Positions 1-64,000 of a stretch of 64,000 nucleotides of DNA are shown here, one piece after another. A program made the translations under genes and the position numbers. The first letter of the stretch is position 1. Every line of letters starts with the position of its first letter. The notes beneath the pieces were generated by a model. That model saw nothing but the letters and a program-made list of their open reading frames with translations, was not told the origin of the DNA and searched no databases. The stretch is from Streptomyces durmitorensis (GTDB lineage Bacteria > Actinomycetota > Actinomycetes > Streptomycetales > Streptomycetaceae). The stretch lies in the NCBI RefSeq assembly GCF_023498005.1, contig NZ_CP097289.1, positions 806,001 through 870,000 on the forward strand, read 5' to 3'.

Positions 1-2
1 AC

Positions 3-44
3 GGCGACGAAGACACGCAGATCATCGAGGGTCATGGAGGGTGA
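3..44 (+). CDS. possible 3' end of an upstream gene (partial)
   Basis: Frame 3 is open from the window edge and ends at TGA 42-44, giving 13 residues ending in HGG. Most codons end in G or C, as expected for coding DNA here, and a large palindrome that could terminate it follows about 90 bases downstream. Thirteen residues are too few to identify a product or to prove that the frame is used. Confidence 0.3.
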   Translation, partial: GDEDTQIIEGHGG

Positions 45-130
45 AGCTACAGCTTGGGGGTCTGCAAGGAAATCTGAGGATTGACTTGGGGGTTGGGCGG
101 GCGGACGATCATTTCGGGCCCAGGGCGGCA

Positions 131-180
131 ACCCGGCCCGGCGTACACGTCATCCGGATGAGGTGTACGCCGGGCCGGGT
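131..180. terminator. 50-bp near-perfect palindrome, probable terminator
   Basis: An 18-bp arm (131-148) is the exact reverse complement of 163-180. The 14-base spacer is itself nearly symmetric, so the whole 50 bp folds with a single mismatched pair. It lies between the possible upstream gene end and the TauE-like gene. A strong intrinsic terminator is the simplest reading, but no T-run follows on either strand, and an operator or cruciform is possible. Confidence 0.6.
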
Positions 181-264
181 GCCGACCCGCCGGCCCCGCA
201 CCAGTCTCTTCCGTCCCGGGCTGCCCGCACTCCGGTACGCCGACCGTCCCGGGAAGGGCGATCC

Positions 265-1017
265 ATGTACGCACTCGAGGCGGTGGCCATCGGGGCCGCG
301 GCCGTCGCGGCCGGCGGCATCAACGCGGTGGTCGGCTCCGGCACCCTGATCACCTTCCCCACGCTGCTCGCCTTCGGATATCCGCCCGTGCTGGCCAACG
401 TCTCCAACACCATCGGGCTCGTCCCGGGCGTCATCAGCGCGGTGTACGGATACCGCGCCGAGCTCAAGGGCCAGCTGCCCCGCCTCCTCAAGCTCGGCCT
501 CGCATCGCTCCTGGGCGGCGTGGCGGGAGCGGTGCTGCTCCTGAAGCTGTCCGCCGACACGTTCCGCGCCGCGGTACCGGTGCTGATCCTGCTCGCCTGC
601 GTCCTTGTGCTGTTGCAGCCCCGCCTCCAGAAGTGGCTCGCGCGGCGCGACAGCCGGGGCCGGCAGGACGGCGGCATCCCCCTGTGGACCGGTGTGCTGG
701 CCACCGGCGTCTACGGCGGCTACTTCGGCGCTGCCCAAGGGGTGCTGCTCATGGGCCTGTTCGGGTCGTTCCTCCGGGATGATCTGCAGCGCCTGAACGC
801 CGTCAAGAACGTCCTCGCGGCGCTCGTGAACGGCGTCGCCGCGGTCATCTTCATCGCGGTGACGACCGTCGACTGGAAGGCGGCCGGTGTGATCGCCCTC
901 GGTTCGACCGTGGGCGGTCTGATCGGCGCGCGGGTGGGCCGCCGCCTCTCACCCGCCGTGCTGCGCGGGCTGATTGTCGCCGTCGGCGTGACGGCGGCCA
1001 TCGCGGTCGCCGTGTGA
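265..1017 (+). CDS. TauE/SafE family membrane transporter (sulfite/sulfonate exporter-like)
   Basis: The 250-residue protein is almost entirely hydrophobic, with about eight predicted membrane segments and two halves of similar layout, as in the TauE/SafE (DUF81) family. A Gly-rich start with the pattern GGINAVVGSGTL and a second half with YGGYFGAAQGVLLMG are typical of the family. Members export or import small organic or inorganic sulfur anions; the substrate cannot be read from sequence. ATG 265 is chosen because GGGAAGGG lies 7 bases upstream at 251-258. An in-frame ATG at 163 falls inside the palindrome and is not credible. The gene is monocistronic and converges on the AraC regulator. 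Confidence 0.9.
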   Translation: MYALEAVAIGAAAVAAGGINAVVGSGTLITFPTLLAFGYPPVLANVSNTIGLVPGVISAVYGYRAELKGQLPRLLKLGLASLLGGVAGAVLLLKLSADTFRAAVPVLILLACVLVLLQPRLQKWLARRDSRGRQDGGIPLWTGVLATGVYGGYFGAAQGVLLMGLFGSFLRDDLQRLNAVKNVLAALVNGVAAVIFIAVTTVDWKAAGVIALGSTVGGLIGARVGRRLSPAVLRGLIVAVGVTAAIAVAV

Positions 1018-1066
1018 GCGCGCCGAGGCCGTTGGGCGGTTTGACCGCGCGAGTCCCGGTCCCCGG

Positions 1067-2005
1067 CTAGGCCGCCCTGCTCTGGCGCCGGTAGCCGCCG
1101 GGCGCCAGGCCGTACTCCCGCTTGAAGGCCTTGGCGAAGGCGAACTCCGAGCCGTATCCGGTGCGGGCGGCGACCGTCGTCAACGGGGCGTCGGACTCGC
1201 GCAGCATGCGGGCGGCGGTCGTCATGCGCCAGCGGGTCAGATAGGCCATCGGCGGTTCGCCGACCAGCGTGGCGAACCGCCGGGCGAACGCGGCGCGGGA
1301 CAGGCCGGCCCGCTCGGCAAGGGACTCCACCGTCCACGTGGCCGAGGGGTCGTCGTGCATGGCCGTCAGGGCGGGCGCGACCGCCGCGTCGCCGAGGGCC
1401 GCCGCCCAGCCCTGCGCGGCGGCCGTCGGCTGATCGTCCAGCCAGGCCCGCAGGATGTAGAGGAGCAGCGAGTCGATCAGGGCGGGCACGATGCCGTCCG
1501 AGCCGATGCGCGGGTTCTCCAGCTCGGAGCCGAGGAGTTGGACGGCGGCGCTCAGCTCCGGATGGCGCCCGAGCCGCGTGGGCAGGTGGATCACCTCGGG
1601 CAGCTGGCGCACCAGAGGGTGCGGTCGTCCCTGGTCCAGGTGGTAGCTGCCGCACAGCAGGCTGGTCTCGGCGCCCTCGCCGCCGAGCGTGACCGAGCCG
1701 ATCGGTGAACTCCCGTGGAACTCGCCGGCCTTGAACTCCTCGGCCGGGGTGGAGGGGTGGTCGGCAAGGATGTGGCTCCGCCCGCCGCGCAGGAAGATCA
1801 CGTCGCCGGGGTTCAGCGGGATCGGCTTCAGGTGCGGCAGGGCATCGGGCAGCGGGACCAGCCAGCAGGTCCCGTAGAGGACCACGTGGAAACCCGCGCC
1901 CGCGACGGGTGGCAGGTGCAGGCCCCAGGGGGCGCGGCCGTTGGTCCGTACGGACGCCGGGTGCCCGGTGCGCATCGAGGCCAGCGCCTCGGTGAGGATG
2001 TCCAT
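1067..2005 (-). CDS. AraC family transcriptional regulator with N-terminal cupin-like domain
   Basis: The 312-residue protein has an N-terminal sensing half (about residues 1-190) of the AraC cupin type. It contains a conserved LNPGDVIFLRGGRSH stretch. A C-terminal double helix-turn-helix follows (about 210-308), with the family signature around TTVAARTGYGSEFAFAKAFKREYG. It should bind DNA and respond to a small ligand. It lies 50 bp downstream of, and in the same direction as, a quinone-type oxidoreductase, so the two are probably co-transcribed. Such pairs often form a redox- or electrophile-responsive module. The start is supported by a GA-rich SD just upstream. Confidence 0.92.
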   Translation of the reverse strand: MDILTEALASMRTGHPASVRTNGRAPWGLHLPPVAGAGFHVVLYGTCWLVPLPDALPHLKPIPLNPGDVIFLRGGRSHILADHPSTPAEEFKAGEFHGSSPIGSVTLGGEGAETSLLCGSYHLDQGRPHPLVRQLPEVIHLPTRLGRHPELSAAVQLLGSELENPRIGSDGIVPALIDSLLLYILRAWLDDQPTAAAQGWAAALGDAAVAPALTAMHDDPSATWTVESLAERAGLSRAAFARRFATLVGEPPMAYLTRWRMTTAARMLRESDAPLTTVAARTGYGSEFAFAKAFKREYGLAPGGYRRQSRAA

Positions 2006-2055
2006 CCGGCCTCGCCCTTCCTGGTGCCGTGTGCCGCCCGTGGCGGTCGGCCTGT

Positions 2056-2979
2056 TCAGACCGTCAGGACAATCTTGCCCTGTACGTGCCCCGTGCCGAC
2101 CAGCTCGTGTGCCTTGCCCGCCTCCGCCAGCGGGAACGTCTCCTCGACGTAGGGACGGATCCGGCCCGCGTCGATCAGCTCGGCGAGCGCTCGGAGCCCC
2201 TCGGAGTCCGGCTCCACAAGCACACCGGCGAAGCGCCGCCCGGCGGCCTCGACACGCTCGGCGAGCTCCCGGTCGCCGTGTTCCAGGATGCTGATGAGTA
2301 CGCCGCCGGGGCGCACCACGCCGAGCGAGAGATCGCCCTGGGCCGTGGAGTCGAGGAACACGTCCACGTCCTTGACGGCCTCGGTGAAGTCGGTGGTGCG
2401 GTAGTCGATGACCTCGTCGGCGCCGAGCCCGCGTACGAAGTCGTGCCGGGCCGCGCCGGCGATCGCGATCACGTGGGCGCCGCGCGCCTTCGCGATCTGG
2501 ACCGCGAAGTGGCCGACACCGCCCGCCGCCCGCTGGATCAGCACCCGGTCGCCCTCCTTGATGTCCGCCGCCCGCACCAGTGCCTGCCAGGCGGTGAGCG
2601 CCGCGAGGGGGACCGCGGCGGCGTGCACGTGGTCGAGCGAGGCGGGCTTGCGGGCCAGTTGGCGGGACGGCGCGATGACGTACTCGGCGTACCCGGTGGC
2701 GGCGCGGGGGAAGAGCGGCATCCCGTACACCTCGTCGCCCACCGCGAACGTGGCACCGAGGCCCGCCTCTTCGACCACTCCGGAGATGTCCCAGCCCACG
2801 CCGAACGGCGGCTCGCCGAGCAGCGGAAAGGCGCCGGACCTGACGGCCACGTCCGCCGGGTTGACGGCACTGGCACGGACCTTGACGAGGACCTCGCCGA
2901 CCAGCGGCTTCGGTCGTTCGGTCTCCACGACTTCGAGCACCTCGGGTCCGCCGAAGGACTTCTGGATCACTGCGCGCAC
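2056..2979 (-). CDS. NADP-dependent zinc-independent alcohol dehydrogenase / quinone oxidoreductase (MDR superfamily)
   Basis: The 307 residues match the medium-chain dehydrogenase/reductase fold. A GroES-like N-terminal domain (about 25-110) is followed by a Rossmann domain with the nucleotide-binding stretch AAGGVGHFAVQIAK near residue 150. The structural zinc cysteines of classical alcohol dehydrogenases are absent, which fits the quinone-oxidoreductase/enoyl-reductase branch. It probably reduces quinones or alpha,beta-unsaturated carbonyls with NADPH. Translation starts at GTG 2979 behind an SD (GGGAG, 8 bases away). It is first in a probable two-gene unit with the AraC regulator. The true substrate is unknown. 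Confidence 0.9.
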   Translation of the reverse strand: MRAVIQKSFGGPEVLEVVETERPKPLVGEVLVKVRASAVNPADVAVRSGAFPLLGEPPFGVGWDISGVVEEAGLGATFAVGDEVYGMPLFPRAATGYAEYVIAPSRQLARKPASLDHVHAAAVPLAALTAWQALVRAADIKEGDRVLIQRAAGGVGHFAVQIAKARGAHVIAIAGAARHDFVRGLGADEVIDYRTTDFTEAVKDVDVFLDSTAQGDLSLGVVRPGGVLISILEHGDRELAERVEAAGRRFAGVLVEPDSEGLRALAELIDAGRIRPYVEETFPLAEAGKAHELVGTGHVQGKIVLTV

Positions 2980-3276
2980 GGTAATTCTCCCTGGGTCACA
3001 GTCCTGCTGGGTGTTCTGCTCGGCTGCCGGGACGGGCTGCTCCGCCTGATGCCCTCAACCCTAGGGAGATCGAATGAGCGGAAGAATAGCCTTCTGTCTC
3101 GTTCACATGTCTCATCGTCTTGTTGGGCGACACCCTTGGCCATGAGTGTCCCAGGTCACACAGCGCGCGGCGTTCACCGGTCACATTCCCGCGTCGCACT
3201 CCGTCAGAGCAGTGACGCACTCAAGACGCCCGGCCGGAACGAGTCCGCCAGGCATCCGCCGATGGGAGCATTTCTG

Positions 3277-3624
3277 ATGTCCACCGCCTACGTTGTCGTC
3301 ACCGTCCTGGCCGCCGTCATGGTGGGCTTCTCGGCCGCCTCCGTCTTCCTCCGCGCCAAGTGGGTCGTGGAGCCCATGGCCGACTACGGCGTCCCCCTCT
3401 CGTGGCTGCCCTGGCTCGGCGCGGCGAAGGCCGCGGGGGCGGCGGGCCTGCTGGCCGGACTGCTCGTGCCGGCCGTCGGCGCCGCGGCCGGGATCGGTCT
3501 CGCGCTGTACTTCACCGGCGCCGTCGTCACCGTGATCCGGGCCCGCTGGTACGCGCACATCCCGTTCCCGCTGCTGTACGCGGCGCCGGTGGTCGGAGCC
3601 CTGGCCCTGGGCTTTGCCGCCTAG
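3277..3624 (+). CDS. DoxX family small membrane protein
   Basis: This 115-residue protein has four hydrophobic segments and the DoxX-like sequence order: a helix with FSAASVFLRAKWV, then a helix pair rich in Gly/Ala, then a C-terminal helix. DoxX-like proteins are small integral membrane proteins, some associated with quinone or thiosulfate redox systems; no specific function can be assigned. ATG 3277 is preferred over ATG 3262 because GGGAG at 3264-3268 is well spaced only for 3277. It is transcribed divergently from the oxidoreductase/AraC pair across about 300 bp. Confidence 0.82.
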   Translation: MSTAYVVVTVLAAVMVGFSAASVFLRAKWVVEPMADYGVPLSWLPWLGAAKAAGAAGLLAGLLVPAVGAAAGIGLALYFTGAVVTVIRARWYAHIPFPLLYAAPVVGALALGFAA

Positions 3625-3698
3625 GCCTCAGCCGCACCGTCCGCACCTCGGAGACCGCCCCAGCCGCAACTTCCGCACCACGCGCATTACTTGAAGGG

Positions 3699-3726
3699 TT
3701 GACTGAGCTCCGACAAGGCGTATGGT
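3699..3726 (+). promoter_or_regulatory. putative promoter of the LPMO gene
   Basis: A TTGACT box (3699-3704) and TATGGT (3721-3726) are separated by 16 bases, close to the housekeeping sigma consensus of streptomycetes. The -10 box overlaps the DasR-like operator. Confidence 0.6.
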
Positions 3727-3736
3727 CTAGGCCAAT
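3721..3736. promoter_or_regulatory. DasR-responsive element (dre-like)
   Basis: The 16-mer matches the published dre consensus ACTGGTCTAGACCACT at 12 of 16 positions, including the unbroken core TGGTCTAG. It overlaps the -10 region of a chitin-active LPMO gene, the class of gene DasR represses until aminosugars accumulate. The match was made by eye. Confidence 0.7.
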
Positions 3737-3797
3737 GAGTCGACCGAGGCGCCCGGTTGTCTCTCGCCCCTCCTCCCCCCATACAGAGGGAACAGAG

Positions 3798-4313
3798 ATG
3801 AACAAGAAGCAGAAGCTGGCAGCCGCTCTGGGTGCGGGATTCGCGCCCGTGCTCGTCCTGGCCTCCGTCACCCCGGCCAGTGCGCACGGCTATGTCTCCT
3901 CACCCCCGAGCCGTCAGGCACAGTGTGCGGCAGGCACCGTGTCCTGCGGCGAGATCACCAACGAACCGCAGAGCGTCGAAGGCCCCAAGGGGCAGACGAC
4001 GTGCAGCGGCGGCAACGCCCGGTTCTCCGATCTGGACGACGACGGCAAGGGCTGGAAGGTCACCGACGTCGGCACGTCGCAGGAGTTCAGCTGGAAGCTG
4101 GCGGCCCGTCACAGCACCAGCACCTGGCAGTACTTCGTCGGCGGCAACAAGATCGCCGAAGTTGACGACGGAGGCGCCCAGCCGGGCGAGACCGTCACGC
4201 ACAAGGTCGACTTCGGTGGGCTCAGCGGCAAGCAGAAGGTGCTCGCGGTGTGGAACATCGCCGACACCGCCAACGCCTTCTACGCCTGCATCGATGTGAA
4301 CATCGCGGGCTGA
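3798..4313 (+). CDS. secreted AA10 lytic polysaccharide monooxygenase (chitin-binding type)
   Basis: The precursor has 171 residues: a 29-residue Sec signal peptide ending PASA, then a mature N-terminus beginning His30. His30 and His105 would form the copper histidine brace, and Phe161 occupies the usual axial position. Four cysteines (43, 50, 69, 164) can form two disulfides. Family AA10 enzymes oxidatively cleave crystalline chitin or cellulose outside the cell. The compact length without any carbohydrate-binding module matches small single-domain Streptomyces AA10 enzymes, most of which act on chitin. ATG 3798 follows an AGAGGGAACAGAG purine stretch. A DasR-like site in the promoter points to control by aminosugar supply. 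Confidence 0.95.
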   Translation: MNKKQKLAAALGAGFAPVLVLASVTPASAHGYVSSPPSRQAQCAAGTVSCGEITNEPQSVEGPKGQTTCSGGNARFSDLDDDGKGWKVTDVGTSQEFSWKLAARHSTSTWQYFVGGNKIAEVDDGGAQPGETVTHKVDFGGLSGKQKVLAVWNIADTANAFYACIDVNIAG

Positions 4314-4322
4314 TCCCCGCCC

Positions 4323-4348
4323 CGGGGTGGCTCCCCCACACCACCCCG
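4323..4348 (+). terminator. probable terminator of the LPMO gene
   Basis: CGGGGTGG (4323-4330) pairs perfectly with CCACCCCG (4341-4348) around a 10-base loop, ten bases after the LPMO stop. There is no T-run, which is common in this G+C range. Confidence 0.5.
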
Positions 4349-4450
4349 CCCGGCCTGCCGGGCCGCGGCGCCATCGCGCCGTCGGTCCTGCGGGCCGGGC
4401 TGTTGCGTGCCATGACGCCCAGGTCCGGGTCCGGCTGAGATGGTGGCCGC

Positions 4451-5629
4451 ATGGCCGATCTGCGCAGGACCCTGGAGACACACGTCAACAACGGCTCGGT
4501 GGCGGGAGCGGTGGGCCTGGTGGCCCGCGGTGACCGTGTCGAGGAGGTCGCGGCCGTCGGGTCCGTCGACGCCGAGGGGACCGCCCCGATGGCCAGGGAT
4601 TCCATCTTCCGCATCGCGTCGCTGACCAAACCCGTCACCGCCGCGGCCGTCATGATGCTGGTCGAAGAGGGCCGGATCGCCCTTGACGACCCGGTCGGCG
4701 AGTGGCTGCCCGAACTGGCGTCGCCGAGCGTCGTCCGCGCTCCCGACTCACCGGTGGACGACGTGGTCCCGGCGGTCCGGCCCATCACCGTGTTCCACCT
4801 TCTCGCCTCCCGTGCCGGATACGGGTTCCCCTCCGACTTCTCGCTGCCCGCGCTCGCGCCGCTCTTCAGCGAACTGAAGCAGGGTCCTCCGCAGCCGCGG
4901 GCCGTCCCCGCTCCGGACGCATGGATGGCCGCGCTGTCCCACATCCCGCTCCTGCACCAGCCCGGCGACGGCTGGCTGTACAACCTCAGCTCGGACCTTC
5001 AGGGCGTACTGATCTCGCGGGTCACGGGAGTGCCGCTGCCCGACTACCTGGCGGAGCGGATCTTCGAACCGCTGGGGATGACCGACACCGCGTTCTTCGT
5101 GCCGCCGGGCAAGCTCGACCGGTTCACCAGCTACTACGCGGCCGGACCCGAGGCCGGACCCGAGCGCGATCCCGAGACCGGACTCGAACTGCTCGACGCC
5201 GCCCGCGGACAGTGGAGCACTCCGCCCGCGTTCCCGTCCGGCGCGGGCGGTCTGGTCGGGACCGTCGACGACTGGCTCGCCTTCGGGCGCATGCTGCTCG
5301 CCGAGGGAACGGCGCCGGACGGGCAACAGCTGCTCACTCCCGACGCGGTGCGGCAGATGACCACCAATCAACTCACCACGCGCGAACGGGAGTCCGCCGG
5401 TCTGTTCCTCGAAGGGATGGGCTGGGGGTTCGGCGGAGCGGTGGACGTGGAGGCCGTCGAACCATGGAGCGTGCCGGGGCGCTACGGCTGGGTCGGCGGC
5501 ACGGGCACGACGGCGCACATCACACCGTCCACCGGCGCGGTCACCGTCATGTACAGCCAGTTGCAGCTGGGCGGGCCCAGCTTCCCCGAGCTGATGCGGG
5601 ACTTCTGGCGGTACGCGGCCGGGGCCTGA
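4451..5629 (+). CDS. serine beta-lactamase/esterase-like hydrolase (class C fold)
   Basis: The 392 residues match the beta-lactamase/transpeptidase-like family (PF00144). The nucleophile motif S-x-x-K is Ser57-Leu-Thr-Lys60. A YNLSSDLQG stretch sits where the catalytic Tyr lies, and a Trp-x-Gly-Gly-type motif near the C-terminus (WVGGTGT) replaces the KTG box. This combination is typical of family VIII esterases and related D-aminopeptidase-like proteins rather than true AmpC enzymes. No signal peptide is visible, so it is probably cytosolic. A resistance role should not be assumed. The SD is weak. Confidence 0.88.
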   Translation: MADLRRTLETHVNNGSVAGAVGLVARGDRVEEVAAVGSVDAEGTAPMARDSIFRIASLTKPVTAAAVMMLVEEGRIALDDPVGEWLPELASPSVVRAPDSPVDDVVPAVRPITVFHLLASRAGYGFPSDFSLPALAPLFSELKQGPPQPRAVPAPDAWMAALSHIPLLHQPGDGWLYNLSSDLQGVLISRVTGVPLPDYLAERIFEPLGMTDTAFFVPPGKLDRFTSYYAAGPEAGPERDPETGLELLDAARGQWSTPPAFPSGAGGLVGTVDDWLAFGRMLLAEGTAPDGQQLLTPDAVRQMTTNQLTTRERESAGLFLEGMGWGFGGAVDVEAVEPWSVPGRYGWVGGTGTTAHITPSTGAVTVMYSQLQLGGPSFPELMRDFWRYAAGA

Positions 5630-5754
5630 GACAACCGGCGGTCGGCCGCTGCTGTCACGTCCCCGGTGTCTTCGCGCCCCTTCGCGTTCAGGTGAGGTTC
5701 GCCCAGGGCGTCGATCATCCGCCGGGTACCACTCGGAGCAGAAAGGCCCCTTCC

Positions 5755-6534
5755 GTGCAACGACGTGACTTCGCAGCCGCCTTGACCGCCGCCCTCGCCA
5801 CCCCGGCCGTGCTCGGCGCGGCCCCGGCCGCAGCCGCTGACCGCTCGGGCGGCGGGAGCGGGCTTCCGCACCACATGCGGGCGGTCCTGGCGCCGGAGCT
5901 CGACGACAAGGGCGCCGCCCACGCCCTCGTCCCGCACCTCTACGACGTCGGCTTCGACTGGCACCCTCCGACGGCCGACCTGAGGGACCTTGACTTCATC
6001 GTCGCGTACGGCTTCGGCAACCGGCCCCCGGCCGACGGCGGTGACCCGTCCAAGGTCCGACCCGAACCGGGCCCGGTCAACGAGGAGTTGGCCGACACCG
6101 TGGCCCGCATCCGCAGGCACCGCGACATCCCCGTGTACGCGCAGTGGGAGATCGCCCGCTTCCTCGAGTCGAAGCACCACATGAAGAACGTGACCTCGAT
6201 CGAGCCGGTGATCGCCCCGGACGGCACGATCACCTATCTCAGCACCGACGGCGTCGCCGCCCAGGTGGCCGAGGCCCGCAAGGACCTGCCGGGAGGCATC
6301 GGCAGGGCCGGTGTGGTCGGCTTCCGCGACCACGTGAAGCGGTGCGTGCAGACCACTCGGGACCGAGGCATGACGGCGTACGCGCCGAAGGGCTTCAGCA
6401 TGCCCGGGACGTACGACCCAGAGTCGGGTCAGGCCTGGACGAGGCGCCGGGACCTGTATCTGGTGCACGACATGGCGGCCCAGTGGTCGGTGCTGCGCGA
6501 GAAGCTCGTCCGGGAGGCCTATCCCCACGGCTGA
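5755..6534 (+). CDS. Tat-exported protein of unknown function
   Basis: The 259-residue protein begins at GTG 5755, eight bases after GAAAGG. Its N-terminus has a twin-arginine motif (QRRDFAAAL) followed by an Ala/Pro-rich hydrophobic stretch and a likely cleavage near AAAADR, so it is probably exported folded. The mature part is soluble, with no recognisable catalytic motif. A central stretch with FIVAYGFGNRP and VYAQWEIARFL has the look of an alpha/beta domain. It converges on the exporter operon with a 12-base gap. I do not recognise the family. Confidence 0.8.
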   Translation: MQRRDFAAALTAALATPAVLGAAPAAAADRSGGGSGLPHHMRAVLAPELDDKGAAHALVPHLYDVGFDWHPPTADLRDLDFIVAYGFGNRPPADGGDPSKVRPEPGPVNEELADTVARIRRHRDIPVYAQWEIARFLESKHHMKNVTSIEPVIAPDGTITYLSTDGVAAQVAEARKDLPGGIGRAGVVGFRDHVKRCVQTTRDRGMTAYAPKGFSMPGTYDPESGQAWTRRRDLYLVHDMAAQWSVLREKLVREAYPHG

Positions 6535-6546
6535 CGGGCCGACGGC

Positions 6547-9405
6547 TCAGCTCAACTGCCGCCGCACCAGCTCATGCAACCGCCCGCCCGTGTCCGCCAA
6601 CAACTGTGCGGGCGGCCCCTGTTGGACGACCCTGCCCTCCGACATGACGATGACGCGGTCCGCGTCCATCACCGTGGAGAGGCGGTGGGCGATGACGATG
6701 CGGGTGGCGTTCAGGGCGCGGGTGCTGTCGATGACCGTGCGTTGCGTCTCGTTGTCCAGGGCGCTCGTCGCCTCGTCGAAGAACAGGACGCGGGGGCGGC
6801 GGATCAGGGCCTGGGCGATCATCAGGCGCTGGCGCTGGCCGCCGGAGACCGCTCCGCCGCCGGAGATCATCGTGTGCAGGCCCATCGGCATGCGCTTGAT
6901 GTCCTCGGCGAGGCCCGCCATCGCCGCGGCCTCCCACGCCTCCTCCTGCGTGAACGTCTCGGCGCCGCAGATGCAGTCCAGGATCGAGCCGGTGAGCGGC
7001 TGGGCGTTCTGCAGGACGACGCCGCACTGGCGGCGGACTGCCGCCTGGTCCAGGGCCGAGAGGTCCTGGCCGTCGTAGAGGACGTTGCCCGAGACCGGCT
7101 TGTCGAAGCCGATCAGGAGGCGAAGGAGCGTCGACTTGCCGCAGCCGCTGGGGCCGACGACCGCGACGAACTCGCCCGGGCGGATGGCCAGGGACACGTC
7201 GTCCAGGACCAGGGGGCCGTCGTCCGCGTAGCGGAAGGACAGGCCGCGGGCCTCGATCTCGCCCTGCAGCTCACCCGGCTGCGTGCTCGCGCCCCGTACC
7301 TCAGGAGCCTCGTCGAGCACCGGCTTGATCTGCTCGAACATCGGAAGGACCGCGGCCGCCGAGATCAGTGCGCCGGTGAGCTGCGTGACGGATGTCAGCA
7401 GCATCGTCACCGCCGTGCTGAAGGTGAGGAACTCCCCTGCCGTGAGGCTGCCGCGGGCCGGGCCCGCGAGGAGGATGAACATGATGAGCGTGCAGAGCGG
7501 GAGGTAGACGGAGTTGAGGACCGTCGTCACGTTCTTGATGCGGCCCGCGCGCTGCTGAAGCTCACGGCTGCGTGCGAACTCCCCCGCCCACGCCGCGTAC
7601 GCGAAGCTCTCCGCTCCCGCGACGCGGAGCTTGGGCAGGCCGCGCAGTGTCTGGAAGGCCTGGTTGTTGAGCTTGTTGCTCAGCTCGATCAGGCGGCGCT
7701 GCCAGCGCAGTTCCCACAGGCCCAGGGTCAGGAACACCGCCGCGATCACGAGCAGCATCGCAAGGGCGGCCAGGGCCAGGGGGACGCTGTAGAGCAGCAG
7801 CAGGACCAGGTTCATCGCGCCGATCGTGCCCGCCTGGAGCGCCACGGGGCCGATGCCCGAGAGCACCCGGCGGATCGCGCTGACGCCCATCGCCGCGCTC
7901 GCCAGTTCGCCTGTGGAGCGGGAGGCGAAGAAGCGGGTGGGCAGGCGCAACAGGCGGTCCCAGACCGCTGGTTGGAGGGCGCTCTCCATACGGCCCTCCA
8001 TCCGCAGGATGGTGAGGTTCTGGAGCAGCATGAAGGCCGCCGAGACGATGCTCGTGATCATCACCGCCAGGGACACCTGGACGATGAGGCTCTTCTCGCC
8101 GTTCGGGACGAACACGCCGAGCACCTGGCCTGTCGCGATCGGCACGAGCGCCCCGATCGCGACCGTCACCAGACCCGCGATCGCCAGATTGCGTACGTCG
8201 CCGCCGGTGCCCCGCAGGCTGAAGCGGAACAGGTGCCACGGCGTCAGCGTCCGCTCCGGCAGCGGGCGGTAGAACATGACCCCCTGCGGCTCGAACTCGT
8301 CCGCGTTGGTCTTGTCGATGCGCATGCGGCGCCCGGAGGTGGGGTGCACCGATTCGTAGCCCCCGCGCCGCCACAGCAGCGCGACCGGCTGCCCGCTGGC
8401 CGCGCGGTGCCCCACCAGCGGCCCCGTGTTCTCACGCCACCAGCGCCCGTCGAGCCGGACGGCACGGGTGCGGATCCGCGAAGCGACCGCGACCTGCTCC
8501 ACCGGGTCGATGCGGTCGCTCACCGCACCTCCCTCCGCGGCGCCGGACAGCGTGATGCCCGCCGCGTCGGCGACCAGACGACAGGCCGCGTACGTCGCGT
8601 CGTCACCGCCCCGCGACGCGCCGCGCCGTGAACCGCCCTTGCCGGAGCGGCCGATGGAGGCGATCAGGGTGCGGTCGGCCTGCTCGCGGACCGTCTCGCC
8701 CGCCTTGATGCCGGCCGCCGTACGGTCCTCGTGAGCCCGCTCCAGGCGTTCGATCCAGCGGTCGAGCGTCGACAGGAGCCGGTACTGCTGGTTGACCATC
8801 CGCTGCCACATGGCGGCATCGACGAGCAGATCGCCCGTGGCCTCCGCGCTGTAGGCGGAGCCGTACTGCACGCTGCCCGGCGCGACCGGCATCCAGAGGA
8901 TGTCGTCGTCGGTCACCACGTCGTCGCCCATGGTGCGACCGTCGAGCGGCGCCTCGAACAGGACTCGGTGGCTGCGTCCGATGCCGAGCGCGAAGGCGTG
9001 CTCGAGCAGGCTCAGGGCCTGGTCCTGAGTGTCGTACTGACTGGGGAACTGCTGCTCGTAGGCCCAGGTGTCGCCGTAGTCGGGGCGGTAGAGCTCGCGC
9101 AGCGGGATGCGGCGCAGCTCGCAGCCCTGGAGGGGGCGTCCGACGAGGGTGTGCTGGGGGCCTTCGACGGGGCCGAGGAGCAGGGTGCCCGGTTCGAGGC
9201 GGCCGAGGAAGTGCCAGTGGCCCTGCTGCACGGCGTCGACCGCGAACAGGTCGAGCGCGCCGGCCACGACGAGCCAAAGCACCTGCGGCCCTTCGAGGTG
9301 CACGCTGCGCAGGCCTGTGCAGTCGGCCGGTGTGCCGAGCGCGCCGAAGGCCGCGGCCACCGAATCGTCGGTGTACGGGGTGTACTGCTCCGGTACCGAG
9401 GTCAC
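6547..9405 (-). CDS. NHLM/NHLP bacteriocin system ABC transporter, permease/ATP-binding protein (second exporter subunit)
   Basis: This 952-residue protein has a long soluble N-terminal region (about 1-390). A six-helix ABC exporter membrane domain (about 395-690) follows. The C-terminal nucleotide-binding domain has Walker A GPSGCGKST, signature SGGQRQRL and Walker B VLFFDEATSALD. The N-terminal part lacks a C39 peptidase, which is the layout of the second ABC protein in NHLP-type leader-peptide export systems. It would work with the peptidase-containing ABC protein to export the double-glycine peptide. The GTG start 9405 lies one base from the upstream stop, and its SD (AAGGAGC) is inside the upstream gene. 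Confidence 0.93.
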   Translation of the reverse strand: MTSVPEQYTPYTDDSVAAAFGALGTPADCTGLRSVHLEGPQVLWLVVAGALDLFAVDAVQQGHWHFLGRLEPGTLLLGPVEGPQHTLVGRPLQGCELRRIPLRELYRPDYGDTWAYEQQFPSQYDTQDQALSLLEHAFALGIGRSHRVLFEAPLDGRTMGDDVVTDDDILWMPVAPGSVQYGSAYSAEATGDLLVDAAMWQRMVNQQYRLLSTLDRWIERLERAHEDRTAAGIKAGETVREQADRTLIASIGRSGKGGSRRGASRGGDDATYAACRLVADAAGITLSGAAEGGAVSDRIDPVEQVAVASRIRTRAVRLDGRWWRENTGPLVGHRAASGQPVALLWRRGGYESVHPTSGRRMRIDKTNADEFEPQGVMFYRPLPERTLTPWHLFRFSLRGTGGDVRNLAIAGLVTVAIGALVPIATGQVLGVFVPNGEKSLIVQVSLAVMITSIVSAAFMLLQNLTILRMEGRMESALQPAVWDRLLRLPTRFFASRSTGELASAAMGVSAIRRVLSGIGPVALQAGTIGAMNLVLLLLYSVPLALAALAMLLVIAAVFLTLGLWELRWQRRLIELSNKLNNQAFQTLRGLPKLRVAGAESFAYAAWAGEFARSRELQQRAGRIKNVTTVLNSVYLPLCTLIMFILLAGPARGSLTAGEFLTFSTAVTMLLTSVTQLTGALISAAAVLPMFEQIKPVLDEAPEVRGASTQPGELQGEIEARGLSFRYADDGPLVLDDVSLAIRPGEFVAVVGPSGCGKSTLLRLLIGFDKPVSGNVLYDGQDLSALDQAAVRRQCGVVLQNAQPLTGSILDCICGAETFTQEEAWEAAAMAGLAEDIKRMPMGLHTMISGGGAVSGGQRQRLMIAQALIRRPRVLFFDEATSALDNETQRTVIDSTRALNATRIVIAHRLSTVMDADRVIVMSEGRVVQQGPPAQLLADTGGRLHELVRRQLS

Positions 9406-9406
9406 C

Positions 9407-11692
9407 TCAGTGCTCCTTGACCAGGTCGGCGTAGGCTCCGCCGGCGGCGACGAGGTGTTCGTGGCGTCCGCGCTCCACGACCTGGCCGTGGTCGAGGACG
9501 ACGATCTCGTCGCTGTCGCGCACGGTGCTCAGGCGGTGCGCGATGACGACGCAGGCGCAGCCGCGGCGGCGCAGGTTGTCGATGATGACCTGCTCGGTCT
9601 CCGCGTCCAGGGCGCTGGTCACCTCGTCGAGGACGAGGATGCTGGGGCGGCGGACCAGGGCCCGCGCGATCTCCAGGCGCTGGCGCTGCCCGCCGGAGAA
9701 GTTGCGGCCGTCCTGCTCGACGCGGCCGTGGATCCCGCCGGGCCTGCGGGCCACGACCTCGTACAGGCAGGCGTCCTTGAGGGCGGCGACGACGGCGTCG
9801 TCGGGGATGGAGGGGTCCCACAGCGCGACGTTGTCGCGGATGGTGCCCTCGAAGAGGAAGACGTCCTGGTCGACGAAGGAGACGGAGGCGGCGAGCGCGC
9901 CGCGCGGGATGTCCTCCAGGCGCTGTCCGTCGATGCGGATCGTGCCCTCCCAGGGGCTGTAGAGCCCCGATATCAGCCGCGAGACGGTCGACTTGCCGCT
10001 GCCGGAGCCGCCGACGAGCGCGACCTGCTGGCCGGGGCCGACCGAGAGGGAGAAGCCGGTCAGGAGCGGCTTGTCGAGGGGGCTGTAGCCGAAGGTGATG
10101 TCGTCGAGGGTGACGTGGCCCTTGAGCCGGCGGGTGCTCGCGGCCGGTTCGGGGCGCGAGTAGAGGGTGTCCACGGGGAAGTTCTCGACGTCCTTGAGGC
10201 GGGCGACGTCGGCGCCGAAGTCCTGGATGCGGCCCGCGACGCCATTCAGGCGGGTGATCGGCGCGGTGAAGCGGGTCACGAGCGCCTGGAACGCGACGAG
10301 CAGACCGATCGACAGGTGTCCTTCGACGGCGCGCAGGCCGCCGATCCACAGGATCAGCGCGCTGTTGAGCGTCGCGAGGGTCGGCGCGACGACGCCGAGC
10401 CAGGCGCTGGGCACGCCGAGGCGCTGCTGCTCCTCCAGGGTGGTGGCGTGCTGGCCCGCCCACCGCCGGAAGTAGCCGTTCTCACCGCCGGTGGCCTTCA
10501 TGGTCTCGATCAACTGCAGGCCGGTGTACGAGGTGTTGGTGAGCTTGGCGCTGTCGGCGCGCAGCTTCTGGGTTCCGGTGGCCCGCAGCCGGATGACGAT
10601 GCGCATCGCGACGATGTTCAGCAGGGCGATGCCGACGCCGACGAGGGTGAGCTGGGGGTCGTACGTCCACAGCAGGGCCGCGTAGAGGAGCACGACGATG
10701 CCGTCGACGCCCGCTGCGGTGAGGTCGCGGGCCAGGGTCTCGGCGACCGCGTCGTTCGACGCGAGCCGCTGGACGAGGTCGGCGGGGCTGCGCTGGGCGT
10801 AGAACGTGACGGGCAGGCGCAGCAGATGGCGCAGGAAGCGTGCGCTGCTGAGCGTGGAGGAGATGATGCGCCCGCGCAGCAGGTTCGCCTGTTGCAGCCA
10901 GGTCAGGACCACGGTGAGCGCGACCATCGCGCCCATGGACGCGAACAGCGCGCCGAGCAGCGAGGTCTGATCGCCGATCAGGAACAGGTCGATGTACGTG
11001 CGGCTGAGCGCGGGCAGTGCCGCGCCGACGGCGACGAGCAGCAGGCTGGCGAAGAGCGCGGCGAGCATGGTGCCCGTGGTGCCGCGAAGGCGCGCGGGCA
11101 GGGCCCGCATGACGCCGGGCCTGCGCCCTCCGGTGCGGAAGTTCTCACCGGGTTCCAGGACCAGGACGACTCCGGTGAAGCTGGTGTCGAAGTCCTCCGA
11201 GGGGACGAAGCGCCGTCCCTTGTCCGGGTCGTTGATGTGCACGCCGCGGCGGCCCAGGCGACGCCCCATGCCGTCGTAGACGACGTAGTGGTTGAACTCC
11301 CAGAAGAGGATCGCGGGCGCCTTCACCTCGGCGAGCGCGGCCGGTTCCATCTGCATGCCCTTGGCCGTGAGGCCGTAACTGCGCGCCGCTTTCAGGAGGT
11401 TGCTGGCGCGCGAGCCGTCGCGCGATACGCCGCAGGCGATGCGCAGCTCCTCCAGCGGGACGTGCCGTCCGTAGTGGGCGAGGACCATGGCGAGCGCGGC
11501 GGCGCCGCACTCCACGGCCTCCATCTGCAGGACCGTGGGGGTGCGGACGGTCTTCTGCCGCTTGCCCTTCGACGCGGGGCGCGGGGCTGCGCGGCGGCGG
11601 TTGCGCTGCGGCGGCTCGGGGCGGTGCCTGCGTCGGCCGCCGGGGGGCGGCAGTTGCTGCTGGTGCGCCGGTGAGGGGTGCGGTGCGGTCAC
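9407..11692 (-). CDS. C39-peptidase-containing ABC exporter of the NHLP bacteriocin type (PCAT)
   Basis: The 761-residue protein has a Pro/Arg-rich N-terminal tail and then a C39 peptidase domain. The catalytic cysteine is Cys62 in the motif EAVECGAAAL, with the histidine in FNHYVVYD and the aspartate in INDPDKG. A membrane domain and an ABC domain follow (Walker A GGSGSGKST, signature SGGQRQRL, Walker B ILVLDEVTSALD). It should cleave the precursor after Gly-Gly and export the core. GTG 11692 is chosen because it overlaps the adaptor stop as GTGA, implying translational coupling. A frame extending to 11794 would overlap the adaptor by about 100 bp. Confidence 0.93.
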   Translation of the reverse strand: MTAPHPSPAHQQQLPPPGGRRRHRPEPPQRNRRRAAPRPASKGKRQKTVRTPTVLQMEAVECGAAALAMVLAHYGRHVPLEELRIACGVSRDGSRASNLLKAARSYGLTAKGMQMEPAALAEVKAPAILFWEFNHYVVYDGMGRRLGRRGVHINDPDKGRRFVPSEDFDTSFTGVVLVLEPGENFRTGGRRPGVMRALPARLRGTTGTMLAALFASLLLVAVGAALPALSRTYIDLFLIGDQTSLLGALFASMGAMVALTVVLTWLQQANLLRGRIISSTLSSARFLRHLLRLPVTFYAQRSPADLVQRLASNDAVAETLARDLTAAGVDGIVVLLYAALLWTYDPQLTLVGVGIALLNIVAMRIVIRLRATGTQKLRADSAKLTNTSYTGLQLIETMKATGGENGYFRRWAGQHATTLEEQQRLGVPSAWLGVVAPTLATLNSALILWIGGLRAVEGHLSIGLLVAFQALVTRFTAPITRLNGVAGRIQDFGADVARLKDVENFPVDTLYSRPEPAASTRRLKGHVTLDDITFGYSPLDKPLLTGFSLSVGPGQQVALVGGSGSGKSTVSRLISGLYSPWEGTIRIDGQRLEDIPRGALAASVSFVDQDVFLFEGTIRDNVALWDPSIPDDAVVAALKDACLYEVVARRPGGIHGRVEQDGRNFSGGQRQRLEIARALVRRPSILVLDEVTSALDAETEQVIIDNLRRRGCACVVIAHRLSTVRDSDEIVVLDHGQVVERGRHEHLVAAGGAYADLVKEH

Positions 11693-12495
11693 GGAAGCAG
11701 CCAATCGATCGGGCGCTGCTCGGCGAGGTGGAAGGCGCCGCTGGCCAGGGTCATGGATTCGAGCGCGAAGGGCGGGCCGCCGTCGGACGACCACTGGTAG
11801 CCGGACTTGGCGGACGAGGAGCGTTCGAGCTGCACCAGGACGCCCACGGGTGGCCCGTCCTTGGTGAACTGCCCGGCCAGTTCCTTGTCGCCGAGGAATC
11901 CGCTGATCTTCTGTTCGCTCTGTGCGGCTCGTCCGATCGCCTTCACGCGGCCTCGCAGCGTGCCGTACTCCTGGGTGGGCACGGACTGGACCGTGAGGTC
12001 CACCGAGGCGCCGACGGGGACGGTGGCCGCGCTGTCCGCGGGTACGTAGATCATGGCGAGGAGGGGGTCGTCGCTGCCCGAGACCCGCTCGACGTTCGCG
12101 ACGTCGGCGCCGGTGGTGACGACGGTGCCGATCCTGGCGACCAGCGTGGTCACGCGGCCGGCGGCGATGGAGCGTACGACCTTGTCGCCCTGGTCCGTAC
12201 GGACCTTGAGCACGGGAGCGCCCGCGGCGATCCGTTTGCCCTCTTCGGCAAGGACCCGGGTCACCTGTCCGGTGACGGGGCTCTGCAGGACGTAACTGCC
12301 CTGGCCGTGGGTGAGGATGCCGGGCGCCTTGAGCGTGGAGGAGATCGAGCCGGTCACGGCCCAGACGCTCGCGGCGGCCATGACGACGACGGTGACAGCG
12401 AGCACGAGCAGGCCCTGGGGTCGGGCGTAGCGCACCGGCAGGTCGAGTTCCTCGGGCGACTGCAGCTTGGACAGGGCCTGTTGACGGAACTGCAC
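11689..12495 (-). CDS. HlyD-type membrane-fusion/adaptor protein of the peptide exporter
   Basis: The 268 residues contain one N-terminal membrane segment (about 30-52) followed by a biotinyl-lipoyl-like hairpin domain. A beta-rich part matches HlyD-family efflux adaptors (NHLM secretion protein type). In a Gram-positive it would sit outside the membrane and assist the two ABC proteins. GTG 12495 is supported by GGGAAG about 7 bases upstream. It is the first exporter gene after the precursor, separated from it by a strong hairpin. Confidence 0.9.
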   Translation of the reverse strand: MQFRQQALSKLQSPEELDLPVRYARPQGLLVLAVTVVVMAAASVWAVTGSISSTLKAPGILTHGQGSYVLQSPVTGQVTRVLAEEGKRIAAGAPVLKVRTDQGDKVVRSIAAGRVTTLVARIGTVVTTGADVANVERVSGSDDPLLAMIYVPADSAATVPVGASVDLTVQSVPTQEYGTLRGRVKAIGRAAQSEQKISGFLGDKELAGQFTKDGPPVGVLVQLERSSSAKSGYQWSSDGGPPFALESMTLASGAFHLAEQRPIDWLLP

Positions 12496-12526
12496 GGAAC
12501 GCTTCCCTTACTTTGCCTGTGGCGTC

Positions 12527-12561
12527 CGTGAGCCCCGGAACCAGTGGTTCCGGGGCTCACG
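12527..12561 (-). terminator. perfect 17-bp hairpin between precursor and exporter genes
   Basis: The 17-base arm from 12527 is the exact reverse complement of the arm ending at 12561, with one unpaired central base, so the usable loop is a few bases wide. It lies 28 bp after the precursor stop and 32 bp before the adaptor start. As a partial terminator it would give much more precursor than exporter mRNA. Confidence 0.75.
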
Positions 12562-12588
12562 AATCGTGGTGTCTCAGTGAGCGAAGGC

Positions 12589-12816
12589 TCAGAGACCGGC
12601 GGTCAGGCCGGAGGCCAGGCCCGTGACGGCGCCGGTGTTGAGGCCGGTGACGCCCTCAACGGTGCCGACGACGCCGCCGACGACGCCCGAGACGGGGGCG
12701 ATGGAGTCAACGGTGCTGGTGACGTTGCCCGCGACACCGGCGACGAGGCCACCGGAGACGTTGTCGAGGTCGGCGTCGGAAATCTCGAGGGTCTCGACCT
12801 GGGGGGTGTAGTTCAT
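12589..12816 (-). CDS. double-glycine leader precursor peptide, cysteine-free Gly/Val/Thr-rich core
   Basis: The 75-residue product has a 23-residue acidic leader containing LEISDADLDNVSGG, a classic C39 cleavage leader. The 52-residue core contains no Cys, Lys, Arg, His, Trp, Phe or Tyr and is dominated by Gly, Val, Thr, Ala and Ser. Spaced GVVGGVV- and TGL-type patterns end in TAGL. ATG 12816 is chosen over ATG 12837 because GAGAAGGG sits 11 bases upstream of it and overlaps the earlier codon. It is the first gene of the exporter operon and the obvious cargo. No lanthionine, cyclodehydratase or radical-SAM gene is nearby, so the core may be unmodified. A bacteriocin, a self-assembling surface peptide or a signal are all possible. 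Confidence 0.88.
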   Translation of the reverse strand: MNYTPQVETLEISDADLDNVSGGLVAGVAGNVTSTVDSIAPVSGVVGGVVGTVEGVTGLNTGAVTGLASGLTAGL

Positions 12817-13058
12817 GGTGTGAGCTGCCCTTCTCATGAATGTTGCAAAGGTGTTTCCAACACTGCGGAACTTGATGTGCGAATTCCGCGGTGGCCAGGA
12901 TCAAAGCACGTTCGCACGTCGTACATCCAATCGACGAGACGGCGGGCGACGGCGCCCGCGGCGTCGAATCACCGCTGCGTGCAGGCATGTTCACCGCTCG
13001 GGAGCAGCTCCTTCACAAGATTCACAGAAGGAAATCCGGTGAGCGGAAGGACTCCCTC

Positions 13059-13088
13059 CACCAAAGCGGACACTCTCGCACCAAAGCG
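13059..13088. repeat. 10-bp direct repeat, 20-bp spacing
   Basis: CACCAAAGCG occurs at 13059-13068 and again at 13079-13088, start to start 20 bp, about two helical turns. This suggests a regulator site upstream of the precursor operon. Binding has not been shown. Confidence 0.4.
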
Positions 13089-13194
13089 CAAGTTCTGTGG
13101 TCAATGCACGAGACTTTGTGTGGAGCGTTCGCCGAATGGCGTGACTGGGCTGCGTATTCGATGTGCAGGTTTATTGAAGGCGTGCCGAATCATC

Positions 13195-13227
13195 GCCGAA
13201 GGGGACACGGCCCGACGGGCTTCGGCG
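13195..13227 (-). terminator. probable terminator of the TauD-like gene
   Basis: CGCCGAAG (13195-13202) and CTTCGGCG (13220-13227) form a perfect 8-bp stem just after the minus-strand stop at 13230-13232. The loop is long (17 bases) but contains further G/C pairing. Confidence 0.45.
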
Positions 13228-13229
13228 GC

Positions 13230-14189
13230 TCAGGCCTCCGCCACCGCACCGTCGGTGGAGGCACCGGAGGCGATTCCGTGGCCGGGCTCAGGCACCGACT
13301 CCGGGGCGAGCAGCACCGAGCGGCGGCCGTCGACGCCGACCGGCACGTCGCCGTCGATGGTGACGCGGCGCAGGGTGCGCTCGTGGTCGTCGGAGTCGTC
13401 CACTCCGTAGTGCTGCGTCGCGCGGTTGTCCCAGATGGCGACGTCGCCCGCGCGCCACTGCCAGCGGACCGTGTTCTCCGGCCGCTCCACATGTGACTGG
13501 AGTACGCCGATCAAGGCGCGGGAGTCGGCGGCCCGGAACCCGCTGAGCTTCTGCAGGAAGTTGCCCAGGATCAGGGTGCGTTCACCGGTCTCGGGGTGCA
13601 CGCGGACCACGGGGTGCTCGGTCTGGAACGTGACGGCGGTGAACACCTTCCGGTGCTGTTCGAGCGCCGCGGAGGAGGCGCCGGGGCGGGTGGCCGCGTA
13701 GTCGTAGTCGTTGGTGTGCACGCCGCGCACGCTGTCGGCGAGGGTGCGCAGCGGCTCGGGCAGGTCCCGGTACGCGGCGGCGGTGTTGGACCACAGGGTG
13801 TTGCCGCCGTACGGCGGGATGACCTCGGCGCGCAGGATGGAGAACGCCGGGTAGGCGGGCACGAACGTGACGTCGGTGTGCCACTGGTTGGCGCGGCCGC
13901 CGCGTTCGTTGTCGATGCCGAGGGCGTAACGGCCGTCCACGGAGGGCACGGTGGGGTGGGCGACGGGGGTGCCGAGCAGCCGGGCGAAGGCCTCGTGGCT
14001 CTCCCCGTCGAGGTGCTGCTGGTCGCGGAAGAAGACGACCTTGTGCTCCAGGAGCGCGGCACGTACGGCGGCCACGGTCACCTCGTCCAGGTCACCGCCG
14101 AGCCGGACTCCGGATATCACCGCGCCGATGCGGCCGCCGACTTTCTGGACGGTGAGGGTGGGGCTCTGCACTACAGGTGCGGACGTCAT
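13230..14189 (-). CDS. TauD/TfdA family 2-oxoglutarate-Fe(II) dioxygenase (taurine or sulfate-ester type)
   Basis: The 319 residues have the TauD fold with the iron triad His-x-Asp in QWHTDVTF and the distal His in ATQHYGV. A 2-oxoglutarate-binding Arg follows in the [10 protein letters not shown] region. Enzymes of this group hydroxylate the carbon next to sulfonate or sulfate, releasing sulfite or sulfate for growth. The closest look is to taurine dioxygenase/AtsK-like alkylsulfatases. ATG 14189 has GAAGGG about 10 bases upstream. The frame continues upstream without credible starts. A cysteine-containing leader ORF precedes it by 170 bp, which supports a role in sulfur supply. Confidence 0.92.
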
Positions 14190-14641
14190 GGGTTGAAATC
14201 CCTTCGGTGGGGCGGGCGTTAGATGCTCTCGGAGCGGAACGAAATCAGCGCAGGTCAGACGGCATCGCTGCCCGAGCGAGATGAGACGCGGGGCGCAGGG
14301 ACGCGAGGACGCACGGCTGCGAGGCTGCGGGGCAGCGGCAGAGACGAGAGAAGCGGCGGTCAGGCCACGCGCAGACGACACGCAGCGGATACGCGGCGGC
14401 CCAGGTCTACGTGAAGCCGCGGGACGAGAGGGGTCATCGCGGTCATGTCCAGGAGCATGGCCGCCCGCCGGAAGCGCGGTCAAGGTCTCCCCCGCCCGCT
14501 TCACGACCCTGCAACGCGCCCGTCACCGCACGCGTGACGCGGACCACTGCCACTCGCCAAATGCCCTGCGCACAGGGCACGTTGGACCACCTGGCCCGCG
14601 AACTCCCCCACACATCCTCCCCTCCCCCGGAAGGCGCAGTC
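14190..14641. other. divergent intergenic region between tauD-like and ROK genes
   Basis: This 452-bp region contains the minus-strand leader peptide ORF at 14360-14446 and must hold promoters for both flanking genes. The part between 14450 and 14625 holds nothing I can identify. GGAAGG at 14629-14634 is the SD of the ROK gene. Confidence 0.6.
14360..14446 (-). CDS. putative cysteine-containing leader peptide upstream of the TauD-like gene
   Basis: A 28-codon ORF starts at ATG 14446, with a second ATG at 14437. Its middle reads [16 protein letters not shown] and it stops at 14360. The pattern R-x-H-V-D-L-x-R followed by Cys recurs in three other short ORFs of this window, each in front of a sulfur-related gene. 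Actinobacterial uORFs of this look are thought to couple cysteine availability, by ribosome stalling at Cys codons, to expression of the downstream operon. It is too short to have been predicted by normal gene finding. The SD is weak. Confidence 0.7.
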
Positions 14642-15850
14642 ATGCCGCACACCTCCGCACCGCCCACCACCGGTGACGGCCGTCGCGAGGCGAACGTCGC
14701 GGCCGTGCTGCGTACCGTCCTCGACCACGGCCCGGTGTCCCGCAGCGCCATCGCCCGGCGCGCCGGGCTCAGTCCGGCCGCGGTCTCCCGGCAGTGCACC
14801 GACCTGGCCCGCATCGGCCTGATCCGGGAGGTCCCGGAGCTGGCGGCCTCCGGCGGCGTGGGCAGACCGCAGATCCCGGTGGACCTGACCACGGGGGACG
14901 GCGGCGGTCCGGTCGCCGCCGGGATCCACATCGGCGTACCGCGTTCCACCTTCTGCGTGGCGGACCTGCGCGGCCGGGTCCTGTCCCGCGGCGCCTTCCA
15001 CCACGACGGCATCCCCGCCGGGGAGCTGCCGGACGCGGTGGGGCGCGCCCTGGCCGCGTTCCTCGCCGGGCGCGCGGCGGGCGGCCCGCTCCTGGGGGTG
15101 GGCGCGGCCGTCGGCGGCTGGGTGGATCCCGCCACCGGCACGGTCGTACGGCACGACGCCCTCGGCTGGCATCAGCACCCGCTCGGCTCCGGACTCCGGC
15201 GGCACACCGGGCTTCCGGTGCGCGTCGACAACCATGCGCGCGCGGTGGCGCAGTCCGAGCTGCTCTTCGGGCGGCCCGCCGCGCGGCGCTCCCTGCTGCA
15301 TCTCTTCGTGGGCAATGTGGTGGACGCGGCGCTCGCGATCGCGGGTGTCGTGCACCGCGGGCCGCGTTCCGGCGCCGGTGACGTGGCCCATCTCCCGGTG
15401 CCGGACAGCGCGGTCGCGTGCCCCTGCGGCCGCACCGGCTGCCTGGAGGCGACGGCGTCCGACACGGCGCTCGCCCACGAGGCCGTCACGCGCGGCATCG
15501 TCCCCGAGCCCAGCGCGTCCCTGGTGGTGGACGCGGCGGCGGCCGGGGACCGGCGCGCGGACGCGCTGCTGCGGGAGCGGGCCCGCGCGGTGGGCCGGGC
15601 CGCGGGTCTCCTGCTCGACGTACTCAATCCCGACCTTGCCGTGATCACCGAACAGTCGAGCCTGCTCAACCCGGAGTATCTGGAGGAGATCCGCGCTGCC
15701 GCGACCGGCCACTCGCTGGTCTGCGACGACCCCGAGCGGATCGTCGGCCCGCACGCGGGACCGGCCGCGCTACCGGTGGCCGCCGCCACCGTGCTGCTGA
15801 ATCCGCTGTTCAGAAGCCCGCTGCAGGCACTCGGCGACGTCACCTCATGA
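14642..15850 (+). CDS. ROK family transcriptional regulator
   Basis: The 402 residues begin with a winged-helix DNA-binding domain (about 15-75: VLRTVLDHGPVSRSAIARRAGLS). A ROK (repressor/ORF/kinase) sugar-kinase fold follows, carrying the zinc signature CPCGRTGCLE near residue 260. ROK repressors usually bind sugars or sugar phosphates. The divergent position suggests control of the TauD-like gene or of itself. ATG 14642 has GGAAGG 7 bases upstream. An earlier in-frame extension to 14411 has no SD and atypical codon use. Confidence 0.92.
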   Translation: MPHTSAPPTTGDGRREANVAAVLRTVLDHGPVSRSAIARRAGLSPAAVSRQCTDLARIGLIREVPELAASGGVGRPQIPVDLTTGDGGGPVAAGIHIGVPRSTFCVADLRGRVLSRGAFHHDGIPAGELPDAVGRALAAFLAGRAAGGPLLGVGAAVGGWVDPATGTVVRHDALGWHQHPLGSGLRRHTGLPVRVDNHARAVAQSELLFGRPAARRSLLHLFVGNVVDAALAIAGVVHRGPRSGAGDVAHLPVPDSAVACPCGRTGCLEATASDTALAHEAVTRGIVPEPSASLVVDAAAAGDRRADALLRERARAVGRAAGLLLDVLNPDLAVITEQSSLLNPEYLEEIRAAATGHSLVCDDPERIVGPHAGPAALPVAAATVLLNPLFRSPLQALGDVTS

Positions 15851-15896
15851 CCAGGGGCGATACGTTCCGTCCGGGGCGGTGCAGCATAATGCGGCC

Positions 15897-16355
15897 ATGC
15901 GGATCTCAGCCAGGGCGGACTACGCGGTACGTGCCGCGCTGCAACTCGCCGCGTGCCAGGACGACGGGCCGCTGAAGGCCGAGGCCATCGCGGACGCCCA
16001 GGAGATCCCGCACAAGTTCCTCGAAGGCATCCTCAACGACATGCGGCGCGGCGGTCTCGTCCTCAGCCAGCGCGGCGGCAACGGCGGCTACCGCCTGGCC
16101 CGGCCCGCCGACCGCATCAGCATCGCGGACGTCATCCGCGTCGTGGAGGGCCCCCTGGTGTCGGTGCGCGGGGTACGCCCTCCGGAGCTGGCCTACAGCG
16201 GCCCCGCGGAATCACTGCTCCCGCTGTGGATCGCGCTGCGGGCGAATGTCCGCCAGATCCTCGAGGGCGTGTCCCTGGCCGACGTCGCGGGCGCCGGACT
16301 GCCCACCACGGTCACGGCACTCGCAGCGGACCCCGCGGCCTGGACGAACCCTTAG
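15897..16355 (+). CDS. Rrf2 family transcriptional regulator
   Basis: This 152-residue protein matches Rrf2 regulators: the winged helix starts at the very N-terminus (MRISARADYAVRAALQLA) and contains IPHKFLEGILNDMRRGGLV. The three cysteines that hold an iron-sulfur cluster in IscR/NsrR are absent, so it is more like the cysteine-metabolism (CymR-like) branch. That would fit the sulfur genes around it. It follows the ROK gene by 46 bp on the same strand. Its stop overlaps the convergent small gene by 4 bp. Confidence 0.9.
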   Translation: MRISARADYAVRAALQLAACQDDGPLKAEAIADAQEIPHKFLEGILNDMRRGGLVLSQRGGNGGYRLARPADRISIADVIRVVEGPLVSVRGVRPPELAYSGPAESLLPLWIALRANVRQILEGVSLADVAGAGLPTTVTALAADPAAWTNP

Positions 16356-16573
16356 CGCCGGTTGCGCGGGTGATCGCGCGCCGTGCGCTCATTGCCGTGC
16401 TTGTACGCACCTGTCCAGCGGGCCATCACCAACTGGGCGTCGCCCGACTCGACCTCGGCGAGGAACTTCTCGGCGCGCGCACCTCGCAGCGTGCCGGCGG
16501 CGCGGCCGTGGTGCGTGATCGTCACACTGGCGTCGGCGTGCTGCTCGTAGGTGAAACCAGAAGGTCTTGGCAT
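16352..16573 (-). CDS. conserved-looking small hypothetical protein
   Basis: A 73-residue soluble basic protein with good codon bias. It contains VTITHHGRAAGTLRG and an acidic helix EKFLAEVESGDAQLVMARW, and ends in a basic tail. I do not recognise a named domain. No SD precedes ATG 16573. A TAGCAT box ends 6 bases upstream, with TTACGG 18 bases before it, so the mRNA is probably leaderless. It converges on the Rrf2 gene with a 4-bp overlap. Confidence 0.7.
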   Translation of the reverse strand: MPRPSGFTYEQHADASVTITHHGRAAGTLRGARAEKFLAEVESGDAQLVMARWTGAYKHGNERTARDHPRNRR

Positions 16574-16603
16574 GGTCGGATGCTAGGCACCCGGGCCGTG
16601 GTT

Positions 16604-16620
16604 CCGTAACCGAATTACGG
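16604..16620. promoter_or_regulatory. inverted repeat at the promoter of the small hypothetical gene
   Basis: CCGTAA (16604-16609) and TTACGG (16615-16620) are perfectly symmetric around 5 bases and cover the minus-strand -35 position. This has the form of a dimeric repressor operator. Confidence 0.5.
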
Positions 16621-16745
16621 TGCGACCGCGCGGCGATCCACAGGAAGGGCCCTTGCCCGACCAGCCCCCGCACGATCCCGTATCCCGAGACGCGGGAGTC
16701 CGCCCCTTGAACGCCCCCTTGTCGCAGCAGGAGTTCGCGCCCACT

Positions 16746-16777
16746 ATTCCTATCAATCAGGTAGGGAAACTAGGAAT
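16746..16777. promoter_or_regulatory. inverted repeat upstream of the DszC/SfnB-like gene
   Basis: ATTCCTA (16746-16752) and TAGGAAT (16771-16777) are exact inverted repeats, with a nested CCTA/TAGG pair, ending 15 bases before the GTG start. This A/T-rich island in G+C-rich DNA is probably promoter and operator. The bound factor is unknown; the nearby Rrf2 regulator is a candidate. Confidence 0.5.
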
Positions 16778-16792
16778 CTGTGAGGCGTCCCC

Positions 16793-17998
16793 GTGACAAC
16801 GCTGATCCCCTCCGCCTCGCCGCGCGTCGTCCGGGAGCTCGCCGACGACCTCGCCGTCGACGCGGACCTGCGCGACCGGGCGGGCAAGCCCCCGTTCGAC
16901 GAGGTCTCGCGGCTGCGCGAGGCGGGACTGCCCGCGCTCCTGACGCCGACCGGCCAGGACCGTGCGGACGGCCGGGGCAGCGACTGGCGCACGGCGTGTA
17001 CGGCGGTCAGGGACATCGCGGCGGCGGACAGCTCCATCGCGGAACTCCTCGCGCACCACCACGCCCTGTCGTGGAGTCCGCGCCTGTTCGGTACGCCGGA
17101 GAGCGCCGCCGCGCTCGAACTGCGCGCCGTACAGGAGCAGTGGCTCTGGGGTGGCGACATCGAGCTGCCGGACGCGCAGACGGGCACCGACCTCGCACTC
17201 ACCCCTGCCGCCGACGGGTACGTCCTGCACGGCAGGCGGCCCCTGACCGCCGGTGTCGCCGTCGCGGACCGGCTCGTCCACACGGTGCGGCGCACGGACA
17301 GCGGCGAATGGGCGGTCGTCCACGTGGACCCGGCCCACCCCGGGGTGTCCGCCGAACCGGCGCACGACCTGCTCGGCCAGCGCCTCAGCGGCGCGGGCGG
17401 CGTCAGCTACGACGACGTACCGCTGGCCGCGCACCAGGTCCTCGGCACGGTTCCGGTCGACGAGCACGAGATCTCGCCGTTCACCGCGCTCGCGCCGCTG
17501 ACCCGCCGCCTCCTGCTCGTCCAGGTCGGCCTCGGCAACGCGGAGGGCGCCCTCGCCGAGGCGCGGGACATCAGCCGCGCCCTGCCGCGACCCGGCCCGC
17601 TGTCGGCTCTCGACACGGCAGGGGACTGCGGGCCGCCGCCCACCGACCCCTATCTGCTGCTCGCCTACGGCGAGTTGGCGACGGCCGCGCACAGCGCCGC
17701 GGCGGTGGTGGAACGCGCGACGGAGGCAATGGCCCGGGGGCTTGAGACCGGACCCGCGCTCGGCGCCGACGAGCGGGCCGACATCGCGTTCCTCGTGGGC
17801 GCGGCCGAAGCGGTCACCACGCAGTCCGCCCTGCACATCACCACCCGCGTCCTCGAACTCACCGCCGACGCGCCCTCCCCTACGACCGACCCCGGCCTGG
17901 ACAGGTTCTGGCGCAACGCCCGCGCCCTGACGGCCCACAGCTCCGCCGCGCACCGGCTGCGCGACATCGGGGAGCACTACCTCAACGGGCTGCGGTAA
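16793..17998 (+). CDS. acyl-CoA dehydrogenase-family flavoprotein, SfnB/DszC-like (sulfur acquisition)
   Basis: The 401 residues follow the acyl-CoA dehydrogenase fold: an N-terminal helical domain, a middle beta-domain (about 120-230) and a C-terminal four-helix domain. The active-site glutamate of true beta-oxidation enzymes is not recognisable. Residues in the ELLAHHHALSW and HSSAAHRLRDIGEHYLNG regions resemble SfnB/DszC-type enzymes that oxygenate sulfur compounds using reduced flavin. The context of TauD, SsuD and several LLM enzymes favours that over fatty-acid oxidation. GTG 16793 is the start; its SD (GAGGCG) is modest. Confidence 0.8.
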   Translation: MTTLIPSASPRVVRELADDLAVDADLRDRAGKPPFDEVSRLREAGLPALLTPTGQDRADGRGSDWRTACTAVRDIAAADSSIAELLAHHHALSWSPRLFGTPESAAALELRAVQEQWLWGGDIELPDAQTGTDLALTPAADGYVLHGRRPLTAGVAVADRLVHTVRRTDSGEWAVVHVDPAHPGVSAEPAHDLLGQRLSGAGGVSYDDVPLAAHQVLGTVPVDEHEISPFTALAPLTRRLLLVQVGLGNAEGALAEARDISRALPRPGPLSALDTAGDCGPPPTDPYLLLAYGELATAAHSAAAVVERATEAMARGLETGPALGADERADIAFLVGAAEAVTTQSALHITTRVLELTADAPSPTTDPGLDRFWRNARALTAHSSAAHRLRDIGEHYLNGLR

Positions 17999-18073
17999 CG
18001 CTCCGCCCTGCCCCTTTTCTCCGGTCGGTACGATCTTCGGACACTGGAACCCCGGCCGAGAGAGAAGCCTCCG

Positions 18074-18856
18074 TTGAACACCGGCAGCTACTACGAGCCC
18101 ACCGACGAGCACCGCTACAAGCCCACGCCGCACGCCGGAGGCGCCTGGGCCACCGACGAGCAGCACTTCAGCCCGCTCGGCGGCCTCATCGTGCACGCCA
18201 TCGACCGGTACCTGGCCGCCGGGCCGGACAACGGCCTCGTCCTGTCGCGGATCAGCTTCGACATCCTCGGGCGCCTCGCCCTCGACGAGTGCGAGATCCG
18301 GGTGGAGACCATCCGGCCGGGCCGCACCATCGAACTGCTCGAAGCCGTGGTGCTCATGGCCGACCGCCCGGTGGTGCGGGCCCGCGCGTGGCTCCTCGGC
18401 TCCGGTGACACCAGTGCCGTCGCCGGGGGCGGTGCCGACAAGCTCACCCCGCCGGAGGCACTCACGCCCTGGCCGATGGCCTCCGTGTGGCCCGGCGGGT
18501 ACATCGCGTCCCTCGATGTCCGCCCCCTCGCGCCCCCGCAGCCGGGCCGCACGACGGCGTGGATCTCCACCGGACTCGACCTGGTCGCCGGGCGGACCGC
18601 GAGCCCGCTCGCGTCCTTCATCGCGCTCGTCGACACCGCCAACGGCATCGCCGTGCGCCGGCAGCCGACCGAGTGGATGTTCCCCAACATCGACCTCACC
18701 GTGCACCTGCACCGTCAGCCCGAAGGGAACTGGACCGGGCTCGACACCGCGGTGACCTTCGGCCCCACGGGCCAGGGCATCACCAGCACCGTGCTGCACG
18801 ACACCGCCGGCCCCGTCGGACACGCACAGCAGATCCTCACCGTCCGCCCCCTGTAG
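18074..18856 (+). CDS. TesB-like thioesterase family protein (double hotdog)
   Basis: The 260-residue protein has the tandem hotdog organisation of acyl-CoA thioesterase II-like proteins. There is an N-terminal domain with FSPLGGLIVHAIDRYL and RISFDILGRLALDE, and a second domain with SPLASFIALVDTANGIA and a PNIDLTVHLHR strand. It probably hydrolyses an acyl-CoA or acts on a related thioester. Translation starts at TTG 18074, supported by GAGAGAAG 8 bases upstream; no ATG or GTG in frame fits. It lies 75 bp after the flavoprotein gene in the same direction and may be co-transcribed. Confidence 0.85.
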   Translation: MNTGSYYEPTDEHRYKPTPHAGGAWATDEQHFSPLGGLIVHAIDRYLAAGPDNGLVLSRISFDILGRLALDECEIRVETIRPGRTIELLEAVVLMADRPVVRARAWLLGSGDTSAVAGGGADKLTPPEALTPWPMASVWPGGYIASLDVRPLAPPQPGRTTAWISTGLDLVAGRTASPLASFIALVDTANGIAVRRQPTEWMFPNIDLTVHLHRQPEGNWTGLDTAVTFGPTGQGITSTVLHDTAGPVGHAQQILTVRPL

Positions 18857-18965
18857 GCCACTTGGTCCATGCGGCCGCAGTCGGGGCTGCGGGCGGGGGC
18901 CTCGCCGTACATCGAGGTGGTCGCGGTCATGCTCGACGGCCTACCCACGGCCTGAGTTCGCCCCC

Positions 18966-18998
18966 TTCACACCCGATTCATGCCGCATGTCGCGTCCA
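18966..18998 (+). promoter_or_regulatory. possible PHO box (11-nt direct repeats)
   Basis: Units starting at 18966 (TTCACACCCGA) and 18977 (TTCATGCCGCA), and a weaker one at 18988, repeat every 11 bases, as PhoP sites of streptomycetes do. The first two match the GTTCAYYYRG-type consensus at roughly 7-8 of 11 positions. It lies upstream of a secreted nuclease, a typical phosphate-starvation gene. Confidence 0.4.
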
Positions 18999-19149
18999 TG
19001 ACATCGTCACACAGTCGACCCACAACGTTCATACAGTGATGCGCTCACCCGTGCCACTCTCCCGTTGGCCCACTTGTCAACTCGCGTAGACCGCAGGTCC
19101 TGTTGGAGGGATCCGCGGTGCGCGAGCCTCCGGGAGAGGACACCCCCAC

Positions 19150-19971
19150 ATGCCCGTCCCTCACATACGCCGCTGGAAACCGCTCGCCATGACGGCCGCC
19201 GCGGTCCTCGTCGGGATCACCGTCCCGGCCGCCGCCGACGCCGCGACCACGGCCCCCACGCCGCCCGCGGCACCCGTCAGCGCCTATGACGACACGTACT
19301 ACCAGGACGCCATCGGCAAGACCGGTCCGGAGCTGAAGAGCGCCCTGCACACGATCATCAGCGACCAGACCAAGCTCTCGTACGACCAGGTCTGGGACGC
19401 ACTGAAGGTCACCGACGAGGACCCGGCCAACAGCAGCAACGTGATCCTCCTCTACACCGGCCGCTCGCAGAGCAAGGACAGCAACGGCGGAGACCCGGAC
19501 CAGTGGAACCGTGAGCACGTGTGGGCCAAGTCCCACGGCGACTTCGGCACCGCGACCGGTCCCGGCACCGACATCCACCACCTGCGCCCGGAAGACGTGT
19601 CGGTCAACAGCACCCGCGGCAACAAGGACTTCGACAACGGCGGCAGCGAGGTCGGCGAGGCGCCGGGCAACTCCACCGACTCCGACTCCTTCGAGCCCCG
19701 TGACGCCGTCAAGGGCGACGTGGCCCGGATGATCCTCTACATGGCCGTGCGCTACGACGGCGAGGACGGCTTCGCCGACCTGGAGCCCAACGACAAGGTC
19801 GACAACGGCAGCGCCCCCGCCATCGGACGCCTGTCCGTTCTGAAGCAGTGGAGCGACGAGGACCCGCCGGACACCTTCGAGAAGAACCGCAACCAGGCGA
19901 TCTACGACCAGTTCCAGCACAACCGCAACCCGTTCGTCGACCACCCCGAGTGGGTCGGCGCGATCTGGTAG
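19150..19971 (+). CDS. secreted endonuclease I family nuclease
   Basis: The 273-residue precursor has an N-terminal signal peptide ending near AAADA. A mature domain of the endonuclease I (PF04231) type follows. The catalytic beta-beta-alpha-metal region reads WNREHVWAKSHGDF and GTDIHHLRPEDVSVNSTRGN, with the key histidines, and the conserved Asn/Arg/Asp pattern is present. It should degrade RNA and DNA outside the cell, releasing phosphate and nucleosides. ATG 19150 has GGGAGAGGA upstream. A PHO-box-like repeat occurs in the 293-bp upstream gap, and an 18-bp hairpin terminates the gene. Confidence 0.93.
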   Translation: MPVPHIRRWKPLAMTAAAVLVGITVPAAADAATTAPTPPAAPVSAYDDTYYQDAIGKTGPELKSALHTIISDQTKLSYDQVWDALKVTDEDPANSSNVILLYTGRSQSKDSNGGDPDQWNREHVWAKSHGDFGTATGPGTDIHHLRPEDVSVNSTRGNKDFDNGGSEVGEAPGNSTDSDSFEPRDAVKGDVARMILYMAVRYDGEDGFADLEPNDKVDNGSAPAIGRLSVLKQWSDEDPPDTFEKNRNQAIYDQFQHNRNPFVDHPEWVGAIW

Positions 19972-19982
19972 AGCACGCCCCG

Positions 19983-20020
19983 CTGTTGTGGCAGCGACCT
20001 CAAGGTCGCTGCCACAACAG
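19983..20020. terminator. bidirectional terminator, perfect 18-bp stem
   Basis: The 18-base arm 19983-20000 is the exact reverse complement of 20003-20020. It lies between the convergent nuclease gene and the hydroxyacid dehydrogenase and can serve both. Confidence 0.85.
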
Positions 20021-20035
20021 GTGATTGACGGAGCG

Positions 20036-21013
20036 TCAGGAGACGACGTCGCCCAGCGGCTTGCCCTCCAGGTGGCCTGCGACGTTCTGGATCGCGGCGA
20101 GGCCGATGCGGACCAGCGTCTCGCGGGTGACGCCCGCGACGTGCGGGGACAGCACGACGTTCGGTGCCTTCAGGAGGCGCAGCGCGGCCGTCGGCGGTTC
20201 GGGGTCGAAGACGTCGATGCCCGCCCCGGCCAGCGTGCCGGCCGTCAGCGCGTCGGCGAGGGCGTCCTGGTCGATGAGCGCGCCCCGCGACGTGTTGATG
20301 ACGAAGGCCGTCGGCTTCAGGAGGGCGAGGCGTCCGGCGTCCAGGAGGTGGCGGGTGTCCTGGGTGAGCGGGGCGTGCAGGGTGACGTAGTCGGACGTAC
20401 GCAGGAGCTCGTCGAGTTCGACGTGGCGGGCGCCGCCGAGGCGGGCCTCCGTCTCCGCCGCCACCGGCCTCGGTCCTGCGTAGAGGATGGTCATGTCGAA
20501 CACGACCGCGCGGCGGGCGACTTCCTCGCCGATGTGGCCGAGCCCGACGATGCCGAGCGTCTTGCCCGAGAGCTCCGTGATGGACTGCTGGAGGCGGGGC
20601 AGCGCCCAGTCGGCCTCGACGAGAGCGGTGTGCGCCGGGATCAACTGCTTGGCCAGGGCGAGCATGAGGGCGAAGGTCTGCTCGGCGACGTTCTGCTTCT
20701 CGGCGCCGCTCGAACCGATCGAGCAGACGGAGACGGAGCGCGCGCGGGCCGCGTCCACGTCGACGTAGTCGAAGCCGTGGCTCGCGCACTGGACGACTTC
20801 CAGGTGCGGGGCCGCGGCGATGTGCTCGGCGGTGACGGGCGCGAGGCCGGTGATGATGACGTGCGCCTCGCGCAGGGCGGCCGGGTCCTCGTCGGCCGAC
20901 TCGACGACGGTCACGTGCGCCGTCCCGGGGAGCAGCCCGGCGAGTGCGCCTCCGGCGGCGCGGCCGCCCACGTGGGGAGAGACGATGGCGAGGACGTTCT
21001 TCTCGGTGGTCAT
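20036..21013 (-). CDS. D-2-hydroxyacid dehydrogenase (NAD-dependent)
   Basis: The 325 residues contain the NAD-binding Rossmann motif GIVGLGHIGEEVARR near residue 153. The active-site Arg lies in NTSRGALID, the Glu in FDPEPP and the His in SPHVAGVT, the full set of the D-isomer-specific 2-hydroxyacid dehydrogenase family. It interconverts a 2-hydroxy acid and a 2-keto acid in the cytosol; the exact substrate is unknown. Its ATG overlaps the stop of the FMN-dependent 2-hydroxyacid oxidase by 4 bp (ATGA), so the two are translationally coupled and may act on the same hydroxyacid/ketoacid pool. Confidence 0.93.
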   Translation of the reverse strand: MTTEKNVLAIVSPHVGGRAAGGALAGLLPGTAHVTVVESADEDPAALREAHVIITGLAPVTAEHIAAAPHLEVVQCASHGFDYVDVDAARARSVSVCSIGSSGAEKQNVAEQTFALMLALAKQLIPAHTALVEADWALPRLQQSITELSGKTLGIVGLGHIGEEVARRAVVFDMTILYAGPRPVAAETEARLGGARHVELDELLRTSDYVTLHAPLTQDTRHLLDAGRLALLKPTAFVINTSRGALIDQDALADALTAGTLAGAGIDVFDPEPPTAALRLLKAPNVVLSPHVAGVTRETLVRIGLAAIQNVAGHLEGKPLGDVVS

Positions 21014-22182
21014 GCGGTCTCCTCGATCAGGTCGTCGGGGGTGAGCGTGGCCGGTCCGGCGTGTCCGGACAGGGCCAGGGTGAGGTCGAGTTCGGCGAGC
21101 AGACAGCGGATCACGTGGTCGACGCCCGCCTGGCCGTCCAGGCCGAGACCGTAGGCGTACGGGCGCCCCACGAGGACGGCCTCGGCGCCGAGCGCGAGCG
21201 CCTTGAAGATGTCGTCACCGGTGCGGATCCCGCTGTCGAACAGGACGGTGAGCCGGTCGCCGACCGCCTCCACGACGCGGGGCAGGGCGTCGGCCGCCGC
21301 GACGGAGCCCGCGACCTGGCGGCCGCCGTGGTTGGAGACGACCACCCCGTCCATGCCCGCGTCGGCGGCGCGGCGCGCGTCGTCCGGGTGCAGCACGCCC
21401 TTGAGCACGATGGGACCGTCCCAGTTCTCGCGCAGGAACGCCAGGTCCGGCCAGGTCTTCGCGGGGTCGGCGAACATGCCGACGAAGTGCATCACGGCGG
21501 CGTTCGGGTCCTCGTGCACCGGCTTGGCCAGGCCCGCCTGGAACGCCGGGTCGCTGAAGTAGTTGGCGGTGCCCACGCCGTGCAGGAAGGGCAGGTACGC
21601 CTGGTCGAGGTCGCGGGGCCGCCAGGCCAGGAGCGGGGTGTCGAGCGTGACGACAAGGGCCGTGAAGCCCGCGGCCTTCGCCCGGTCCAGGAAGCTCTTG
21701 GTGACGTCACGGTCCTTGGCCCAGTACAGCTGGAACCACCGCTGCGCGTCGCCCATCTCCTTGGCGACCTGTTCCATGGGGGTGCTGGACGCCGAGGACA
21801 GGATGTACGGGACGCCGCGGGCCGCTGCCGCGCGGGCGGCGGCGGACTCGCCCTGCGGGTGCATGATCGACAGGACACCGACGGGCGCGAGGGCGAGCGG
21901 CGCGGGCAGCCGGTGGCCGAGCACCTCCACGGACAGATCGCGTTCGTGTACGTCGCGCAGCATGCGCGGCACGATCCGGCGCCGCTCCAGTGCCGCGCGG
22001 TTGGCGCGGGCCGTGCTGCCGTTGCCCGCGCTTCCGGAGACATAGCCGACGGGGCCGGGTCCGAGCCGCTGCTCGGTCAGCTCCTCGAGCCGGGTCAGGT
22101 CGGTGGGCAGGCGGGGTACGGCGCCGGTCATGCCGTTGAGGTAGATCTCGTACTGGAAGTCCGCCCAGTTCGGCTGTGTCAT
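21010..22182 (-). CDS. FMN-dependent L-2-hydroxyacid oxidase / lactate 2-monooxygenase-like
   Basis: The 390-residue protein matches the FMN-dependent alpha-hydroxyacid dehydrogenase family. It carries the catalytic stretch VVSNHGGRQVAGSVA (His/Gly-Gly-Arg-Gln) near residue 280, a flavin-phosphate site DSGIRTGDDIFKALALGA, and a substrate Tyr near the N-terminus. The length and an extended loop resemble lactate 2-monooxygenases. It oxidises a 2-hydroxyacid using O2. ATG 22182 is chosen; the earlier in-frame codon at 22242 gives an unlikely Cys-rich extension. It is divergent from a PucR regulator. Confidence 0.9.
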   Translation of the reverse strand: MTQPNWADFQYEIYLNGMTGAVPRLPTDLTRLEELTEQRLGPGPVGYVSGSAGNGSTARANRAALERRRIVPRMLRDVHERDLSVEVLGHRLPAPLALAPVGVLSIMHPQGESAAARAAAARGVPYILSSASSTPMEQVAKEMGDAQRWFQLYWAKDRDVTKSFLDRAKAAGFTALVVTLDTPLLAWRPRDLDQAYLPFLHGVGTANYFSDPAFQAGLAKPVHEDPNAAVMHFVGMFADPAKTWPDLAFLRENWDGPIVLKGVLHPDDARRAADAGMDGVVVSNHGGRQVAGSVAAADALPRVVEAVGDRLTVLFDSGIRTGDDIFKALALGAEAVLVGRPYAYGLGLDGQAGVDHVIRCLLAELDLTLALSGHAGPATLTPDDLIEETA

Positions 22183-22322
22183 GTGGTGGGTCCCGTCCGG
22201 TGGCGTGAGACTGCGTGAGACAGCAAGACAGCAAGCCAGCACTGTCTACCCGACGATCCTTGCCACAGTGACAAGTCCCGTCCATGGCCGTACGCACCCT
22301 TTTCCGATGGGACTATCACTCT

Positions 22323-23519
22323 GTGACAAACAAGCGGGAACGCGTCCGGCAGGAGCTCCTGGCCGACACCCGCCTCGTCGAGGCGGTCGTCGACGCGGTG
22401 CACGAACAGGTTCCGGCGTACACGGCGCTCGACGGCAGCAGGTTTCCCGAGGTGCGGGCCATCGCCGCGTGGGCGACGGACCGCCTCCTCGACCACTGGG
22501 TCACCGGCGGCGCGATCGGTGACGCCGATCTGCGGCGCTTCCGCGGGATCGCGGCGGCGCGGGCGGCGGACGGCCGCCCCTTGCAGGCCGTCCTGCGCGC
22601 CTACCGGGTCGCGGCAGCGGTGCTCGCGGACGAGGTCGCGGCCCGTGCGCCGCAGCTGTCCGCGAAGGACGCCTTCGCGCTCGCACAGCTGCTGCTCACC
22701 GCCATGGACACCATCTCCGAGGAGATGACGACGGCGTACGCGGCCACCAGTGAACGCCTCACGGGTGACCGCGACAGGTCGCTGCAGCTGCTGCTCGACG
22801 ACCTGATCGCGGGCCGCCACGCGTCGCTGGGCGCGCTCGGCGCGCGGGCGTCACGTCTGGGTGTGCAACTCCCGGAACGCTACTGCCTGTTGGTCGCGGA
22901 GCCGATGGACGCCCGGGCCCTGGACGGCGGCTCGTCCGACATCTCCCTCGCCACGTCGACCGCGCTGCTCACGGCGCTCGACGGCGGCGGGACCCGCGGC
23001 ACGTCCCTCGCGACGACCCACGGTTCGCGTGCCGTCCTGCTGCTGCCTGCCGCGTCCGCCGAGGCCGTGCCGGACGTCCTGCGCAGGCACTCCTGGCGCG
23101 GCTGCGTGATCTCGGGCGAGAGCCTGGACCGCGTCGCGGTCGCCCACCGCCTCGCCGCGGGCGCCCTGGACACCGCTCCCCCGCACGCCCACCACCCCGA
23201 GAGGGTCCTCACCGACGCCGACGCGCACGTCCTGGCCCTGCTCGCGGGCCACCCCGTGGTCAGCCCCGACCAGATCGGCCGCATCGTCCTCGGCCCCCTC
23301 GTCGACCGCGCCCAGCGCCACCTCCTGGAAGCCCTCACCGCGTACGTCGACACCGGCTCCGCCAATGCCGCGGCCCGCGAGCTCCACCTCCACCCGCAGT
23401 CGGTGCGCTACCGCCTGCGCCGCGTCCGCGACCTCGCGTCCCGCGACCCCCAGGACCCGTGGCAGCGCCTCACCCTGGACATCGCCCGCACGATCGTCCT
23501 CGGCGGCCGGAGCGGATAG
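22323..23519 (+). CDS. PucR/CdaR family transcriptional regulator
   Basis: The protein has about 398 residues from GTG 22323; an ATG at 22284 would add 13. The C-terminal HTH is the PucR type: LEALTAYVDTGSANAAARELHLHPQSVRYRLRRVRDL covers about 330-380. Upstream lies a GGDEF-like middle domain. PucR regulators usually activate or repress neighbouring catabolic genes in response to the substrate. The divergent 2-hydroxyacid oxidase/dehydrogenase pair is the obvious target. Neither start has a strong SD, so the choice is uncertain. GTGACAA occurs twice around the start, which may be regulatory. Confidence 0.9.
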   Translation: MTNKRERVRQELLADTRLVEAVVDAVHEQVPAYTALDGSRFPEVRAIAAWATDRLLDHWVTGGAIGDADLRRFRGIAAARAADGRPLQAVLRAYRVAAAVLADEVAARAPQLSAKDAFALAQLLLTAMDTISEEMTTAYAATSERLTGDRDRSLQLLLDDLIAGRHASLGALGARASRLGVQLPERYCLLVAEPMDARALDGGSSDISLATSTALLTALDGGGTRGTSLATTHGSRAVLLLPAASAEAVPDVLRRHSWRGCVISGESLDRVAVAHRLAAGALDTAPPHAHHPERVLTDADAHVLALLAGHPVVSPDQIGRIVLGPLVDRAQRHLLEALTAYVDTGSANAAARELHLHPQSVRYRLRRVRDLASRDPQDPWQRLTLDIARTIVLGGRSG

Positions 23520-23538
23520 CTCCCCCTGTCAGGCCGCC
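23502..23538. terminator. possible bidirectional terminator overlapping two gene ends
   Basis: GGCGGCC (23502-23508) pairs with GGCCGCC (23532-23538), and GGAG/CTCC pairs inside. It spans the convergent ends of the PucR gene and the sulfonate ATPase gene. Confidence 0.4.
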
Positions 23539-24341
23539 GCCGCATCGCGTGTGGCGGCGGCGAGTTCGGCGCGCAGGGCCGCGAACCGGGGCGCGCCGCG
23601 CAAGGCGGCCACATCGGTCGTCTCCGCGCGCGGCAGGGGGACGGCCACCTCGTCGATCACGCGCCCGGGGCCCGCGGCCATCACCAGGACCCGGGAGCCG
23701 AGCAGTACGGCCTCCTCCGCGGAGTGCGTGACGAACAGGACGGTCGTTCCCGTGACGGTCGCAAGTGTCCTGACCTCCTCCTGGAGGCGTTCGCGGGTGA
23801 GCGCGTCCAGTGCGGCGAACGGCTCGTCCATGAGCAGGATCTGCGGTTCCGTCGCCAGGGCCCGTGCGATGGCCACGCGTTGCTGCTGTCCGCCCGAGAG
23901 CTCCCAGGTGCGGCGCCCTGCCATGCCCGGCAGCCCCACCAAGGACAGCAACTCCTGGATTCTGGCGGCACGTTCGGCGCGTACGACGCCGTGCCGCGCC
24001 AGCGCGAACGAGAGGTTGCCGCCCACCGTGCGCCAGGGGAAGAGGCGCGGCTGCTGGAAGACGACACCCACCTTCCGGCGCACCTCCACCGTGCCGGTGG
24101 CGGGCCGCTCGAAGCCGGCCACCAGCCGCAGCAGTGTCGTCTTGCCGCACCCGGACGGCCCGACGAGCACCACGAACTCGCCGGGCTGCACGGCCAGGGA
24201 CACGTCGGATACCGCCGTCACCGGCGCCTTGGCCGTGCCGTAGCGGACGCTGACGCCCGACAGTTCGATGTCGGACGCGGTCGAGTCGATGTCTGACGCG
24301 GTCGAGCCGGTCTCAGCCTGCTCGGTCTCAGCCTGCGACAC
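23529..24341 (-). CDS. ssuB: sulfonate/nitrate-type ABC transporter ATP-binding protein
   Basis: The 270 residues form a complete ABC ATPase of the SsuB/TauB/NrtD group: Walker A GPSGCGKTTLLR, signature LSGGQQQRVAIARA, Walker B ILLMDEPFAALD and the H-loop in FVTHSAEEAV. It energises uptake of aliphatic sulfonates with the neighbouring permease and binding protein. The GTG start lies inside the end of ssuA (14-bp overlap) with AAGGAG 7 bases upstream, so coupling is likely. The N-terminus holds a duplicated S-T-A-S-D-I block from a 21-bp tandem duplication at 24265-24306 and is probably disordered. Confidence 0.92.
   Translation of the reverse strand: MSQAETEQAETGSTASDIDSTASDIELSGVSVRYGTAKAPVTAVSDVSLAVQPGEFVVLVGPSGCGKTTLLRLVAGFERPATGTVEVRRKVGVVFQQPRLFPWRTVGGNLSFALARHGVVRAERAARIQELLSLVGLPGMAGRRTWELSGGQQQRVAIARALATEPQILLMDEPFAALDALTRERLQEEVRTLATVTGTTVLFVTHSAEEAVLLGSRVLVMAAGPGRVIDEVAVPLPRAETTDVAALRGAPRFAALRAELAAATRDAAAA
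24265..24306. repeat. 21-bp tandem duplication in the ssuB N-terminus
   Basis: Two adjacent 21-bp copies (24265-24285 and 24286-24306) differ at one base and encode the repeated STASDI-type segment before the ATPase domain. Confidence 0.7.
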
Positions 24342-25365
24342 GGGCCAGCTCCTTCACCGCGAGGTCCTTCTCGAAGGCCGACCGGTCCGGAACCGCGTCG
24401 ATGGCCTTCTGCGCCTTGAGGAAGCCGGCCGCGTCGTGCAGGTTTCCGGCGAGCGCTCCCGGAGCGCCGGGCCTGCCGAGATAGTCCGCTCCCCGCTGCT
24501 GCTCCGCGGTGAGCAGCACCAGTTGGGCAAGCTGCTTCCTGGCCGCCTCGGGGCTGAGGTTGAGCTCGGCGCCGATGGCCTCCGCGGCCTTGTCCGGGTC
24601 GCTCTTGGCCAGCTTGACGGCCTGGTCCTCCGCCTTGAGCCAGGCATCGACGATCTTCGGGTGCTCGGCCGCGAACGCGTCGGTGACCACACCGAGGTCG
24701 GCGGTGGGCTTGCCCTGCTCGGCGAGCTGACGGCTGGTGACCAGGACCTTCCCGTCCTTCTTGAGGTCCGTGAGGGTGGGCGTCCACACGTAGGCGGCGT
24801 CGATGTCACCGCGCTGCCAGGCGGCGAGCGCGTCCTGCGGCTGAAGGTCGACGAGCGACACGTCGGAGGCCTTGAGACCGGCCGAGTCCAGTGCGGCGAG
24901 GAGGGAGTAGTGGGCCGTCGACCCGAAGGGTGTGGCGATCTTCTTGCCCTTGAGCGCCTTGACGGACGCGATGCCCTTCTTGGCGACGAGTGCCTCGTTC
25001 TCGCCGATCACGTCATGGATCCACAGCACCTTGTACGGGATGTTGAGCGGCGCCGAAAGACCCTTCGTGACCGGGCTCGACCCGGCAAGGGCGAAGTCCA
25101 CCGACCCGGCGATCACCGCCGTGTTGACGTCCGCCCCCGAGTCGAACTTCACCCACTTCACCTCGGCCTCCGGCAGCGCCTTCTCCAGGAGCCGGTGGTT
25201 CTTGACCACCAGATCGGCGTTGGGTATCGCCTGGTAGGCGATGCGGACCTGGGTCTTTCCACTGCCGGATGCGGCATCGGCGCCGTCGCCGCAGGCGGTC
25301 GCGGTCAGTGCGACCAGTGCGGTGGCCGAGGCGAGGAGTGCGGTGCGGCTCAGGTGTGAGGGCAT
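24328..25365 (-). CDS. ssuA: aliphatic sulfonate ABC transporter substrate-binding lipoprotein
   Basis: The 345-residue precursor has a lipoprotein signal ending in the lipobox-like LTATAC with Cys25. An SsuA/THI5-like periplasmic-binding fold follows, starting with VRIAYQAIPNADLVVKNHRLLEKAL and including a KGKKIATPFGSTAHY hinge stretch. It would be anchored on the outer face of the membrane and capture sulfonates. It lies 87 bp after the permease and overlaps ssuB by 14 bp. The specific sulfonate is not predictable. Confidence 0.92.
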   Translation of the reverse strand: MPSHLSRTALLASATALVALTATACGDGADAASGSGKTQVRIAYQAIPNADLVVKNHRLLEKALPEAEVKWVKFDSGADVNTAVIAGSVDFALAGSSPVTKGLSAPLNIPYKVLWIHDVIGENEALVAKKGIASVKALKGKKIATPFGSTAHYSLLAALDSAGLKASDVSLVDLQPQDALAAWQRGDIDAAYVWTPTLTDLKKDGKVLVTSRQLAEQGKPTADLGVVTDAFAAEHPKIVDAWLKAEDQAVKLAKSDPDKAAEAIGAELNLSPEAARKQLAQLVLLTAEQQRGADYLGRPGAPGALAGNLHDAAGFLKAQKAIDAVPDRSAFEKDLAVKELARVAG

Positions 25366-25452
25366 GACGGTTCCTTCGTACGTTGACGTGGAGCGGGAAG
25401 GCGGGAAGAAGAGGGCAGGAAGAAGAGGCGCGGGAGCAAGGCGGTCGGGGCG

Positions 25453-26358
25453 TCAGAGGCGCCCGCGCCACGGCACCGCCACCCGCTCCACCCCCTTGAA
25501 CAGCGCGTCCAGGAGGATCCCGGAGAGGCCGATGGCGATGATCCCGGCGATGACGACGTCGGTCTGGTTGTAGCGCTGGGCATCACGGATCATGCCGCCG
25601 ATGCCGGGTACGCCGTTGACGGTCTCGGCGGCGACGACCGAGGTGTACGCGATGCCGACCGCGATCCGTACCCCGGTGAGGATCTCCGGCAGGGCGGCGG
25701 GCAGCCGTACGGAGAGGAGCAGCGCCACGGGCCCGGCGCCCAGCGCCCGCGCGGCCTCCACCAGGTCGCCCGGCACCCCGCGTACCGCGGCCGCGGTGGC
25801 CGCCGCGATGGGCGGCAGCGCGGCGATGACGAGCAGCCAGATCTTCGGGGTCTCGTCGATGCCGAACCAGATGACGAGCAGGGAGAGGTATGCCAGCGGC
25901 GGCAGCGTGCGGAGGAAGGTGACCGCCGGTTCCAGGACCACCGCGAGCGGTTTCACCACGCCGATAAGCAGCCCCAGCGGGATCCCGGCGAGAGCCGCGT
26001 ACGCGGTGCCGATGCCGATCCGGCGCAGCGAGACGGCCAGGTGCTCGCCGAGCAGGTGGCCGCTGAACCCGCGCACCCCGTCGTGGACGGTCGACGCCTG
26101 CACGAAGGCGTGCCACACGTCCCCCGGCGACGGCACGAGGACGCGTGGCCAGACGCCTGCCACGACCACCGCCTGCCAGGCGGCGAGGAGCACGGCGAGC
26201 GCCAGGAGCCGCAGCGCCGTCCAGCGCAGGGGCGCTGCCTCGGCCCACGTACGCCGTGCGGGCCGCGCCGCTGCCGAGGACGCGGGCCGGGTGTGCTCTT
26301 CCGCGTTCTTGAGCGGGTCCGAGTTCTTTAGCGGATCCTTGTTCTTGAGCAGGGTCAC
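25453..26358 (-). CDS. ssuC: sulfonate ABC transporter permease
   Basis: The 301-residue protein has a disordered N-terminus and about six membrane segments. It carries the conserved permease loop VEAARALGAGPVALLLSVRLPAALPEI (EAA motif). GTG 26358 is chosen because it overlaps the ssuD stop as GTGA; the much longer upstream frame is the out-of-frame shadow of ssuD. Oddly, the first 18 codons are three copies of an 18-bp unit encoding [VTL/KDP/SDP]-LKN, starting exactly at the start codon. Confidence 0.92.
   Translation of the reverse strand: MTLLKNKDPLKNSDPLKNAEEHTRPASSAAARPARRTWAEAAPLRWTALRLLALAVLLAAWQAVVVAGVWPRVLVPSPGDVWHAFVQASTVHDGVRGFSGHLLGEHLAVSLRRIGIGTAYAALAGIPLGLLIGVVKPLAVVLEPAVTFLRTLPPLAYLSLLVIWFGIDETPKIWLLVIAALPPIAAATAAAVRGVPGDLVEAARALGAGPVALLLSVRLPAALPEILTGVRIAVGIAYTSVVAAETVNGVPGIGGMIRDAQRYNQTDVVIAGIIAIGLSGILLDALFKGVERVAVPWRGRL
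26305..26358. repeat. three tandem 18-bp units at the ssuC start
   Basis: Units 26305-26322, 26323-26340 and 26341-26358 all begin GTTCTT on the plus strand and differ by a few bases. Translated, they give repeated x-x-x-LKN blocks. Such a run can gain or lose units by slippage without a frame change. Confidence 0.75.
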
Positions 26359-27464
26359 GCCGCCGCCTCCGTGAGCGCGCGCAGCCGGGGTGCGACTTCT
26401 TCGCCGACCCGGTAGGCCTCTTCGAGGTGCGGATAGCCGGACAGGACGAACTCGTCGATGCCGAGCCCGCGGTACTCGAAGAGCCGCTGGGCGACCTCGT
26501 CGTGCGAGCCGACCAGCGCGGTGCCCGCACCTTCTCGGACGAGGCCGATGCCCGCCCACAGGTTGGGTGCGACGGTCAGGTTCTCGGCCGAGCCGCCGTG
26601 CAGGGCGGTCATCCGGGCCTGCCCGGTGGAGTCCATGCGGGCGAAGCGCTCCTGGGAGGCGCGTACCGCCTGCGGGTCGAACCCGGCGAGGATGCGGTCG
26701 GCCTCCGCCCACGCCTCGGCGGCGGTGTCGCGGGTGATGACGTGCAGCCGGAGGCCGAAGCGCAGGGTGCGGCCCAGGAGCGCGGCCTTGTCGCGCACCC
26801 TGGCGATGCGTTCGGCGAGCGCGGCCGGGGGTTCGCCCCACAGGAGCTGCACCTCGGCATGGCGCGCCGCGACCTCCTCGGCGGCCGGGGAGGCGCCGCC
26901 GAAGTAGAGGGGGACGTGCGAAGCCGTAGCGGGCGAATCCAGTCGGGCGCCCTCCACCCGCACATGGCGGCCTTCGAGGTCGACCGGCTTGCCGTCGAGC
27001 AACTCGCGTACGACCTGCATGAGTTCGCCGGTCCTGACGTACCGCTCGCTCTTGGGCAGATGGTCGCCGTACGCCCGCTGCTCGGCCGGGTCCCCGCCGG
27101 TGACCACGTTCAGCGCGATGCGGTCGCCGAACAGGCGGCGGAAGGTGTCGGCCTGCTGGGCGAGCAGCGTCGGCCGGGCGAGCCCCGCGCGGAAGGCGAC
27201 GAGGAAGCCGATCCGCTCGGTGACCGCGGCGAGGGCCGGGGTCAGCACCCAGGGGTCCACACAGCCGAGACCCACGGGAGTCAGCAGCTTGGCGAAGCCC
27301 GACTGCTCGGCGGCGCGGGCGACTTGGGCGAGATACCCGAGGTCGGCGGCGCGTCGGGTCGCGGTGGCGGTGCGGCCCTGGACGGCGGTGACACCGCCGG
27401 GGTCGCGGCCGTCGCCGCCGGTGGGCAGGAACCAGTGCAGCACGGGGGCGGCAGGGGAGGACAT
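26355..27464 (-). CDS. ssuD: FMNH2-dependent alkanesulfonate monooxygenase
   Basis: The 369 residues match SsuD across the whole length, starting with the strand LHWFLPTGGDGRD. Typical blocks follow: VTERIGFLVAFRAGLARPTLLAQQADTF, then VTGGDPAEQRAYGD, then VPLYFGGASPAAEEVAARH. The enzyme uses reduced FMN and O2 to split alkanesulfonates into aldehyde and sulfite. It is the first gene of ssuD-C-A-B on the minus strand. No flavin reductase (SsuE) is in the operon, so reduced flavin must come from elsewhere. A Cys-rich leader ORF lies 176 bp upstream. Confidence 0.93.
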   Translation of the reverse strand: MSSPAAPVLHWFLPTGGDGRDPGGVTAVQGRTATATRRAADLGYLAQVARAAEQSGFAKLLTPVGLGCVDPWVLTPALAAVTERIGFLVAFRAGLARPTLLAQQADTFRRLFGDRIALNVVTGGDPAEQRAYGDHLPKSERYVRTGELMQVVRELLDGKPVDLEGRHVRVEGARLDSPATASHVPLYFGGASPAAEEVAARHAEVQLLWGEPPAALAERIARVRDKAALLGRTLRFGLRLHVITRDTAAEAWAEADRILAGFDPQAVRASQERFARMDSTGQARMTALHGGSAENLTVAPNLWAGIGLVREGAGTALVGSHDEVAQRLFEYRGLGIDEFVLSGYPHLEEAYRVGEEVAPRLRALTEAAA

Positions 27465-27488
27465 GCTGGGGCACCTCGGGAGAGAGCG

Positions 27489-27512
27489 GACGCGGGCGGG
27501 CCGCCCCGCGTC
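27489..27512 (-). promoter_or_regulatory. candidate attenuator hairpin between leader and ssuD
   Basis: GACGCGGG (27489-27496) pairs exactly with CCCGCGTC (27505-27512), with further imperfect pairing inward. It lies between the leader peptide stop and ssuD, close to the ribosome-binding region. It may act as a terminator or an SD-sequestering stem controlled by leader translation. Confidence 0.4.
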
Positions 27513-27640
27513 ATGCGCAGGGGCGTGCCGGGCTGCCCGGGTGTCCGGGGCTGAGGAAGGAGTCAGGTGCGGCGACGGCGGGCGACCGGTCGAATGAGGT
27601 CGTCAGCGGTGTGCAGGGGTGCGGAGGCTCGGTGGAGCGC

Positions 27641-27739
27641 TCAGCAACAGGCCGCGCGACAACAGGAGATGGCCCGACACAGCATCCCCGAGACACGCAG
27701 AAGGTCCACGTGGCGACGGGAGACGAGGGCGGGGTTCAT
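27641..27739 (-). CDS. Cys-rich leader peptide of the ssu operon
   Basis: A 32-codon ORF from ATG 27739 reads SRRHVDLLRVSGMLCR in the middle and carries five Cys codons at residues 21, 26, 27, 31 and 32, the last two being the final codons. It is the richest of four related leader ORFs in this window. Cys codons at the end of a short uORF are what a translational attenuator needs: slow decoding when cysteine is scarce would keep ssuDCAB expressed. There is no clear SD. Confidence 0.78.
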   Translation of the reverse strand: MNPALVSRRHVDLLRVSGMLCRAISCCRAACC

Positions 27740-27871
27740 GCGTGCATCCTGACCGGGTCCTCGTGCCGGCGACAACCCGGTTCCGCCATGTGGACATACA
27801 GGTCCCGAATCGCGGTACCGCCGGGCCCCGTCCCCGAGCTGCCGCCGTCTCCTGAACGACGTGTTCGGTGT

Positions 27872-27900
27872 TCGCCCTCGCCCGGGCAGGGCGAGGGCGA
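27872..27900 (-). terminator. terminator of the three-gene LLM operon
   Basis: A 12-bp perfect stem (27872-27883 with 27889-27900) around a 5-base loop lies four bases beyond the minus-strand stop codon at 27904. Confidence 0.72.
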
Positions 27901-27903
27901 GGA

Positions 27904-29031
27904 TCACCTGCGCCGCCACTCCTCCGCGAGGAGTTCGTAGGAGCGCACCCGGTCGGCGTGGCCGTGGGTGATCGTGGTGATGAGCAACTCGTCGGCGCCG
28001 GTGGCCTCCTGGAGCTGTTCCAGCTGGTCGGCGACGCGTCCCGGGGAGCCGGTGAACTGGGTTTCGGTACGGTCCTCCACCAGCGCCCGGTCCGCGTCGG
28101 TCCAGACGTGCCGGCGCGCTTCCTCCGGCGTCGGGTACGGGATGGCGCCCTCCGCCGTGCGGATGCTGCGGACCCACGGGCCGTAGCCCGCGGCGAGTTC
28201 GCGGGCGGTCTCGTCGTCCTCGGCGACGACGACGTCCGCGGAGACGCTGACGTAGGGCTCGTCGAGTACGTCGGAGGGTTTGAACGCGGCGCGGTAGCCG
28301 TCCGCGGCCTCCAGCACCGTCCCCGGACTGACGTGGTAATTCGCCGCGAAAGGCAGGCCGTTGCGGCCCGCGACGTCCGCGCTCTGGCCGCCGCTGCTGC
28401 CCAGGATCCACACCTCGATGTCGGCACCTTCACCGGGCACGACATGCGCTTCGATGCCGTCGGCGGAGCGGTACGTCCCCGCGAGCAGCGCGAGGATGTC
28501 GTCGATCTGCTCCCCGTAGTCCTGCGATTGGGCGTGCGGCTGCTGGAGCAGCTTGCGCTGGAGGGCGACGCGGGGCGAGCCCAGCAGATGCTCGTAGGAG
28601 AAGCGCGGCGGGATCCGCAGTCCGTTGGGTGCGTGGCCGTCGACGACGGGGGTCGCGGTCGGCGGCGCGGCGGCGGGTGTGCCGGGCGGCTTGCCGCCGG
28701 AGCGGCCGAGGCCCAGGTCGAGGCGTCCGGGGTGCAGCGCGTCGATCAGGCCGAACTCCTCGACCGTGGACAGAGCTGTGCGGTGGCCGAGCTGTACCGC
28801 GCCCGCGCCGAGCCGGATCGTCGAGGTCGCGGCGGCGGTCAGGGCGAGGACGACCGCCGGTGAGGTGCCGGCCACGCCCGGGTTGAGGTGGTGCTCGGCG
28901 AACCAGTAGCGGGCGTACCCGAATCGCTCGGTCTGCCGGGCCAGGTCGATGGAGTTGTGCAGTGCGGCGGCCGCCGTGGAACCGGACGAGACCGGGACCA
29001 GGTCGAGGACGCCGAGTGGGATGGCTGACAT
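27904..29031 (-). CDS. LLM class flavin-dependent oxidoreductase (bacterial luciferase-like)
   Basis: The 375 residues have the luciferase-like TIM-barrel pattern. The N-terminal strand is LGVLDLVPVSSG, then RYWFAEHHLNPGVAGTSPAVVL, IRLGAGAVQLGHRTALSTVEEFG and a C-terminal GSPGRVADQLEQLQEATGADELLITT. It resembles the MsnO8-type LLM subgroup, which takes reduced flavin and O2. The substrate is unknown, but position three in an operon of three such enzymes behind a leader peptide suggests organosulfur breakdown. SD GAGGAGGA precedes ATG 29031, 14 bp after the upstream stop. Confidence 0.92.
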   Translation of the reverse strand: MSAIPLGVLDLVPVSSGSTAAAALHNSIDLARQTERFGYARYWFAEHHLNPGVAGTSPAVVLALTAAATSTIRLGAGAVQLGHRTALSTVEEFGLIDALHPGRLDLGLGRSGGKPPGTPAAAPPTATPVVDGHAPNGLRIPPRFSYEHLLGSPRVALQRKLLQQPHAQSQDYGEQIDDILALLAGTYRSADGIEAHVVPGEGADIEVWILGSSGGQSADVAGRNGLPFAANYHVSPGTVLEAADGYRAAFKPSDVLDEPYVSVSADVVVAEDDETARELAAGYGPWVRSIRTAEGAIPYPTPEEARRHVWTDADRALVEDRTETQFTGSPGRVADQLEQLQEATGADELLITTITHGHADRVRSYELLAEEWRRR

Positions 29032-29045
29032 GTGGGTGGTCCTCC

Positions 29046-30473
29046 TCAGTGGTCGGCCGACGCGGGCACGGGTATGGGTACGGGTTCGGGATCAGGCTCG
29101 GGCAAGCGCGCCCCGGAGTCGGGGTGGGCCAGGCCGAGATGGTCGCGCAGGGTGGTTCCCTCGTACTCCGTGCGGAACACGCCGCGCTCCTGGAGCAGCG
29201 GGACCACGCTGTCCGCGAAGGCGTCGAGTCCGCCCGGCGTGATGTGCGGGACGAGGATGAAGCCGTCGGACGCGTCGGCCTGCACGAAGGAGTTGATCGT
29301 CTCGGCGACGGTGGCCGGGGAGCCGACGAAGGACTGGCGGTTGCCGGTCTCGATGACGAGGTCGCGGATGGACCACTTGTTCGCGGCAGCGAGCTCTCGC
29401 CACTCCCGCGCGGTGGCCAGCGGGTCGCGGTACATCCGCACCTGCGCACGCCCGCGGGCGATGGTGTGCTCACCGACGTCCGGATCGATGTCGGGCAGCG
29501 GGCCTTCCGGGTCGTACGCGGAGAGGTCGCGGTTCCAGACGAACTCCAGGTGCTTGATCGCCGTGGCACCGCTGACCTGCTTGCGCCGCACCTCACGCGA
29601 GAGCTCCTCCGCCTCGGCATCCGTGTCACCGAGGACGAAGGTGGCGGCGGGCAGGATGAGGAGCTGGTCGTGGGTGCGGCCGTGGCGGGCCAGGCGGCCC
29701 TTGACGTCCCGGTAGAACTCCTGGCCTTCCTTGAGCGTGCTGTACCGGCTGAAGATCGCGTCCGCGCCCTCGGCCGCGAACTCGCGCCCCTCGTCCGAAT
29801 CACCGGCCTGGAAGACGACCGGTCGCCCCTGAGGGCTGCGCGGGACGTTGAACTGCCCCTGGATGTCGAAGTGTTGCCCCTGGTGGACAAAGGCTCCCGC
29901 CCGCGCGTCGCGCAGGAAGGCGCCGGTCTCCTGGTCGGCGACGATCTCGTCCCCGCGCCAGGAGTCGAACAGTTCATTGGCCGTACTGAGGAATTCCTTC
30001 GCCCTGGAGTACCGCTCCTCCTGCGGGAGGAATCCGCCGCGCCGGAAGTTCTCGCCGGTGAAGGCGTCCCAGGAGGTCACGACGTTCCACGCGGCGCGCC
30101 CGCCCGAGAGGTGGTCGAGGCTGGCGAACTGGCGGGCCACCTCGTAGGGCTCGTTGAAGGTGGAGTTGATGGTGCCGGTCAGGCCGAGGTGTTCGGTGAC
30201 GGCAGCGAGCGCGGTGAGGACGGCGAAGGTGTCGGGCCGCCCCACGACGTCCAAGTCGTATATCTTTCCGCCCTGTTCGCGCAGCCGAAGCCCCTCGGCG
30301 AGGAACAGGAAGTCGAACTTGGCGCGCTCGGCGGTGCGCGCGAAGTGCGCGAAGGAGCTGAACTCGATGTGGCTCCCGGCCTCGGGGTCGCTCCATACGG
30401 TGGTGTTGTTGACGCCGGGGAAGTGTGCCGCGAGGTGGATCTGCTTGAGCGGTTTGTCCGGTGACTTGCTCAT
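29046..30473 (-). CDS. NtaA/DszA/SnaA-family FMN-dependent monooxygenase
   Basis: The 475-residue protein matches the long LLM subgroup that includes nitrilotriacetate, dibenzothiophene-sulfone and dimethyl sulfide monooxygenases. Its recognisable blocks are HFPGVNNTTVWSDP, DFLFLAEGLRL, GTINSTFNEPYEVARQFASLDHLSGGRAAWNVVTS and VFQAGDSDEGREFAA. It oxygenates a C-S or C-N bond using FMNH2 made by a partner reductase, which is not encoded here. SD GGAAGGG precedes ATG 30473. It is the middle gene of the LLM operon, 23 bp after the first. Confidence 0.93.
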   Translation of the reverse strand: MSKSPDKPLKQIHLAAHFPGVNNTTVWSDPEAGSHIEFSSFAHFARTAERAKFDFLFLAEGLRLREQGGKIYDLDVVGRPDTFAVLTALAAVTEHLGLTGTINSTFNEPYEVARQFASLDHLSGGRAAWNVVTSWDAFTGENFRRGGFLPQEERYSRAKEFLSTANELFDSWRGDEIVADQETGAFLRDARAGAFVHQGQHFDIQGQFNVPRSPQGRPVVFQAGDSDEGREFAAEGADAIFSRYSTLKEGQEFYRDVKGRLARHGRTHDQLLILPAATFVLGDTDAEAEELSREVRRKQVSGATAIKHLEFVWNRDLSAYDPEGPLPDIDPDVGEHTIARGRAQVRMYRDPLATAREWRELAAANKWSIRDLVIETGNRQSFVGSPATVAETINSFVQADASDGFILVPHITPGGLDAFADSVVPLLQERGVFRTEYEGTTLRDHLGLAHPDSGARLPEPDPEPVPIPVPASADH

Positions 30474-30496
30474 GACGGGGTCCCTTCCGGTCCGGC

Positions 30497-31756
30497 TCAG
30501 GCGGTGGCGGCGTAGCGGCTGGCGGGGCGGGTCAGGCCCAGGAGGCCGCGCAAGGTGTCGGCTTCGTACGCGCGCCGGAAGGCGCCGCGGCGCTGGAGTT
30601 CGGGCACCAGGCCCTGGGTGATCGCCGGGAGGTCGTGCCCGACAACGGCGGGCCGCAGCCGGAATCCGCTCAGCCCGGCCCGGCCCAACTCCACGAGCAG
30701 GTCGGCCAGTTGGGCGGGCGTTCCGGTGAATACCCGCGCGTCACTGGTGTACGGGTGACCGGCGAGGGCGTCCAGACGCTCCCGGCGTGCCACTGCGACG
30801 GCCGGGTCGTCGTCGAGGAACACCACCAGGTCGCCGAAGAGATGCAGGGACTCGTCGGCGCGCCCGGCCGCGTCCTGTTCGGCACGGACGGCTGTGACGA
30901 TGGCGCGTGCGTGCCCGGTGTCGCGCGGGGTGACGTATCCGATGTCGGCTGAGCGGCCGAGGAGCCGGAACGGGGCATCCGTCGGCCCCTCGTGGGCGAG
31001 GGCGCTGATGACAGGCAGGCCCTGCGGCGGCCGGGGCGTGATCGAGGGGCCCTTGACACTGAAGTGCTTGCCCTCGAAGTCGATGTAATGCAGCTTGTCG
31101 CGGTCGATGAAGCGGCCGGTGGCCACGTCCCTGATCTCCGCGTCGTCCTCCCAGCTGTCCCAGAGGCGGCGCACGGCTTCGACGTAGTCGGCCGCCTCGT
31201 CGAAGAGGTCGAAGGTCAGCTCCCGTACGTCCGGCCTGCCGAGGTCCTCGACGGCGTCGAGGGCGGGAAGCGTGCGGCGCCCGAAGTGCGCGGCCTCGTT
31301 CCGGCGTGCGGACACCTGCACCCGTACCCCGGCGCGGCCTTCGCTGACGTAGTCGAGCGTGGCGATCGCCTTGGAGATGTGGAAGGGCTCCGTGTGCGTG
31401 GCCACCACGGTCGGCACAAGGCCGATGTGGCTGGTCAGCGGCGCGACACGGGCGGCGATGAGAACGGCGTCGAGCCGCCCTCGTACCTGATCCGTGCGTC
31501 CGTCGGGTTCGGTGAAGTGCGAGGACTGGAGGCCGAGTCCGTCCTCGATCGTCACGAAGTCGAGCAGGCCGCGTTCGGCCTCGGTGACCAGATCGGTCCA
31601 GTACCGGGCGGTGAGCAACTCCCTTGGGCGGGCGGCTGGTTCGCGCCAGGCGGCGGGGTGCCAGCCCGCGCCGTCGAGCGCGACGGCCAGATGCAGCGAA
31701 GGAGCGGAGGGAGCGGAAGAGGGCAACGCGGACGAGGGTGAAGATGATGACGACAC
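30497..31756 (-). CDS. LLM class flavin-dependent monooxygenase
   Basis: The 419-residue protein is another luciferase-like TIM barrel (strand LHLAVALDGAGWHP, block LDFVTIEDGLGLQSS, IGLVPTVVATHTEPFHISKAIATLDYVSEGRAGVRVQ, IDFEGKHFSVKGPS). GTG 31756 is chosen for its AGGAAGG SD, 9 bases away; the longer upstream frame would cover the leader peptide region. A Ser-rich linker occupies the first 20 residues. It is the first gene of the three-gene LLM operon and lies 76 bp after a leader ORF of the RPHIDL type. Confidence 0.9.
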   Translation of the reverse strand: MSSSSSPSSALPSSAPSAPSLHLAVALDGAGWHPAAWREPAARPRELLTARYWTDLVTEAERGLLDFVTIEDGLGLQSSHFTEPDGRTDQVRGRLDAVLIAARVAPLTSHIGLVPTVVATHTEPFHISKAIATLDYVSEGRAGVRVQVSARRNEAAHFGRRTLPALDAVEDLGRPDVRELTFDLFDEAADYVEAVRRLWDSWEDDAEIRDVATGRFIDRDKLHYIDFEGKHFSVKGPSITPRPPQGLPVISALAHEGPTDAPFRLLGRSADIGYVTPRDTGHARAIVTAVRAEQDAAGRADESLHLFGDLVVFLDDDPAVAVARRERLDALAGHPYTSDARVFTGTPAQLADLLVELGRAGLSGFRLRPAVVGHDLPAITQGLVPELQRRGAFRRAYEADTLRGLLGLTRPASRYAATA

Positions 31757-31832
31757 GAAGGAGTGCCTTCCTGATCGACCGTACGAGAACACCGGCCCCT
31801 CTGCTCCGAGGGTGCGGCGGCGGGGTGACGGG

Positions 31833-31898
31833 TCAGGAACGACAGAGCGCGCCGGCGACGCGCTGGAGGTCGATGTGCGGCCGGGAGTACAGATGCAC
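31833..31898 (-). CDS. putative leader peptide of the LLM operon
   Basis: A 21-codon ORF from GTG 31898 reads HLYSRPHIDLQRVAGALCRS and stops at 31833. It shares R-x-H-I-D-L-x-R-V-x-x-x-x-C with the other leader ORFs and has a single Cys two codons before the end. It lies 76 bp before the first LLM gene. No alternative start in frame is better. The SD is weak. Confidence 0.72.
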   Translation of the reverse strand: MHLYSRPHIDLQRVAGALCRS

Positions 31899-32492
31899 CT
31901 GGCGGCTCGGGGCGATCGTGACGACACGCAGTGCGGACACGGGCGGCAGCAGGGATGACGTGGACGGCACAGCGGAGACTGCCGGCATGTCCGTCACCTC
32001 CGCTCGGCAAGCCAGGGCTTGACGCTGACACTCGTAACTGCTCGGGACGTTACGTGAGGCCGCAGCGGTGCGCAATGCCCGTCGATCATGGGCGTCCTCA
32101 CATCGCCGTACGTGCCTCGCCGTCCCTGTCCGTCAGGGACAACCGCCGAGTCGCTCCTTCTGTTCCGCTTCCACGCCGGGAGTTCCACGGCATCGGCCTT
32201 CTTGACTCCGCCCTGTGCCCGGACCCAGACTTCCGGGGACGGTCACGATTGTCAGCGCCCGCCCGGCAGGCTCCCTGCCCGAGCGGTTCATCGGCCCCGG
32301 CCCGCTGGCAGGCAACCCTTCCGCCGCGACGGGGTGCCCCGGGTGACGACCGGGTCGCGCCGTGGCGGCGGGGCAAGTGCGGCCCGGTTGCAACGGGCCT
32401 CGACGGCAGGGCTGGTGGACATGTCCAGGGCGGTCGGTGAGAGGAAGAGCACCCAGCGGCCTCTCCTGACCGCGCCCCGGCCCCGCCCCCGC
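31899..32492. other. divergent intergenic region between two leader-peptide units
   Basis: This 594-bp region must hold the promoters of the LLM operon (minus) and of the GST-like gene (plus). All six frames are open in places, but codon bias is poor and none has an SD, so I see no further gene. A perfect 12-bp palindrome (TGGACATGTCCA) lies at 32416-32427, 66 bases before the plus-strand leader. Confidence 0.5.
32416..32427. promoter_or_regulatory. 12-bp palindrome upstream of the GST-like unit
   Basis: TGGACATGTCCA is fully symmetric and lies in the likely promoter zone of the plus-strand leader/GST unit. It could be an operator. A 12-bp palindrome can also occur by chance. Confidence 0.35.
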
Positions 32493-32558
32493 GTGTTGAC
32501 CAGACGGCTGCACATCGACCTGTTGCGCGTGTGCAGCGCATCGGCTCCAGCCGTCTGA
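32493..32558 (+). CDS. putative leader peptide of the GST-like gene
   Basis: A 21-codon ORF from GTG 32493 reads LTRRLHIDLLRVCSASAPAV and stops at 32558. It has the same R-x-H-I-D-L-L-R-V core as the ssu leader, with one Cys codon right after it. It lies 125 bp before the GST-like gene on the plus strand and is the only one of the four leaders with its target on that strand. Confidence 0.72.
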   Translation: MLTRRLHIDLLRVCSASAPAV

Positions 32559-32683
32559 CGTCCACGCATCGCCCTCTCCCTCTCCTCTCCTCTCCGTCTC
32601 CTCTCCGTCTCCTCTCCGTCTCCCTCCGCTGTGCCACCGTCGCCGTGCGCGCGGTCGGCGCCCCCTCACCTGTCTGGAGAGCC

Positions 32684-33472
32684 ATGCCCGAGACCACGTC
32701 GCACCGTTCCCACGCTTCCCACCCGGCTTCCCTCACGGCTCCGTGCTCCCCGCTCGAAACCGCCCCGGACGGCAGCTGTCCCGCGCCCATCCGCAGCCGC
32801 ATCGGCGCCGACCTGGCCGGCGGCTTCTACCCGGCGCCACACCGCTATCACCTGTACCTCTCGGCCGGATGTCCGCGCTCCTTGCGCGTCTCGATCACCC
32901 TCGACCTGCTCGGGCTCCGGGAGTCGGTCACCACGACGCTCCTGACAGCACACACCCCTGCGGCGTCACTCGACTCCCTGCACCGCTACTACGAGGCCAC
33001 CGAGCATCACTTCGACGGCCCCTTGACCGTTCCCGCCCTGTGCGACCGCTGGAGCGGGCACATCGTCAGCAACCACACGCCCGACATCCTGCGCGACCTC
33101 GCCTGCCGCCTCGCCGCGCACGGCAGCGGGCCCCTCCTGCGCCCATCGGCCCTGGCGGCGCACATCGACACCTGGCACGAACTCCTCGCGAGCCCCCTCA
33201 CCGACGAGACGCTGAACCGCCTCGACGGCCGGCTGGCCTCCCATTCCTATCTCGTGGGCGACGAACTCACCTCGGTGGACGTGGACTTGTGGGCCGCTCT
33301 CGTCCACCCCACTCCGGACGCGGCCGAGACCGGTGACTCCCATCCCCACGTCCGCGCGTACGTCCGCCGCCTGCACGCCCACCCCGCCTTCTACGCCAAC
33401 GGCCCTCGTCCCAAGGCCGCGAGCACCTCCCGCGCCGCCCGTTCCCCGCTCTCCACACCACCGTTGAGGTAG
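32684..33472 (+). CDS. glutathionyl-hydroquinone reductase (Xi-class GST)-like protein, shortened
   Basis: The 262-residue protein has the layout of ECM4/YqjG-type proteins: RYHLYLSAGCPRSLR with the position of the catalytic Cys, a LTVPALCDRWSGHIVSNHTPDILRDL block, and a C-terminal helical GST domain with SYLVGDELTSVDVDLWAALV. It is about 60 residues shorter than usual family members. Streptomycetes make mycothiol rather than glutathione, so the thiol substrate is unclear; reductive dethiolation of quinone conjugates with mycothiol is conceivable. SD GGAGA lies just upstream. Its 3' end overlaps the convergent amine oxidase gene by 82 bp. Confidence 0.78.
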   Translation: MPETTSHRSHASHPASLTAPCSPLETAPDGSCPAPIRSRIGADLAGGFYPAPHRYHLYLSAGCPRSLRVSITLDLLGLRESVTTTLLTAHTPAASLDSLHRYYEATEHHFDGPLTVPALCDRWSGHIVSNHTPDILRDLACRLAAHGSGPLLRPSALAAHIDTWHELLASPLTDETLNRLDGRLASHSYLVGDELTSVDVDLWAALVHPTPDAAETGDSHPHVRAYVRRLHAHPAFYANGPRPKAASTSRAARSPLSTPPLR

Positions 33473-34932
33473 CCCTGACTGTGCGTGCTGGTGTGTTCGC
33501 CCGCGAAGTGGAGGCCGCCCTCCCGGCGTCCCGTGAAGCCCCAGTACCGGGTGTACTGGCCGGGGCGGTAGGAGGCGTAGGAGCCGCGGGCCCAGGGGTC
33601 GTCGACCCAGGAGTCCAGCCAGCCGCGGCCGTTGTACGCCTTCTTGAGGCCAGGGACGAGCGCGTCGAGCTGCCGCAGCGCCGTGTCCGTCACCGTGGCC
33701 GACGGTGCGGCGTGCGGGCGCTCGGCCGGGTAGGTCGCGCCGCTCCAGCCGCCGGTGAACAGGGTGAGCAGACCTTCCGGTCCTGTCTGGTACGAGGAGG
33801 TGTCCCAGGAGCTGAACAGCGGGTTGTCGCTCATGATGCCGCCGCTGAATCCGTCGAACCGCGGGAACTGGCGGTCGAATTGGAACAGCAGCTTGGCATC
33901 CGTGCCCATGCCGTGGTTGTCGATGGCCTCGCGCTTGCGGGCGCTGAGCCCCGCGCCGTCCAGGTCGACGCGGCGCAGGGTGGTGAAGGGCAGGGCGAAC
34001 ACGACGCGGTCGGCGGTGACTTCCCCTCTGCGGCCGCCGAAGCGCAGCCGGTAGGTGCCGCCCGCGCGGCGCACGGCCGTGAGGGGGGTGTCGAAGTGGA
34101 GGGCCGACTTGGGCAACCGCTCGGCCATCGCCTGGGGGATGAGGTCGTTACCGCCCTTGACGTGGTACTTCTCGTCGGCGCCGTCGGGGCCGATGTACTG
34201 CTCCATGAGGTTGATCGCGCTCAGTTCGTCGGCGTTGTTGCCGAAGAACGTGGCCACGCTGTTGGCCATGGCGGAGGCGAGCAGGGACGACATTCCGCCG
34301 GGGACGTTCGCCGCGAGCCAGTCCCGCACCGACAGGCCGTCGAAGTCACGGGCGGCGCGCCCCGCCTCGTCCGCGGCGTAACTGCCGATGCGCCGCGCGT
34401 CGGCGGCGAGTTGCTTCTGCACGACCTCCATGTCCCGGTAGACCGCGTCTTCCGTGACCACCTTGCCCTGGAGATGGATGACACCGCGCTCGCCGTGCTC
34501 GCGATCGGGGTTCTCCTCCTCCAGGGAGATCCCCAACTCCGCGGCCAGCTTGCGGATATGGGTGTGCCGGGTGTCGATGCGCTCGCCGCCGTGCTCGGCG
34601 AGCTGGCCCGACGCGAAGCCCCGCGCGGTCCAGCAGCGCCCGCCCACCCGGCCGTCTCTCGCCTCGAACACCTGGGCCTTGACGCCTTGTTGGGCAAGCC
34701 GGTGGGCGCAGGTGAGCCCGGCGAGGCCCGCGCCGATGACGACGACGCGGGCGTCGTGCGCGGTGGTGCGGTCCGCCGCGCGCGCGGCGGTGGGCGTGAG
34801 CGTGCCGCCGAGCGCGAGACCGCCCGCGGTGGCGAGTCCGCCACGCAGCACGGTGCGCCGGGTCGTACCGGCGTCCGCCGGTTCACGTCGCGCGCGTACG
34901 ACGCGCATCCAAGGGGTTCCGCCAGCAGGCAT
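33391..34932 (-). CDS. Tat-exported flavin monoamine oxidase family protein
   Basis: The 513-residue precursor has a twin-arginine signal (TTRRTVLRGG) and a cleavable Ala-rich end. An FAD-binding Rossmann start (VVIGAGLAGLTCAHRLAQQGVKAQVFEARDGRVGGRC) follows, with a C-terminal FAD motif (LHFAGEHTSTHSQGYLNGGVESG). It should oxidise an amine or amino acid outside the cell, forming H2O2 and ammonia. The best-known relatives are putrescine/monoamine oxidases and L-amino acid oxidases. ATG 34932 has GGGAGA 8 bases upstream. The last 82 bp overlap the GST-like gene on the other strand. Confidence 0.93.
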   Translation of the reverse strand: MPAGGTPWMRVVRARREPADAGTTRRTVLRGGLATAGGLALGGTLTPTAARAADRTTAHDARVVVIGAGLAGLTCAHRLAQQGVKAQVFEARDGRVGGRCWTARGFASGQLAEHGGERIDTRHTHIRKLAAELGISLEEENPDREHGERGVIHLQGKVVTEDAVYRDMEVVQKQLAADARRIGSYAADEAGRAARDFDGLSVRDWLAANVPGGMSSLLASAMANSVATFFGNNADELSAINLMEQYIGPDGADEKYHVKGGNDLIPQAMAERLPKSALHFDTPLTAVRRAGGTYRLRFGGRRGEVTADRVVFALPFTTLRRVDLDGAGLSARKREAIDNHGMGTDAKLLFQFDRQFPRFDGFSGGIMSDNPLFSSWDTSSYQTGPEGLLTLFTGGWSGATYPAERPHAAPSATVTDTALRQLDALVPGLKKAYNGRGWLDSWVDDPWARGSYASYRPGQYTRYWGFTGRREGGLHFAGEHTSTHSQGYLNGGVESGERAAREVLAALGRGPLA

Positions 34933-35157
34933 GGGTGTCTCCCGTCAGTAGGCCGTCGGATCGACCTGGGCCGTGGAGTGTCCGTGGAGTGCACGAAGCA
35001 GCCTGCTTGCTTAACTCCTTAACCAACATGCCTGGTTGACGACGGATTCCCTCGTCCGGGACCACCCGTCCTGCGGTTCTCGCAGCCACGACACCTACGG
35101 GACGTACGACGGGCTCTTCGCCGTAGCGGGTCCTGGGCGCCTTCGGAGAGTGGAGAC

Positions 35158-35187
35158 GGCGGCCGCGGCAGGAGCGCCGCGGCCGCC
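35158..35187 (-). terminator. terminator of the M13 peptidase gene
   Basis: GGCGGCCGCGGC (35158-35169) pairs perfectly with GCCGCGGCCGCC (35176-35187) around a 6-base loop, five bases after the stop codon at 35193. Confidence 0.78.
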
Positions 35188-35192
35188 TGTGA

Positions 35193-37154
35193 TCACCAGA
35201 TCCGGACGCGCTCCGAACGGTCCAGCCAGAGGCCGTCGCCCTCCGCCGTCCCGAACGCCTCGTGGAACTCGTCCAGGTTGCGCACGATGTTGGCCCGGAA
35301 CTCGGGCGGCGAGTGCGGGTCGATGGTGAGGTACTGCTGCTCCTGCTCCTTGCGGCGCTTGGTGCGCCAGCAGTAGGCCCAGTTCATGAAGAGCCGCTGG
35401 GAGCCGGTCGTGCCGTCGCTCTCGGGCATCGGGGCGCCGTCGAGAGCGATCTTGTACGCCGTGTGCCCGATGGTCAGGCCGCCCAGGTCGCCGATGTTCT
35501 CGCCGACGGTGAGCGAGCCGTTGACGAACTCGTCGGGCAGGTTGCGGGGCGAGAAGGCGTCGTACTGCTTGACCAGCGCCCTCGACTTCGCCTCGAACGC
35601 GGTCTTGTCGGCCGCGGTCCACCAGTCGTTGAGGTTGCCCGCGCCGTCGTACTGCGCGCCCTGGTCGTCGAAGCCGTGGCCGATCTCGTGGCCGATGACC
35701 GAGCCGGTGCCGCCGTAGTTCTCGGCGGGGTCGGCGTCGGGCGAGAAGAACGGCTTCTGCAGGATGCCCGCGGGGAAGCAGATCTCGTTGGTGCCCGGGT
35801 TGTAGTACGCGTTGACCGTCTGCGGCAGCATGAACCACTCGTCGCGGTCGACCGGCGCACCGATCTTGGCGAGCTGCCGGTCGGACTCGAAGGCGTCCGC
35901 CGCCTGCGCGTTGCCGAGCAGGTCGTCGGGAGAGACCTCAAGGGCCGAGTAGTCGCGGAAGGTGTCCGGGTAGCCGATCTTGGGACGGAACGTGGCGAGC
36001 TTCTCGTACGCGCGCTCCTTCGTCTCGTCCGTCATCCAGTCGAGGCGGGCGATCGACTGACGGTAGGCCTCGAGCAGGTTGGCGACGAGGTCGTCCATCA
36101 TCGCCTTGGAGCTCGGCGGGAAGTGCCGCGCCACGTACTCCTTGCCGACGGCCTCACCGATGGAGCCCTCGACGAAGCCGACCGCCCGCTTCCACCGGGC
36201 GCGCAGCTCCGGGGTGCCGTTGAGGGTGCGGCCGTAGAACTCGAAGTTGTTCCGGACGAACGCGTCCGTGAGGTACGGCGCGCACGAGCGAAGGACCCGG
36301 ACCAGCGTCCAGTCCCGCCACTGCTCGATCGGCACCTCGTCGAGGACCGCGGACAGGTGCCGGAAGTAGGACGGCTGACGGACGCACGTCTCGGCGATGG
36401 TGTCGTCCGAGCCCCCGAGCCCCTCGACATAGGCGCGCCAGTCGAAGTGCGGTGCCAGGGTGATCAGTTCGTGCAGGGTGAGGAGGTTGTAGGTCTTCTG
36501 CACGTCACGCGTCTCGGCCCGCTCCCAGTGGCCCGCGGCGAGACGGGTCTCCAGGGCGAGGACCGCCTGCGCCGCATCGGCGGGCGAGGCGTGCTGCCCG
36601 AGCGTGAGGAGCTCGGTGAGGTAGGCGACGTACTTCTCACGGATCTCGGCGAACTTCTCTTCGCGGTAGTACGACTCGTCGGGCAGGCCGAGCCCGCCCT
36701 GGAGGACGTTGAAGAGGTAGCGGTCGGAGTTGCGGTCGTCCGTGTCGATGTACGAACCGAAGAGGCCGGAGCCGCCGGTCCGCTCGAAGCGGCCGAGGAA
36801 CGCGGCGAGCTCCCGGGTGTCCCGCACCCCCGCGACCTCGTCGATCAAGGGCTGCGCGGGGGCGAGCCCGCGGGCGGCGATCGTCTCCTCGTCCATGAAG
36901 GAGGCGTACAGCGTGGCGATCTTGCGTGCGTCATCCGGGACGGCGCCGGACGACGCGGCCGACGCCAGATCCTGGATGATCACCTTCACTTGTTCCTCGG
37001 CCGTGTCGACCAACTGCACAAAGGGGCCCCAGCTGGAGCGATCCTCGGGGATCGCCTCGGTCTCCAGCCAGTGACCGTTGACGTGGCCGAACAGGTCGTC
37101 CTGCGGCCGGATCTCAGGGTTCATGCCCGCGCGGGCGTCATCCAGCATGCTCAT
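35193..37154 (-). CDS. M13 family zinc metallopeptidase (neprilysin/PepO-like)
   Basis: The 653 residues match M13 peptidases over the full length. NAYYNP precedes the zinc motif HEIGH (in VIGHEIGHGFDDQG), the third ligand Glu is in GENIGDLGG, and the C-terminus ends in RVRIW, as is typical of the family. No signal peptide is visible, as for PepO-type members, so it is probably cytosolic and cuts small peptides. ATG 37154 has a weak GTAGGG SD. It is monocistronic, with a strong hairpin behind it. Confidence 0.95.
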   Translation of the reverse strand: MSMLDDARAGMNPEIRPQDDLFGHVNGHWLETEAIPEDRSSWGPFVQLVDTAEEQVKVIIQDLASAASSGAVPDDARKIATLYASFMDEETIAARGLAPAQPLIDEVAGVRDTRELAAFLGRFERTGGSGLFGSYIDTDDRNSDRYLFNVLQGGLGLPDESYYREEKFAEIREKYVAYLTELLTLGQHASPADAAQAVLALETRLAAGHWERAETRDVQKTYNLLTLHELITLAPHFDWRAYVEGLGGSDDTIAETCVRQPSYFRHLSAVLDEVPIEQWRDWTLVRVLRSCAPYLTDAFVRNNFEFYGRTLNGTPELRARWKRAVGFVEGSIGEAVGKEYVARHFPPSSKAMMDDLVANLLEAYRQSIARLDWMTDETKERAYEKLATFRPKIGYPDTFRDYSALEVSPDDLLGNAQAADAFESDRQLAKIGAPVDRDEWFMLPQTVNAYYNPGTNEICFPAGILQKPFFSPDADPAENYGGTGSVIGHEIGHGFDDQGAQYDGAGNLNDWWTAADKTAFEAKSRALVKQYDAFSPRNLPDEFVNGSLTVGENIGDLGGLTIGHTAYKIALDGAPMPESDGTTGSQRLFMNWAYCWRTKRRKEQEQQYLTIDPHSPPEFRANIVRNLDEFHEAFGTAEGDGLWLDRSERVRIW

Positions 37155-37214
37155 CCACGCACCCTACGCGGACACCGGGCCCGAGCACGATCGGCTGGTC
37201 ACCGCGGGCTCGGC

Positions 37215-39479
<2,265 letters not shown>

Positions 39480-39520
39480 TGATGCTCCTTGGCCTGAACC
39501 GGGCGGAAGGAAAAGCGTAC

Positions 39521-39548
39521 ACCGTACCCAGTCTTCGTCTCGCATCAA
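39521..39548 (-). promoter_or_regulatory. putative promoter with operator of the UvrA-like gene
   Basis: On the minus strand TTGATG (39548-39543) and TACGGT (39526-39521) are 16 bases apart. The -10 box lies inside GTACACCGTAC (39517-39527), an inverted GTAC repeat that could be a TetR-type site. The start codon lies about 40 bases downstream. Confidence 0.45.
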
Positions 39549-39696
39549 TTTCCGACACCAATTGCCGCCCTGGAGCGGTCAGTTGGTATGGACATGACCG
39601 CCAAGCCGCTCCTATGCTCCGCCTGAACTCATCGTGAGAGCGCTCTCATCACCCTGTTCCTCCCCACCTCGATGGAACGACAGAAAGGGCACTGCC

Positions 39697-40842
39697 ATGA
39701 GACGCAGAACCGGAGTGCGCATCGCCTTCTCCTCCTTGCTCCTGGTGGGCACCTGGGCGAGCGCCTCGCTCGCCCCCACCGCGAGCGCCGCCCCCGCACC
39801 CTCCGCTCCCCCCGCCTCCGCGGGCATGCTCACCGCCCTCCAGGACGACCTCGGGCTCACCGCGAGCCAGGCGCGCGCCCGCCTCGCCTCCGAGAAGACC
39901 GCGATCCGCGTCGACCGCGCGGCGCAGCGGGCGGCGGGATCGACGTACGCCGGCTCCTGGTACAGCGCGAAGACCGGAAAGCTGACCGTCGCCACCACCA
40001 GCGCGGGCAAGACCCAGGCCCTGCGCGAGACGGGCGCCACCGTCCGCGTGGTCCGCCACAGCGAGAAGGAACTGAACGCGACCAAGGAACGCATCGACGC
40101 CCTGCCCGCGCCCAAGGGCGTCAGCAGCTGGCACGTCGCGCCGCGCAGCAACAAGGTCGTGGTGAACGTCGTCGCCGCTCAGCGGGACGACAACGATGTC
40201 CGACGCTTCGTCGACCGCGCCCGCGATGCGGGCCCCGTCCAGGTCGAGACGGTCGGCAAGGCGCCGAGCACCTTCGCCGCGGGGACCGTGGGCGGCGACC
40301 CCTACTACACCGGCAACGTCCGCTGCTCCATCGGCTTCTCGGTGCACGGAGGGTTCGTCACCGCGGGCCACTGCGGGCAGGCAGGAGCCGCGGTGCGCGG
40401 CTGGGACAACTCGAACATCGGCAGCTTCCAGGGCTCTTCGTTCCCCGACAACGACTACGCGTACGTCAGCGTGGGCAACGGCTGGTGGACCGTCCCGGTG
40501 GTGCTCGGCTGGGGCACCGTCTCCGACCAGCTCGTGCGTGGCTCGGCCGAGGCTCCGGTGGGAGCGTCGATCTGCCGCTCCGGCTCCACCACGCACTGGC
40601 ACTGCGGCAGCGTGCTCGCCAAGAACGAGACCGTGAACTACAGCCAGGGCGCCGTCCACCAGATGACCAAGACGAGCGTCTGCGCCGAACCGGGCGACTC
40701 CGGCGGCTCGTTCATCAGCGGCGACCAGGCCCAGGGCGTCACCTCGGGCGGCTGGGGCAACTGCAGCGGCGGTGGCGAGACCTGGCACCAGCCGATCAAC
40801 GAGATCCTCGGCCGGTACGGCCTTACCCTGCACACCGCCTGA
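39697..40842 (+). CDS. secreted S1 family serine protease (streptogrisin/alpha-lytic type) with propeptide
   Basis: The 381-residue preproprotein has a signal peptide ending ASAAPA, a propeptide of about 170 residues (alpha-lytic protease prodomain type) and a mature chymotrypsin-like domain. The mature part holds the triad His in VTAGHC, Asp in NDYAYV and Ser in GDSGGSF. Six cysteines in the mature part fit three disulfides. The prodomain should fold the enzyme and then be removed. ATG 39697 has AAAGGG upstream. A strong hairpin follows the stop. Confidence 0.95.
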   Translation: MRRRTGVRIAFSSLLLVGTWASASLAPTASAAPAPSAPPASAGMLTALQDDLGLTASQARARLASEKTAIRVDRAAQRAAGSTYAGSWYSAKTGKLTVATTSAGKTQALRETGATVRVVRHSEKELNATKERIDALPAPKGVSSWHVAPRSNKVVVNVVAAQRDDNDVRRFVDRARDAGPVQVETVGKAPSTFAAGTVGGDPYYTGNVRCSIGFSVHGGFVTAGHCGQAGAAVRGWDNSNIGSFQGSSFPDNDYAYVSVGNGWWTVPVVLGWGTVSDQLVRGSAEAPVGASICRSGSTTHWHCGSVLAKNETVNYSQGAVHQMTKTSVCAEPGDSGGSFISGDQAQGVTSGGWGNCSGGGETWHQPINEILGRYGLTLHTA

Positions 40843-40853
40843 CGGCGGCGGAC

Positions 40854-40883
40854 CGTGCCGGGCCCGCGCAAGGGCCCGGCACG
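40854..40883 (+). terminator. terminator of the S1 protease gene
   Basis: CGTGCCGGGCCC (40854-40865) pairs perfectly with GGGCCCGGCACG (40872-40883) around a 6-base loop, 11 bases after the stop. Confidence 0.8.
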
Positions 40884-41024
40884 TACGCCGCTGCGGTGAG
40901 TCCTGGCGGCTGGATGGCCCTAACCGGGTTCACCTCGGACGCCCCGGAGGAAGGACTGCGGCTGCCACTGCCAGGAACGAACTGGTCCCGGAACCGCGCG
41001 TTCGGGGACGAACGGAGAACCGCG

Positions 41025-42008
41025 ATGACAGCAAGGTCCGCCGGGGCCCGGCGCCGCACCCGCATCGGCACCAGACTCCTCGCCACGGTCGCCGTGGGCG
41101 CGCTCACCATGGGAGCCGCACAGGAGAGCGCACCGGCGGACCCCGGCGCCCCGCCGCGCGACCGCTCGCCCTTCACCGGCGTGAGCGCCGATCAGGGCCC
41201 GGTGCTCGCGGTGAAGTTCGACAACGCGCGCATGGCACGGCCGCACACCGGTCTCGCGCAGGCGGACATCGTGTACGTGGAGAAGGTCGAGGGCGGCATG
41301 AGCCGGCTGATGGGGGTCTACTCCAGCCGGCTGCCGCAGTACGTCGGCCCGGTGCGCAGCGCCCGGGAGTCCGACGTCGAGCTGCTGCGGCAGTTCGGCC
41401 GCCCGGCCCTCGCCTACTCCGGAGTGCGCAGCTCGCTCAACAAGATGCTCAAGCGGTCCCCGCTGTACGTCCGCTCGCACGGCCGCCTCCCGGGCGCATA
41501 CTTCCGCAGCGGCAGCCGCCCCGCCCCGCACAACCTCTTCGTCCGCCCCCGGTCCGTGCTGCGCTCGGCCCCGAAGGCCGACCACCCCACCGACATCGGC
41601 TTCCGCTTCGGCAGGGCCCCCGCGGGCGGCTCCCCCGCATCCGTGCGGACCGTCCGCTACGCGTCGGCGAGCCACACCTTCCGCTGGTCGCCCCAGGAGC
41701 GCCGCTGGCTCGCGTCCTTCGACGGGGCCCCGGCCCGCAGCACATCGGGGTCGCGCCTCGGCGCGAAGACGATCGTGATCCAGTACGTGGACATGCCCCC
41801 GTCGCGCTACAAGGACGTCAACGGCGCGGCGACCCCGTACATCAAGACGATCGGCAGCGGCAGGGCGACCGTCCTGCGGGGCGGCAAGGCGTACAAGACG
41901 CGCTGGAAGCGGTCGAGCGCCACGGGCGGCACGACCTTCACCCGCCCCAACGGGGAGCGGATGCCCTTCGCGCCCGGCCAGGTGTGGATGGTCTTCGCGG
42001 ACCGCTGA
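41025..42008 (+). CDS. DUF3048 domain-containing exported protein (YerB-like)
   Basis: The 327-residue protein has a basic start and a hydrophobic stretch (LLATVAVGALTMG) consistent with a Sec signal, without a lipobox Cys. The rest matches the DUF3048/YerB family: VLAVKFDNARMARPHTGLAQADIVYVEKVEGGMSRLMGVY and VGPVRSARESDVELLRQFG, plus a C-terminal domain with YIKTIGSGRATVLRGGK. The biochemical role of the family is not established. ATG 41025 follows CGGAG. It may share no promoter with the protease, since a strong terminator separates them. Confidence 0.9.
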   Translation: MTARSAGARRRTRIGTRLLATVAVGALTMGAAQESAPADPGAPPRDRSPFTGVSADQGPVLAVKFDNARMARPHTGLAQADIVYVEKVEGGMSRLMGVYSSRLPQYVGPVRSARESDVELLRQFGRPALAYSGVRSSLNKMLKRSPLYVRSHGRLPGAYFRSGSRPAPHNLFVRPRSVLRSAPKADHPTDIGFRFGRAPAGGSPASVRTVRYASASHTFRWSPQERRWLASFDGAPARSTSGSRLGAKTIVIQYVDMPPSRYKDVNGAATPYIKTIGSGRATVLRGGKAYKTRWKRSSATGGTTFTRPNGERMPFAPGQVWMVFADR

Positions 42009-42028
42009 GCGGGCGGACCAGCACAGGC

Positions 42029-42064
42029 GTCAGCCCGGTGACCGTGATCGGTCACCGGGCTGAC
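42029..42064. terminator. bidirectional terminator between DUF3048 and MMPL genes
   Basis: A perfect 15-bp stem (42029-42043 with 42050-42064) with a GTGATC loop lies between two convergent genes. Confidence 0.85.
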
Positions 42065-42092
42065 GGGGTACTCCTCACGGAGCGTCAGGTGC

Positions 42093-44321
42093 TCAGCCGC
42101 GTACGGACTCCAGCTCCCGGTCCTGGTCGTCCTTGCGCGCCTCGGGGAAGTCGCCGAGCTGCCTGTGCAGCTTCTCGCCCTCCACGTCGACGTTCGGGAG
42201 CAGCCGGTCGAGCCACTTCGGCAGCCACCACGCCGACTTGCCCAGGAGGGCGAGCACGGCGGGGACGATCGCCATACGGACGACGAAGGCGTCGAAGAGG
42301 ACGGCGATGGCCAGGCCGAAGCCCATCATCTTGATCATGTCGTCGTTCTCCATGATGAAGCCGGAGAAGACGCTGATCATGATGACCGCCGCCGCGGCGA
42401 CGACCCGTCCGCCGTGCGTGAAGCCGGTGACGACGGCCTCGGCGGGGCGCGCCCCGTGGACGTACGCCTCACGCATGCGCGTCACGAGGAAGACCTCGTA
42501 GTCCATCGCGAGGCCGAAGACCACACCGATCATGAAGATCGGCATCATGCTCATGATCGGGCCGGGCTGCTCCACGCCGACGATGTCGGCGAGCCATCCC
42601 CACTGGAAGACCGCGACGACGGCGCCGAGCGCGGCGGCCACCGACAGGAGGAAGCCGAGCGCCGCCTTGAGCGGCACGAGCACCGAGCGGAAGACCAGCA
42701 TCAGGAGCAGGAAGGCCAGGCCGACGACGAGTCCCAGGTAGGGCAGGAGCGCGTCGTCCAGGGTCTGCGAGAAGTCGATGGTCATGGCGGTCGCGCCGGT
42801 GACCAGGACCTCGGAGCCCGTCTTGTCCCCGAGACCGTCGACCGTCGAGCGGATCGTCTTGACGACGCCCTCGGTCTTGTGGTCGCTGGGTCCGGTCTTC
42901 GGTACGACGTTGAAGATCGCGGTGTCGTCGGACTTGTTGCCGTTGGCCGGGGTGACGGCGGCGACGCCGTCGATCTTGGCGATCTCCTTGCCGACGGTGT
43001 CGGCCGCGGCCGCGGCGCCCTTGTCCTTGTCGGTGTCGACGGTGACCATCAGCGGGCCGTTGAAGCCGGCGCCGAAGGACTCGGACAGCATGTCGTACGC
43101 CTTGCGCTGCGTGGTGTCCGGTGCCGACGTGCCCTCGTCGGGCAGGCCGAGCTCCAGGCTGGTGGCCGGTACGGCGACCACACCGAGGCCCACCACGGCG
43201 AGCAGCAGGACCGGGATCGGGCGGCGCAGCACGAAGCGAGCCCAGCGGGTGCCGAGCTTCGGCTTGGCGTTCGGGTCCCGCAGCTCGCTGGCGGGCTTCT
43301 TGCGGTCCTTGCGGCGCAGGACCTTCTTGCCCGCGAAGCCGAGCAGCGCGGGGATCATGGTGAGCGCGATGAGGACGGCTATCGCGACCGTGCCGGCCGC
43401 GGCCAGGCCCATCTTGGTGAGGATCGGGATGTTGACGATCGCCAGGCCGGAGAGAGCGACGATGACGGTGAGTCCGGCAAACACCACGGCGGAACCGGCG
43501 GTGCCGGTGGCGCGGCCCGCTGCCTCCTCCGGTTCACGGCCGTCGGTGATCTCCGCCCGGTAGCGGGAGACGATGAAGAGGGCGTAGTCGATGCCGACGG
43601 CGAGGCCGATCATCATCGCGAGCGTCGACGTGGTGCCGGAGAGGTCCAGGAGGCTGCCGAGGGCCGCGATGCCCGAGACACCGATGCCCACGCCGATGAT
43701 GGCGGTCAGGAGCGGCATGCCCGCGGCGACCATCGAGCCGAACGTGATGATCAGGACGACCGCGGAGACCGCGATGCCGATGAGCTCGGCCGTGCCGCCC
43801 ATCTCCTGCTCGGCCATGACGGCGTCGCCGCCGGTCTCGACGGTGAAGCCCGTCTTACGGGCGTCGTCGGTGGTCTTGGTCAGCGCGTCGCGCGCCTTGT
43901 CGGTGAGTTCCTGGGCGTTGACCTTGTACGTGACGGACGCGTACGCGGTGGTGCCGTCCTTGCTGACGGCGTTGGCCTTGAAGGGGTCGGCGACCTCGGC
44001 GACCTGCGGGCCGGTGCCCAGGTTCTTGACCAGCTTCTCGACGTCGGCCTTGGGGCCGGACTGCGTCAGCTTCTCGCCCTCGGGGGCGCGGATGACGACA
44101 CGGGCGGTGGCGCCCTCGGCGCTGGCCGCCGGGAACTTCTCGTCGAGGAGGTCGAAGGCCTTCTGTGATTCCGTCCCCGGCATGGAGAAGGAGTCCTCGG
44201 GCGGTGCGGGTGCGGCCGACGCGGAGAAGCCGACGCCGGCCAGCAGCACCACCCACATCAGTGCCACATAGCGGCGTCGCCGGAAGGCGAGGCGGCCCAG
44301 TTTGTAGAGGAACGTAGCCAC
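42093..44321 (-). CDS. MMPL/RND family membrane transporter
   Basis: The 742 residues have about 12 membrane segments in the MMPL layout: one N-terminal helix, a large external domain (about 45-195), five helices with GLAVGIDYALFIVSRYRAE, then a repeat of the pattern with FGLAMDYEVFLVTRMREAY. These Asp-Tyr segments are the proton-relay regions of MmpL proteins. It probably exports a lipid or drug using the proton gradient. The upstream region carries strong inverted repeats, suggesting control by a local-type repressor, but no regulator gene is adjacent. Confidence 0.93.
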   Translation of the reverse strand: MATFLYKLGRLAFRRRRYVALMWVVLLAGVGFSASAAPAPPEDSFSMPGTESQKAFDLLDEKFPAASAEGATARVVIRAPEGEKLTQSGPKADVEKLVKNLGTGPQVAEVADPFKANAVSKDGTTAYASVTYKVNAQELTDKARDALTKTTDDARKTGFTVETGGDAVMAEQEMGGTAELIGIAVSAVVLIITFGSMVAAGMPLLTAIIGVGIGVSGIAALGSLLDLSGTTSTLAMMIGLAVGIDYALFIVSRYRAEITDGREPEEAAGRATGTAGSAVVFAGLTVIVALSGLAIVNIPILTKMGLAAAGTVAIAVLIALTMIPALLGFAGKKVLRRKDRKKPASELRDPNAKPKLGTRWARFVLRRPIPVLLLAVVGLGVVAVPATSLELGLPDEGTSAPDTTQRKAYDMLSESFGAGFNGPLMVTVDTDKDKGAAAAADTVGKEIAKIDGVAAVTPANGNKSDDTAIFNVVPKTGPSDHKTEGVVKTIRSTVDGLGDKTGSEVLVTGATAMTIDFSQTLDDALLPYLGLVVGLAFLLLMLVFRSVLVPLKAALGFLLSVAAALGAVVAVFQWGWLADIVGVEQPGPIMSMMPIFMIGVVFGLAMDYEVFLVTRMREAYVHGARPAEAVVTGFTHGGRVVAAAAVIMISVFSGFIMENDDMIKMMGFGLAIAVLFDAFVVRMAIVPAVLALLGKSAWWLPKWLDRLLPNVDVEGEKLHRQLGDFPEARKDDQDRELESVRG

Positions 44322-44688
44322 GGCGAAGGGGCTCCCGTCGGTGTCGGCAGGCAGGGTGACTCCCCCGCGGCACGATCAGCGCACGTCAGGGCGGTCAGCA
44401 GGTTTCCTCTCAATAGTCCAGGCCCTGACAGGGCCGGAAGTCAGACTCAGAGCCGGACTATCGGCCCACGGGCGCTGTAGTGCCGTGCACCCTGGGTCAT
44501 CCTCGGGGAGGAGGGGTGGTCAGGTTGTGTAGGACCCACACTGGACGCCTGATCGCCGGAGGATTCGCCTCCGTACCGTGGGACACCTCTTCACCACGCA
44601 ACAACTCGCCCTCATAACACCCCAATAGGAGCGATAAGGTGTCGAGTCAGCTCTCAGATACTTGTCATCACCATCCAGGAGAACCTTC
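44322..44688. other. divergent intergenic region between MMPL and a hypothetical gene
   Basis: This 367-bp region is less G+C-rich near its centre and right end. It holds the palindrome cluster at 44413-44461 and, at its right end, AGGAGAA (44677-44683), the SD of the plus-strand gene. No frame inside shows coding bias. Confidence 0.5.
44413..44461. promoter_or_regulatory. nested inverted repeats upstream of the MMPL gene
   Basis: ATAGTCC (44413-44419) and GGACTAT (44455-44461) bracket a perfect palindrome GGCCCTGACAGGGCC (44421-44435). Two symmetric elements this close suggest a repressor site or a structured 5' end of the MMPL transcript, which begins about 90 bases away. Confidence 0.5.
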
Positions 44689-45849
44689 GTGACTCTTGCC
44701 ATCGCGCCGTCTGAAGCCGCCGACTCGCCCGACGCCACCCCGGTGGACGACACCTCGGTGGACGGCACCTCGGTGGACGCCACCTCCGCCGAGCCGTCGG
44801 ACGGCCTCGCGGCGGTCCCCTCGGGCGACGTGCCCGAGCCGGTGGCCCGGGACGCCCGCGACTTCGGTGCCTACGCACGGACCGGCGGCTGGACCTTCGC
44901 CCTGAAGGTGGCGCGCAGCGTGCGCCCCGGCGGACAGGGTGCCGACGAGACGCCGAAGGTCTCGGCGAAGGAGTTCAGCGATCTTGCCGGCTGCTCCGCC
45001 GAGCGCGTCATGCGCTACTACAAAGCGTGGGACAAGGCCGCTGACGACGGCCTTGTACCCCACTTCGAGGCGCTCACGCCCGGCGAGGACATCGAACTTC
45101 CCGACTCCGACGTCTGGTTGACGTACTACGCGTCCCGCTCCAGCGCCCTCTCCCCGCGCGGCACCGCGATCACGGAGGCCGCCGAGGCCGAGGGCATCCG
45201 CCCCACCAAGGCCCTGGAGGTCGCCGAGAACCCCACCGCACTGCGGGCCGCGATCCTCGCCGACCCCGGGACCGCGGAGGCGGCGCGGCGCGCGCTGATG
45301 GACCGGCTCGAGGAGGACCCGGCGCTGCGCACCGAGATGGTGCGCGACATCGTCCGGGCCGACGACCTCAAGAAGGCGGTCGCGGCCGAGGCCAAGGCGG
45401 GCGACCGCGTCGACTACGTCCGGCAGATCGTCGACAAGGGTCAGGTCAAGACGCCGGCGGGCCAGCTGATCGACGCGCCCGCCGAGCTGAAGGAGGAGGC
45501 CGAGCGCCACCTGTCCCTCATCGACGAACTGGAGGAGGGCGAGGACTCCGGCGAGTGGGCCCGCGAGGCGTACGACACCGTGAAGGACCTGGTCGCCCAG
45601 ACCGTCCAGAGCGACCCGCAGCTGCGGGTGCAGGAGCGCCGCGCGAAGTTCTACAGCAGCCTGCAGAAGGCGACGAAGGTCTTCGAGGAGCTGACCTTCG
45701 ACGACGCCGAGGTCGACGACATCTACGAGGACGACATGCTGCTGCGCCTTGAGGAGCTGCAGAAGTCGATCGCCGCGTGCATCACGGCCCTGCAGGCGGC
45801 GACCGCGGGCACCGCCGCACCGGCCGCACCTGCCGGGGACACCGACTGA
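44689..45849 (+). CDS. uncharacterised soluble protein with N-terminal micro-repeat and possible HTH
   Basis: The 386-residue acidic protein starts at GTG 44689 behind AGGAGAA. The first 45 residues are disordered and contain three 5-residue repeats (VD-x-TS) from a 15-bp tandem repeat. About residues 85-115 (SAKEFSDLAGCSAERVMRYYKAW) look like a helix-turn-helix. A long helical middle part and an Ala/Pro-rich tail follow, with no membrane segment. I do not recognise a named family. A DNA-binding, plasmid-maintenance-like role is only a guess from the helix pattern. It appears to be monocistronic. Confidence 0.75.
   Translation: MTLAIAPSEAADSPDATPVDDTSVDGTSVDATSAEPSDGLAAVPSGDVPEPVARDARDFGAYARTGGWTFALKVARSVRPGGQGADETPKVSAKEFSDLAGCSAERVMRYYKAWDKAADDGLVPHFEALTPGEDIELPDSDVWLTYYASRSSALSPRGTAITEAAEAEGIRPTKALEVAENPTALRAAILADPGTAEAARRALMDRLEEDPALRTEMVRDIVRADDLKKAVAAEAKAGDRVDYVRQIVDKGQVKTPAGQLIDAPAELKEEAERHLSLIDELEEGEDSGEWAREAYDTVKDLVAQTVQSDPQLRVQERRAKFYSSLQKATKVFEELTFDDAEVDDIYEDDMLLRLEELQKSIAACITALQAATAGTAAPAAPAGDTD
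44742..44786. repeat. three tandem 15-bp units
   Basis: GGTGGACG-x-CACCTC occurs three times in a row (44742-44756, 44757-44771, 44772-44786), each differing at one base. It encodes VDDTS-VDGTS-VDATS in the N-terminus of the preceding entry. Confidence 0.85.
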
Positions 45850-45977
45850 CGACTGCGGAACCCGACCCTCCCCGTACATCCCGATGATGACCATGGCCTC
45901 CCCCGTAGCCCTGGAGTCGTACGGAATGACCCATACGCGGAGGGATTCGCCGCACCCCGCCCCGCTCGTAGCTTCTT

Positions 45978-46012
45978 GATCAACGTACGGAGACCGGCGT
46001 ACGGAGTTGATC
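45978..46012. promoter_or_regulatory. inverted plus direct repeat upstream of the TPR gene
   Basis: GATCAAC (45978-45984) and GTTGATC (46006-46012) are inverted repeats. CGTACGGAG occurs directly repeated at 45984-45992 and 45998-46006 between them. It ends 16 bases before the ATG, so it would overlap the transcription start. Confidence 0.5.
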
Positions 46013-46028
46013 GAGAGGTCATGGATCT

Positions 46029-47057
46029 ATGCACGGCAAGGCATTCGCGCCTGAATACCAAGGCGAGTTGGGCACGGCACTCGGGGTGAACTCCTCCTAC
46101 GAGGAGGTGCTGACAGCGGCCGACCGCGCCCTCTCCCAGGCGGACACCGCACTGGAGAGGGCGCGCGCCGCTCTCGCCCTGGCCGAGGCCAACCGGCGGC
46201 TCGGGCAGGTGGACGACGCGGGCGCCGCCTGGCGCCAGAGCTACCGCAGCGCACGCGTCGCGGGGGACGAAGGGGCCATGGCCTGGGCCCTGTGGAGCGG
46301 CGGCACGCTCGCCCGCCAGTGCGGACAACTGCGGCTCGCCCGAAGGCTCTTGACCTGGGGGGTCGCGCTGGCCGCCGACAGCGGTGAACGGCTCGCGCAC
46401 GGCTACGCACTCGCCGGGCTCGCCGAGACGGGACGCATCCAGGGGGACTACGCGGCGGTGGCCGCGCTCCACGAGCAGCTGCTCGAACAGGGCCGGGCGC
46501 ACGGCGAGGCGCGGCATATGGTGTGGGCGATGTCCGGCATCGCCCAGATGCGGCGGAACACCGGGGACTACACCGAGGCGCTCGAACTCTTCGAGGAGTG
46601 CGTCAGGATCGCGGCCGAGGCGCAGGACGCGCGGGGGCGCGCCTGGTCGCTGCGCGGGGTCGCCGACGTCCTCTCGCTGCGGGGCGAGACGGAGCGGGCG
46701 CTCGCGCTGCTCTCGGAGGCGGAGGTCATCTGCCGGTCCATGGATCTGGCGAGCGCGCTGGCGTACAACCACAAGATGCGCGGCAATGTCCTGTTCCGGC
46801 ACGGGAGTTACGAAGCGGCACGCGAGATGTACGCGGTCGCCCTGGAGGAGTTCGACGTCATGCGGGAGCCGCGCGGCGTGGCGCTCGCCCGGCTCGGCCT
46901 GGTCAAGTCGCGTGCCCGCCTCGGCCGCGACCGGAGCGAGACGCTGGCCGAACTGGCCGAGCTCGAAGGGGACTTCGCCCGCATCGGGCTGCGTCACGCG
47001 CGGGAGACGGCCGTCGCCTTCCGGGAGGAGATGACCGCGGGGCTGAGGGTGGCGTGA
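46029..47057 (+). CDS. tetratricopeptide-repeat protein
   Basis: The 342-residue protein is all-helical, with about six to seven TPR-like 34-40-residue units, for example AMAWALWSGGTLARQCGQLRLARRLLTWG and MVWAMSGIAQMRRNTGDYTEALELFEE. There is no HTH or catalytic domain. TPR arrays bind peptides and often act with regulators. Here it stands alone with a symmetric site before its start. The SD is GAGAGG, about 11 bases upstream. Function unknown. Confidence 0.85.
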   Translation: MHGKAFAPEYQGELGTALGVNSSYEEVLTAADRALSQADTALERARAALALAEANRRLGQVDDAGAAWRQSYRSARVAGDEGAMAWALWSGGTLARQCGQLRLARRLLTWGVALAADSGERLAHGYALAGLAETGRIQGDYAAVAALHEQLLEQGRAHGEARHMVWAMSGIAQMRRNTGDYTEALELFEECVRIAAEAQDARGRAWSLRGVADVLSLRGETERALALLSEAEVICRSMDLASALAYNHKMRGNVLFRHGSYEAAREMYAVALEEFDVMREPRGVALARLGLVKSRARLGRDRSETLAELAELEGDFARIGLRHARETAVAFREEMTAGLRVA

Positions 47058-47066
47058 CGCGGGGCG

Positions 47067-47462
47067 TCACACGGCGGGCGGGGTGGGCGTGATGCGGATG
47101 CCCACCGTCCCGGTCGCGCCGCGCCGGAGCTTGCTGCCCAGCAGGGTGAGGCGGCCGACCAGACCGTACTTGCGCTTGATGAGGGTGCGGTAGCGCTCCG
47201 TCGTCTCCGGGTCGCAGATCTCGGCGGTGGCGGGGACCGACTCGCCGGTCGGGTTGCCCCGCAGGTCGCAGGGGCCGATCAGGACGTCGGCGCGGTTGCG
47301 GATCCGCTTGACCTTCCAGGAGTCCGTGACCGTCCAGATGCCGAGCGCGGAGCCGTCCTCGACGACCCAGACGGGGCTCGGCACCCCGTTGCCGTTCTTG
47401 CGGAAACTGGTGACCAGCAGGTACTTCCCTGCGCCGAGCCCCGCCTGCGCTACCTCGTCCAC
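47067..47462 (-). CDS. PPOX-class F420-dependent / pyridoxamine oxidase-like protein
   Basis: From GTG 47462 the protein has 131 residues with the split-barrel flavin-binding fold: LGAGKYLLVTSFRKNGNGVPSPVWVV, LGIWTVTDSWKVKRIRNRADVLIGPCDLRGNP and ERYRTLIKRKYGLVGRLTLLGSKL are typical of short F420H2-dependent reductases. It probably reduces small organic compounds. GTG 47462 is preferred because GGAG lies 8 bases upstream. A longer start (TTG 47498) has no SD and lies in an operator-like palindrome. It converges with the TPR gene with a 9-base gap. Confidence 0.85.
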   Translation of the reverse strand: MDEVAQAGLGAGKYLLVTSFRKNGNGVPSPVWVVEDGSALGIWTVTDSWKVKRIRNRADVLIGPCDLRGNPTGESVPATAEICDPETTERYRTLIKRKYGLVGRLTLLGSKLRRGATGTVGIRITPTPPAV

Positions 47463-47481
47463 GTGTCCGCTCCAACCCGTT

Positions 47482-47500
47482 GTTTGACTCAGATTCAAAC
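47482..47500. promoter_or_regulatory. operator-like inverted repeat before the PPOX gene
   Basis: GTTTGA (47482-47487) and TCAAAC (47495-47500) are exact inverted repeats around 7 bases in a short A/T-rich island. It sits 20-38 bases upstream of the preferred GTG, where a promoter would be. Confidence 0.5.
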
Positions 47501-47580
47501 AGCCTATGGTGCGGATGTTACGCGCGATGAGATTCGCTGGCCGAGGGCCGCGGGCCGACGCCTCCCGCAGGGAACAGGCG

Positions 47581-47618
47581 TGCCTCCGGGGCCCGGACTG
47601 ATCCGGGCCCCGGAGGCA
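47581..47618 (-). terminator. perfect 17-bp hairpin terminator
   Basis: The 17-base arm 47581-47597 is the exact reverse complement of 47602-47618, with a 4-base loop. It lies 15 bases after the stop of the minus-strand secreted protein gene. Confidence 0.87.
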
Positions 47619-47633
47619 TGGGTCATGCGATGC

Positions 47634-48134
47634 TCAGGCGCCCCACGTGCCCTGGTTGACGGCGCAGTTCCAGCCGTTGCCGTGGACCTTGAACTTCACC
47701 TTGTAGGACCTGGTGTTCAGCAGGCGCGTCTTGACCCTGACCCCGAGGCTGGCCTTGCCCTTGAGGCTCTTGTCGTAGACGGAGATGGTCTTCGAGGTCT
47801 TGTGCGTGACCTTGCCGCCCTTCGCCTTCGCCGTGCCGAAGCGGACGTTCTTGACGTTGCTGACGGTGAAGGTGACCTTCTTGAAGCTCTTCGTGCTCTT
47901 GTTCTTGAGGCCGAAGTACAGGCCGTCGCCCTTCACCCACCCACCCGGGCCGATGTAGAACCGGGAGGTGTAGACGATGTCGATCGGGCAGCCGGCGCTC
48001 TGCGCCGATGCGGCCGACGCCTTCGGTGCCTTGGGTGCGTCCGCCGCGGACGCGGATCCGGCCAGGCCGAGCTGAGCGGCCGTGAGTGCCCCCGCCGTGG
48101 CCAGGACTGCGGCGGTCGTGCGTGCGTGGTTCAT
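47634..48134 (-). CDS. small secreted hypothetical protein, beta-rich
   Basis: The 166-residue precursor has a Sec signal peptide ending near GSASA. An Ala/Pro/Lys linker follows, then a domain of about 120 residues rich in Lys, Thr, Val and Gly with two cysteines (GCPIDIV near its start and WNCAV near the C-terminus), probably joined by a disulfide. The even spacing of short strands (SFKKVTFTVSNVKNVRFG) suggests an Ig-like or jelly-roll fold. I do not recognise the family. ATG 48134 has GAAAGG upstream. The very basic mature part may bind an acidic polymer. Confidence 0.8.
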   Translation of the reverse strand: MNHARTTAAVLATAGALTAAQLGLAGSASAADAPKAPKASAASAQSAGCPIDIVYTSRFYIGPGGWVKGDGLYFGLKNKSTKSFKKVTFTVSNVKNVRFGTAKAKGGKVTHKTSKTISVYDKSLKGKASLGVRVKTRLLNTRSYKVKFKVHGNGWNCAVNQGTWGA

Positions 48135-48324
48135 CAGGCTGTTGCCTTTCCCCCTGCGGCCCTCTCGGGCCCAACTGTCGAAATACTGCGATGCAGGCGC
48201 ACAAGGCGGTCTGCGTCCCTGTGCCGCCCGTATTTTTAGCAGGCGGACGGACATCAGGGGACATCAGGTTGTCCGAGCGCACAGCACCGTGACAGAAGCC
48301 GGACAATCGCTCAGCGGTCCGCCC

Positions 48325-49725
48325 TCACATCGGCGGGGGCGCCGGGGCGGGTCCCAGTGTCGTCGTGCCCGGCGTGGACCGGTGGGCGAGGCCGGTGCGG
48401 TAGGCGTCCAGGGCGGCCTCCGTCCGTCCGGTGCGCCGGAGCAGATCACCGAGGAGGCGGCACAGGTCGGCCACGTCCCCGCTCACGCCCGCGCGTTCGA
48501 GCAGCGGCAGTGCGGCGCGGTAGTGCTCCTCTGCGGCCTCCGTGTCACCGCACTCCTCCGCGATGAGGCCGAGCAGCCGGTGCGCGGCGCCCACATGCAC
48601 CGCGCCGCGTCCGGCCCGCAGAGCCGGAACGTCCTTGGACTCCGCGGGTTCCGTGCCGGTGGCCAGCAGCGGCCTCAGCAGCGCCTCCACTTCACGGACC
48701 TTGCCACGCCGCCGCAGCACGTCCGCCAGTTCCACCTCGACCTGCTCGGCGTAGAGAGCAGCCCGCTTGGCGGTGAGCATGTCGTGTGCGGTGCGCAGTT
48801 CGCTCTCGGCGCGTTCCAGGTCGCCGTCCTGGGCGTGCACATAGCCGCGCATCCAGTGGCAGTGGGCGAGTTCGGTGCGGATGTGCAGCTGCTGGTAGAG
48901 GTCCTGGGCCTTGGCGAGCGATGCGTCGGCCTCGGCGATGCGGCCCTGCGCGATGAGGGTGCGGGCCACCCCGCGGTGCATCCCGGCGAGCAGGGCCGGA
49001 TCGTCCACGCGCGGCGCGAGCGCGAGGGCCAGTTCGGCGGCGTGCGCGGCGCGTTCCTGTGCGCCCATGTCCATGTACGGGGCGATGGACGCCGAGTAGA
49101 GGAGGAGCAGCGCGTCGGGGTCGTGCAGGCCTGACGCGTTGAGCTGGTCTAGAGCGGTCTCCAACAGGTGGCAGGCGTAGCGGAGTTCACCCGTGAGGCG
49201 GTGGGCGTTGGCGCGGCCGCGGATGGCGGGGACGCGGCGCGGCAGCGGCTCGTCGGCGAGCAGCCGCTCCACCGAGCCGAAGCACTCGTGCGCGTCGTCG
49301 AGGTCGCCGGACTCCAGGAGGCACTCGCCGAGACCGAGGAGCGCGGTGGCCTGCTCCCCCGGCAGCGCGTGCTCGACGGCTTCGTCGCGCAGGGTGCGGA
49401 AGAGGGCGGCAGCATCCTCGGGAGCCCCGGTGGCCAGGACGTGCCGCGCGTCGGTCAGGCGCAGGCGCAGCTCCGCGGCGAGCCGGGCAGGCCGTCCCGT
49501 CACGAGCTCCTCGGGGGTGACGCCGAGTCGCTCGGCCAGGTGCCTGAGGGCGGCCTCGGAGGGTCTCACCTTGCCCGACTCCAGCGTGGAGACGTAGGCG
49601 GGCGTGTACGCGGGCTCCGCCAACTGCCGCTGGGTGAGCCCGAGTTCCGTACGCAGGCGCAGGACGCGACGCCCGATCGCCCCGGGCCCGTCGAGCCGCA
49701 CACCCCCAGATCCGCTCTCCGTCAT
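48325..49725 (-). CDS. XRE-type HTH regulator with TPR domain
   Basis: The 466 residues begin with a helix-turn-helix (about 15-75: GRRVLRLRTELGLTQRQLAEPAYTPAYVSTLESGKVRPS). About ten TPR-like helical pairs then run to the C-terminus. This layout is that of peptide- or partner-sensing regulators common in streptomycetes. It is divergent from the M64 peptidase across a 221-bp gap and may control it. SD GGAGAGGGAGAG is directly before the ATG. Confidence 0.9.
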   Translation of the reverse strand: MTESGSGGVRLDGPGAIGRRVLRLRTELGLTQRQLAEPAYTPAYVSTLESGKVRPSEAALRHLAERLGVTPEELVTGRPARLAAELRLRLTDARHVLATGAPEDAAALFRTLRDEAVEHALPGEQATALLGLGECLLESGDLDDAHECFGSVERLLADEPLPRRVPAIRGRANAHRLTGELRYACHLLETALDQLNASGLHDPDALLLLYSASIAPYMDMGAQERAAHAAELALALAPRVDDPALLAGMHRGVARTLIAQGRIAEADASLAKAQDLYQQLHIRTELAHCHWMRGYVHAQDGDLERAESELRTAHDMLTAKRAALYAEQVEVELADVLRRRGKVREVEALLRPLLATGTEPAESKDVPALRAGRGAVHVGAAHRLLGLIAEECGDTEAAEEHYRAALPLLERAGVSGDVADLCRLLGDLLRRTGRTEAALDAYRTGLAHRSTPGTTTLGPAPAPPPM

Positions 49726-49946
49726 CTCTCCCTCTCCGTTTCCGACCCAAGCCCATCAGCACCTGACGCAGGGGCATTTGGGAGGAGGCGACGCGAACTC
49801 ACCATTCCCGCAGCCACCTTGCGCCCCAGGCATTGCCCGACTTCCCGACAGCCCCTACATTGAACCGCGCCTTAACCTCCCTTAACCCCCCACTTACGTC
49901 GCGGACTTGCCGATCCCGAGTCCGCGCAGATCCCGGGAGATCTTCC

Positions 49947-51284
49947 ATGCGTCGCAGACACTCATCCGGCATATCTCACATATCCCGCAAGCGTCTCGCC
50001 ATCGCCACCGGTGTCGCCCTGGCCGCCGCGCTCGCCCTCACCGCGCCGGTCGCCGCGGACCAGGGACAGGACAGCAGCGCCGCTGCCGCCCACGGCACCG
50101 GCCAGGTCGAGGTCGAGTACTTCGCGGGGCCCGGCGGCCACCCCCGCCACACCCAGGTCCCCGCCTCCGCCCCCCTCACCACGAAGGAGCGGTCCACGAT
50201 CAAGGGCGACGGCGACGTCCTGCCGATCGTGGAGGCCGGAGCGAGCGACACCAAGGTCGACGTCGTCTTCATCGGTGACGGCTACACCGCCGCCCAGCAG
50301 GAGGACTTCCACGCCGACGTGCGCACCAAGTGGAAGGAGATGGCTGCCGTCGAGCCGTACGCCGAGTACGAGGACCTCTTCAACGTCTGGGCCGTCGACG
50401 CGCATTCGCAGGACTCCGGCGTCTCGGGCGACCCGACGAGCGACGTCCGCAGGAACACCGCCCTGGACTCGGCGTTCTTCTGCGACGGCATCGAGCGGCT
50501 GCTGTGCGTCGACACCAACAAGGTCGAGGCGTACGCCAGCAAGGCCGCCGACCCCGACCTCGTCATCGTGCTCGGCAACTCCACCAAGTACGGCGGCGCG
50601 GGCTACAACGCCATCACATCGCCCTCCGGGTACGACGGCATCGGCACCGCGTCCTCCGACCACCCCGACTCCGACCAGGTCGCCGTCCACGAGACCGGCC
50701 ACTCGTTCGGCAAGCTCGCCGACGAGTACTGGTACGACGAAAGCACCTATTCCGGCCCCGAGCCCGGCGAGTCCAACCTCACCAAGCTCAGCGCCGAAGA
50801 GATGGCCGCGCAGAAGACGAAGTGGCACCAGTGGCTCGGTCAGGAGTCGCCTGACGGCGGCACGGTCGGCGCGTACGAGGGCGGCGGCTACCACGGGCAC
50901 GGCCTCAACCGCCCCACCGAGGACTCGATCATGCGCACGCTGGGCCGCGAGTTCAACCTGCCCGGACGCGAGGCGATGATCGCGGGCTTCCACCAGCACG
51001 CGCCCGTCCTCAGCGGTGTCACCCCCACCGACCGGCAGGTGCGCGGCTCCGAGCGGATACGCGTCGAGGCGTCCTCCCACGCACGGGTGCGCTGGTTCGT
51101 CGACGGCCGCGAGGCACCCCAGGCCAGGGACGCGAGCAGCGTGACCCCCGCCGCGCTCGGGGTGCCGGCCGACGGCCGCGCCCACACCGTCACGGCACGC
51201 GCCACCGACCCGAGCAAGTCGGTGCGCGCCCCGGAACAGCGCAAGCACCTGACCGGCTCGCTGAGCTGGCAGGTCACTCGCTGA
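49947..51284 (+). CDS. secreted M64 family zinc metallopeptidase
   Basis: The 445-residue precursor has a signal peptide ending around APVAADQ. The catalytic domain holds the zinc motif HETGHSFGKLADEY near residue 250, as in M64 (IgA peptidase family), preceded by VDVVFIGDGYTAAQQEDF, a hallmark of the family. A C-terminal beta-domain of about 85 residues (Ig-like) follows. It would degrade proteins outside the cell. ATG 49947 has GGGAGA 6 bases upstream. It is monocistronic with a hairpin behind. Confidence 0.93.
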   Translation: MRRRHSSGISHISRKRLAIATGVALAAALALTAPVAADQGQDSSAAAAHGTGQVEVEYFAGPGGHPRHTQVPASAPLTTKERSTIKGDGDVLPIVEAGASDTKVDVVFIGDGYTAAQQEDFHADVRTKWKEMAAVEPYAEYEDLFNVWAVDAHSQDSGVSGDPTSDVRRNTALDSAFFCDGIERLLCVDTNKVEAYASKAADPDLVIVLGNSTKYGGAGYNAITSPSGYDGIGTASSDHPDSDQVAVHETGHSFGKLADEYWYDESTYSGPEPGESNLTKLSAEEMAAQKTKWHQWLGQESPDGGTVGAYEGGGYHGHGLNRPTEDSIMRTLGREFNLPGREAMIAGFHQHAPVLSGVTPTDRQVRGSERIRVEASSHARVRWFVDGREAPQARDASSVTPAALGVPADGRAHTVTARATDPSKSVRAPEQRKHLTGSLSWQVTR

Positions 51285-51303
51285 TGTGCCGTACGCCATG
51301 ACC

Positions 51304-51354
51304 GGGACGGGAGCCGGGGCACGCTCTCCGCTGAGGGCACCCCGGCCCCGTTCC
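51304..51354 (+). terminator. probable terminator of the M64 gene
   Basis: A G+C-rich arm at 51304-51320 pairs with 51339-51354 with one bulge, 20 bases after the stop codon. Confidence 0.6.
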
Positions 51355-51383
51355 GCCGGGCCCTGACCAGGGATACTCCGGCC

Positions 51384-51866
51384 ATGACCACACATGCGAA
51401 GCAGCCGCGCAAGGCCGTGCCGGCTGTCCCGGGATGGGTGCTGCGGGCCGCCGAGCAGACCGACCTCGAGGCCATGGTCGAGTTGCGCGCGAGGGTGATG
51501 CGCCCGGATCTGGAGCGGCTCGGCCGGTTCGACGAGCATCGGGTGCGCCAGAGACTGCGGGATGCGTTCGCTCCCGGGCACACCTCGGTCGTCGTCGCCG
51601 ACGGCTCCTTCGCGGGCTGCGTCGCCCTGCGCCCGGCCGAGGACGGGCAGTGGCTCGAGCACTTCTACCTCGATCCGGCGCTCCAGGGCCGGGGCCTGGG
51701 TTCGGCCGTGCTGCGCGGGCTGCTCGACCGGACCGATGCCGACGGCGACCTCGTCCGCCTGAACGTCCTCCAGGGCAGCGCGGCCCAACGCCTTTACGAG
51801 CGCCACGGTTTCAGAGTCGAGCACGAGGACCCGGTCGACGTCTTCATGGTGCGAAGGCCGGGCTGA
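51384..51866 (+). CDS. GNAT family N-acetyltransferase
   Basis: The 160-residue protein has the GNAT acetyl-CoA-binding signature LQGRGLGSAVLRGLL near residue 100. The preceding strand is WLEHFYLDPALQG, and the C-terminal strand pair contains QRLYERHGFRVEHEDPVDVFM. It transfers an acetyl group to a small molecule or protein; the acceptor is unknown. It lies 99 bp after the M64 gene, with a probable terminator between. Confidence 0.92.
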   Translation: MTTHAKQPRKAVPAVPGWVLRAAEQTDLEAMVELRARVMRPDLERLGRFDEHRVRQRLRDAFAPGHTSVVVADGSFAGCVALRPAEDGQWLEHFYLDPALQGRGLGSAVLRGLLDRTDADGDLVRLNVLQGSAAQRLYERHGFRVEHEDPVDVFMVRRPG

Positions 51867-51944
51867 CCGGGCGGGTGCGTGTCAGGACTTCTTCGTGGCC
51901 CCACCCCACTTCGGGCGGGAAATTGGCCCGCACTCGCGACCTGT

Positions 51945-51969
51945 AAATGGCCCATGGACCGGACCATTT
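51945..51969. promoter_or_regulatory. inverted repeat upstream of the MFS gene
   Basis: AAATGG (51945-51950) and CCATTT (51964-51969) are inverted repeats about 64 bases before the MFS start, in the expected promoter area. Confidence 0.4.
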
Positions 51970-52032
51970 GGCTGGCTAGCCTCTTCTCATCAGCGAAGAT
52001 ACGGCCCAACGGCCGCCTGGTCAGGGAGCGTT

Positions 52033-53295
52033 GTGCCGATCCAGATCCTGCCGCCGGCCGGAGCGCCACGCGTGCTCGCCGCCGCCCAGCTGAGCAACTC
52101 ACTGGGCGACGGCGCCTACTACGTGACCTCGGCCCTGTACTTCACCCGCGTCGTCGGCCTCTCCCCCACGCAGATCGGGCTCGCGCTCACGGTCACCTGG
52201 GCCATCGGCTCCGTCACGGGCGTGCCGCTGGGCGCGCTCGCCGACCGGAAGGGTCCGCGCGGCACCGCGGTACTGCTCGCCCTGGCCACCAGCGCGTCGG
52301 TCGCCTCCTTCCTTCTCATCCGCTCCTTCGTCCCCTTCCTCCTCGCGGCCTGTCTGTACGCCGTCGCCCAGTGCGGGCTCGCCGCGGCACGGCAGGCGCT
52401 GCTCGCGGGGCTGGTGACGCCCGCGGCACGTACGGGCGTCCTGGCCCATCTCCAGTCGACGCTCAACGCCGGACTCGCCGTCGGTGCCGCGCTCGGCGGC
52501 CTTGCCCTGCACCACGACTCGCGCGGGGCGTATCTGGCGGTCTTCGCGCTGGACGCGGTCAGCTTCCTGCTCTGCGCACTCGTACTGCTCCGGCTGCCCG
52601 CGGTGCCGCGGTCCATGGCTCGCGGGAAGGGGGAGCCGCGCCTCGCGGTGCTCCGCGACCGGCCGTACGCCGTCATCACCGCGCTCATCGCGGTCCTGCT
52701 GCTGCGGATGCCGCTGCTGAGCCTCGCGATTCCGCTGTGGGTGGTGGACCGGACGGACGCGCCGAGCTGGCTGGTCTCGGCGCTCTTCGTCCTCAACACC
52801 CTTGCGGTGATGGCCTTCCAGGTCCGCATGGCGCGTGATGTCGGCGGACCGCGCACGGCCACGCGTGCGGTGCGGCACTCCGGTCTCATCATGCTCGCCT
52901 CGTGCGCCGTCTTCGCCTTGTCCGCCGCGGGGCTTCCGGTGTGGGCGACGGTGGCTGTCCTGGTGGCGGGGGCGCTGCTCCAGGTCATCGCGGAGATGCA
53001 GCAGTCCGCCGGCTCCTGGCAGATCAGCTTCGACCTGGCGCCCGAGCACCAAGTGGGCCAGTACCAGGGCTTCTTCGGCACCGGAGTCCCCGTCGCCCGC
53101 ACCCTCGGCCCGCTCCTGCTCACCTCGCTCCTGGTGGTGTGGGGCGTGCCCGGCTGGCTGCTCCTCGGCGGGATCTTCCTCGCGGCGGGCCTTGCGATGG
53201 GGCCCGCGGTGCGGTGGGCGGAGCGCTCACGGACGGGCGCGGAGGCGGGGGTCCCGATCACAGGGCCACCGGATCGAGCGTCAACGCAGGGTTGA
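52033..53295 (+). CDS. MFS transporter
   Basis: The 420-residue protein has 12 predicted membrane segments and the MFS loop 2-3 motif GALADRKGPRG near residue 70. The repeat half begins after a central loop at about 205. It resembles drug-efflux members of the DHA1/MFS_3 type. GTG 52033 is chosen for GGGAG close upstream; the longer frame to 51895 covers the operator region. The stop codon overlaps the first operator of the following Clp_N gene. Confidence 0.9.
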   Translation: MPIQILPPAGAPRVLAAAQLSNSLGDGAYYVTSALYFTRVVGLSPTQIGLALTVTWAIGSVTGVPLGALADRKGPRGTAVLLALATSASVASFLLIRSFVPFLLAACLYAVAQCGLAAARQALLAGLVTPAARTGVLAHLQSTLNAGLAVGAALGGLALHHDSRGAYLAVFALDAVSFLLCALVLLRLPAVPRSMARGKGEPRLAVLRDRPYAVITALIAVLLLRMPLLSLAIPLWVVDRTDAPSWLVSALFVLNTLAVMAFQVRMARDVGGPRTATRAVRHSGLIMLASCAVFALSAAGLPVWATVAVLVAGALLQVIAEMQQSAGSWQISFDLAPEHQVGQYQGFFGTGVPVARTLGPLLLTSLLVVWGVPGWLLLGGIFLAAGLAMGPAVRWAERSRTGAEAGVPITGPPDRASTQG

Positions 53296-53325
53296 CGCCC
53301 GCTCCACTGTCAACCTACCGTTGAC
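53280..53325. promoter_or_regulatory. two tandem perfect operators GTCAAC-N5-GTTGAC
   Basis: Operator 1 is 53280-53296 and operator 2 is 53309-53325, both with perfect 6-bp arms and 5-base spacers, centres 29 bp apart. A promoter TTGACG (53292-53297)-N18-TACCGT (53316-53321) runs through both, and the ATG at 53328 is 6 bases after the -10 box. Binding of one dimeric repressor to both sites would block it fully. Confidence 0.75.
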
Positions 53326-53327
53326 AC

Positions 53328-54068
53328 ATGACGCAGCCCGCTCAGCCCACACAGCCCGTCCGTCTCGACGATCTGATCCAGGCCATCAAGAAGGCCCACC
53401 CCGAAGCCCTCGACCAGCTCTCCGACGCCGTGATCGCCGCCGATCACCTCGGCGACATCGCCGACCACTTGATCGGCCACTTCGTGGACCAGGCGCGCCG
53501 CTCGGGCGCCTCCTGGACGGACATCGGCAAGAGCATGGGGGTCACCCGGCAGGCGGCCCAGAAGCGGTTCGTGGCCAAGGACCCCGGCGAGATGTCGGAC
53601 CTCGACCCCCGGCAGGGCTTCAGCCGGTTCACCCTCCGGGCGAAGAACGTGGTCATGGCCTCGCAGGAGGAGGCCCGCGCGGCGGGCAACGACGAGATCG
53701 GCCCCGGCCATCTGACGCTCGCCCTCCTGACCGAGCCGGACGCGCTCGCCGCGAAGGCCCTTGTCGCGCAGGGGAGTTCGCTCGACGCGATCCGCGAGCG
53801 CGTCACCGAGGCGCTGCCGCCCGCGGTCGGCGAGGTGCCCGACCTGATCCCGTACGACGCCGGGGCGAAGAAGGTCCTCGAGCTCACCTACCGGGAGGCG
53901 CTGCGGCTCGGTCACAACTACATCGGGACCGAGCACATCCTGCTCTCCCTCCTGGAGGCGGAGGGCGGCACGGGCACGCTCGCCGGGCTCGGCGTCGACA
54001 AGGCGGCCGCCGAAGCGAACATCACCGAGGCACTGGAGGCGGTCCGCGCCTCCCTCAACGAGGGGTGA
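53328..54068 (+). CDS. Clp_N-domain protein with N-terminal HTH, probable regulator
   Basis: The 246-residue protein has an N-terminal HTH-like part (about 50-85: GASWTDIGKSMGVTRQAAQKRF). Two Clp N-domain repeats follow (about 95-160 and 170-240, with IGPGHLTLALL and NYIGTEHILLSLL). Clp_N repeats bind substrates or adaptors of ClpC-type unfoldases; the AAA+ modules are absent. The combination suggests a regulator whose stability or activity depends on Clp. It has no SD and is probably translated from a leaderless mRNA. Tandem operators abut the start. The 3' end overlaps the 2OG oxygenase gene by 14 bp. Confidence 0.88.
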   Translation: MTQPAQPTQPVRLDDLIQAIKKAHPEALDQLSDAVIAADHLGDIADHLIGHFVDQARRSGASWTDIGKSMGVTRQAAQKRFVAKDPGEMSDLDPRQGFSRFTLRAKNVVMASQEEARAAGNDEIGPGHLTLALLTEPDALAAKALVAQGSSLDAIRERVTEALPPAVGEVPDLIPYDAGAKKVLELTYREALRLGHNYIGTEHILLSLLEAEGGTGTLAGLGVDKAAAEANITEALEAVRASLNEG

Positions 54069-55146
54069 CGGAGCCAGAGTCGGCCGCGGGATCACCCTTC
54101 CCCGCCTCCCGCCCCGCGGCCGCGCGCACCCGCGCCGCCTCCCGGACGGCCGCCGCGTTCGCCTTGCCCTGCCGGGACCCCGCGAGCTTCGCCCTGATGT
54201 GGTCGCGCACGAGGATCGGTTCATAGGCGAGTTCGTCGGCCGCGTCGAGGTGGCTCGGCAGCGTGGAGATGACCGCGTCGACGTTCCCGTCGTGGAAGTA
54301 CGCGGCGGACCGGCGCCGGACGATGCCGCCGTCCACGATCGGCGGCTTGACGCGGTGCAGGGTGGACATCCAGCGGTCGTTGGTGAGCCGGGCGGTGAGG
54401 TCGCCGAGGTTGACCAGGAGCGCGCCGTCGACAGGCGCCACGTCGTGCCAGGCTCCGTCGGTGCCGAGCACCTGCAGCCCGGCGACCTGGTCCGCCCACA
54501 ACACCGTGACCAGACCGAAGTCGGTGTGCTCCCCCATCCCCGTCAGGTCACCGTCCAGGGTCACGGTTCCTTCCGGCAGGGCGTAGTGGTTCATGCGCAG
54601 TACGTCGATGGAGTGGTCGGTCAGCGACTCGAAGAAGTCGGCGGGCTGCCCCAGGGCGTCCGCGAAGATGCGGGTCAGGGTGCGTGCCACTTGGCCCGCC
54701 CGGGTGAAGTAGCCGAGCACGGCCGCTTCGAAGCCGTCGACCTGCGCGGGCCAGACGTTGAGACCGTAGTCGTCCTCGGACAGGTCGAGTCCGGGGAACG
54801 AGCGGGCTTCGGTGCCGATGTTGAACGCCTCGAAGAAGTCGTTCATACGGGCGGCGGACTCCACGCCGAGGCTCAGACTGAGGGATTCACTCCTGGGCGG
54901 GCTGTAGCCGCGGTTCGCCCCGGTGACGCGGTAGCTCTTCTTCGTCTCCAGGGGCAGTCCGAAGAAGCCGTCCACGGCAGCGGCCAGATCGTCCAGCGTC
55001 ACCTCGGGAATGCCGTGTCCGAGGATCTGGACGAAGCCGACTTCTGAGCAGGCTTCGTCCATCTCGCGGGCCACACGGGCGCGTTCGCCCGCCGTGCCGC
55101 CGGCGACGTACGGCGTGATGTCGATGACGGGAACCTGGAAGGGCAC
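54055..55146 (-). CDS. 2-oxoglutarate-Fe(II) oxygenase, isopenicillin-N-synthase-like family
   Basis: The 363 residues match the DIOX_N/2OG-FeII_Oxy family: N-terminal VPVIDITPY, an FVQILGHGIP block, iron ligands His and Asp in GEHTDFGLVTVL, a distal His in TLHRVKPP, and an Arg-x-Ser substitute in RRRSAAYFHDGN. It hydroxylates or desaturates a small molecule in the cytosol. GTG 55146 is chosen for AGGAG 7 bases upstream. The C-terminus is a charged Ala/Arg-rich tail that overlaps the convergent gene by 14 bp. Confidence 0.92.
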   Translation of the reverse strand: MPFQVPVIDITPYVAGGTAGERARVAREMDEACSEVGFVQILGHGIPEVTLDDLAAAVDGFFGLPLETKKSYRVTGANRGYSPPRSESLSLSLGVESAARMNDFFEAFNIGTEARSFPGLDLSEDDYGLNVWPAQVDGFEAAVLGYFTRAGQVARTLTRIFADALGQPADFFESLTDHSIDVLRMNHYALPEGTVTLDGDLTGMGEHTDFGLVTVLWADQVAGLQVLGTDGAWHDVAPVDGALLVNLGDLTARLTNDRWMSTLHRVKPPIVDGGIVRRRSAAYFHDGNVDAVISTLPSHLDAADELAYEPILVRDHIRAKLAGSRQGKANAAAVREAARVRAAAGREAGKGDPAADSGSVTPR

Positions 55147-55196
55147 GGGCGACTCCTGGCGTGAGCGAGGGCTACGCAAGATTCCCTATCACGATT

Positions 55197-56162
55197 TCAC
55201 TGCCCGGTTTCAGACGGCACGTCAGCGGTCGGCACGTCAGCGGAGTCGATGTCCGCCTCCAGCCTCCGCAGCCGTTCCGCGTCGCAGACGCGCGGGCAGG
55301 TGCCGCATGCCTCGGCGGGGCGGATCGTGTAATAGAGGCAGCAGCCGAGACGGGTGCGGGTCGGATGCCGTTCGCCGTCACGGGTCGTCAGGTGGCGGAA
55401 GGCGGCGCCACCGGGGAAGGGTTCGATGGGGCCCGGGAGCAGGGCGTCCACGGCGCGCAGCGCCCCGTCCTCCTGGCCGAGCATGCGGCCCAGGTACCAG
55501 ATCCCGGAGATGAGATCGTCCCCGGCCATGCCCCACAACGCCCGCTGCCCTCGCCGCAGTTGGGGTCCGATCGCCGTGAGCAGCGGGCGCATGTGCGCGA
55601 CGACCGCGGCGCGGAGTTCGGTGCGCAGCGACTCCTCGTCGGGCAGGACGAGCGCTCCGGGAAGCCCGGCCGCCGGGTCGTCCGGGAGGCAGGCGAAGGA
55701 GCCGGGGACGATCTCGAAGGCGCCGGTCTCCAGATGGGCACGGATGTCCTGCGGGCGGATCCGCGGCACACGCCGATCCAGGTACCAGGCGCCGCTCATC
55801 AGGAGGGAGACCGACCAGAGGTAGCCGTGCAGCGCGCGGGACGCGGCGACATCCGGGCGCGGGGTGTGATCGTGACCGGCGCGGATGCGTGCGGCCTCCG
55901 CCCCGACGAAGGCTTGCAGTGCGTCTTGACGTGTCGTCAGTTCGGCGCCGGTGAGCCACCCTTGACCCACGGTCGAGCCAGGTTGCGCCACCGTGACGGC
56001 GAGCGTCCCGCAGTGCGCGGCGAGCCGCTGATAGGTCGTGGCGAGCAGGGCGGCGGGGCTCAGGGCGGTGGCGGTCGACGCCAGGTCCGGGGCCACGGTC
56101 AGCGGCACGCGTAACTCCTTGAAAGGCAGGTCCATCGGTCGTTCGGCGGCGAACCCGTCCAC
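55197..56162 (-). CDS. FhuF-like (2Fe-2S) ferric-siderophore reductase
   Basis: The 321-residue protein ends with the FhuF cysteine pattern C-C-x10-C-x2-C (Cys274, 275, 286, 289), which holds a [2Fe-2S] cluster, and the N-terminal part is of IucA/FhuF type. It should reduce and release iron from imported siderophores in the cytosol. The GTG at 56162 lies 7 bases from an iron box and about where transcription should start, so the mRNA may be leaderless. ATG 56135 is the alternative. It is divergent from the siderophore permease operon. Confidence 0.9.
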   Translation of the reverse strand: MDGFAAERPMDLPFKELRVPLTVAPDLASTATALSPAALLATTYQRLAAHCGTLAVTVAQPGSTVGQGWLTGAELTTRQDALQAFVGAEAARIRAGHDHTPRPDVAASRALHGYLWSVSLLMSGAWYLDRRVPRIRPQDIRAHLETGAFEIVPGSFACLPDDPAAGLPGALVLPDEESLRTELRAAVVAHMRPLLTAIGPQLRRGQRALWGMAGDDLISGIWYLGRMLGQEDGALRAVDALLPGPIEPFPGGAAFRHLTTRDGERHPTRTRLGCCLYYTIRPAEACGTCPRVCDAERLRRLEADIDSADVPTADVPSETGQ

Positions 56163-56168
56163 CGCGAA

Positions 56169-56187
56169 CTAGGTAAGGCTTACCTTA
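56169..56187 (-). promoter_or_regulatory. iron box (DmdR/IdeR-like) of the FhuF-like gene
   Basis: The 19-mer matches the actinobacterial iron-box consensus TTAGGTTAGGCTAACCTAA at 15 positions and contains a perfect AGGTAAG-G-CTTACCT palindrome. It covers the -10 region (TACCTA, with TTGAAG 17 bases upstream) on the minus strand. Confidence 0.8.
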
Positions 56188-56297
56188 TTTCTCTTCAACT
56201 TGCCTCATCGGGAGCGGCGCGCCGCGCACCCCGTCGTACCGAGTGACCCACGAGTGATCCATGAGTGATCCACGAGTGAGCCGACCCTCACAGCGAG

Positions 56298-56326
56298 TTG
56301 ACATCGTTAGGTATACCTAACCTAAA
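56298..56326 (+). promoter_or_regulatory. promoter of the siderophore permease operon
   Basis: TTGACA (56298-56303) is a perfect -35 box; a CCTAAA-type -10 (56321-56326) follows after 17 bases. Transcription would start within a few bases of the GTG at 56337. Confidence 0.55.
56307..56325 (+). promoter_or_regulatory. iron box of the siderophore permease operon
   Basis: The 19-mer matches the iron-box consensus at 15 positions, with the perfect palindrome TTAGGT-AT-ACCTAA inside it. It fills the space between the -35 and -10 boxes, so iron-loaded DmdR/IdeR would block the promoter. Confidence 0.8.
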
Positions 56327-56336
56327 CTCTCACCCC

Positions 56337-57356
56337 GTGTCCAAGATCGCTCGGGCCGTCCCGCCAGGCAGCCTCGTCACGCGGCGGATCCCTCTGCTTC
56401 TCGCCGGATTCGGTGCGTTGGTGCTGTGCGCCGCCCTGAGCCTGGCCCTGGGATCACGCCCCGTACCGCTCTCCACCGTGGCCGAAGCGCTCTTCGGCGA
56501 CGCCCACGGGCGGGACGCGATCGTCGTCACCGGACTGCGCCTTCCGCGCACCGTCGTCGCACTCGCCGTCGGTGCCGCCCTCGGCGTGGCCGGAGCCGTC
56601 GCCCAGGGGATCACCCGCAACCCGCTCGCATCGCCGACCACGCTCGGCATCAACGCGGGCGCCGGTTTCGCGGTCGTCGTCGCGATCTACGCCCTGCATC
56701 TCACGCGGCCCGTCGAGTACTTGTGGTTCGCCTTCTTCGGGGCCGCGGCGGCCGGGATGCTGGCCCTGATGCTGGCCCGGCGCGCGGGCGACCTCGATCC
56801 GGTGCGCCTCGCGCTCGGCGGTGTCGTGCTCCAGATGGTGCTCCTCTCCTGGACCCAGGCCGTGATGCTGGCCGGCGAACGCACTCTGGACGAGGCCCGC
56901 TTCTGGCTGGCCGGATCGCTGTCCGGGCGCACCTTCGACGTGCTCTGGCCGGTCCTGCCCACCCTCGTCATCGGCCTGGTGCTCGCCCTCGCGATCTCGC
57001 CCGCCCTCAACGCCCTTGCGCTGGGGGACGATTCGGCGCAGGCGCTCGGTGTGCCGGTGGCCAGGATCCGCGTTGTCGGCGGCATCGCGGTCGTATTGCT
57101 GGCGGGCTCGGCGGTGGCGGTCGCCGGGCCCGTCGCGTTCATCGGGCTCGCGGCCCCGCACCTGGTGCGGCTCGCGGTCGGCTCCGACCACCGGCTGCTC
57201 GTGCCGGGCTGTCTGATCGCCGGGCCCCTGCTGCTCCTGGCCGCCGATGTCCTCGGCCGCGTGGTCGCACGCCCCTCCGAGCTGGAGGTCGGCATCGTCA
57301 GCGCCTTCCTCGGCGCGCCGCTCCTCGCGGTCCTGGCCCGGAAGGTGGCGCGATGA
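56337..57356 (+). CDS. iron-siderophore ABC transporter permease (FecCD family), subunit 1
   Basis: The 339-residue protein has about ten membrane segments and the FecCD/BtuC pattern: GLRLPRTVVALAVGAALGVAGAVAQGITRNPLASPTTLG and AGPVAFIGLAAPHLVRLAVG. It forms half of the channel for ferric siderophores. GTG 56337 is used because the promoter and iron box end just upstream; the transcript is probably leaderless. Its stop overlaps the second permease start as ATGA. Confidence 0.93.
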   Translation: MSKIARAVPPGSLVTRRIPLLLAGFGALVLCAALSLALGSRPVPLSTVAEALFGDAHGRDAIVVTGLRLPRTVVALAVGAALGVAGAVAQGITRNPLASPTTLGINAGAGFAVVVAIYALHLTRPVEYLWFAFFGAAAAGMLALMLARRAGDLDPVRLALGGVVLQMVLLSWTQAVMLAGERTLDEARFWLAGSLSGRTFDVLWPVLPTLVIGLVLALAISPALNALALGDDSAQALGVPVARIRVVGGIAVVLLAGSAVAVAGPVAFIGLAAPHLVRLAVGSDHRLLVPGCLIAGPLLLLAADVLGRVVARPSELEVGIVSAFLGAPLLAVLARKVAR

Positions 57357-58408
57357 CCGTCTTCGCCGTACGTGAGGTCAAGGCCGCGCCCACCAGCGCG
57401 CGGGTGCGGCAGCGGCGCCGCCTCGCCCTGCTCGCCTGCGTCGGCCTCGCCGCCCTCTTCGCACTCGTCACGCTCGCCCTGACCACGGGTCAGATGCCGC
57501 TGCCCGCCTCGGTCGCGCTGCGCGGCCTGGTCGGGCTCGGCGACCCGGCGGACGTACTGGTGGTGCAGGACTTCCGGGCGCCCCGGGTGATCGCCGCGGT
57601 CGTGGCCGGGGTCGGGCTCGGGGTCGCGGGCTCGCTGTTGCAGCGGGTGTTCCGCAATCCCCTGGCATCGCCGGACGTGATGGGCGTGACGGGCGGCGCC
57701 TCCTTCGGGGCCGTCGTACTGCTCGCCACCGGGGCGTCCCAGACGCTGATCCCGGCGGCCGCGCTGGGCGGCGGCCTCCTGGCCGCGCTGCTGCTCGGGG
57801 TGTTCGGCTGGCGCTCGGGGCTGACCGTCACCCGGCTCGTGCTCGTCGGCCTCGCCGTCCAGGCGGGTCTTGCCGCCGCGGTGAACCTCATGGTCGTACG
57901 CTTCCCCGCCGAACTCGCGGGCTCCGCACTCCAGTGGACCACCGGATCTCTCTACGGACGGACGTGGACCGAGGTGTGGGCCGCCGGAGGCGCGGTGGCG
58001 CTCGCGCTCGTGGCCGCGTTCTCGCTCCAGCGGCGGCTCGCCGTACTGGACCTGGGCGACGAGTCGGCGGGCGGGCTCGGCCTGAACCCGTCGGCCGCGC
58101 GGCTCCAACTCCTGCTCACCGCGATCGTGTTGGCCTCGCTCGCCGCCGCGCTCACCGGACCCGTCGCGTTCGTGGCGCTCGCCGTGCCGCACCTGGTGCG
58201 GTTCGTGGCCGGTCCGCCGACTCCGGGGACGCTGGCGCTGACCGGTCTGGCGGGGGCGGTGCTGCTGCTCGCCTCCGACCTGGTGGTGCAGCACCTGCTT
58301 CCGGTGTCGGGCCTGCCCGTCGGGGTGGTCACCGCGACGCTCGGCGCCCCCTGGCTCCTTGTGCTGATGATCCGACAGAGCAGGCCCGTCAACCGGAGTG
58401 CCGCATGA
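57353..58408 (+). CDS. iron-siderophore ABC transporter permease (FecCD family), subunit 2
   Basis: The 351 residues repeat the same fold: FRAPRVIAAVVAGVGLGVAGSLLQRVFRNPLASPDVMGVTGG and TGPVAFVALAVPHLVRFVAG are the counterpart motifs. It pairs with subunit 1 to form the translocation pore. ATG 57353 overlaps the upstream stop (ATGA), and its own stop overlaps the ATPase start in the same way, so the three genes are tightly coupled. Confidence 0.93.
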   Translation: MTVFAVREVKAAPTSARVRQRRRLALLACVGLAALFALVTLALTTGQMPLPASVALRGLVGLGDPADVLVVQDFRAPRVIAAVVAGVGLGVAGSLLQRVFRNPLASPDVMGVTGGASFGAVVLLATGASQTLIPAAALGGGLLAALLLGVFGWRSGLTVTRLVLVGLAVQAGLAAAVNLMVVRFPAELAGSALQWTTGSLYGRTWTEVWAAGGAVALALVAAFSLQRRLAVLDLGDESAGGLGLNPSAARLQLLLTAIVLASLAAALTGPVAFVALAVPHLVRFVAGPPTPGTLALTGLAGAVLLLASDLVVQHLLPVSGLPVGVVTATLGAPWLLVLMIRQSRPVNRSAA

Positions 58409-59271
58409 GCCCCACGCCGACGTCCACACCGACATCCACGCCGACGCCCCCCGCCAATCAACTCTCCACGCACGGACTCGATCTGCGGTACGGCGACAAG
58501 GTCGTGGTCGGCGGCCTCGACGTGACGCTGCCCGGCGGCGCCGTCACCGCCATCGTCGGCCCCAACGCCTGCGGCAAGTCCACGCTGCTGCGCGGCCTGA
58601 CGCGGCTGCTCGCGCCCGCCGGCGGCAGTGTCGCCCTGGACGGCGCGGACATCCACCGGATGTCGGCGCGTGCCCTCGCCCGGCGGATGGGCCTCCTGCC
58701 GCAGCAGCCGGTGACGCCCGATGCCATCACCGTCGAAGCCCTCGTACGCCTGGGCCGCTACCCCCACCAGAGCTTCCTCAGCCCCTGGTCCGAGGCCGAC
58801 CAGGCAGCGGTGGACGAGGCCCTGGAGCGCACCGGCACCAAGGAGCTGCGTGACCGGTCCGTGGACCGGCTCTCCGGCGGCCAGCGTCAGCGCGCCTGGA
58901 TCGCCCTCGCGCTCGCCCAGGACACCGAGCTGCTGCTCCTGGACGAGCCGACCACCTTTCTGGACCTGCGGCACCAGCTCGACGTACTCGACCTGGTCGC
59001 CGATCTGCACACCGAGGCGGACCGCACCGTGGTGATGGTGCTGCACGACCTCGGGCAGGCCGCCCGGTACGCCGACCACCTGGTCGTACTCAAGGACGGG
59101 CGGCTCGCGGCGGCCGGGGCGCCCGCCGACATACTCGACGCGGACCTCGTCAAAGACGTCTTCGACGTCGACTGCCGGGTCATCCCCGACCCGGAGACCG
59201 GCACCCCACTGGTCGTGCCGAAGGGCAGAACCGCCCGCCGCGCCACGGGCGATCCGGCAGTCCCCGCCTGA
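58405..59271 (+). CDS. iron-siderophore ABC transporter ATP-binding protein (FecE/FhuC-like)
   Basis: The 288-residue ATPase has Walker A GPNACGKSTLLRG, signature LSGGQRQRAWIALALAQ, Walker B LLLLDEPTTFLD and switch His in VLHDLGQAARYADH. All are typical of the FhuC/FecE group. The N-terminus carries a short Thr-Pro-Ser repeat (PTSTPTSTPTPP) that is probably disordered. It powers uptake through the two permeases, with which it is translationally coupled. Confidence 0.94.
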   Translation: MSPTPTSTPTSTPTPPANQLSTHGLDLRYGDKVVVGGLDVTLPGGAVTAIVGPNACGKSTLLRGLTRLLAPAGGSVALDGADIHRMSARALARRMGLLPQQPVTPDAITVEALVRLGRYPHQSFLSPWSEADQAAVDEALERTGTKELRDRSVDRLSGGQRQRAWIALALAQDTELLLLDEPTTFLDLRHQLDVLDLVADLHTEADRTVVMVLHDLGQAARYADHLVVLKDGRLAAAGAPADILDADLVKDVFDVDCRVIPDPETGTPLVVPKGRTARRATGDPAVPA

Positions 59272-59364
59272 TCGTCGTCCCGTGTGTTCCGTCAAACCCG
59301 GGGCACTCCTCTCCACCCCGTCCCACCGTCCCAACCTCCGCTCACAGCAAGGGATCCAGGCCTC

Positions 59365-60369
59365 ATGACCACCAGAAGCCTTCCGCGCAGGCTCAGTTCC
59401 GTCCTGCTCACCGTCGTCCTCGGCACCGGCGCACTCGCCGCGTGCGGCGGCTCCGAGGGAGACGACAAGGGGACGGCCGACGCCGCCGCCGACACCGGGT
59501 TCCCGCGCACCGTCAAGCACGCCATGGGCAGCACCGAGATCCCCGCACGGCCGCAGAAGGTCGTCGTCCTCGACACCGGCGAGCTGGACGACGTCACGCT
59601 GCTCGGCATCAAGCCGGTCGGCGCGGTCTCCCCGCACTTCAAGACCTCGGGCGGCTTCCCCTCGTACCTCAAGGACAAGATCGGCGGGGTGAAGGACGTC
59701 GGCCCGATGGAGGAGCCGAACCTGGAACTCATCGCCTCGCTCAAGCCCGATCTGATCCTGTCCTCCAAGGTCCGGCACGAAAAGGTCTACGACAAGCTGG
59801 GCGGCATCGCGCCGACCGTCTTCACCGAGACCACGGGTTCCCCCTGGAAGGAGAACCTGAAGGTCCACGCCAAGGCCCTCGGCAGGGAGAGCAAGGCCGA
59901 CACGGCGCTCAAGAGCTACGAGACGCGCGCCAAGGCCCTCGGCGATTCCATCAAGGCGAAGTACGACGGGAAGATGCCGTCGGCCTCGGTCGTACGCTTC
60001 GTCGCAGGACCGACCCGGCTCTACCAGAAGTCCTCCTACAGCGGCATCGTCCTCCACGACATCGGCCTCACGCGCCCGGCGTCGCAGAACTCGTCCGACC
60101 CCGAGAAGACGATGCTCGACGTCGGCCCCGAGCAGATCGACAAGGCCGACGCCGACCTGATCTTCGTAACGGTGGCCGACGCTCCCGACAAGACCCAGCA
60201 GAAGGACGTCACGTCCAACCCCGTCTGGAAGGACCTGAACGCCGTCAAGAAGGACAAGGTCTTCACGGTCCCGGACGAGACGTGGATGTCGGGCATCGGG
60301 GTCCAGGCCGCGGAGCACGTCCTTGAGGACGTGGCCAAGGCGACGGACGTCGAACTGCCCGCGAAGTAG
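59365..60369 (+). CDS. iron-siderophore ABC transporter substrate-binding lipoprotein
   Basis: The 334-residue precursor has a lipobox LAAC with Cys27, then a FecB/FhuD-type binding fold with a central helix: PQKVVVLDTGELDDVTLLGIKPVG, MEEPNLELIASLKPDLILSS and a C-terminal VFTVPDETWMSGIGVQAAEHVLED. Many Lys residues suit binding of a negatively charged ferric siderophore, such as a citrate-based one. It lies 93 bp after the ATPase with its own AAGGGA SD, and a hairpin separates it from the biosynthetic genes. Confidence 0.93.
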   Translation: MTTRSLPRRLSSVLLTVVLGTGALAACGGSEGDDKGTADAAADTGFPRTVKHAMGSTEIPARPQKVVVLDTGELDDVTLLGIKPVGAVSPHFKTSGGFPSYLKDKIGGVKDVGPMEEPNLELIASLKPDLILSSKVRHEKVYDKLGGIAPTVFTETTGSPWKENLKVHAKALGRESKADTALKSYETRAKALGDSIKAKYDGKMPSASVVRFVAGPTRLYQKSSYSGIVLHDIGLTRPASQNSSDPEKTMLDVGPEQIDKADADLIFVTVADAPDKTQQKDVTSNPVWKDLNAVKKDKVFTVPDETWMSGIGVQAAEHVLEDVAKATDVELPAK

Positions 60370-60400
60370 GCGGCCTTCACGGAACCCTCAGGGCCTCTTC

Positions 60401-60428
60401 GGTGCGGGCCGCTCCACCGGCCCGCACC
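60401..60428 (+). terminator. intercistronic hairpin between uptake and biosynthesis genes
   Basis: A 10-bp perfect stem (60401-60410 with 60419-60428) around an 8-base loop lies 31 bases after the binding-protein stop and 52 before the ATP-grasp start. It may be a partial terminator. Confidence 0.6.
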
Positions 60429-60479
60429 TCCCCCTCCCCCACACGCACCTCCGCTCGCACCCGGAAGTGGACCCCCGCC

Positions 60480-61730
60480 ATGCGGCTGTACGTCCTTGCC
60501 CGCAACCCCACCGACTCGGTCACCGAAGGCTTTCTGCCCGCCGCGCGCAGGCTCGGCCTCGACGTCACCCTCCTCACCGATCAGCCCGATGCCCACCGGC
60601 GCGGTCCCGCCCAGGCGACCCTGAAGTCGTCGGAGACCTCGCAGACCCCGGAGACGCCGGAGATCCCGGAGAACCTGGAGATCCTGGAGTGCGACGTGCG
60701 CGATTTCCGCGCCGTCATCAGCCGGATCTCCGCACACCACCCCCCCGCCGCCGTCTTCACCAACAGCGACCACCTCCAGACCCAGGCCGCCCTTGCCGCC
60801 GAGTACTTCGGGCTGCCCGGCAAGGACTGGCGGGTGGCGCTGCGCACCAAGGACAAGGCGCAGATGCGCCGCCATCTGGCGGCTGCGGGGGCCGACGCGG
60901 TCTGGTCGGCGGAGCTCTCCGCCGACCAGGATCCGGCCGAACTCACGGCCCTCGACGTGCCGTTCCCGTGCGTGGTCAAGCCGCGGGAGGGCGTGGCGAG
61001 CGAGGACGTGGTGCTGGCCGAGGGGCCGGCGGACCTGATCCGGCGGTGCGCGGAGATACAGGCGCGGCGTCCGGGGGCGGCACTGGTCGTCGAGGAGTAT
61101 CTCGCCGGGGAGCTGTGCACTCTGGAGACGCTCGGTGACGGCCGTGTCCGGCACGTCCTGGGCGGCTTTCGTACGGAGGTGTCGCCGCCGCCGTACTTCA
61201 TAGAGGAGCGGATGACGTTCGTCCCGGCGCATCCGGAGCAGGTGACGGCCCAGGTCCTTGCCCAACTGGACGTGCTGGGTGTGGGGTTCGGGGCCTGTCA
61301 CACGGAGTTCGTGGTGGCGCGGGGGCGGGCACGGCTCATCGAGGTCAACTACCGCGCCATCGGCGACCAGTGCGACCTGCTCCTGGCGCAGCTCCTGGAC
61401 GTACCGCTCTTCGAGCACATCCTCCGTACGCATCTGGGCGAGCCACTCCCCTCGGACCTGGGCGCGCGGACGGACGGCCGGGCCCGGCTCGACTATCCGT
61501 GCGCGCGGAGCTCCGGCACGCTGACGGCCGCGCCGCGCGCCAGCGAAGTGACGGTGGGCGGGGTGCGACTGACGTACCGTCCGCTGCGCGAGGTCGGCGA
61601 ACGGCACGAACTCCACGGCACCAACCGCGACTTCCTCGGCGTGGTCCGGGCCACCGGCACCGAACAGGCAGCGGTGGACCGGGCCGTGGCGGACTTCCTC
61701 GCCGAGCAGCACTGGGAGATCACGCCGTGA
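60480..61730 (+). CDS. ATP-grasp family ligase in a siderophore biosynthesis locus
   Basis: The 416-residue protein has the ATP-grasp arrangement: an N-terminal Rossmann-like part, LRTKDKAQMRRHLAAAGA, the Lys of FPCVVKPREGVASEDVVLAEG, the VVEEYLAGELCTLETLG strand and the metal-binding ARLIEVNYRAIGDQCD. Such enzymes form amide or peptide bonds via an acyl phosphate. Beside an NIS synthetase it probably joins an amino acid or diamine in siderophore assembly. ATG 60480 has GGAAGTGG upstream. Its stop overlaps the synthetase start as GTGA. Confidence 0.9.
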   Translation: MRLYVLARNPTDSVTEGFLPAARRLGLDVTLLTDQPDAHRRGPAQATLKSSETSQTPETPEIPENLEILECDVRDFRAVISRISAHHPPAAVFTNSDHLQTQAALAAEYFGLPGKDWRVALRTKDKAQMRRHLAAAGADAVWSAELSADQDPAELTALDVPFPCVVKPREGVASEDVVLAEGPADLIRRCAEIQARRPGAALVVEEYLAGELCTLETLGDGRVRHVLGGFRTEVSPPPYFIEERMTFVPAHPEQVTAQVLAQLDVLGVGFGACHTEFVVARGRARLIEVNYRAIGDQCDLLLAQLLDVPLFEHILRTHLGEPLPSDLGARTDGRARLDYPCARSSGTLTAAPRASEVTVGGVRLTYRPLREVGERHELHGTNRDFLGVVRATGTEQAAVDRAVADFLAEQHWEITP

Positions 61731-64000
61731 CGCGCCTGACGGACGGAACGGGCGCGGTACGTTCCACCGCCGAGGGCGTCGAGGGCGAGCTCCTGTTACG
61801 TGTGCTGAGCGCGCTTCTGCGCGAGGACGTGGTGGGGTGGCGCACCCGGAGCGAGACGGTGCGGCATCCGGACGGCTTGTGGCTGAGGCTGCCGGTGGCA
61901 CCACCGGATGACTCCACGGCAGCTGCGGCCCCGCCCAAGCTCCCCGCGCCACACGCCTCCGCGGAAGACGCAGCCGCGTCCGGGATTCCCGCCGCCGAGC
62001 ACACCGCCGACGCGGGCGGGAGCAGAATGGCCAGCCTGCCAGGCCCGGCACCAACCGCCCCTGCGACACCTGACACCCCGCCCAACAACCCCACCCCACA
62101 CACCTCCGCAGAACACACAACCGCATCCCAGACTCCCACAGCCGAGCACACCGCCGACGCGGGCGGGAGCAGAAAAGCCAGCCTGCCAGGCCCGGCACCA
62201 ACCACCCCTGCGACACCTGACACCCCGCCCAACAACCCCACCCCACACACCTCCACGGAACACACAACCGCATCCCAGACTCCCACAGCCGAGCACACCG
62301 CCGACGCCACCGAGAGCAGAAAAGCCAGCCTGCCAGGCCCGGCACCAACCACCCCTGCGACACCTGACACCCCGCCCAACAACCCCACCCCACACACCTC
62401 CGCAGAACACACAACCGCATCCCAGACTCCCACAGCCGAGCACACCGCCGACGCCACCGAGAGCAGAGAGGGCGGGCTGCCGGGTGCGCCACCAACTGGC
62501 CCCGCGGCAGCTGAATGCGCCGCCGGAGCCGCCGCCTCGCGGCCTGGCGGCGACGGCACCGGACATCCGCCGATGTCGGCCGGGAGCGCCCTCGGCGCGG
62601 GTTCCGACGGGTGTGGGCCCGGCGACGCCCTGCTGATGCCCGTCCGTCCTGACGGCTATCAGGCAACGTACGCCGCCCGGCTCCCCCTGCTCCGACGCGA
62701 GTCCGACGGCGTCGAACTCACCGACACCGGCAGCATTCTGTCCGCCCTGCGTGACCTCGCCGACCCTGTCGACCGCGGCGGGTTCGAGGCGCTCGCCGTG
62801 GAGTGCGGGCAGGCGCTCGACGCCATGCGGCTGCACGTCGCGACGAGGGACGAGGTGGACGCCCTGCTCACCGGGCGGTACGGCAGCGAACCCGCCGACT
62901 GGACCGGACTCGCGGGCGGGCTCGGCCATGACGCCCTCGCCGCGCGGGCGGATCATCCGGTGTATCCGACTTCGCGCGGCCGCTCCGGCCTCTCCGTCGC
63001 ACAACTGCGCGCTTACGCACCCGAGTTCCACCCCACCTTCGCGCTGCGCCAGCTCGCCCTGCCCCGCGAGGCCCTCACCGTCGGCGGCGGCACCGATGCC
63101 TGGCTCTCGCCCCGCGAGGCAGGCGTTCCCGAGCTCGAAGGGAGCCATCTCGTGCTCCCCGTGCACCCCTTGACCGCGGACGGCCCTCTGCGGGACGCGC
63201 TGCGCGAGGCGGGGCTGGAAGAGCGGGCCCTGCTCCTCGACGAGCCAGGACCCGACGTCGTACCGACCCTGTCGATGCGCACCGTCGCCCTCGCCTCGCA
63301 CCCCACGCGCCACCTCAAACTGCCGCTCGCCACTGCCACCTTGGGCCTGCGCAATCGGCGCACCATCAAGCCGGGCACCCTCGTCGACGGCGCCGCGGGC
63401 CAGCGGCTCGTCGAAGCCGTCATCGCCCGCGAGCCACGGTTCCAGGGTGTCGTCCTACACGCGGACGAAACCCGCTTCGCGCACGCCGGGCACGAACTCC
63501 TCGCCGTGCTCCTGCGTTGCTACCCCGCCGGTCTCGACGGCGCCGCCGTCGTGCCGATGGCCGCGCTCCTGTGCCCGGCACCCGGTGATGGCCGGCTGAT
63601 CATCGACCACCTCGCCGAACGCTTCTACGACGGCGCCCCCCTCGCCCTCCTGGACGCCACGCTCACCCTCCTCTTCGACTGGCAGACCACCCTCTTCGCC
63701 TACGGGATCGCCCTGGAGTCGCACCAGCAGAACATCTCGCTGGTGATCGACCAGGGCGCGGACCGCCGGACCCGGCTGCGGCTGCTGTTCAAGGACAACG
63801 ACGGGCCGCGCATCAACCTCGCCCGGCTGCGCGATGCCATGGGGCAACAGGCGGCGGAGTACGGCGTGTTCGATGATGCGCGGATCTTCGTCGACGGTGA
63901 TCTGCCCGTGCTCGACGTGTTCACCACCATCACCCTCCACCTCTGCGCGGGCTCATACGCCTTCGGTCTCGCCCGGCACGGCCACGCCCCGCTGGAGCGG
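61727..64000 (+). CDS. IucA/IucC family NRPS-independent siderophore (NIS) synthetase with internal tandem-repeat insertion (partial, runs off the window)
   Basis: All 758 codons from GTG 61727 to the window end are open. Residues 1-60 and about 300 onward match NIS synthetases: SRGRSGLSVAQLRAYAPEFHPTFALRQL, HPTRHLKLPLATATLGLRNRRTIKPGTLVDG and LESHQQNISLVIDQG are ATP/citrate-binding regions. Between them, about residues 53-300, lies a Pro/Thr/Ala-rich insertion made of 49-residue tandem repeats that family members do not normally have. The enzyme condenses a carboxylic acid such as citrate with an amine or alcohol. GTG start is coupled (GTGA) to the ATP-grasp gene. The C-terminal FhuF-like part lies mostly beyond the window. 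Confidence 0.9.
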   Translation, partial: MTRLTDGTGAVRSTAEGVEGELLLRVLSALLREDVVGWRTRSETVRHPDGLWLRLPVAPPDDSTAAAAPPKLPAPHASAEDAAASGIPAAEHTADAGGSRMASLPGPAPTAPATPDTPPNNPTPHTSAEHTTASQTPTAEHTADAGGSRKASLPGPAPTTPATPDTPPNNPTPHTSTEHTTASQTPTAEHTADATESRKASLPGPAPTTPATPDTPPNNPTPHTSAEHTTASQTPTAEHTADATESREGGLPGAPPTGPAAAECAAGAAASRPGGDGTGHPPMSAGSALGAGSDGCGPGDALLMPVRPDGYQATYAARLPLLRRESDGVELTDTGSILSALRDLADPVDRGGFEALAVECGQALDAMRLHVATRDEVDALLTGRYGSEPADWTGLAGGLGHDALAARADHPVYPTSRGRSGLSVAQLRAYAPEFHPTFALRQLALPREALTVGGGTDAWLSPREAGVPELEGSHLVLPVHPLTADGPLRDALREAGLEERALLLDEPGPDVVPTLSMRTVALASHPTRHLKLPLATATLGLRNRRTIKPGTLVDGAAGQRLVEAVIAREPRFQGVVLHADETRFAHAGHELLAVLLRCYPAGLDGAAVVPMAALLCPAPGDGRLIIDHLAERFYDGAPLALLDATLTLLFDWQTTLFAYGIALESHQQNISLVIDQGADRRTRLRLLFKDNDGPRINLARLRDAMGQQAAEYGVFDDARIFVDGDLPVLDVFTTITLHLCAGSYAFGLARHGHAPLER
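62031..62471. repeat. three near-identical 147-bp tandem repeats inside the NIS synthetase gene
   Basis: Units 62031-62177, 62178-62324 and 62325-62471 differ at only a few positions. Degenerate copies flank them (about 61884-62030 and from 62472). The period is a multiple of three (49 codons), so copy changes keep the frame. The units are richer in A at third positions (CCA, ACA, GAA) than the surrounding gene. Confidence 0.95.

Follow-up and report, generated by a model that had tools for sequence, protein, structure and literature searches.

The operon and its exporter

The stretch of DNA analysed here (the window) comprises 64,000 nucleotides of Streptomyces durmitorensis, a streptomycete with a genome of 9.86 Mb. 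An operon of four genes lies on its minus strand: a precursor peptide gene, a gene for an HlyD-like protein, a gene for an ABC protein with a C39 peptidase domain (ABC1), and a gene for another ABC protein (ABC2). The positions of these genes, and of the elements between and upstream of them, are collected in Table 1. The sequence-only reading of the window had named a double-glycine precursor, an HlyD adaptor, a C39-peptidase ABC exporter, and a second ABC protein of the NHLM type, and coordinates and family scores confirm all four.

Table 1. Genes and sequence elements of the precursor-exporter operon in the window
Feature	Position	Strand	Basis or remark
Precursor gene, 75 aa, SCO0753 family (leader 12748-12816, core 12592-12747)	12816-12589	-	homologues
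HlyD-like adaptor gene	12495-11689	-	TIGR03794, 150.6 bits (cut-off 156.2)
ABC1 gene (C39 peptidase, permease, ATPase)	11692-9407	-	TIGR03796, 1012.7 bits (cut-off 853.3)
ABC2 gene (permease, ATPase)	9405-6547	-	TIGR03797, 903.9 bits (cut-off 709.4)
17-bp perfect inverted repeat	12527-12561	-	between precursor and hlyD
Promoter core CGTGCTTTGATC, extended -10-like	12899-12910	-	81-locus alignment; common to trans genes
-35-like box GATTGGA	12926-12932	-	81-locus alignment
Conserved CCTGCACG element	12978-12985	-	81-locus alignment
Direct repeat GTGAAGGAG / GTGAACA, starts 22 bp apart	12988-13016	-	putative response-regulator site
Conserved GAGTGTCC element	13068-13075	-	81-locus alignment

ABC1 and ABC2 score above the cut-offs of TIGR03796 and TIGR03797, respectively, the two families that together identify an NHLM exporter, and the HlyD-like protein falls slightly below the cut-off of TIGR03794. 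Each of the two ABC proteins has intact Walker A, signature, and Walker B motifs. The Peptidase_C39 domain of ABC1 retains Gln, Cys, His, and Asp residues, which we take to be catalytic, and ABC1 is the sole C39 match across the window genome.

The stop codon of hlyD and the start of ABC1 (at 11692) share a GTGA overlap, and the TGA stop of ABC1 is followed by a single base and then by the GTG start of ABC2. The precursor gene is separated from hlyD by 93 bp that contain the inverted repeat, and the tight coupling first ascribed to all four adjacent genes is therefore a property of the three exporter genes only. Of 80 named loci, 77 have the four genes in this order and on a single strand; the remaining three run off contig ends. 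Gene calls in the fetched loci rest on an ad hoc rule of codon-position G+C, so that counts of neighbouring genes are approximate; the operon genes were recounted by tblastn.

In the window, the inverted repeat folds as an RNA hairpin with a z score of -6.3. A CCGGA...TCCGG stem is present in 79 of 81 loci (the 80 named loci and the window), and one of its pairs swaps between C-G (33 loci) and T-A (31 loci). Perfect stems of at least 10 occur in 61 of the 81 precursor-hlyD spacers versus 1 of 405 shuffles. The hairpin is perhaps a partial terminator or a structure that stabilizes and protects an RNA end; because no marked run of T follows it (2.4 T in 10), either function stays a guess. Its position 3' of the precursor gene may permit more precursor than exporter to be made.

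Precursor chemistry and neighbouring genes

The precursor consists of a 23-residue leader of the double-glycine type (MNYTPQVETLEISDADLDNVSGG) and a core without cysteine, whose 52 residues agree with the length originally read from the sequence. It has no match in Pfam or NCBIfam at E 0.001, and no NHLP or Nif11 leader domain was found in it. Homologues number 469; among the 120 listed, all those with an organism name belong to Streptomyces. Although the database label is often “type A2 lantipeptide,” cysteine is absent from the cores of all 120 listed cis homologues (of 469) and from those of 80 distinct coding sequences. The listed cis cores can therefore carry no lanthionine, and the label fails its defining test, though many such genes are taken for antibiotic clusters. 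The same cores contain neither Lys nor Arg, have a median charge of -2, and almost lack aromatic residues. Divergent cis precursors from other exporter loci (n = 16, L162-L177) are also free of cysteine; in the last four loci of that divergent set (L178-L181), no comparable precursor match was found.

Omega is 0.20 in the leader and 0.43 in the core (747 close, non-independent pairs); the core is under purifying selection, though weaker than that on the leader. The window core is Gly-rich and hydrophobic, with 11 small-xxx-small pairs against a shuffle mean of 6.7 (p 0.012). An internal two-fold repeat is significant in the core consensus (0 of 1000 shuffles) and is not claimed here because the window core itself gives p 0.061. 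An AlphaFold model of the precursor is helical and of low confidence (pLDDT 59.9), and it was set aside.

Neighbours were tabulated across genomes, as the sequence-only reading had proposed, and no maturase recurs beside the 80 named copies of the operon. The nine commonest flanking families, each in at least 16 of the 80 loci, were annotated, and none of them is a maturase, LanM included. The most frequent is a divergent secreted protease of the trypsin/alpha-lytic type (41 loci), and all others are rarer; the next eight comprise two SpoIIE-type phosphatases, a Ppx/GppA protein, an iron-containing redox enzyme, a methyltransferase, an MFS protein, a metallophosphatase, and a sugar-nucleotide dehydratase. 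The methyltransferase and the redox enzyme, which lie 8-9 kb downstream in 20-22 of the 80 loci, were judged to be chromosomal neighbourhood.

The window genome contains no YcaO match and two LanC-like matches, one on contig 2 and one at 6.56 Mb (a LanKC-type protein, 5.7 Mb away). Every long frame of the contig-2 locus was used as a query, and none matched in 180 loci. The LanKC-type protein matches 10 of the 80 named loci: in nine, the gene (kinase plus LanC-like) lies at the locus edge 8-10 kb upstream, and in the tenth a remnant lies 5 kb upstream; the window has no such gene. The statement that no maturase lies nearby is thus not universal. Further LanKC-type genes could sit farther out, since the fetched loci extend only 10 kb from the precursor. 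As a candidate maturase the upstream gene was rejected: most loci have none within 10 kb, and in the locus inspected, L106, it is separated from the operon by a pair of ABC genes, a protease, and a SpoIIE-type phosphatase. The distance of the LanC-like genes, the lack of a YcaO match and of a recurrent maturase, and the cysteine-free cis cores support the earlier suggestion that the operon exports an unmodified peptide.

Trans peptides and their promoter

ABC1 scores above cut-off in 145 of 199 Streptomyces genomes, and the precursor profile matches in 144. The precursor is found in 141 of the 145 exporter-positive genomes versus 3 of the 54 others (Fisher p 8e-39, hand tally). Four genomes have the exporter without a profile match (G028, G038, G120, and G188), three have a match without an exporter above cut-off (G001, G119, and G180), and 51 have neither. 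A family-wide draw that included Streptomyces gave a match in 70 of 150 genomes and 8 of 17 genera.

At least two profile matches occur in 62 of the 144 genomes (hand count). Second matches were located in 25 genomes (26 matches), none of them within 200 kb of the exporter on the same contig. The 20 of these trans loci that were retrieved all encode double-glycine peptides, 18 without cysteine and two (L160 and L161) with one Cys each. No neighbour family is found in more than four of the 20, and LanC-type queries gave no matches there. Homologues of the trans peptides, mostly annotated “hypothetical protein,” have cysteine in the core in 13 of 101 type-1 and 2 of 32 type-3 cases, and trans cores contain up to 2-4 Lys/Arg. 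In 20 of the 25 genomes with located trans matches the only C39 peptidase is that of the exporter, and most of these 25 genomes thus yielded no other C39-family peptidase for double-glycine leaders; of the remaining five, three have a marginal second C39 match in a short frame, whereas in G153 and G097 the additional C39 frame is long.

Upstream of the cis precursor, the alignment of 81 loci reveals a conserved block in which GATTGGA is followed after about 19 bp by CGTGCTTTGATCC, and farther upstream lie GTGAAGAAG, CGTG, and CCTGCACG. A loose filter finds the promoter core in 72 of the 81 cis loci. The distance from GTGAAGGAG to the end of the promoter core is 118 bp in the window, and the spacing of the repeat starts is usual for OmpR-type sites. 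The same block is found upstream of many trans peptide genes, in some cases together with CGTGCTTACATC.

The core pattern CGTGCTTWSATC was searched in 30 chosen genomes (six lacking the exporter and 24 with it, most of the latter by far having several profile matches), where it has 48 sites versus 6 in the reversed control. A double-glycine peptide follows 42 of the 48; the other six sites, two of them in exporter-lacking genomes, equal the reversed-control number. An automatic leader filter caught 35 of these peptides, and seven more were recognized by reading translations; at random positions in exporter loci the same filter responded 39 times in 4000. Some of the 42 belong to families missed by the precursor profile (e.g., AGGQAGG types), and two (L222 and L226) have cysteine in the core. 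The second core site of the window genome (C1:6106792) lies in a repeat-rich reading frame that encodes no peptide of the double-glycine type, and it was regarded as a chance match.

The promoter core occurs in 122 of the 145 exporter-positive genomes versus 12 of the 54 exporter-lacking ones (p 5e-16, hand tally). The exporter-lacking genomes contain 17 core sites where the control gives 5; of this excess only the site at the precursor in G119 is accounted for. G191 has five profile matches and no exact core site. A two-part pattern, designed after promoters had been inspected (GTGAAGAAG, a gap of 82-106, and GTGCTTWSATC), gave 54 matches in 52 of the 199 genomes and none in reverse, and all 52 genomes are exporter-positive. 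Every span falls within 116-119 bp, though 102-126 was allowed, a constancy that partly reflects descent because 49 of the 54 matches are cis genes by position. The other five (in G072, G029, G052, G097, and G027) precede double-glycine peptides, and G027 is outside the 30 genomes examined earlier. The window promoter differs from the two-part pattern by one mismatch, with a span of 118.

Promoter sharing and co-occurrence indicate that the trans peptides very probably use the same exporter. The operon had been called self-contained, and precursor and exporter do lie together, but promoter-sharing peptide genes elsewhere seem to depend on this exporter as well. In literature searched by title and the start of the abstract, no description of the trans peptides or of the shared promoter was found; relative to that literature, trans double-glycine peptide genes with the precursor's promoter are new.

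Known relatives and proposed role

The operon itself is not new, since SCO0753-0756 is its S. coelicolor version (PMC6629963). It is placed in this family by its gene order and homologous precursor; the S. coelicolor locus is known via PMC6629963, and P0066 and L070 are near relatives of it. A cysteine-free hydrophobic precursor and a C39-type exporter are shared along with the gene order, and SCO0753 is described as hydrophobic, without Cys, and conserved alongside the exporter (PMC6629963). A Ppx/GppA gene, of the kind named SCO0757 in S. coelicolor (PMC6629963), follows in 25 of the 80 named loci. Arroyo-Perez et al. (2019; PMC6629963) found SCO0753 to be the most overexpressed gene under an activating change in the kinase Sco5282, with a log2FC of 6.3 (4.25-4.4 for SCO0754-0756) for the activated kinase versus the double null, and nearly silent in the null strain. 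Sco5283 is an OmpR-type regulator, and the activated kinase produces a dispersed-growth phenotype (PMC6629963). GarR/GarS is the topic of PMC11043171, which cites the 2019 work. The available parts of the 2019 publication concern one peptide and its own exporter, to which trans peptides and a shared promoter are added here (PMC6629963).

NHLP/Nif11 systems have the same exporter trio as the window operon (TIGR03794/03796/03797), and in PMC2887384 their leader is tied more strongly to the exporter than to any single tailoring enzyme. The window precursor differs in its short leader lacking an NHLP/Nif11 domain, its Cys-free core, and the fact that no maturase was found. A likeness to SapB (RamS), another small hydrophobic Streptomyces peptide that is secreted, as the window peptide presumably is, was also drawn in PMC6629963. 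SapB is lantibiotic-like, whereas the window core has neither cysteine nor a dedicated synthetase.

We propose that the product of the operon is an exported peptide that is hydrophobic, anionic, and unmodified. As in its family, the C39 domain of ABC1 would cleave after the double glycine, and the two ABC proteins with HlyD would carry the 52-residue core outward; other double-glycine peptides, from lone genes elsewhere, would leave via the same exporter. Because activated Sco5282 induces SCO0753-0756 (PMC6629963), the promoter is likely switched on by a response regulator of the OmpR type (in S. coelicolor, Sco5283), which may act directly. Rather than being antibiotics, the peptides most likely work on the envelope or surface of the hyphae in the manner of morphogens or surfactants, a role suggested by their chemistry, by the fact that no immunity gene is conserved beside them, and by the dispersed growth under the activated kinase (PMC6629963). 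Three other readings can be set against this proposal.

Class II unmodified bacteriocins and microcins have a double-glycine leader, a C39 ABC exporter, and an adaptor protein, all of which recur here. A bacteriocin of this type, whose core kills relatives via membrane insertion, would also suit the Gly-rich hydrophobic core with its small-xxx-small pairs, and the name bacteriocin is used in the literature. However, the cis cores are anionic and free of Lys/Arg, the core is constrained rather than diversifying, the exporter is conserved genus-wide, and no candidate immunity gene was found, no extra family occurring in more than 41 of the 80 loci and the top one being the secreted protease. The absent immunity gene, the negative charge, and the genus-wide conservation weaken the bacteriocin reading, which we consider unlikely. 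Modification of the core by an enzyme from another locus, whether lanthipeptide-like or of a different kind, would account for the database label and could involve the LanC-like and LanKC-type genes of the window genome or those upstream in a minority of named loci; Ser/Thr in the core could still carry modification. Against it stand the missing cysteines, the lack of a YcaO match and of a maturase among recurrent cis neighbours, and the trans loci, which share neither a widespread neighbour family nor any LanC-type match, and this reading seems quite improbable.

Hydrophobic cores of 46-52 residues are long for a signalling molecule, and no receptor-like gene recurs beside the peptide genes. 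A role as extracellular signals, perceived by the producing strain or by its kin, is therefore very doubtful, even with several peptides under one promoter and with the S. coelicolor operon controlled through a two-component system (PMC6629963).

The reading that we regard as reasonably probable is that one exporter serves as a hub, secreting a regulon of unmodified hydrophobic peptides that probably act at the surface. A wider picture is offered more tentatively, as a possibility: across the genus, a single C39 exporter would secrete a regulon of unmodified, mostly Cys-free, anionic hydrophobic peptides, encoded singly around the chromosome under one promoter of fixed geometry that an OmpR-type regulator reads, and the peptides together would influence the surface of the hyphae or the cohesion of the mycelium. 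With the shared promoter, what looked like the curiosity of one operon becomes a regulon open to testing: peptide genes overlooked by the precursor profile can be predicted, and the exporter they need is named. The findings point to a system of secreted peptides, not to a single antibiotic, and offer a way into the control of mycelial clumping by streptomycetes, which is relevant for fermentation.

Flanks of the precursor gene

In 41 of the 80 homologous Streptomyces copies of the precursor-exporter locus (L070 and 40 others), the precursor is adjoined by a divergent gene for a streptogrisin-like secreted protease, whose domains are Trypsin and the alpha-lytic prodomain. In the window, a TauD-type gene, located upstream of the promoter region, occupies the protease-side flank of the precursor; the TauD-family dioxygenase is absent from the recurrent neighbor families of the 80 loci.

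Coordinates of neighboring genes and of additional exporter loci (L, fetched locus; G:C:number, genome, contig, position)
Feature	Location	Strand
Streptogrisin-like protease gene (example)	L070:8105-9550	
TauD-family dioxygenase	window 13233-14204	minus
NHLM ABC1 locus (set L178-L181)	G167:C66:66933	
NHLM ABC1 locus (set L178-L181)	G173:C14:359486	
NHLM ABC1 locus (set L178-L181)	G038:C1:388136	
NHLM ABC1 locus (set L178-L181)	G188:C1:307224	

Nine of the 80 loci (L069, L106, L110, L103, L076, L060, L089, L086, and L063) carry a gene for a class III lanthipeptide synthetase of the LanKC type at a distance of 8-10 kb on the upstream side of the precursor, and L094 has a LanKC-type remnant 5 kb upstream. 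In L106, the stretch between the precursor and the LanKC-type gene contains two ABC genes along with genes for a SpoIIE-type phosphatase and a protease.

5' UTR of the 71-aa precursor genes

Among the displayed sequences of the 71-aa precursor group (L060, L070, L079, and other loci of this type), the 5' UTR carries a G/C-rich, hairpin-like GGGGGCCGCTCCCCC immediately 5' of the ribosome-binding site.

Lower-scoring exporter loci

No comparable precursor match was found at four NHLM ABC1 loci of lower score (L178-L181), which may serve other leaders.
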